The notes under the pieces were generated by a model. The model saw nothing but the letters and a program-made list of their open reading frames with translations. It did not search any database and was not told the origin of the DNA. Shown piece after piece: positions 1 through 20,469 of a stretch of DNA of 20,469 nucleotides (its first letter is position 1; each line of letters opens with the position of its first letter). Position numbers and translations under genes: made by a program. Source of the DNA: a virus; the IMG/VR virus record IMGVR_UViG_3300030382_003611, positions 1 through 20,469 of that record, one strand, 5' to 3'.

Positions 1-171
1 ATCATCATGGTGCGTCAAGAGTGCGACAAGACTATAGACAGGTTTGCTGACCTAACAAAAAAGGCCGCCCGTATAGAGCGGCCTTGGTGGGACAACAACA
101 GCCTCTGGGGAGGGGCTGGCTTTGTCTCAGGTGTTGTTATTACTGTTCTGATTGTAAGCGCTGCCCGTTAG
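1..171 (+). CDS. C-terminal part of a small membrane-anchored phage protein (possible spanin/lysis accessory), 5' partial
   Basis: Frame 1 is open from the window edge to a TAG at 169-171. The visible 56 residues are a charged helical stretch (DKTIDRFADLTKKAARIERP), then a Trp-rich junction (WWDNNSLWGG), then one hydrophobic segment (roughly FVSGVVITVLIVSAA) ending two residues from the C-terminus. A charged, likely coiled-coil region with a terminal membrane anchor is seen in small phage lysis-cassette proteins, which would suit the end of a rightward late operon; this is inference from architecture. The true start is probably upstream of the window; ATG at 7 is the only visible alternative and its ribosome binding site cannot be judged. 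The last 45 bases overlap, antisense, the gene at 127-345, and a leftward terminator lies inside its coding sequence. Confidence 0.55.
   Translation: MIMVRQECDKTIDRFADLTKKAARIERPWWDNNSLWGGAGFVSGVVITVLIVSAAR
57..85 (-). terminator. Intrinsic terminator of the left leftward operon
   Basis: A perfect 8-bp inverted repeat, AAGGCCGC (61-68) and GCGGCCTT (78-85), encloses a 9-nt loop. On the - strand the hairpin runs into T residues (complement of the A run at 57-62). It sits about 40 bp past the last leftward stop codon (127). There is no U tract on the + strand side, so it should stop leftward transcription only. It lies inside the coding sequence of the convergent + gene. Confidence 0.8.
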
Positions 172-345
172 TTCTCGCCCACGGCCTGTAAGTCTGAACA
201 TGTAGCAGCAGTCCAGCAGAAACCGTTCAACGTAACCGTCCCTTTCGGCTGCTAGGCATTGCTGCCTCCGTTCATGCATCGGGAGTATGTGGCCGAATAG
301 AAAAATGTGCCTGGCAATGCCCATGTGCTTCTTGTTGCCTTTCAT
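127..345 (-). CDS. Small hypothetical protein, last gene of the left operon
   Basis: A 72-aa protein, not recognised. The start at 345 is chosen because it carries the phage's usual initiation context (AGGTACAACAATG) and overlaps the stop of the upstream transglycosylase gene as ATGA; the open frame extends further 5' but only by running into that gene. The protein is basic, with a hydrophobic stretch (about HIFLFGHILPM, residues 13-23) and a Cys pair in DCCYMF; too little to assign a role. Its 3' end overlaps the convergent + strand gene by 45 bp, and the operon terminator follows. Position after the transglycosylase makes a lysis-related role possible, but nothing in the sequence proves it. 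Confidence 0.5.
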   Translation of the reverse strand: MKGNKKHMGIARHIFLFGHILPMHERRQQCLAAERDGYVERFLLDCCYMFRLTGRGRELTGSAYNQNSNNNT

Positions 346-749
346 TGTTGTACCTGTATTGATTTGCTTAGTTTTATTACGCCAGCGGCCCAGTCCCATG
401 ACCTTGGGTTGCAGGTGCCAGCGTTGTACCTGCATATAGCCATTTGTTTGTTGGGTTCTTTCTTTAGGTAATGCTTTAGAGCCCGTAGACCAGCCTCCAC
501 ATAGTCACACGGGGTTGTCTTGCACCAGAACCTTGGTATTACCTGCAATGGTCCTTTGGCGCCTACCTTAGATGTAAGCCCTGGCCTTAGCCTGGTTTCA
601 TACCAGGAAAGAGAAACAGCAAGAGCCGGGTCTATCCCGGCCCCTGCCGCTTCTGTGGCTACATCTATGCAGGTTGCCATTTGAACAGTGCAAAGCCTGT
701 CTTTGTGACATTGAGAGAGAAGAAGGGTGCATAGAGTGATGATTGCCAT
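342..749 (-). CDS. Lytic transglycosylase, SLT-like domain
   Basis: A 135-aa protein with the pattern of soluble lytic transglycosylases, which cleave the glycan backbone of peptidoglycan: catalytic Glu in SWYET (E51), then GAKGPLQV (residues 63-70, the family's GxMGLMQ region) and RYNAG (107-111, the family's AYNAG). The N-terminus (AIITLCTLLLSQC) is hydrophobic and ends in Cys, so it may be an export signal or a poorly matching lipobox (Gln just before Cys is unusual). At this size it is a minimal catalytic domain. It begins 4 bp after the upstream stop and overlaps the next gene by 4 bp. It is encoded with recombination genes rather than beside the structural genes in this window, so it could be the phage endolysin or an entry or release accessory enzyme. 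Confidence 0.75.
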   Translation of the reverse strand: MAIITLCTLLLSQCHKDRLCTVQMATCIDVATEAAGAGIDPALAVSLSWYETRLRPGLTSKVGAKGPLQVIPRFWCKTTPCDYVEAGLRALKHYLKKEPNKQMAICRYNAGTCNPRSWDWAAGVIKLSKSIQVQQ

Positions 750-753
750 TAGC

Positions 754-1188
754 CTACAACCCCTTTACGGATATCCCGTTTTTGCCCAGACTTTCGTAAT
801 CAACAAAGCCGCCTTCGCGTAAGTCGCGCAAGAGCTTGCCTGTTGAACCTTTGTGGACACCAGATAGAACAGCCACTTGTTTTACGGTTGTTCTAAACGG
901 TAGCCCATCTACCACAGAAAGCCTGAAAAGGGTGTTCCAAACCAAGACTAACCCTGGGCGCTGGACACCCATATCACCAGGAAGTATCAAGGCATTCCTA
1001 AAGTCAGGGCTAAGCGCGTCGAGCCTTTTGGAAAGATGGCTTACACCAGATAAGCTAATACCCGACTTCTTTGAATAGTCGCTAATACTAGCATCTGGGT
1101 TATCATTCCTATAGGCCCAAAGCTTCGCCAGAGCTGGCTTGCCTAAAAGCTGCCTTGGTATATCAGAATGGGATGTCATCAAGTTCAT
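754..1188 (-). CDS. Winged-helix/HTH DNA-binding protein
   Basis: About 144 aa. Two helix-turn-helix-like segments are visible: SISDYSKKSGISLSGVSHLS near the N-terminus, and VKQVAVLSGVHKGSTGKLL followed by a wing-like FVDYESLGKNG at the C-terminus, as in MarR-like or replication-associated winged helices. ATG at 1188 is preferred over TTG at 1191 because GGAG lies 7 nt upstream of it; ATG at 1177-1179 is another option. It overlaps the end of the SSB gene. It may regulate the operon or help load replication or recombination proteins on DNA; the sequence does not separate these. No ligand-binding domain is apparent. Confidence 0.6.
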   Translation of the reverse strand: MNLMTSHSDIPRQLLGKPALAKLWAYRNDNPDASISDYSKKSGISLSGVSHLSKRLDALSPDFRNALILPGDMGVQRPGLVLVWNTLFRLSVVDGLPFRTTVKQVAVLSGVHKGSTGKLLRDLREGGFVDYESLGKNGISVKGL

Positions 1189-1606
1189 CAAGGTTCTCCG
1201 TATCTAAGCTTTCTGGCTGTTGAAGATATGCAGAAACCCTCGCCCTGGCATTATGGTTTGGGTCTTTGCTTAGCTCTGTTTGAATAGAAGCCATCTTTCC
1301 CGTGCAGGCTCTAATAAACATCTCCTTATCTTCAACCGTATCGAAGGCAGTAAGAAAGCCAACGCTCTGGCAGAACTGTGCAAGCTTCCACAAGGAGCGC
1401 TCGCTGGTGCTTACTACATCCCAGACAATACGGTTGCCGCAATCTCCATCGCGTATCCTAAGCTTCATATTATAGTATGGAGCCTTATTGCCTTCTCTGA
1501 AATCAATGTTCTCAACCATGACATTGTAAATGCCTGGCGGGACGCTGAAGTCTTTCTCCTTCGCTGGTCCTCTTGATTCTATTTGTGTTGGGTCAAATTT
1601 AGCCAT
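1163..1606 (-). CDS. Phage single-stranded DNA-binding protein, DUF669-like
   Basis: A 147-aa protein. It has a compact beta-rich N-terminal region (PPGIYNVMVENIDFREGNKA, then YYNMKLRIRDGDCGNRIVWD), a central helical part (WKLAQFCQSVGF) typical of phage DUF669 proteins, and an acidic tail ending DELDDIPF. The DDIPF ending is the hallmark of bacterial and phage SSBs and is the docking tip for partner proteins. The protein is expected to coat single-stranded DNA produced by the exonuclease and helicase. The start at 1606 has a strong GGGAGGAACACAATG context. It is co-transcribed with the annealing protein and YqaJ nuclease, a common phage recombination set. Family assignment is by recall of the pattern. 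Confidence 0.8.
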   Translation of the reverse strand: MAKFDPTQIESRGPAKEKDFSVPPGIYNVMVENIDFREGNKAPYYNMKLRIRDGDCGNRIVWDVVSTSERSLWKLAQFCQSVGFLTAFDTVEDKEMFIRACTGKMASIQTELSKDPNHNARARVSAYLQQPESLDTENLDELDDIPF

Positions 1607-1862
1607 TGTGTTCCTCCCGGCTTCTCGCTATTCGTCGCTCATCTAAAAGCATGTTGAAGTTATCGCTGTCGTCCCATCCATTGATATATCCAGCGAGAAA
1701 TACATCTCGGAAAACCCAGACAAGCTCACTTAGGTTTTCTTTATTGATACTCTTTTTTAGGTCTTTGAAGGTTCCGTTATTATCAAGCTCTTTAGAGACA
1801 GCAGAATATATATTCTTTGTGTCTTTGAGCATTGGCATGTGGTCATCCCAAGGATTAGTCAT
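1599..1862 (-). CDS. Small hypothetical protein between annealing protein and SSB
   Basis: 87 aa, not recognised. The start at 1862 (TNPWDDHMPM...) is chosen over a longer in-frame option because GGGAGCAAGACAATG, the recurrent leader of this phage, lies directly upstream and ATG overlaps the end of the previous gene. The protein is charged and mostly helical, with an aromatic patch (SELVWVFRDVFLAGYINGW) that could be a packing or protein-contact surface. It ends REEHNG because the next gene's ribosome binding site is read as codons. Its position suggests an accessory to recombination or replication, which is inference. Confidence 0.6.
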   Translation of the reverse strand: MTNPWDDHMPMLKDTKNIYSAVSKELDNNGTFKDLKKSINKENLSELVWVFRDVFLAGYINGWDDSDNFNMLLDERRIARSREEHNG

Positions 1863-2061
1863 TGTCTTGCTCCCATCTTGGGTCGCCCATGACATCTTTT
1901 GGAATATACTTGCCATCGAAGTGACCCTCTGACGGGTCTTTGTCTTCGGGATACCTCTCTACCCACTCTTTCTCGGTCACCCACTTCTTTGTTTCTGGGC
2001 ACCACGTTGATTTTTTAATAACCGTGTGTTTTCCAACAGCTATGTATTTTTTTTCTTTCAT
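1855..2061 (-). CDS. Small hypothetical protein, charged
   Basis: 68 aa, not recognised. It is rich in Lys, Glu and Asp with several Trp (STWCPETKKWVTEKEWVERYPEDKD split over residues 19-43) and has one Cys, so no metal site is obvious. The start has GGAG about 8 nt upstream (AAAGGAGCGAAATAATG). The start overlaps the annealing-protein stop as TAATG and the stop overlaps the next gene, so translation is probably coupled. It ends WEQDND, again from the embedded ribosome binding site. Confidence 0.6.
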   Translation of the reverse strand: MKEKKYIAVGKHTVIKKSTWCPETKKWVTEKEWVERYPEDKDPSEGHFDGKYIPKDVMGDPRWEQDND

Positions 2062-2774
2062 TATTTCGCTCCTTTGATTTTATCGTTGATTCGCTCACTC
2101 TGGCTTTTCTTCCTCTCGTCGAGGATTAGCTCTCTAAGCCTTTCTAATAAGACCTTCGGTATCTGGCTGTCGTTGACAATCCCCAAAGAGAAAGTCTTCT
2201 CGTTCCAGATACGGCTTGCATCACCAACCCTTCCAGTCTTAGCCATAAGCTCTCGCTTGATTGCTTTGACATCATCCGGGTCAGCGTAATAGTCATCCTT
2301 CCACTTCTCGTCTTTGTCGTAGAGGTCTAGTCCAAAGCGAGAGCCAAGGGTTCTAGCGGCCCTTTTTATAGCTGTTGTTTCCGAGTCGGTATAAGCAACG
2401 TGTATAGCTCTGTCTACACCGTTGATTGAATCCGACTTATGCGATGATGCTGCTGACCCATGTCTAACAACTGACCTGTTAGAGAAATGCAGGGTAAGCT
2501 CTATATCGCAAACAGCCGTTACAAGAAATGAGCCGTTATGGTTATCCACTGAATGCTTGTGGCTAACAAGCCTTGACTCCCAACCATCATGGCCGAAAAT
2601 ATTATTTAGCTCTTGGATAACTGACTCACCAGACAGATAAGCAAACTGCCTACCGCCTCCCTTTGATACCCACTTTACGGGTAGCTGCAACGGCATACCA
2701 AGCAACTCCAAGGCAGACTGGTCAGCAGTAGCAGCCGCCTGCATCTTTTCAGTTATTGTTTTCTTTTTAGTCAT
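2061..2774 (-). CDS. Rad52-family single-strand annealing protein
   Basis: 237 aa. The pattern FAYLSGESVIQELNNIFG plus DGWESRL (residues 44-68), a strand-rich middle (VTAVCDIELTLHF) and SETTAIKRAARTLGSRFG followed by LDLYDKD (131-155) match the Rad52-type annealing core, where the KRA-RT-G-LYDK segment is conserved. Such proteins pair complementary single strands during phage recombination and recombination-dependent replication. The C-terminal 80 residues are charged and probably mediate partner contacts. The start has GGGAAACAAATG. Neighbours (YqaJ nuclease upstream, SSB downstream) form the classical exonuclease/annealase/SSB trio. An Erf-type annealase is the main alternative, but the LYDK signature favours Rad52. 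Confidence 0.8.
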   Translation of the reverse strand: MTKKKTITEKMQAAATADQSALELLGMPLQLPVKWVSKGGGRQFAYLSGESVIQELNNIFGHDGWESRLVSHKHSVDNHNGSFLVTAVCDIELTLHFSNRSVVRHGSAASSHKSDSINGVDRAIHVAYTDSETTAIKRAARTLGSRFGLDLYDKDEKWKDDYYADPDDVKAIKRELMAKTGRVGDASRIWNEKTFSLGIVNDSQIPKVLLERLRELILDERKKSQSERINDKIKGAK

Positions 2775-3042
2775 TTGTTTCCCTTTCTACTTCTTCTATT
2801 ACGGCAGCTATGTTTTCAGTGTCTGAGTACACTAAGACAGCCGTTCCTTGTCTGTTTCCCTCAGTAATAATTTGTATTGCCTCTGTCTTTACATTCTCTA
2901 CTAGCGGGTTTGATTCTAGTATTACCCGCTCGGCCCTCCTTCTTGCTATGTGGTATGTTTTATACACCTGAATCTTCCATAGTCTCTGGATGGTATCGTC
3001 CTTTCTCCTAAGGACTGACCAAACAATGTGGTTCATAGCCAT
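2767..3042 (-). CDS. Small hypothetical protein between nuclease and annealing protein
   Basis: About 91 aa, not recognised. It has a basic N-terminal half (VLRRKDD, ARRRAERV) and an acidic C-terminus (IEEVERETND). The core VWSVLRRKDDTIQRLWKIQV reads like two beta strands, with further strands around GTAVLVYSD. ATG codons at 3042 and 3036 are both possible; both overlap the end of the YqaJ gene. The overlaps on both sides argue for tight co-expression with the exonuclease and the annealase. Confidence 0.55.
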   Translation of the reverse strand: MAMNHIVWSVLRRKDDTIQRLWKIQVYKTYHIARRRAERVILESNPLVENVKTEAIQIITEGNRQGTAVLVYSDTENIAAVIEEVERETND

Positions 3043-3965
3043 TTCTTTCGTAAGACCTTCATCTGGGTAACTTTCGTATATTTTTCTTTTAGCTCGGGAG
3101 TTATGTGTTTGCTTACTTCCGGGTCATTCAAAAGTTCTTTTCTGCTAAGTGTTACCTTTTCCTGGTCTTTCCAAGTAACACGGCAAATATCTGTTTGAAT
3201 GCCCATCCTGTTGCCAATGGCAGCTCTGATTCTATTTTCCAGCCCAGAAACCCGCTCCTTCACTGAGCCCAAGTCTTCGTTAGCGCTCTTCAAATCTAAA
3301 AGAAGCTGTGTCTCTGCGCTCGTGCCCGGGTCTAAGCTCTCGGTAATGTGCCTTGGGTATAAAGCTGTAAGAGCCTTGGTGCAGTGCTCTGAGCTGTCTG
3401 CTTCTGGGGGTGTATCGGCAAGGATGTTGTTCTCCCAGAAACCGATAGCCTGCTCCATCATTATAGAAATAAGAGCGCCATCTCTTTCAATGTTCCACTC
3501 TCTATATAAATGAGTGTCGCCAAGAACAGCAATCCAGATGCTCTCTATCTCTCTTCCTTCAGCCTCTTCTACTAGCATTGCATACCAGTTTGCTTGGCAT
3601 ACAACGAAGTCTGGCGCCTCCTCAGTATCGTAAAACTTCCTGAATGAGTGATAACCGCAAGTCTTTATTTCAAGAATGAAATCATCGCCATAAGCATCTG
3701 GGCGGCCACTCATAAAATCATAAACCGGGTGGGTTATGTTTACGAGCGGAAGCTGTAGTTGCCTAAATAAGTCTGGGTGCTTTGCTCCAAACTTTCTATC
3801 TCGAACAAACTCTTCTAGCTCTTGACCAGTCTCTGTTCGCTCATTACCCTGGAATGGAGCAGCAATCCCTTTCTTCTCAGCATATACTTGCATGGGTGTC
3901 TTGTATGGGCTAACCCCACAAAGGGCAGCGATATCACTACCGCCAATGTATTTTTCTCTATTCAT
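3033..3965 (-). CDS. YqaJ-type viral recombinase/exonuclease (PD-(D/E)XK)
   Basis: 310 aa. The sequence shows the YqaJ signature in order: GGSDIAALCGVSPYKTPMQVY (split 8-28), a Glu-rich helix TGQELEEFVRDR, DFMSGRPDAY with active-site Asp90, ILEIKTC with the ExK pair (E99, K101), and CQANWYAML with the QxxxY helix (Q124). These enzymes degrade one strand of duplex DNA ends and hand the product to an annealing protein. The last 100 residues contain a predicted coiled coil (around SANEDLGSVKERVSGLENRI). It is first in its operon; GGGGAA precedes ATG 3965. Only 14 bp separate its start from the divergent + gene, and a good promoter for it lies inside that gene. Confidence 0.85.
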   Translation of the reverse strand: MNREKYIGGSDIAALCGVSPYKTPMQVYAEKKGIAAPFQGNERTETGQELEEFVRDRKFGAKHPDLFRQLQLPLVNITHPVYDFMSGRPDAYGDDFILEIKTCGYHSFRKFYDTEEAPDFVVCQANWYAMLVEEAEGREIESIWIAVLGDTHLYREWNIERDGALISIMMEQAIGFWENNILADTPPEADSSEHCTKALTALYPRHITESLDPGTSAETQLLLDLKSANEDLGSVKERVSGLENRIRAAIGNRMGIQTDICRVTWKDQEKVTLSRKELLNDPEVSKHITPELKEKYTKVTQMKVLRKKWL

Positions 3966-3979
3966 AATGTTCCCCTATC

Positions 3980-4267
3980 ATGATTGAGCCCACCTCCGAG
4001 GAGATGGACAATTTGGTGCTGCAAATCGCAGCTCGACTTGACATGACGATACATGACGCTGCCAGGTCTGTCAAGCACTTCTCCCCCCTGTCGAGGCGGC
4101 TGGCAGTTGTCACCCTGGGGGGCAGGCATGGGCGCAGGCAGGTAGAGGAGTGGTGGGACACCAACCGAGCGAGGCTCAAGTCAGAATGGAACATCAGACC
4201 GAAGCTGGAACACAAGATAGCAATGCGCCAAGCCAGGGCGAAAATCTCCAAGGCATTATCGGCGTAG
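3980..4267 (+). CDS. Small basic hypothetical protein upstream of the helicase
   Basis: Up to 95 aa, not recognised. It is predicted all-helical and basic, rich in Arg in its second half (SPLSRRLAVV, GGRHGRRQVEEWWDTNRARLKSEW), which suits nucleic-acid binding, but no named domain is visible. The start is uncertain: ATG 3980 has no clear ribosome binding site, while ATG 4004 directly abuts GAGGAG; a later TTG or GTG at 4013-4016 would have better spacing. Its 3' end overlaps the helicase start by about 80 bp in another frame. It also contains, on the opposite strand, the likely promoter of the leftward recombination operon. Confidence 0.55.
   Translation: MIEPTSEEMDNLVLQIAARLDMTIHDAARSVKHFSPLSRRLAVVTLGGRHGRRQVEEWWDTNRARLKSEWNIRPKLEHKIAMRQARAKISKALSA
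4046..4074 (-). promoter_or_regulatory. Promoter for the leftward YqaJ-Rad52-SSB operon
   Basis: Read on the - strand: TTGACA (complement of 4069-4074), a 17-bp spacer, then TATCGT (complement of 4046-4051). The -35 is perfect and the -10 matches 4 of 6 bases. It points at the YqaJ start about 80 bp away. Because YqaJ and the divergent gene start 14 bp apart, a promoter inside the divergent gene is required. Confidence 0.6.
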
Positions 4268-5943
4268 ACTACACCATTGAGGACTACCTAAAACAAAGGG
4301 TTGTTCCATTCACGAACAAAGGAGACTACCGCCTTGTTGTGTGTCCTGTGTGCAAGGGCATGGTAAAACACAAGAAGCAGAGGTCGCTAAAGATACACAA
4401 TGAGCTTGGGACGTGGAAGTGCGCCAAGTGCTTCAGGTCAGGCAGGTTCGATGAGCTAAAGCGATTGTTTGGCGACACGTCATTTGCTCAGCAGGCAGGC
4501 GCAGGCAGGTCGTTTGAGACATGGGTCACAGACTTTGAGCCCATAGCAAACTATGTTGATTGGGTTGCTAATACCAGGAGCGACGAAGCATCAGGCTCTA
4601 TGGACTACCTCCGCTCGCTAGGGCTCACAGACAGAGACATAAGAGATAAATGCTTTATAGGGTATGACTCAAAGCTAGATGCTATTACCTTTTCATATCA
4701 GTATGAGAGAAGCCCTAAGACAGCATCATACCTTAGATTCTTTAGGCGCCCCGACGACTGGTGGAAAGTATCAGGTAGCTCATCTAAAGCATCATGGTAC
4801 TTACAGCATCTATTCAAGCCGGGCATTGATGAGGCCACGATATGCCAGACCCCTTTAGATGCAGCCGTGTTGTCGTCTTTGGGTGAGCCTAACTGCCTAG
4901 CTCCTGCTATTAACACCCAGGATGTCAGGTACAAGACGCATCAGCTTGCAATGCTTCAAAGGTGTGGTGTCGTTTATATTGTCCCTAACCCTACGGATGA
5001 TGGAATGCGATGGGCAATGTCAACGCAAAGGCAGGTAGGCAAGTGGAGGTGCAAGATTGTGCAGATAGACTTTTACCCCAGGGACACGCAGCAGGCAGGT
5101 TTCGACAAGTGGGTAACAGCTAAGGGCAAGGCTGACTCAGCAGCAGGTATATCAACAGCGTCAGCGAGCCATTGGATTGCTGATATAGACTATGAGTGGG
5201 ACCACCCAGAAATAACAAGAGGGTACCCTATTGGCTTAGAGCCATTGGATAAGCTGTTGTCAGGCTGGAGGGCAGGAGAGATAACCGTGTTGTCAGGCAG
5301 GAGCGGCATAGGCAAGAGCACCCTTGCTTGTTTCTTGTCATTGGTTCAGGCCGTAGATACGGCTATGCTTTACCTTACCTTTGAAGTCTTACCTAAGAAC
5401 ATAGTCCGTAAATGGATAAGCATGTTGGCCGATAAAGCGTTCCATTCATTGAGCCGGGAGCAATATGTATCAGCCAGGAAAAGGTTAGCCCGACGCTCTA
5501 TATGGATTGCTGATAACTACGGTATGGTACAGCTAGAGGACGTAAGGAAAAGCGTATATGATGCTTGCAATAGGCATATGGTTCGCTTTGTAGTCATTGA
5601 CCACCTGGGCCATCTAGTATCAATGAGCAAGGAAGATGCCACTAAGGAAAGCGGTAACATAATAAGAGAGTGCAAACGATGGGCCTTAGACCTTGGCGTT
5701 CATATACTGCTAGTGGCTCACCTTAGAAAGCCATCAGCCGGTGACGGGTCCATAGCAAAGATGGAGGACCTAAGAGGGTCAAGCGAGGTTTATCAGACAG
5801 CTGATAACATAGCCTTGCTAGATAGAAAGAACAGCGACACGGACTGTGTTGTCCGTATTGTAAAGTGCAGAGATGATTCTGGCTATGAGGGTAAGGCAGA
5901 GCTAGGCTTCGACCCATTGTCTTTGAGGTACACTCCAAAATAA
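4186..5943 (+). CDS. Primase-helicase-like replicative helicase (Twinkle/T7 gp4 type, DnaB C-terminal domain)
   Basis: 585 aa from ATG 4186; a GTG at 4150 is possible but badly spaced from its GAGG. N-terminus: a zinc ribbon with CPVC (53-56) and CAKC (79-82). Residues about 155-310 align by eye with a Toprim region (ICQTPLDAAVL 219-229, VYIVPNPTDDG 263-273), but the usual Glu of EGxxDA is Gln221 and the DxD is not clean, so primer synthesis is doubtful. C-terminus: RecA-like helicase with Walker A GRSGIGKST (371-379), LTFE (H1a), Walker B FVVID (468-472), LLVAHLRKP (H3), DLRGSSEVYQTADN and a terminal KCRDD segment. It should unwind DNA at the fork using NTP. No later in-frame start codon exists before the zinc ribbon. 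Confidence 0.85.
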   Translation: MEHQTEAGTQDSNAPSQGENLQGIIGVDYTIEDYLKQRVVPFTNKGDYRLVVCPVCKGMVKHKKQRSLKIHNELGTWKCAKCFRSGRFDELKRLFGDTSFAQQAGAGRSFETWVTDFEPIANYVDWVANTRSDEASGSMDYLRSLGLTDRDIRDKCFIGYDSKLDAITFSYQYERSPKTASYLRFFRRPDDWWKVSGSSSKASWYLQHLFKPGIDEATICQTPLDAAVLSSLGEPNCLAPAINTQDVRYKTHQLAMLQRCGVVYIVPNPTDDGMRWAMSTQRQVGKWRCKIVQIDFYPRDTQQAGFDKWVTAKGKADSAAGISTASASHWIADIDYEWDHPEITRGYPIGLEPLDKLLSGWRAGEITVLSGRSGIGKSTLACFLSLVQAVDTAMLYLTFEVLPKNIVRKWISMLADKAFHSLSREQYVSARKRLARRSIWIADNYGMVQLEDVRKSVYDACNRHMVRFVVIDHLGHLVSMSKEDATKESGNIIRECKRWALDLGVHILLVAHLRKPSAGDGSIAKMEDLRGSSEVYQTADNIALLDRKNSDTDCVVRIVKCRDDSGYEGKAELGFDPLSLRYTPK

Positions 5944-5948
5944 AAAAA

Positions 5949-5974
5949 GGGCGACCCCCCGAAGGAAGCCGCCC
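5949..5974 (-). terminator. Intrinsic terminator of the large leftward small-gene operon
   Basis: GGGCG (5949-5953) pairs with CGCCC (5970-5974), extended by one further pair past a mismatch. On the - strand the hairpin is followed by seven T residues (complement of 5942-5948). It lies 23 bp beyond the last leftward stop (5997) and directly after the convergent helicase stop codon. A rightward U tract is absent. Confidence 0.75.
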
Positions 5975-5996
5975 ATACTACAACGGGGAAGCGCTG

Positions 5997-6161
5997 TTAG
6001 TTATACACTCTCTTTATCAGTTTCCTTTTACCATTGGAAACCATCCACACACTGCCTTGCCATAGGTTTATGCCCATGGCGTGGATGTATTTATCAAAGG
6101 TTAGGCTAAACCTCTTACCTCTGACTGTTACCCCTGTTACATCATAGCTTATATTGTTCAT
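5997..6161 (-). CDS. 54-aa hypothetical protein, last gene of the right leftward operon
   Basis: Not recognised. The frame runs from ATG 6161 to TAA 5997. The protein begins MNNISYDVTGVTVRGKRFSL and ends KLIKRVYN; it is basic, with alternating polar and hydrophobic residues suggesting a small beta fold (GVTVRGKRFSLTF, then SVWMVSNGKRK). Ribosome binding site GGAAGCAAACAATG. It is separated from the upstream gene by 86 bp holding a strong GC hairpin, unlike the few-base gaps elsewhere in the operon, so it may be controlled separately. Confidence 0.6.
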   Translation of the reverse strand: MNNISYDVTGVTVRGKRFSLTFDKYIHAMGINLWQGSVWMVSNGKRKLIKRVYN

Positions 6162-6184
6162 TGTTTGCTTCCTTTGTGCCCAGC

Positions 6185-6204
6185 CGGGGGGCTTTCACCC
6201 CCCG
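6185..6204 (-). promoter_or_regulatory. GC-only hairpin in the leader of the 54-aa gene at 5997-6161
   Basis: CGGGGGG (6185-6191) and CCCCCCG (6198-6204) form a perfect 7-bp stem with a 6-nt loop. It lies about 25 nt before the start codon of the leftward gene. No T run follows on either strand, so a simple intrinsic terminator is unlikely. A transcript-end or translation control element is possible. Confidence 0.5.
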
Positions 6205-6247
6205 ACACACTCGACAGAGCGAGCTGGAACACGGTTGTATTATTTTA

Positions 6248-6412
6248 TTAGTCTTTGTTGCTGTCAATAGTTATTAGGAATAGTGGCGCCGACAGCATGA
6301 GAATCGTACCAAGAATATTAGCTATAATGCTTGGTGAGTTCAGCATGTTTATGCTGTTAGACATAACTAGCCAAAACAACACTATGCCTGCCAACTTATA
6401 AAAAGATGACAT
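6248..6412 (-). CDS. 54-aa two-helix membrane protein
   Basis: Not recognised as a family. ATG 6412 to TAA 6248. Two hydrophobic segments are visible: about residues 4-18 (FYKLAGIVLFWLVM region) and 33-50 (ILGTILMLSAPLFLITI), joined by a polar Asn/Ser-rich loop (SNSINMLNSPS), with an acidic C-terminal tail (DSNKD). This is the shape of a small inner-membrane hairpin protein. It follows the upstream stop by 3 bp with only a weak GAG as ribosome binding site, so it is probably translationally coupled. A holin-like or superinfection-exclusion role would fit the topology but is speculation. Confidence 0.6.
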   Translation of the reverse strand: MSSFYKLAGIVLFWLVMSNSINMLNSPSIIANILGTILMLSAPLFLITIDSNKD

Positions 6413-6415
6413 GCT

Positions 6416-6586
6416 TTACTCGCTGTTGGCTTCCCTGAAGGTTTGAGCAATAGAGTGATATTCGCCCCAAGAGTCTTGCTCTAAGTGCTCTATCTGTATG
6501 TAGACTATTCGCCTACCTTGCTCTACGCATATAAAGGTTTTGCCCGTTGTTTCATCTTGAAATGTATTACCGATTTTATCTTTCAT
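6416..6586 (-). CDS. 56-aa hypothetical protein
   Basis: Not recognised. ATG 6586 to TAA 6416. It begins MKDKIGNTFQDETTGKTFIC and reads as a small beta-rich domain (KTFICVEQGRRIVYIQIEHL) followed by an acidic helix (IAQTFREANSE). Ribosome binding site GGGAAACTAGAATG. It starts about 75 bp after the upstream gene, a gap that holds a 17-bp palindrome, so transcription or translation may be modulated here. Confidence 0.6.
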   Translation of the reverse strand: MKDKIGNTFQDETTGKTFICVEQGRRIVYIQIEHLEQDSWGEYHSIAQTFREANSE

Positions 6587-6611
6587 TCTAGTTTCCCTTT
6601 GAATAAACGAT

Positions 6612-6628
6612 TGTTCGATTTACGAACA
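6612..6628. promoter_or_regulatory. Operator-like palindrome TGTTCG-ATTTA-CGAACA
   Basis: A perfect 6-bp inverted repeat with a 5-bp spacer in one of the few real gaps of the leftward operon (6587-6660). No convincing -35/-10 pair was found beside it; the best - strand option is TACACT with a poor TAGCAC 17 bp upstream. It could be a repressor site or a short mRNA hairpin. Confidence 0.4.
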
Positions 6629-6660
6629 GTGTAACATATTGTTTTGCTATGTGCTAGTCA

Positions 6661-6858
6661 TCATGAAAGCTCGGAGATAAACACCTCTATGACTGAGCCG
6701 TCCTTTTTGATTCTGGCTATGTCTTTATTGATGTACTCAACAAAGAATCCGTATCCAGAGCACGTTTCGTCATTCGCCCCTCTGTAAAAGTCCTCTGGGT
6801 CAGTCCAATAAATCTCGTCGCCTTCATCTCGAACTAAGTGTAGTTTTGTTTTAGTCAT
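6661..6858 (-). CDS. 65-aa hypothetical protein
   Basis: Not recognised. Start 6858 carries AAGGAGCAAAACAATG. The protein is acidic in its first half (RDEGDEIYWTDPEDFYRG) and ends in a beta-like stretch (ARIKKDGSVIEVFISELS). One Cys only. The start overlaps the end of the 42-aa zinc-ribbon gene by 8 bp, so the two are likely coupled. Confidence 0.65.
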   Translation of the reverse strand: MTKTKLHLVRDEGDEIYWTDPEDFYRGANDETCSGYGFFVEYINKDIARIKKDGSVIEVFISELS

Positions 6859-6979
6859 TGTTTTGCTCCTTCACTTCCCACCAAGGGTATTCACATACCG
6901 GGCAATAGTCCGGTATATCTTCTTCTTCTATGGAAAGGCTTCCATGTCCACATTGGCATAGCCATTGTACTTTGCTCAT
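6851..6979 (-). CDS. 42-aa zinc-ribbon protein
   Basis: ATG 6979 to TAA 6851. It has four Cys in two pairs, CQC near residues 8-10 and CPVC at 26-29, as in a minimal zinc ribbon, followed by a Trp pair (YPWWEV). Zinc binding is inferred from this spacing. The start has GAGGAGCAAGACAATG, the operon's recurrent leader, which strongly supports translation. The last residues (KEQNND) are specified by the next gene's ribosome binding site. Tiny zinc ribbons in phage early operons often bind host proteins or nucleic acids; the target here is unknown. Confidence 0.65.
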   Translation of the reverse strand: MSKVQWLCQCGHGSLSIEEEDIPDYCPVCEYPWWEVKEQNND

Positions 6980-6991
6980 TGTCTTGCTCCT

Positions 6992-7261
6992 CTATCTAAA
7001 TAAACTGTTTGGCTTATCAAACAACCTAAAGAAATGCCTAGATGGTTTCATTGTTTCCAGCCATCTAGGGTGTACCCAATCGCCAGCCCTCTCTGGCACT
7101 AAGCTTTCTTGAATATACATGTCTACCATGTTGTTCCATTCTTCCCTTCTAAGGGGGCCATCTGGACACTCCCACTTTACCTGCCACCTATTCTCTTGAA
7201 TAAAGATAAGGGGCATAACCTCTTCTTTGAACCATGCTTCAAAGGTTTTCTTAGTCATCAT
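6992..7261 (-). CDS. 89-aa hypothetical protein
   Basis: Not recognised. It is rich in aromatic residues: FEAWFKEEVMPLIF, RWQVKWECPDG, WVHPRWLETM, RHFFRLFDKP. ATG 7261 is preferred because the recurrent leader GAGGAGCAAGACAATG abuts it; ATG 7258 follows directly. It overlaps the stop of the upstream gene by 11 bp. Predicted mixed helix and strand; no metal or catalytic motif seen. Confidence 0.65.
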   Translation of the reverse strand: MMTKKTFEAWFKEEVMPLIFIQENRWQVKWECPDGPLRREEWNNMVDMYIQESLVPERAGDWVHPRWLETMKPSRHFFRLFDKPNSLFR

Positions 7262-7616
7262 TGTCTTGCTCCTCTAGTTCAAGCTCTGACCAGTCCATTT
7301 CATCTAAGATTGGATACTCTTCTAAAGATGCTTCTATTTCCTCTGCTATATCATTAGCTTTAGTGCCTGGTTTTACGATTATTATATCGAACCAACCTGG
7401 CCCCCAATGATTGAAAGAGTGTTGCTCATAGTCGGACTCTTTCTCGTCGCTATCTGTTTCAGAAAGCCAGCGTAAAGCTACTCTGAAGTTTGATTTTGGC
7501 AAGGCTTCAGAGTCCCTTGTTTGACAGACCGGAAGTACCAGCCAGTCTTGCTGTTCTCTAAGGCCCAGCCCCTTTGGGTCGAAAGCTGTTGGTTGAAATT
7601 CTTTATATGGAATCAT
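7251..7616 (-). CDS. 121-aa conserved phage protein of unknown function
   Basis: The longest protein of the cassette. The segment FNHWGPGWFDIIIVKPGT followed by EEIEASLEEYPILDEMDWSELE resembles a recurrent hypothetical protein of many phages (a beta strand with HWxxGWxExI, a helix, then YPVLDExDxS); this is recalled, not searched. Upstream SNFRVALRWLSE is a helix. No catalytic motif is evident. The acidic end EEQDNDD includes the next gene's ribosome binding site. Start 7616 has GGAAGGAGTAAAACAATG. Confidence 0.7.
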   Translation of the reverse strand: MIPYKEFQPTAFDPKGLGLREQQDWLVLPVCQTRDSEALPKSNFRVALRWLSETDSDEKESDYEQHSFNHWGPGWFDIIIVKPGTKANDIAEEIEASLEEYPILDEMDWSELELEEQDNDD

Positions 7617-7620
7617 TGTT

Positions 7621-7893
7621 TTACTCCTTCCTCATAAGGTCGAGGGTCATTGTTGGTTTGTCTATTCCGTTATCTAAAAGGTGAGTATCAATAACTAAAT
7701 ACTCCCTAGCGCCTATGTTTACTGGCCTCCTTGATTTGCTTCTTTCTTCTGGGGTTTCGTATTCCTCGAAAGCCTCATAAGAATCAAAGACCACTACTGT
7801 ATAATCAACGGCCATGTCGTATTGATATGGCAGCTTCTTATGGTCAGTTGGGTGTAAGAATATAGTGTCGTCCATTGTTTGTACTTCTTTCAT
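7621..7893 (-). CDS. 90-aa hypothetical protein
   Basis: Not recognised. It reads as an alpha/beta fold: DYTVVVFDSYEAFEEYETPEER, then YLVIDTHLLDNG. Start 7893 has a perfect copy of the operon leader AGGAGCATAACAATG; a second ATG at 7875 is preceded by AAGTACAAACA and would drop six residues. It starts 2 bp after the stop of the 48-aa gene, whose stop codon lies inside the leader. Confidence 0.65.
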   Translation of the reverse strand: MKEVQTMDDTIFLHPTDHKKLPYQYDMAVDYTVVVFDSYEAFEEYETPEERSKSRRPVNIGAREYLVIDTHLLDNGIDKPTMTLDLMRKE

Positions 7894-7895
7894 TG

Positions 7896-8042
7896 TTATG
7901 CTCCTGGTTTGCTCATGTTATTGAAATGGTCCTGGCAGTCTTCGGTAAGACTATTGCCATAAATGAAATCAATAAAAACCTGGATGATGCTTTCGTCGGA
8001 CCATCCAGTTTCCGTTTGTATTTCCCTAATAAAGTCGTTCAT
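7896..8042 (-). CDS. 48-aa hypothetical protein
   Basis: ATG 8042 to TAA 7896, with TAGGAGCAAAGCAATG as ribosome binding site. The protein is acidic and probably helical, starting MNDFIREIQTETGWSDESII, then VFIDFIYGN and a C-terminal CQDHFNNMSKPGA. Not recognised. Its stop codon is the TAA of the next gene's AGGAGCATAACAATG leader. It overlaps the upstream gene's end by 4 bp. Confidence 0.6.
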   Translation of the reverse strand: MNDFIREIQTETGWSDESIIQVFIDFIYGNSLTEDCQDHFNNMSKPGA

Positions 8043-8221
8043 TGCTTTGCTCCTAATGTCGGTTCATTCAGCGTGTCTACAGCTTCCCATCCCTCCCGAG
8101 ACATAGCATCAGCTATGTACTGTTCATTTATACGTAAGAATTCTTCAGCCTGTTCAGCATCGAATCCAAGGGTTACCATTATGTCAGGAACACTGATACG
8201 CGATATTACTTCGTAAACCAT
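8039..8221 (-). CDS. 60-aa hypothetical protein, helical
   Basis: Not recognised. ATG 8221 is chosen over an upstream GTG at 8230 because AAGGTGGTAACAATG gives better spacing. It contains a helix-turn-helix-like arrangement (VPDIMVTLGFDAEQAEEFL) and a second helix (INEQYIADAMSREGW), but similarity to DNA-binding HTH proteins is too weak to claim. It starts 2 bp after the previous stop. Confidence 0.6.
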   Translation of the reverse strand: MVYEVISRISVPDIMVTLGFDAEQAEEFLRINEQYIADAMSREGWEAVDTLNEPTLGAKQ

Positions 8222-8223
8222 TG

Positions 8224-8457
8224 TTACCACCTTGCCTTGCCGCTAAGGATTACAACGTCACCAACTATGAATGGCTGGCCTACAGTCAGTCCAATCATGG
8301 AAGCATCATGATTCATTGTTTTCCTTTTTAGTTGGCCGTCTTCGTCGACAAGCATTTGCTTGCCATCTGGTAGCTTTATTAGAGCCACATAACCACCAAC
8401 CAGTTCTTGTGCCTCTTCTATGGTTGGCTTCTTATTTTTTATGTAAGTAATTGTCAT
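8224..8457 (-). CDS. 77-aa protein resembling the DUF3846 family
   Basis: The pattern IEEAQELVGGYVALIKLPDG (split), LVDEDGQLKRKTMNHDAS and PFIVGDVVILSG matches what I recall of DUF3846: a VGGYIE strand, a NEEG-like turn, a second N-A-S element and a final IVGDVV strand. The family occurs in phages and plasmids; its function is unknown. The usual Asn of NEEGK is replaced by Asp here. Start 8457 has a perfect AGGAGCATAACAATG. Confidence 0.65.
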   Translation of the reverse strand: MTITYIKNKKPTIEEAQELVGGYVALIKLPDGKQMLVDEDGQLKRKTMNHDASMIGLTVGQPFIVGDVVILSGKARW

Positions 8458-8459
8458 TG

Positions 8460-8780
8460 TTATGCTCCTTTGAAGTTATCTACTGTAAGTCCCTTTACCT
8501 TCTCTTTGTCTCCCTCTAATAACCTTCGACCATTCATGAGCTTTGCATAGCAGTTAGCAAACTCGTAAAGCATTACCGACTTGGTTGGCCTATAGTTCCC
8601 AGTGTCTAAGGTGCAAAGGTGTTTCCATAGAGTCTCTGCTGCATCTAATAGAGCCTCGCTCTTAGGGTCGTAAGCCCTGGGAAACACCCCTATTTCTATA
8701 AGGTTATAATAGAACTCCTTTAGTCGAGGGTCTAAGCCCTGCATTTTATCTATTACTTCTATGTGGTGGTCTTCAGACAT
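8460..8780 (-). CDS. 106-aa hypothetical protein, helical
   Basis: Not recognised. Predominantly helical, with helices around DPRLKEFYYNLIEIG, SEALLDAAETLWKHLCTL and SVMLYEFANCYAKLMNGRRLL. Two Cys are too far apart to suggest a metal site. Start 8780 has GGGAGCATAACAATG and overlaps the end of the upstream gene by 8 bp; the gap to the next gene is 2 bp. Confidence 0.65.
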   Translation of the reverse strand: MSEDHHIEVIDKMQGLDPRLKEFYYNLIEIGVFPRAYDPKSEALLDAAETLWKHLCTLDTGNYRPTKSVMLYEFANCYAKLMNGRRLLEGDKEKVKGLTVDNFKGA

Positions 8781-9030
8781 TGTTATGCTCCCTTGGGTCT
8801 ACGATGTTGCCTTCATGGACAGCCTGCTTAGCTAATCCAACGTGGGTTGATGTTGTTTGTGAATAGAAGTTATCCGGGCTTGTATAATCCAACACAAAGA
8901 CCTGGCCTAAGTCATTGGTGTATCCAATAACTAAGTCATAAGAACGTAAGAACTTACCATCTGTTGAAAAGTTCTTTGTCCTGGCTGCATAGCCATGAAT
9001 CCAAGCGTTTACTACGTCTTTATTTCTCAT
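8773..9030 (-). CDS. 85-aa conserved-looking phage hypothetical protein
   Basis: The layout is VNAWIHGYAARTKNFSTDG, then LRSYDLVIGYTNDLGQVFVLDYT and TTSTHVGLAKQAV. It resembles small phage proteins that I recall with a basic N-terminal helix, a two-strand sheet and a T-S/T-x-H-x-x-x-A end; no function is known for them. Start 9030 has AAGGAGCAACAACAATG. It ends PREHNNV because the next ribosome binding site is embedded in its last codons. Confidence 0.65.
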   Translation of the reverse strand: MRNKDVVNAWIHGYAARTKNFSTDGKFLRSYDLVIGYTNDLGQVFVLDYTSPDNFYSQTTSTHVGLAKQAVHEGNIVDPREHNNV

Positions 9031-9042
9031 TGTTGTTGCTCC

Positions 9043-9252
9043 TTATGTATGGATGTGTCCTTCCGGGGAAACACCAGCTTGGATAATAAACTTACCTTCT
9101 TTGGTCTTTACATTTACCAAGACCCAATCGTAAGGCAGACCGGCTATGCCCATCTTAGTCTCTGGGTCGCCTAGCATAATGTCTGCCGATTCCATATCGG
9201 TTTTATATCTTCTAACTAAGTCTTTGATTTTAGTTTTCTGTGCTTCATTCAT
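9043..9252 (-). CDS. 69-aa hypothetical protein
   Basis: Not recognised. A basic N-terminal helix (AQKTKIKDLVRRYKTDMESADIM split) is followed by strands (YDWVLVNVKTKEGKFIIQAGV) and a short HIHT end. A perfect AGGAGCATAACAATG leads into the start at 9252. The 11-bp gap to the next gene holds its ribosome binding site. Confidence 0.65.
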   Translation of the reverse strand: MNEAQKTKIKDLVRRYKTDMESADIMLGDPETKMGIAGLPYDWVLVNVKTKEGKFIIQAGVSPEGHIHT

Positions 9253-9263
9253 TGTTATGCTCC

Positions 9264-9473
9264 TTACCAGTCTTTGCCAGGAGGACAGTCTATGTCCTCA
9301 TCGAATGAAAGATTAGCTACATCAGCCCAGTGCTCCCCCGTTTCTTCTCCCCATAACTGTCTTGAGGCTAATCGCTCACCGCCCCAGTTGTAGTCTTGCC
9401 CACACTTAGGACAGGTATTAGTGAAGCCATCGCAGTAAAGCTCTTGGCTACAGCATTTTATTATTTTCGCCAT
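9264..9473 (-). CDS. 69-aa zinc-ribbon protein with a QWGEETGE-type motif
   Basis: The Cys pattern is CC (7-8), C (14), then CPKC (21-24), and DYNWGGERLASRQLWGEETGEHWADV follows in two parts. A short Cys-rich start plus DYNxxGxxLAxRxxWGEETGE is a recurrent phage and prophage hypothetical protein pattern that I recall; function unknown. Metal binding is inferred. The tail is acidic (FDEDIDCPPGKDW). Start 9473 has a perfect AGGAGCATAACAATG. Confidence 0.7.
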   Translation of the reverse strand: MAKIIKCCSQELYCDGFTNTCPKCGQDYNWGGERLASRQLWGEETGEHWADVANLSFDEDIDCPPGKDW

Positions 9474-9484
9474 TGTTATGCTCC

Positions 9485-9670
9485 TTAGTATTCTATGTAT
9501 TGTGGAAACTCATGGCCGTCTGGATACATGTCAATCCATGAGTCATATATTGCTTGTCTAACTGCTTCGCTTAGCTGTTCAAGCGTCATCTCCTTTAAGA
9601 CGCTCGGGTTTATAGTGTTGTCGTAAAGGGTATTTAGTTGGCTGATAAGCTCTTCCCTTGTTTCAGTCAT
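9485..9670 (-). CDS. 61-aa hypothetical protein, helical and acidic
   Basis: Not recognised. Two helices are likely (REELISQLNTLYDN and LEQLSEAVRQAIYDSWIDMY), then an aromatic tail (HEFPQYIEY). Start 9670 has TGGGAGGTAGACAATG and overlaps the upstream gene by 8 bp, whose last residues EVDND are encoded by this ribosome binding site. Confidence 0.65.
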   Translation of the reverse strand: MTETREELISQLNTLYDNTINPSVLKEMTLEQLSEAVRQAIYDSWIDMYPDGHEFPQYIEY

Positions 9671-10004
9671 TGTCTACCTCCCAATAGCCAAAGTCAGAGC
9701 CGTCCCCCTCGCTAGAGCCAAAGTAATAACCCTCTGGGGCCATTTCATTTAGAGCACCAAACAAGTCTTCGTTTAGAAAGCATGATGCTTCTACTGAATG
9801 CCACCAAGGGTCATCGTCGTTTGTGTCAATGCCTGTGGTATAGCCGTCTTTATGGCAAACAATGCCGATTGTAACGGCCTCTTCTAAACTGTTTATAAGC
9901 TCAGAGTACTTAGGCTTATCTTGGTGGTGAATGAAATCAAGGAAGCACGGGATAAGGTCTTGTGGCCTAAGCGTGCCCCATATAACTGTTCCTGGTTCAA
10001 TCAT
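9663..10004 (-). CDS. 113-aa conserved phage protein (LRPQDLIP...GDGSDFGYW)
   Basis: The start is set at 10004, where a perfect AGGAGCATAACAATG precedes ATG; an upstream in-frame ATG would run far into the previous gene. The protein has LRPQDLIPCFLDFI near its start and FGALNEMAPEGYYFGSSEGDGSDFGYW near its end. Both match a widely distributed phage hypothetical family, as I recall (LRxEDLIPAF ... LNExAPEGxYFGAHPGDGSDFGFW). Its function is unknown to me. The conserved GDGSD-aromatic end suggests a fixed surface or ligand site. Confidence 0.75.
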   Translation of the reverse strand: MIEPGTVIWGTLRPQDLIPCFLDFIHHQDKPKYSELINSLEEAVTIGIVCHKDGYTTGIDTNDDDPWWHSVEASCFLNEDLFGALNEMAPEGYYFGSSEGDGSDFGYWEVDND

Positions 10005-10254
10005 TGTTATGCTCCTCTTTGCATAAGATACTAGAGAGGCGAGCCCATTCATCGTGTAAGTCTATGCTCGCCATTTGACCATAAGCCTGAGCCATTAGAA
10101 CCCACAGAATAGCTTTAGCTTTATCGTTCTGTATGGAGTCGGTACCGTTCTCTCTAACGAAATTTGATATTGCATTACAGAAGGGTACTGGGTTTCCGGG
10201 TAAGCATGTCCCGGCAAAAGCCATTATGATTCTTTCATTAAATGATTCATTCAT
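9997..10254 (-). CDS. 85-aa hypothetical protein, helical
   Basis: Not recognised. Largely helical with a hydrophobic core (AKAILWVLMAQAYGQMASI) and scattered Cys. The hydrophobic helix also contains Gln and Lys, so a membrane segment is unlikely. Start 10254 has GGGAGCAATAACAATG; its end overlaps the next start by 8 bp and reads KEEHNND from the embedded ribosome binding site. Confidence 0.65.
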   Translation of the reverse strand: MNESFNERIIMAFAGTCLPGNPVPFCNAISNFVRENGTDSIQNDKAKAILWVLMAQAYGQMASIDLHDEWARLSSILCKEEHNND

Positions 10255-10256
10255 TG

Positions 10257-10460
10257 TTATTGCTCCCTATTGTATCGGCCTATGGCAAAGCGCCTTGCTA
10301 GGCTTTCAGCCTCGCTTCGTGAAAAGGTTGTCCCTCTGTAATCTGCTTCAGCTTTATTTTGGTAATCTTTTGCGACTCTAAACCTCCATGGGTAGTTCCC
10401 TGTATCTTCTGGCTCAATCCAGACCACTATGTAAAAGCCTAATAGTTCATACTCAATCAT
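10257..10460 (-). CDS. 67-aa hypothetical protein
   Basis: Not recognised. An N-terminal beta hairpin (YELLGFYIVVWIEPED, then PWRFRVAKDYQNKAEAD) is followed by a basic helix (SRSEAESLARRFAIGRYN). Start 10460 has AGGAAGCATAACAATG, a one-insertion variant of the operon leader. The next gene starts 2 bp beyond its stop. Confidence 0.65.
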   Translation of the reverse strand: MIEYELLGFYIVVWIEPEDTGNYPWRFRVAKDYQNKAEADYRGTTFSRSEAESLARRFAIGRYNREQ

Positions 10461-10462
10461 TG

Positions 10463-10690
10463 TTATGCTTCCTTTATGTCATTGGGGGTTGGGAATACGA
10501 TGGCGCCATCCTTTGAATGAAAGACAGCAAAATCCATCTGGTCTGTAACTAATACTTCAGTAACAAAGTGGCTTGCCGGCCCCTTTACTAAGCGAGCCAA
10601 AGCAGACTCCAGCTCTTTCATGCCTTTCCCTGGCTCTTTCATTACTGTTCCATCTTTGAAAGTAATGTGAACGTCGAATGAATCATTCAT
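10463..10690 (-). CDS. 75-aa hypothetical protein
   Basis: Not recognised. Reads as beta-helix-beta: FDVHITFKDGTVMKEPG, then MKELESALARLVKG, then VTEVLVTDQMDFAVFHSKDG. This is a common layout of small phage proteins and carries no functional clue. Start 10690 has a perfect AGGAGCATAACAATG, 2 bp after the previous stop. Confidence 0.65.
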   Translation of the reverse strand: MNDSFDVHITFKDGTVMKEPGKGMKELESALARLVKGPASHFVTEVLVTDQMDFAVFHSKDGAIVFPTPNDIKEA

Positions 10691-10692
10691 TG

Positions 10693-10902
10693 TTATGCTC
10701 CTATAACTACAAGACCCATAAGAACTGCCTCTTCTAAGCCGAAAAGGTTATTAGTTTCACAGCACGGGCATGTGTATTCCCTTGCATCTGGCTCTACATA
10801 AGCGCCGTCATCAATCTCTTTGCATTCACGGCAATAGCCTGGATGGTCCATGGTTGAGTAAAAGTAATGGTTAGCCTGTTTTTCTGTGATGGTATAAGCC
10901 AT
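10693..10902 (-). CDS. 69-aa zinc-ribbon protein, first gene of the right leftward operon
   Basis: Two Cys pairs are visible, CREC (about 23-26) and CPCC (about 45-48), a four-Cys zinc-ribbon arrangement. An acidic linker (EIDDGAYVEPDARE) lies between them and a hydrophobic helix (LFGLEEAVLMGLVVIGA) closes the protein. Zinc binding is inferred. The start at 10902 has GGGAAACAACGACATG, a leader unlike the later genes' AGGAGC type. It lies about 50 nt downstream of the predicted transcription start, so it is probably the first and most strongly exposed gene of the early cassette. Confidence 0.65.
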   Translation of the reverse strand: MAYTITEKQANHYFYSTMDHPGYCRECKEIDDGAYVEPDAREYTCPCCETNNLFGLEEAVLMGLVVIGA

Positions 10903-10960
10903 GTCGTTGTTTCCCGTTGGTTGTGGCCCTCCGTTTGTGGAGAGCGGTTATGTCCCCAGC

Positions 10961-10990
10961 ATGATACTCGACCGTTTGCCGCCGTGTCAA
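10961..10990 (-). promoter_or_regulatory. Strong promoter of the right leftward operon
   Basis: Read on the - strand: TTGACA (complement of 10985-10990), an 18-bp spacer, then TATCAT (complement of 10961-10966). It matches the sigma70 consensus in 11 of 12 bases. Expected start of transcription is near 10954, about 50 nt before the first gene. No other promoter of this quality was seen upstream of the cassette. Confidence 0.75.
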
Positions 10991-11301
10991 GCTCAGGGTT
11001 CCGACAGGCAGGGCGGCGGAGTGTGGCACGCTGATTGCATCGTATGCAGGGCCGTGTGTTTTTATGTCATGGCAGGCAGGCAGGTATCTAAACCTATAAG
11101 CTTTCTATTCTTATAAGTGGTTTATATGCTTTATACTGTGTCTCTTTACGTTGTCGCCTATGGTCTACGCTGCCTGTTCAAAACTTTCTTCTGTCTGTTA
11201 GAGCACATCAATTGCGTTTTATTGTTGACGCGGTAGCACCTATAGTTTATTTCTAATCCATGGAAGCAACGAAACACCCAAACCATTTACAAGGTGAAAC
11301 A
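10991..11301. promoter_or_regulatory. Divergent intergenic region before the + strand gene at 11302
   Basis: About 310 bp with no convincing gene. It holds an isolated copy of CTGTCTGTT (11191-11199), a short GGCA tandem near 11082-11094 and AT-rich DNA at 11090-11140. For rightward transcription the best candidate is TTGACG (11225-11230) with TATTTC 17 bp on (11248-11253). TATAGT at 11241-11246 is a better -10 but has no good -35. Confidence 0.4.
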
Positions 11302-11544
11302 ATGAATAACGAAACTAAACCAGTCGACTACCTAGAAAAATGGCCGGCTATTATAACCGCACTAGCAAGCAATAGAGATTTGGCCGGGATTATGTGTGCT
11401 ACCGTCAAGGCAAACCATCCACTAACAGAGGGACAAGCTAAAGATGTAGCCGCTGCCCTTATGTCAGTTGGCGATAAGATGGAAACCGTAACGCGTATGC
11501 TCGCCGATTTCCGCATTATTAACAAGCAAGACGGGATTGTTTAG
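11302..11544 (+). CDS. 80-aa hypothetical protein, helical
   Basis: Not recognised. ATG 11302 is chosen over an upstream ATG at 11260 because AAGGTGAAACAATG directly precedes it. The protein is mostly helical: VDYLEKWPAIITALASNRD, MCATVKANHPLTEGQAKDV, AAALMSVGDKMETVTRMLADF. It contains no metal or catalytic motif. It is the first gene rightward of the divergent control region. A stable hairpin and 86 bp separate it from the next gene, so the two may be expressed at different levels. Confidence 0.6.
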   Translation: MNNETKPVDYLEKWPAIITALASNRDLAGIMCATVKANHPLTEGQAKDVAAALMSVGDKMETVTRMLADFRIINKQDGIV

Positions 11545-11557
11545 AGGGTAACCCTTG

Positions 11558-11584
11558 GGGACCGTGATATTTATCGCGGCTCCC
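11558..11584 (+). promoter_or_regulatory. Stable hairpin between two rightward genes
   Basis: GGGA plus CCGTGATA (11558-11569) pairs with TATCGCGG and TCCC (11572-11584): 12 pairs including one G-T wobble, one bulged C and a very tight loop. It lies between the stop at 11544 and the ribosome binding site near 11618. No U tract follows, so it is better read as an RNA processing, stability or attenuation element than as a simple terminator. Confidence 0.55.
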
Positions 11585-11630
11585 TGGGGTGGATTCTCTG
11601 CCCAATTTATAACTACTGGAGAATAGAACA

Positions 11631-12263
11631 ATGGGAAACAATCAAACAACAACCAACGTTAAAACCGACCAGCTCGCCGCCCTCGTTAAGAAGGCTCAAC
11701 AGATAGACGCTATGACGGGCGAAAATACGGACCTAATAGCAGAGGTAGAAAAGCTTAAGGCTCTCTGTGGAGCTAAGGACAAGGCCTTAAGGAGGGCGTC
11801 GGCAGCCTCATCCCACAACGGAGACGTTGTAAAGCTTATTGCTCTCAGTCAGAAGGCTCTGCACTTGGCGCTTAAGTTCCGCTCCCAAGGTTATAGGGGG
11901 CATTCATTCGTTGACCATAAAACGGGCGAACTTCGGAACCTGGGCGCCGCTTGCCCTCTATCGGCTCAACTAATGGCCGTTATCGTTGGGGAGATTAGAA
12001 CCAGCAAGAGCAACGGCCACAAGTCAGCAGCGGCGCCGGCTTCTGTGTCTGTTGATGCTCTGACTAACGCTGACAAGCTTAAAGCGCTCAAGTCTGAGGG
12101 TTATAGTGTCGCGTCTCTCTCTGGTATTCATCATGCGTCTAAGGCTTACAGTGTAAAGCTTGATGCTCTATACCAGAAGCACATCAAAGGGACTGCCACG
12201 CCAACGACCACAGCAAAGACGGTTGAGTCGGTAGTCTTCGACCTGTCTGATTTCCTGAACTAA
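11631..12263 (+). CDS. 210-aa hypothetical protein with N-terminal coiled coil
   Basis: Not recognised. Residues about 12-55 (QLAALVKKAQQIDAMTG, DLIAEVEKLKALCGAKDKAL) form a likely coiled coil. A central part follows (KLIALSQKALHLALKFRSQGY, then DHKTGELRNLG), then an Ala/Ser-rich linker near 128-140 and a helical C-terminal module (DKLKALKSEGYSVASLSGIHHASKAY) ending in acidic VVFDLSDFLN. The linker and separate C-terminal module suggest a two-part scaffold or DNA-binding oligomer. The start has GGAGAATAGAACAATG. A terminator follows 25 bp after the stop, closing this two-gene unit. Confidence 0.65.
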   Translation: MGNNQTTTNVKTDQLAALVKKAQQIDAMTGENTDLIAEVEKLKALCGAKDKALRRASAASSHNGDVVKLIALSQKALHLALKFRSQGYRGHSFVDHKTGELRNLGAACPLSAQLMAVIVGEIRTSKSNGHKSAAAPASVSVDALTNADKLKALKSEGYSVASLSGIHHASKAYSVKLDALYQKHIKGTATPTTTAKTVESVVFDLSDFLN

Positions 12264-12289
12264 ACCTAAATCATCTAACTCCTAACAAG

Positions 12290-12318
12290 GGGGCGGCTTT
12301 CGGGTCGCCCCTTTTTTT
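12290..12318 (+). terminator. Intrinsic terminator of the two-gene rightward unit
   Basis: GGGGCG (12290-12295) pairs with CGCCCC (12306-12311) around a 10-nt loop and is followed immediately by seven T residues (12312-12318). It lies about 25 bp after the stop at 12263. Confidence 0.85.
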
Positions 12319-12511
12319 ATGCCTTGAGTCTAGAACCCAGCCAAGCACCAGCGGCCCACCTTACGAGATATCCTGAGAGGCTCACAAATAGCCCTAGACT
12401 GGACGCAACTGACTAAGCCTAGCCCTACCTACTGCGGCCACGGCTTCCGGCTTCTAATGCTGTGATTCTGTTTCTCGGTACAGTTGGAGAGTTTCACCTA
12501 CTGCCTATTCC

Positions 12512-12586
12512 CTGTCTGTTGTGGCCTCTCTTCTGTCTGTTGCCTGTCTGTTACCTTGTTCATTCTATACCTGTTGCCTGTCTGTT
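12512..12586 (+). repeat. Four direct repeats CTGTCTGTT (iteron-like)
   Basis: Exact 9-bp copies at 12512-12520, 12533-12541, 12544-12552 and 12578-12586. Starts are 21, 11 and 34 bp apart, close to whole helical turns, so bound proteins would face one side of the DNA. A fifth copy lies at 11191-11199 in the other intergenic region. Confidence 0.7.
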
Positions 12587-12668
12587 CTATTATATAAAAA
12601 GCGTATACCGTATAACTGTATAACAGAGGGTATATATATACATAGAAGCTATAGGATAAAGGATAAAC

Positions 12669-12687
12669 CTGTTTACTATGTAAACAG
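12669..12687. promoter_or_regulatory. 19-bp palindrome CTGTTTAC-TAT-GTAAACAG
   Basis: A perfect 8-bp inverted repeat around a 3-bp centre, directly after two tandem GGATAAA units and AT-rich DNA. The size and symmetry fit a dimeric DNA-binding protein (repressor or initiator). No matching copy was noticed elsewhere in the window. Confidence 0.55.
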
Positions 12688-12888
12688 ACACCCGGGGAGA
12701 CCTCTAGCGCCCCGAAGCTGCCAGCAGGTATAATATATATAAAGATTCAGCACCCCCCCCCTCTTAATAACTTGCTACGTAGCGTTATTTTACTGAGCGA
12801 CAAATAGCATTACTATCTGGTCTGCATGTGTTTGTTATTGGCGCCATGTAGGTATGGGTTCGGAAGCGCCTTATCTTTGCCTTAAAAA

Positions 12889-12928
12889 GGAATACCTCAC
12901 CAAGGGAAACAGACTGATGAGGTATTCC
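12889..12928 (+). promoter_or_regulatory. Long hairpin GGAATACCTCA / TGAGGTATTCC with an 18-nt loop
   Basis: A perfect 11-bp inverted repeat (12889-12899 and 12918-12928). The loop carries a purine-rich AAGGGAAA, and the 3' arm covers an ATG at 12917 that opens a 36-codon frame. On the - strand the hairpin is followed by TTTTT, so a leftward terminator is an alternative reading. Confidence 0.5.
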
Positions 12929-13027
12929 GAAGCAAAACAATGGATTTCACCTTACCACAGCCTCAAAAACCATGTCAAACGACAAAATAAACTTATTCTT
13001 TTTATTCACTATACGTCTACTCCGTAG
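12917..13027 (+). CDS. Possible 36-aa peptide under a hairpin
   Basis: ATG 12917 to TAG 13027, starting MRYSEAKQWISPYHSL and basic overall. AAGGGAAA lies about 9-12 nt upstream in the loop of the hairpin at 12889-12928. The composition looks protein-like, but the frame is too short to judge and no family is recognised. A second ATG in another frame at 12940, with the phage's AGCAAAACAATG context, would give only 16 residues. Confidence 0.25.
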   Translation: MRYSEAKQWISPYHSLKNHVKRQNKLILFIHYTSTP

Positions 13028-13133
13028 ACTATTCAGTTGATTCAGTGAGTTAGTAGGCTAGTGAGTTAGAACTTAAGGCATCGGTTGAATTAGTTAGGAA
13101 TAAGTACAACAATGTGCGGGTTCCGAATGTCGG

Positions 13134-13162
13134 TTGACAGAGCATTCAGGGTGTGGTAGCTC
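13134..13162 (+). promoter_or_regulatory. Possible promoter for the replication/packaging operon
   Basis: TTGACA (13134-13139), a 17-bp spacer and TAGCTC (13157-13162) lie about 35 bp before the start at 13195. The -35 is perfect but the -10 is poor, which suggests an activator or a weak promoter. A second pair, TTGAAT (13085-13090) and AACAAT (13108-13113), matches 4 of 6 in each box. Confidence 0.4.
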
Positions 13163-13194
13163 TCGGGGTCTACTCAAAATAGGGGAAACGCCTG

Positions 13195-14034
13195 ATGGAA
13201 GAGATTAAGATACCTGCCAGGGTACTCGAGGAGAGGCTGTCGCCTGGGGCGAAGGTGCTGTTCGGGTACATATATACTACGTCTGATGACCAGGGGAAGC
13301 TGGAGGGGGTCTCGCAAGGGGAGATGTCCCTCGCGTGCGGTATGACCAGAGGAGCCGCCTCAAGAGCGCTCTCAGAGCTTGTGGGGGCTGCCCTCCTCAA
13401 GATGATCCGCCTACCGTCAGACTACCTAGAACGGAAACCATTTAGCTACACTGTGGAATGTCCTGATGCCCCAGCTCCGGTTGTTCGGGAGCCAGACATT
13501 CGAGCAAACGGGGTCGTTCCGTACCGCGATATCGTCTCCGCTTACAACAGCGCTGCTGCTACGAACGGGATGGCTCAAGCCAAGAAGCTCACCAAGAAAC
13601 GCAGAGGCGCTGCTAAACGACTGTTCGATACACTCAACAAAGACATAAGCACCATTACCCAATACTTCGGGTGGCTATCCGAAAGCGACTTCTACGGCGG
13701 TGCTAACGATAGAGGATGGAAGGCCGACTTCGACTATGTATGCGAAGAAAGAGTTATACTCAGATTCATGGAAAAGGGTGAGCACATAAAGGCAGAGACA
13801 TTCTCAGACACAAGATCAGAAAAAGAAAGACTAGCAAGAGTCTTCGATGATGCCAGAAAACAAACACAGAACTATACCTCCAGATGCGCCGCCGATGGGA
13901 AACACCCAAAAGACAACACCAAAGCATTCTGGAAAAACATTTCTGACTTCCTGATAAGGGAAAATGCTATGTCCATACTGCCACAACTAAAACAATACGT
14001 TGGCGACTATTGGAGAAGCATTGATGGAGATTGA
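13195..14034 (+). CDS. Replisome organiser-like replication initiation protein
   Basis: 279 aa. The N-terminus is a winged helix (SPGAKVLFGYIYTTSDDQGK, then the recognition-like MSLACGMTRGAASRALSELV, residues 44-63). A variable linker follows. The C-terminal part has VPYRDIVSAYN, KKLTKKRRGAAKRLF and SDFYGGANDRGWKADFDYV (164-182), which match phage replisome-organiser proteins (an LTxKRR element, then SDFLxGxNxRGWKADFDW). The usual family ending NFxKVLEG is replaced by a longer basic tail. The protein should bind origin repeats and recruit the helicase. It lies next to the iteron region at 12512-12687. RBS AGGGGAAACGCCTGATG. Confidence 0.75.
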   Translation: MEEIKIPARVLEERLSPGAKVLFGYIYTTSDDQGKLEGVSQGEMSLACGMTRGAASRALSELVGAALLKMIRLPSDYLERKPFSYTVECPDAPAPVVREPDIRANGVVPYRDIVSAYNSAAATNGMAQAKKLTKKRRGAAKRLFDTLNKDISTITQYFGWLSESDFYGGANDRGWKADFDYVCEERVILRFMEKGEHIKAETFSDTRSEKERLARVFDDARKQTQNYTSRCAADGKHPKDNTKAFWKNISDFLIRENAMSILPQLKQYVGDYWRSIDGD

Positions 14035-14188
14035 GATAAAGTGGGCTGTCTTGCTTATAGAAAGCAAACTTTCAGAATACGGAAAAGAACAGTTCCACAA
14101 AATGTGCTGCGAATCAAAACTGAACATGGTGTTCGACGCCATGACATCTGAAATTTTTGATGAGGTCTTTCCAACCAACTACGCTTGA
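14024..14188 (+). CDS. 54-aa hypothetical protein in the replication block
   Basis: Not recognised. ATG 14024 is chosen over 14000 because GGAGAAGCATTGATG sits upstream. It overlaps the organiser gene by 11 bp. It is helical and acidic (MEIEIKWAVLLIESKLSEYG, then KLNMVFDAMTSEIFDEVF) with a Cys pair (MCCESK). Position suggests a replication accessory; no motif supports it. Confidence 0.55.
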   Translation: MEIEIKWAVLLIESKLSEYGKEQFHKMCCESKLNMVFDAMTSEIFDEVFPTNYA

Positions 14189-14196
14189 GGCAAACA

Positions 14197-14868
14197 ATGG
14201 ATATAAAAATCAAAGCTGTTTTAGAAAAACTCTTCAGGGCTTACAACAGAAGACCAACAGACCAAGCCCTAGAAAACTACCTGGAGTTCACCGATGGGTA
14301 CTCCTTCCATGCAATCAAAGAAGCCGTGAACAGACACGTTGACGCTGGCGGCACCATGCCAAACCCAGCCGACGTGAAAAACACATGCCGCTCCGTTGTA
14401 GGGCCGAGACCCGAACAATGCGCCGAATGTGACGGCAAAGGCTATAAGCAACAAGAAGAAAAGAAAGATAAATACGGGTTCGATTATATCGACGCCATCG
14501 TTAGCTGCTTCTGTAAAGCACCACACAATAAAACCATCACCGACCAAAACAGAGCAAAGGCCCACTCGTTCGGTAGAATACTAGCAAGAACCATCGCCGT
14601 AAGATCCGTTAGCAACGAAATGACCGTTCCTAAATGGATACTCTTCTGGTGGAGCAAAGACGGGGGCCAGGGCAAGTGGGCTCTGCTAGGCACCAAGATA
14701 GATAACATGCAAGTCCTTAACGGCGCCGCCGAGTTTGCCGAAAAAGCCAAACCAGACGACTGCGCCTTCTATGCCTTCGACATCGCAAAGGATGCAATCA
14801 GATATGGGAAAAAAATCTTTAGACAAGGGCAAGCGATGGGAAAGGGAAGTTTCACGCCTTTTCGCTGA
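14197..14868 (+). CDS. Helicase-loader-like protein with a zinc finger
   Basis: 223 aa from ATG 14197 (GAGGCAAACAATG). The N-terminal 65 residues (VLEKLFRAYNRRPTD, YSFHAIKEAVNRHVDAGGT, MPNPADVKN) resemble the helical N-terminal domain of phage and Gram-positive helicase loaders (G39P/DnaI-type), where a helix pair ends in FPPxxADI. It continues with CAEC (75-78) and CFC (104-106), a probable zinc finger with a DnaJ-like CxxCxGxG start. The C-terminal part (VPKWILFWWSKDGGQGKWALLG, split) has no visible Walker A, so it is not an AAA+ loader. Following an organiser gene, a role in loading the helicase is a reasonable inference. Confidence 0.55.
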   Translation: MDIKIKAVLEKLFRAYNRRPTDQALENYLEFTDGYSFHAIKEAVNRHVDAGGTMPNPADVKNTCRSVVGPRPEQCAECDGKGYKQQEEKKDKYGFDYIDAIVSCFCKAPHNKTITDQNRAKAHSFGRILARTIAVRSVSNEMTVPKWILFWWSKDGGQGKWALLGTKIDNMQVLNGAAEFAEKAKPDDCAFYAFDIAKDAIRYGKKIFRQGQAMGKGSFTPFR

Positions 14869-15136
14869 TGCCATGCCCGGGACAAACATAAAGCGCGGTT
14901 TCCAAAGAAGAGTCGGCTTCGACGAATCAGATGTCGTTACACCCTGGTTTTGGGTAGAGTGTAAAGTAGGGAAACGGACCAACCCAAGAGCCGGGCTACA
15001 ACAAGCCAAAGACGAGAACGGCACAAACAAGGTTCCGGTTTGTTGTTGCAAAGACGACAGAAAAGAGCCATTTGTTATACTGGAGCTAAATGACTTTCTG
15101 AGAATGGTGAACAAGCTCTGGGAACAGGAGAAGTAA
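14804..15136 (+). CDS. PD-(D/E)XK-type nuclease, resolvase-like
   Basis: 110 aa from ATG 14804. The pattern KGKRWEREVSRLF (E13/E15), ESDVVTPWFWVECKVGKR with Asp43, Glu52 and Lys54 (the ExK pair), then PVCCCKDDRKEPFVIL, matches small phage and archaeal Holliday-junction-resolvase-like PD-(D/E)XK enzymes. It may cut branched replication intermediates before packaging. The open frame extends 69 nt further 5', but this start keeps the nuclease core intact and overlaps the previous gene by 65 bp. No strong ribosome binding site is seen (GGATGCAATCAGATATG), so expression may depend on coupling. It lies directly before the HNH protein and terminase genes. Confidence 0.65.
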   Translation: MGKKSLDKGKRWEREVSRLFADAMPGTNIKRGFQRRVGFDESDVVTPWFWVECKVGKRTNPRAGLQQAKDENGTNKVPVCCCKDDRKEPFVILELNDFLRMVNKLWEQEK

Positions 15137-15448
15137 ATGCCATACAAAGGCGTAGGATACACTGGCGGTAAGAAAAAAAAGAAAACCACCAAGAAGAAGA
15201 AGAAGAAGAAATCTTCTCAAGCCAAGACCAAGCGCAACTATAAAAAAGAGTACAAGCGCGACCACTCCTCCACAAAAGCGAAAAAGGCTAGAGCAGCCCG
15301 CAATAAAGCAAACAAGAAGCTAAAGCCAGGAAAAGGCAAAGAGGTTGATCATATCGTCCCCCTATCCAAAGGCGGAAGCAACGGTAAGAAAAACTGGCGC
15401 ATTGTCTCACGCAAAACAAACCGAACAAAAGCTGCTAAGAGGAAGTAA
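15137..15448 (+). CDS. HNH-like endonuclease with a lysine-rich N-terminus
   Basis: 103 aa, extremely basic. Residues 11-30 are mostly Lys, encoded by an AAG/AAA tract. The C-terminal part, RNKANKKLKPGKGKEV then DHIVPLSKGGSNGKKNW and RIVSRKTNR, is the beta-beta-alpha HNH pattern: DH71-72, Asn86, and Asn95 in place of the third His. HNH proteins beside the large terminase assist DNA cutting during packaging in several phages. The Lys tail could bind DNA electrostatically. The start directly follows the nuclease stop, with GGAGAAGTAAATG. Confidence 0.7.
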   Translation: MPYKGVGYTGGKKKKKTTKKKKKKKSSQAKTKRNYKKEYKRDHSSTKAKKARAARNKANKKLKPGKGKEVDHIVPLSKGGSNGKKNWRIVSRKTNRTKAAKRK

Positions 15449-15747
15449 TGCCTGCCGACCCAGAACTAGCCGCCCTAAAGCGTGAGCTTATGGCCGCTCT
15501 CAGAAAAGGAGAGCTGGATGATGCCTCAGACACCCTACTGGAAGTCTGGGCTCATCACGGCATCATAGGCGGAAACATGGCTGCCCTAGACAGGTTCGCT
15601 ATAGGGTCTGGAATCATACAAGGCATCAACGAGCGAAAGCGTGTTGCTAAAGTAATGGCTGCTCAGGTAACTAAACTGCTCTCCGATGAGAAACCAGAAG
15701 AAGTAACCACTGAGCCAGACTATGCAGCACGCCTAAGCGATGGATGA
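15448..15747 (+). CDS. 99-aa hypothetical protein, possible small terminase subunit
   Basis: No family is recognised. Its place directly before the large terminase is where the small subunit normally lies, and its helical composition (ALKRELMAALRKGELDDAS, ERKRVAKVMAAQVTKLLSD) would fit. However, no helix-turn-helix is obvious and it is short for a small subunit. It starts at the TAATG junction with the HNH gene and overlaps the terminase start by 8 bp, so the three genes are coupled. An Asp/Glu-rich end follows. Confidence 0.55.
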   Translation: MPADPELAALKRELMAALRKGELDDASDTLLEVWAHHGIIGGNMAALDRFAIGSGIIQGINERKRVAKVMAAQVTKLLSDEKPEEVTTEPDYAARLSDG

Positions 15748-17629
15748 TGTAAAAAAACAATACCTCCGTAAATGCGAAGACGACATCGGCTTCTTCTGTA
15801 GAAACGAAGTAAACATACGCCCTAAAGCAAAGACCCAGGGCGGCCTTGTAAAGCTAAGCCCAAACCCAGGCCAACAGCTTGTTATAGACAGAACAGATGC
15901 TATTGAGCGACAAGGCAAGCCCGTTAGACTTCTTATCCTGAAAGCAAGACAATGGGGATGCACAACACTGGCTCAAACAATGGTTATGCACAGGTCGCGC
16001 TTCCGCCCATACCATGACGCCATCATCATAGCCGACCGCGAAAAGACCACCCGGTCAATCATGGGTATGAACCGAAGAATGTGGGACAACTTCTCTCCTG
16101 CCATCTTAGACGGATGGGACAGAAAGTCTGCCGTAACTGATAAGTATTACGAATGGACCAATGGCTCAATCCTAGACATCGACACAGCCGGTGCATCACA
16201 AGCAGCACGCTCAACAACGCGAGATATGGTCCACGGTTCTGAGTGTGCGTTCTGGCCCAACGGCGACAAGATCATCACAGCCCTCATGCCGACCGTTCCA
16301 GATACACCAGAGTCGTGTATCATGTTTGAGTCTACGTCTAACGGTCCCTATGGAATCTTCTGGGAGCTTTGGGAGTCTGCTGAGTCTCAATGGTCAGAGT
16401 GGGAGCGCATCTTTGTTCCATGGCATATCCACCCAGAGTATGAAGACCAAATACCAGAAGAGCTGAAAGAGCTTGCCGATAAAGCCGTCGCTGGTGATGA
16501 AGACGCCCTTGATGAACTAAAATGGCTAGACGACAGAGACAGAGGGCTTCTCCTAGAAGGAGAAGTAAGCATTGAAAAACTGCACTGGAAACGGCGCTCT
16601 ATACAAACAAGATTCAGAGGCAAAGAAGAGGATTTTAGGCGGGAGTTCCCAACAACCCCCGATGACGCCTGGGCCGCTGCTAAATACTCATACCTCACAG
16701 AAGACGGCAGAACATACCAAGAAAGCAATGAAGCAGAGTATGAGTCATTCGATGTCTTCTTGGATGAAGAAGCCGGTATGTTTCTCGGACCAAGGCCACT
16801 GGTTATGGTCGATGCCGATGAAAGACCATACCCAGAGCCGGTGGAAGAAGGGTATATACACGTCATAGATGAGCCAGACGAAAACAAGACCTATGTTATC
16901 GGCGTTGACCCGGCTGAAGGAACAGGCAACGATTATAGCGCTGCCTCTGTTAGAACAGAGGGAGAAATCGTTTGCACCTTCTTTCGGAACGATATACCAA
17001 CAGACGTATTCGCTGAATACCTTTACTGCATAGGCAGATGGTATAACGACGCCATGATGGTCGTTGAAAGAAAAGGCGGCGGCCTAGCTGTTATCAATAC
17101 GCTGCTAAGACTTGGCTACCCATCGCTGATGGCTAAAGAGTCTTTCGACGAGTTTGGAAACCTGACAGGAAAGCAAATAGGGTTCAACCCAGGACAGGAA
17201 AACCTTCTAAGCCTTCTGTCCATGTTCAGGCATACAATAAACACAGGCGCCCTTACCCTTAGACACCCAAGGCTTATACAAGAAGCCAAGTGGATTGTTC
17301 GTAAAATAAAGGTAACAAGCGAAGACAGCGTAAAAGAAAGCTGGGTATGCCCGTCCAAAGGAGTTGTTACCCCGCATGGAGTAAGAGTCTCAGATGATTT
17401 GTTTAGAGCAACGGCCATGACCGAGCTTGTTGCCAGGGATGTCGAGTGGGCCGACACAAAAACAGAACACTCTGAAACTAAAGAATGGGGCGTGTTCCAA
17501 ATGACAAAGACAGAATATGACACCGATGACCCCAATGAGTTTTTCCAAGAAGATATTGAAAGAACTTTCCCAATCGCCTTTGACACAGACCACTGGAATG
17601 TTGAAGACTACATTGAAGACGGAGCCTGA
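15740..17629 (+). CDS. Terminase large subunit
   Basis: 629 aa. ATPase: Walker A variant KARQWGCTT (68-76, close to the KxRQxGxST form of terminases), Walker B-like MVHGSE (163-168, catalytic Glu168) and coupling motif ESTSNG (197-202). Nuclease: YVIGVDPAEGTGNDYS with Asp390, VVERKGGG with Glu443 and SDDLFRATAM with Asp552/553, the RNase H-like acidic triad that makes genome ends. The protein packs DNA into proheads through the portal. The order TerL, two small genes, portal is slightly unusual, since portal usually follows directly. Start 15740 overlaps the previous gene by 8 bp. The length is large for a podovirus but within the family's range. Confidence 0.92.
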   Translation: MDDVKKQYLRKCEDDIGFFCRNEVNIRPKAKTQGGLVKLSPNPGQQLVIDRTDAIERQGKPVRLLILKARQWGCTTLAQTMVMHRSRFRPYHDAIIIADREKTTRSIMGMNRRMWDNFSPAILDGWDRKSAVTDKYYEWTNGSILDIDTAGASQAARSTTRDMVHGSECAFWPNGDKIITALMPTVPDTPESCIMFESTSNGPYGIFWELWESAESQWSEWERIFVPWHIHPEYEDQIPEELKELADKAVAGDEDALDELKWLDDRDRGLLLEGEVSIEKLHWKRRSIQTRFRGKEEDFRREFPTTPDDAWAAAKYSYLTEDGRTYQESNEAEYESFDVFLDEEAGMFLGPRPLVMVDADERPYPEPVEEGYIHVIDEPDENKTYVIGVDPAEGTGNDYSAASVRTEGEIVCTFFRNDIPTDVFAEYLYCIGRWYNDAMMVVERKGGGLAVINTLLRLGYPSLMAKESFDEFGNLTGKQIGFNPGQENLLSLLSMFRHTINTGALTLRHPRLIQEAKWIVRKIKVTSEDSVKESWVCPSKGVVTPHGVRVSDDLFRATAMTELVARDVEWADTKTEHSETKEWGVFQMTKTEYDTDDPNEFFQEDIERTFPIAFDTDHWNVEDYIEDGA

Positions 17630-17631
17630 TT

Positions 17632-17826
17632 ATGGAAGAGCCGCTTATTTTACTTTGTTTCTCAATAGTTTTAATGCACTGTTTCTCTGTTTGGGCCATA
17701 AAGGGGGCCATTTCTAACTTGGCAAATGAGCTAAAACAAGTAGTCTTAGAAAGGGAAACAACGACGAGGGACTCTTTCAAGGATACGTATGACCCCCTTA
17801 AAGACGATAACGTCTATAGGATGTAG
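17632..17826 (+). CDS. 64-aa protein with one N-terminal membrane segment
   Basis: One hydrophobic helix (about residues 4-25, LILLCFSIVLMHCFSVWAI) is followed by a charged soluble tail (NELKQVVLERETTTRDSFKD). RBS GGAG about 10 nt upstream. Not recognised. Its place in the head-assembly block is odd for a lysis protein, yet the shape (anchor plus coiled tail) would suit an inner-membrane accessory such as an i-spanin-like or holin-like protein; this is speculation. Confidence 0.6.
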   Translation: MEEPLILLCFSIVLMHCFSVWAIKGAISNLANELKQVVLERETTTRDSFKDTYDPLKDDNVYRM

Positions 17827-17828
17827 AT

Positions 17829-18389
17829 ATGTCGCTTATCCCAAATGTACAAAAGAAACCAGAGCCAGTCGAAGAACCAGAAACAAGCTTTTGGGACTAC
17901 GCGGCAATGATTGGCATACCAGTTCTTGTTGGCGCTGCTACTGGTGGCATAGGTGGGTTGGCTTTAAGCAAATTGGGGATGACCGCTGCTGGGGTAACGG
18001 CAGGACAAGCGGCGGCGGCTGGCTCTGTTATGGGAGGAATAAGTGGCGCCGGGGCTGGCACCCTCCAAGCTATAGCCCATGAGACAAAGCTGCCAATGGC
18101 ACGCGGGTCAGCCGGTGGTGCAGATCCGCTTGCCCTGCTGTATTCACCACAGAGAAAGTCTAATGATGCGTTGCCTGTAGAGAGCAGCCACGCATATTTC
18201 TTTGGTGGACCAGCGCAAGGAGAAATGTACCAGCCAGACTGGGGAGACTCGTTCCCATATATGGCAGACGCGCCAAGCACTTATGAGCTTCAAGTAAGCG
18301 CCCCCACCATGACCTCGTTTGAACCTTTCGGTGGTTTCGGTATTTCCCAACTCCCTAGCTTAGCTGATATCCCAGGTCTAGGACAATGA
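17829..18389 (+). CDS. 186-aa Gly/Ala-rich protein between terminase and portal
   Basis: Not recognised. An acidic Pro-rich start (residues 8-20) is followed by a long Gly/Ala hydrophobic stretch (26-80: PVLVGAATGGIGGLALS, AAAAGSVMGGISGAGAG), resembling glycine-zipper membrane-active segments. The second half is polar, with Tyr, Phe and Pro (GEMYQPDWGDSFPYMADAP) and a conserved-looking end (FGGFGISQLPSLADIPG). Phage proteins ejected with DNA often carry such Gly/Ala membrane segments, so an internal or ejected virion protein is possible. Start RBS AGGATGTAGATATG. Its stop overlaps the portal start as ATGA. Confidence 0.65.
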   Translation: MSLIPNVQKKPEPVEEPETSFWDYAAMIGIPVLVGAATGGIGGLALSKLGMTAAGVTAGQAAAAGSVMGGISGAGAGTLQAIAHETKLPMARGSAGGADPLALLYSPQRKSNDALPVESSHAYFFGGPAQGEMYQPDWGDSFPYMADAPSTYELQVSAPTMTSFEPFGGFGISQLPSLADIPGLGQ

Positions 18390-20383
18390 CAGCAAAAACA
18401 GCATCCATAGATAAAGCCGCCTATGCTCTTATTGGTGTTGTTGAAGAAAGGCTTGCGTTAGCATACGACTCCAAAAAAGAAAGACTTGAGGAAGCGCAAA
18501 CCATATTGCTCGCCCAAGAAGGAACGTATGTTCGCTCAGCTATAGATATAGTTCGCGGAACCTCCCCAGCGAGAGAAGACGGCCTTCCTTCCTGGTATAA
18601 AGATAAGTCCGTTGTAAATGTTATGGGCGTGTTGGCCCAAACAGCAGCGTCGGTTATTACGGCAAACTCGCCAACATGGATTGTTGATCCGATTGGCGAG
18701 GACGTACATAAATACCAAAGCGCTAGAGGCGTCGATAAGCTTCTACAATATTTCTATAAATCTAACAGGATGGAAACCGTCCTAGACCAAGTTGCTTTGC
18801 GGTGTGTTCTTTTCGGGAAAGCCGGTCTTTATATAGACTGGGACTCCGAAGCTAGAAGCGGCAAGCACACCGACTCCACCATAGGCAGAGAAGGCTGGTT
18901 TGTTGTAAAGCCGGTTGACTTGTTCTCAATCCACTGGGAACCAGGGGTCGGCGGTATAGAAGAAGCGCACTGGTGCATATATGAATCCACGATGCACGTA
19001 GAGCAGGCTCGTCTTTATTGGGGCGATCCAAATATTAACAAAGAAGATACGGGAGACGAATCCGCCCAAGGCACAACAGAGAGACACATACGGATGGTCC
19101 AAGACCTCGACAATCAGAGCCGGTACGACGATGGCGATTCTGATCGGATACGTGTTGTAAAATACTGGGAAAAACCAGGACACAAATATCCGAACGGATT
19201 AGAGATTGTTATTGCTGGTGATACTGTTGTTGAGGTTAACGATCATCTGCTTCTGGGCGAGTTTCCTGTATATATGATGGAGTGGCGACCCAAGCCATTC
19301 CGTGACTATGGGCAGGGGCTAGGTGGCGACCTTCTACGACTTCAAGAAGACCTGGCTAGGACTCTTGATGCCCTTAGAGCAAGGCGCGACCAAGAGATTC
19401 GTCCCCCATGGGTGGTCCCCAAAGGCTCGCTCACACGAGGCGGCCTTAGCACGAAACCAGGCGCCATAAATGAGTTTAATCCCAGACTCGGCCAGCCCCA
19501 GCCCATGCAAATGACCCCCATTGGAGCAGCTACAGGCAACCTGCTAGACAGAGAAACACAGCTCATGGAGTATGTTGCTGGAATCCACGACGCAACAATG
19601 GGTCAAACGCCAACGTCAAACGCAACAGGGAGACTAACGTCTTTCTTAGCTGAGCTTGACCAAAGAAAAATAGGACCAGCAATCCGAAGCCTGTCTATCA
19701 TGCTTTCGGATGTTGGAAGGCGCATGGTGAGGCTTTGGCAAAAGTTCGGGTCTGAGTCTGTTACAATCTCTGTAATAGGAAAAGGGCACATTGCTGAGAT
19801 TGCAGAAATAACAAAAAAGAGTTTACTATGGGCCGACATTAGCGTAGATGTTGCCTCATTGATGCCTAGAACGCAGCCGTTAAGACAAGAGACTGTTTTG
19901 AATCTACTCCAGATGGGCTTTATATCAAGAGAGCAAGCTCTAGATGAGCTGGAGTTTGGTGGCTTCAACGAAGCTTCTGGTCTTAGAGGCGTTGAGGCGC
20001 TCAATGCAAGGGCTGAAAACGAAAAGCTTGCCGACTTCTCTAGCCAGATAGAAGAGAACGAAGGCCAGGTTATTGCCAGAGAATATGACGACCATCAAAT
20101 CCACATAAATGAACACATAAGATGGATTAGGATGGAGAACCCGGGACCAATGATATCTGCTCAGTTCAAAGAACATATTGAAGAGCATAAGCAGCATATT
20201 ATGAAGGCCAAACAAGAAGCTATGGCCGCCGAGCAGGGCGTTGCTATGCCGCCTGGCGGTGGTCCAGCGCAGGCTGGCTCTATGGCTGAACCGGGCGGTT
20301 TGCCGCCTGGCATGATACCATCGGTTGAACCGGGAGTAGATGTCCAAGAGGAAGCAGAACTCGCAGCAAGAGCAGGAATATAA
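18386..20383 (+). CDS. Portal protein (P22/T7-like podovirus type)
   Basis: 665 aa. The layout is N-terminal helices; a middle with VLFGKAGLYIDWDSEA, VVKPVDLFSIHWEPGVGG and VVKYWEKPGHKYPNG; FPVYMMEWRPKPFRDYGQGL (about 294-313); LARTLDALRARRDQEIRPPW; then GIHDATMGQTPTSNATGRLTS and a helical end. This pattern, with a conserved YGxGL and a RR-x-DQ helix, is what I associate with P22-like and head-to-tail podovirus portals. The protein forms the 12-mer channel for packaging and ejection. The last 45 residues are Gly/Pro-rich (MPPGGGPAQAGSMAEPGG). Start ATG 18386 overlaps the previous stop (GGACAATGA). Confidence 0.85.
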   Translation: MTAKTASIDKAAYALIGVVEERLALAYDSKKERLEEAQTILLAQEGTYVRSAIDIVRGTSPAREDGLPSWYKDKSVVNVMGVLAQTAASVITANSPTWIVDPIGEDVHKYQSARGVDKLLQYFYKSNRMETVLDQVALRCVLFGKAGLYIDWDSEARSGKHTDSTIGREGWFVVKPVDLFSIHWEPGVGGIEEAHWCIYESTMHVEQARLYWGDPNINKEDTGDESAQGTTERHIRMVQDLDNQSRYDDGDSDRIRVVKYWEKPGHKYPNGLEIVIAGDTVVEVNDHLLLGEFPVYMMEWRPKPFRDYGQGLGGDLLRLQEDLARTLDALRARRDQEIRPPWVVPKGSLTRGGLSTKPGAINEFNPRLGQPQPMQMTPIGAATGNLLDRETQLMEYVAGIHDATMGQTPTSNATGRLTSFLAELDQRKIGPAIRSLSIMLSDVGRRMVRLWQKFGSESVTISVIGKGHIAEIAEITKKSLLWADISVDVASLMPRTQPLRQETVLNLLQMGFISREQALDELEFGGFNEASGLRGVEALNARAENEKLADFSSQIEENEGQVIAREYDDHQIHINEHIRWIRMENPGPMISAQFKEHIEEHKQHIMKAKQEAMAAEQGVAMPPGGGPAQAGSMAEPGGLPPGMIPSVEPGVDVQEEAELAARAGI

Positions 20384-20384
20384 A

Positions 20385-20469
20385 ATGGCAGAATTACCAG
20401 ATTTAGATATAGCGCAAATGGAACAAGCAATGGGTGGCGGCGCCCCACCTCCTCCAGGGGCAGAGGCTC
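20385..20469 (+). CDS. Start of next late gene, possible scaffold protein, 3' partial
   Basis: ATG 20385 follows the portal stop by 1 bp, with AGCAGGAATATAAAATG as ribosome binding site. The 28 visible residues are acidic with a Gly/Pro stretch (MAELPDLDIAQMEQAMGGGA, then PPPPGAEA). Scaffold genes normally follow the portal in P22-like phages and are acidic; the identity cannot be proved from this fragment. Confidence 0.6.
   Translation, partial: MAELPDLDIAQMEQAMGGGAPPPPGAEA

Follow-up and report, generated by a model that had tools for sequence, protein, structure and literature searches.

The two replication origins of Bacillus phage SPP1, oriL and oriR, are made of direct repeats and an AT-rich unwinding element bound by gp38, with oriR located in a long intergenic region (PMC6316719). 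In lambda and the Stx phages, the ori has at least four iterons next to an AT-rich tract and is found within the O gene (PMC7466680). The stretch analysed here, a virus record of 20469 bp that we refer to as the window, holds a repeat array that resembles both systems and departs from both. As in SPP1 (G38P-G39P-G40P), direct repeats have an adjoining AT-rich element, the helicase is phage-encoded and the initiator gene is followed by what may be a further replication gene (14185-14868). The repeat itself differs from that of SPP1, there is one main array, and it lies outside the initiator gene whereas SPP1 oriL lies within gene 38; the helicase gene of the window also includes a primase part and is found on the opposite side, ~7 kb away, and the loader encoded at 14185 is a candidate. 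The protein encoded at 13195-14034 shares with the lambda and Stx O protein the C-terminal domain of phrog_345, but in lambda the iterons form part of the O gene and are bound by O dimers, whereas the array in the window is 608 bp upstream and is built of 9-bp direct units paired at 11 bp. Most lambda-type origins are inside the initiator gene, and several O-like relatives that we examined have repeats spaced 20-24 bp inside the gene; no repeat array was found inside 13195-14034, where a lambda ori in the strict sense would have its iterons. Iteron plasmid origins (P1, RK2, F type) differ in another way, as no plasmid-type Rep gene is among the families matched by the scanned window proteins. 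No clear DnaA boxes were seen by eye.

Repeat array in the longest gene-free stretch

An earlier note on this DNA had described four exact copies of CTGTCTGTT (12512, 12533, 12544 and 12578, spaced 21, 11 and 34 bp) in the longest gene-free stretch, 500 bp before the gene at 13195, and these observations are borne out. With the gene list used here the stretch covers 12264-13194 (931 bp; the next longest is 472 bp) and the distance to the gene is 507 bp. What the note missed is the grouping identified with a repeat finder, in which each copy is one half of a 23-bp box; there are three boxes, spaced 32 and 34 bp (Table 1). Every box contains two 9-bp units 11 bp apart, both of them exact in the middle box and one exact and one degenerate in each of the outer boxes. 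The unit spacings of 11, 21, 32 and 34 bp are helix-phased, with 34 slightly off phase. Allowing at most one mismatch, CTGTCTGTT has 21 matches in the window against an expected 4.8 +/- 2.1 (0/100 shuffles), and the array score of the gene-free stretch was reached by none of 300 dinucleotide-preserving shuffles. An iteron-type phage origin of the lambda/SPP1 kind is characterized by a short word that is directly repeated several times, more often than chance would allow. When folded as RNA the array did worse than shuffles, and Rfam gave no match.

Table 1. Features of the candidate origin region and associated genes; positions are those of the window.
Feature	Position	Strand	Description
Phage DNA primase/helicase	4150..5943	+	phrog_239 E=6e-46, DnaB_C E=1e-21
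Second site	11170..11199	-	AACAGGCAG (11170) and AACAGACAG (11191), 21 bp apart
Intrinsic terminator	12287..12314	+	12-pair stem then T run; left border of the gene-free stretch
Box 1	12498..12520	-	Degenerate AATAGGCAG 12501-12509 and AACAGACAG 12512-12520, 11 bp apart; repeat finder and exact copy
Box 2	12530..12552	-	Exact units 12533 and 12544, 11 bp apart; repeat finder and exact copies
Box 3	12564..12586	-	Degenerate AACAGGTAT 12567-12575 and exact unit 12578, 11 bp apart
Candidate DNA unwinding element	12587..12661		AT-rich; holds GTATA at 12603, 12610, 12618, 12630
GGATAAA tandem pair	12654..12667	+	Sequence; copies at 12654 and 12661
Perfect palindrome	12669..12687		CTGTTTAC-TAT-GTAAACAG; sequence; hairpin on folding
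Inverted near-copy of unit	12683..12691	+	AACAGACAC; far side of the AT-rich DNA
CGGGGAGACCTCTAG	12693..12707		Matched in L011 at 7238-7252, corresponding place
CGTCTACTCCGTAGACT palindrome	13014..13030		L011 7386-7402 CGGCTACTCCGTAGCCT, one paired change; GC-skew minimum at 13023
TTGACAG, candidate -35 of the initiator gene	13134..13140	+	Collinear with L011 7494
Replication initiator	13195..14034	+	Helix-turn-helix ~14-69 and lambda O-like C-terminal domain 108-194
Candidate helicase loader	14185..14868	+	Conserved in L011 and L013; weak phrog_10105 match

AT-rich DNA and flanking elements

On its right the array directly adjoins the least stable DNA of the 20.5 kb window, a property that holds at all scales tried (30-150 bp) and had also been missed. 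This segment is 72-73% AT compared with 53% in the window. The other elements that the note had placed here, four GTATA words, a tandem GGATAAA pair and the 19-bp palindrome CTGTTTACTATGTAAACAG, are all present in the sequence, and GTATA occurs once more at 12728; with 23 occurrences in the window, GTATA is a common word and weak evidence taken alone. Compared with the DnaA box, the GGATAAA pair is a poor match (6/9 by eye). The inverted near-copy of the unit, again not picked up before, overlaps the 19-bp palindrome. Further into the stretch are an imperfect palindrome AATAACTTGCTACGTAGCGTTATT (12766-12789), similar to the CTACTCCGTAG palindrome at 13014-13030, and a strong inverted repeat, GGAATACCTCACCA...TGATGAGGTATTCC (12889-12928), whose loop carries AACAGACTG and which as RNA folds far better than shuffles (z -4.9).

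Neighbouring genes

The strong terminator at the left border closes the transcription unit 11260-12263. To the right, the product of 13195-14034 matches phrog_345 'replication initiation O-like' (E=3e-14 over residues 108-194), and by this C-terminal domain the gene is classified as a lambda O-like initiator, providing a candidate initiator near the array. Its helix-turn-helix is weak (HTH_36/MarR below the Pfam cut-off). The 14185-14868 product matched no family of known function, its weak hit phrog_10105 being a family of unknown function. Its position and N-terminal pattern suggest that it may be a helicase loader, and the N-terminus gives a G39P-like impression that may be taken as a candidate likeness. 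Structure models of the two products are partly confident only (mean pLDDT 71 and 61, respectively), and neither had a significant match in the PDB. The primase/helicase encoded at 4150-5943 is the likely cargo of the candidate loader. A P22-type portal and large terminase are encoded on the right side of the window. In addition, GAGCATAACAATG occurs seven times on the minus strand between 7891 and 10700, at or near the starts of small leftward genes, as a repeated translation-start leader.

Cumulative GC skew, which the earlier note had proposed as a check, reaches its minimum at 13023 inside the gene-free stretch; this is consistent with an origin but confounded with gene orientation, which changes in the same area.

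A second cluster and the possibility of an operator

A fifth exact copy of CTGTCTGTT, absent from the earlier note, was found at 11191, accompanied by a near-copy, CTGCCTGTT, at 11170. This second site is near the window's second least stable 50 bp (11085-11135) and sits where the transcription units 10902(-) and 11260(+) diverge, close to a strong sigma-70-like promoter (10990-10961). The two clusters may recall the two SPP1 origins, with the smaller one equally well an operator. Another word, CAGGCAGG, has nine plus-strand copies (4135-5294 and 11005-11084), which cluster in the gene for the primase/helicase and in the region of the divergent promoters.

The surroundings of the second cluster bring in the main rival to the origin reading, namely that the 11-bp units at 12501-12586 and 11170-11199 are bound by one phage transcription factor, which would regulate the divergent early promoters and also an unrecognised promoter in the gene-free stretch. 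A 145-aa protein with two HTH motifs is encoded at 754-1191 and could act as such a regulator, and the head-to-tail arrangement at 11-bp intervals would also fit a regulator of the OmpR/PhoB type. We nevertheless regard an operator array as unlikely, given that no promoter-like site was found around 12500-12760, that ~550 bp separate the array from the candidate promoter ahead of 13195 (for whose TTGACAG no good -10 partner was found in the window), and that the unit elsewhere is mostly found in initiator genes, not operators.

Comparison with a related phage

The only close relative found, L011, has the same gene order, including the initiator gene followed by the 14185-type gene, with a large terminase that is 72% identical and an initiator that is 31% identical. 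Its gene-free stretch lacks CTGTCTGTT and has direct repeats of its own, CATGTGCGT at 7187, 7202 and 7217 with a near-copy at 7141 (0/300 shuffles). If initiator and site evolve together, a relative whose initiator has diverged should also have a different array, as L011 does; such co-evolution may have occurred here, although two genomes cannot establish it. In the linker of the L011 initiator gene (7790-7830) there is also a 22-bp near-tandem repeat, CAGTGTCAAGAATCTTGTCACT / CAGTGTCAAGAAAGTTGACACA, possibly a lambda-like internal iteron set.

To the right of both arrays, the two stretches share a collinear chain of matches comprising CGGGG.G.CCTCTAG, CCCC.TC.TAATAA, the CTACTCCGTAG palindrome with one paired change, and TTGACAG. 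The chain scores 19.5 versus 10.0 +/- 2.7, with 1/60 shuffles as good, which is modestly significant; the single matches are not significant. It could be argued from this chain that the origin is in the gene-free stretch but that its working part is the L011-conserved 12693-13030 (CGGGG..CTCTAG, CCCC..TAATAA and the CTACTCCGTAG palindrome), leaving the CTGTCTGTT array accessory or unrelated, and both the GC-skew minimum and another unstable segment at 12984-13034 fit such an arrangement. We find it improbable, as the least stable DNA adjoins the array instead, the significance of the chain is modest, and the conserved sequence also fits the leader of the initiator gene. Beyond L011's own contig, a pattern scan for the shared palindrome returned three matches (L109-L111), apparently in unrelated coding DNA, and DNA similarity to 11200-15200 was not found in any of 50,697 phage records.

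The same word in other phages

The earlier note did not recognise the repeat from a known origin. That statement holds in so far as no published description was found in the open-access literature, but the word does recur in initiator genes of other phages. The IMG/VR scans described here were seeded with the window's own word and show where its arrays occur, not what binds in the window. Three close copies of CTGTCTGTT were found in 16 stretches, five of which (L098, L100, L104, L106, L108) are inside a winged-helix/DnaD-like helicase loader gene. Pairs at a spacing of exactly 11 bp were found in 20 stretches on 19 contigs, and on 10 of these contigs (L098, L106, L108, L121, L124, L125, L127, L128, L129, L131) the pair is inside a winged-helix/DnaD-like initiator gene; these represent seven distinct proteins, since L128, L129 and L131 are near-copies of L127, and L125 has the weakest initiator assignment. 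Of the other contigs with an 11-bp pair, four have it in DNA polymerase genes that are nearly identical and three in the leader region of a gene; one has an 11-bp satellite and one an intergenic array (L120). A permuted control word, identical in composition, was found at one locus in IMG/VR. The intergenic array of L120 (3579-3622) is non-coding, has four CTGTCTGTT near-copies at 11-bp spacing in a gene-free stretch and looks much like the window's; in three related contigs (L123, L126, L133), AACAGACAG pairs stand directly before gene starts and are perhaps leader repeats.

Units in these initiator genes recur every 11-12 bp. At 11-bp spacing the units fall in each of the three reading frames, so what is repeated and kept is the word in the DNA rather than a protein sequence; the exception is L100, with 12-bp spacing. 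Nine such genes were examined, and in eight of them the 60-bp segment of lowest stability within the gene starts where the array ends on its 3' side, or close by. The winged-helix/DnaD-like helicase loaders of phrog_2514 (L098, L106, L108, L121, L124, L127 and others) have several traits in common with the window: the 9-bp AACAGACAG unit, the 11-bp spacing (in the window exact at 12533/12544 and degenerate at 12501/12512 and 12567/12578), A/G variation at unit position 6, and an array with adjoining least stable DNA. The variant AACAGGCA of these other phages' initiator genes is also the variant at 11170 in the window. The differences are that their array is inside the initiator gene and has up to seven units, and that the unwinding element, relative to unit orientation, is on the side opposite to that in the window. 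Homology of the phrog_2514 initiators to the 13195 protein could not be demonstrated, as the hhalign probability was 5% and covered the HTH alignment only, and a profile of the word-carrying initiators had no match among the window proteins. We also considered whether an ancestral minus-strand initiator gene lies under the array, and rejected it because the only match of the profile was to the translated array itself (E=0.009) and no winged helix was found upstream.

In cellular genome contigs, strict triples of the word were found at 13 loci. Most of these are simple tandem or coding repeats and no initiator was seen among them, so the association of word and initiator holds for the viral collection only. 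The prevalence of simple tandem repeats among these loci would suit a neutral tandem-repeat remnant in the window, or a packaging or other site without a role in replication. This seems to us very improbable, because spacings of 11, 21, 32 and 34 bp with unrelated DNA between copies are not those of a slippage array and because the array is beside the helix-stability minimum and before the initiator gene; for a packaging site, the terminase gene is 3 kb away.

Taken across phages, it is conceivable, and we put it forward tentatively, that winged-helix initiators of unrelated phage groups share a portable binding unit, AACAGACAG at 11-bp spacing, which is kept within the gene in some of them and in a separate non-coding origin here.

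Proposed origin and its significance

We think that 12498-12691 is probably the core of a theta-type origin of the iteron and unwinding-element kind, and we hold this, including the mechanism below, with reasonable confidence. The earlier description of the locus as origin-like is upheld to the extent that phased repeats adjoin the least stable DNA, an O-like initiator gene is located downstream, the GC-skew minimum falls in the same stretch and the word forms 11-bp arrays in initiator genes of other phages. Against it stand the lack of CTGTCTGTT in L011, an O-like HTH that is not demonstrably homologous to that of the word-carrying initiators, and the divergent promoter region around 11170-11199, which also suits a transcription regulator. 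The repeats, their phasing, the minimal helix stability, the neighbouring initiator gene and the recurrence of the unit in initiator genes elsewhere are directly observed, and from them we infer origin activity of 12498-12691; binding of the repeats by the 13195 protein, which the earlier note took as probable, is plausible. It is probable that this is an origin of the lambda/SPP1 kind that has been placed outside its initiator gene.

In the mechanism we propose, the winged-helix domain of the initiator, most likely the O-like 13195-14034 protein, would bind the three boxes on one face of the DNA. The bound initiator would then bend or wrap the DNA and melt the adjoining AT-rich element, with the palindrome and inverted near-copy at 12669-12691 possibly bounding the melted zone. 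The C-terminal domain and the 14185-14868 product could subsequently deliver the phage primase/helicase to the open strand.

The feature is real and well delimited. Its most likely identity is that of an ordinary phage origin of the iteron type, whose repeat word also turns up in the initiator genes of other phages. It is rare for the origin of an uncultivated phage to be located, and the candidate here is placed to ~200 bp with a testable initiator. If the AACAGACAG unit is indeed portable, origins could be recognisable from DNA alone across uncultivated phages. As a general initiator site, the word would provide a sequence handle for finding origins and a way to ask how an origin moves inside and outside its initiator gene.
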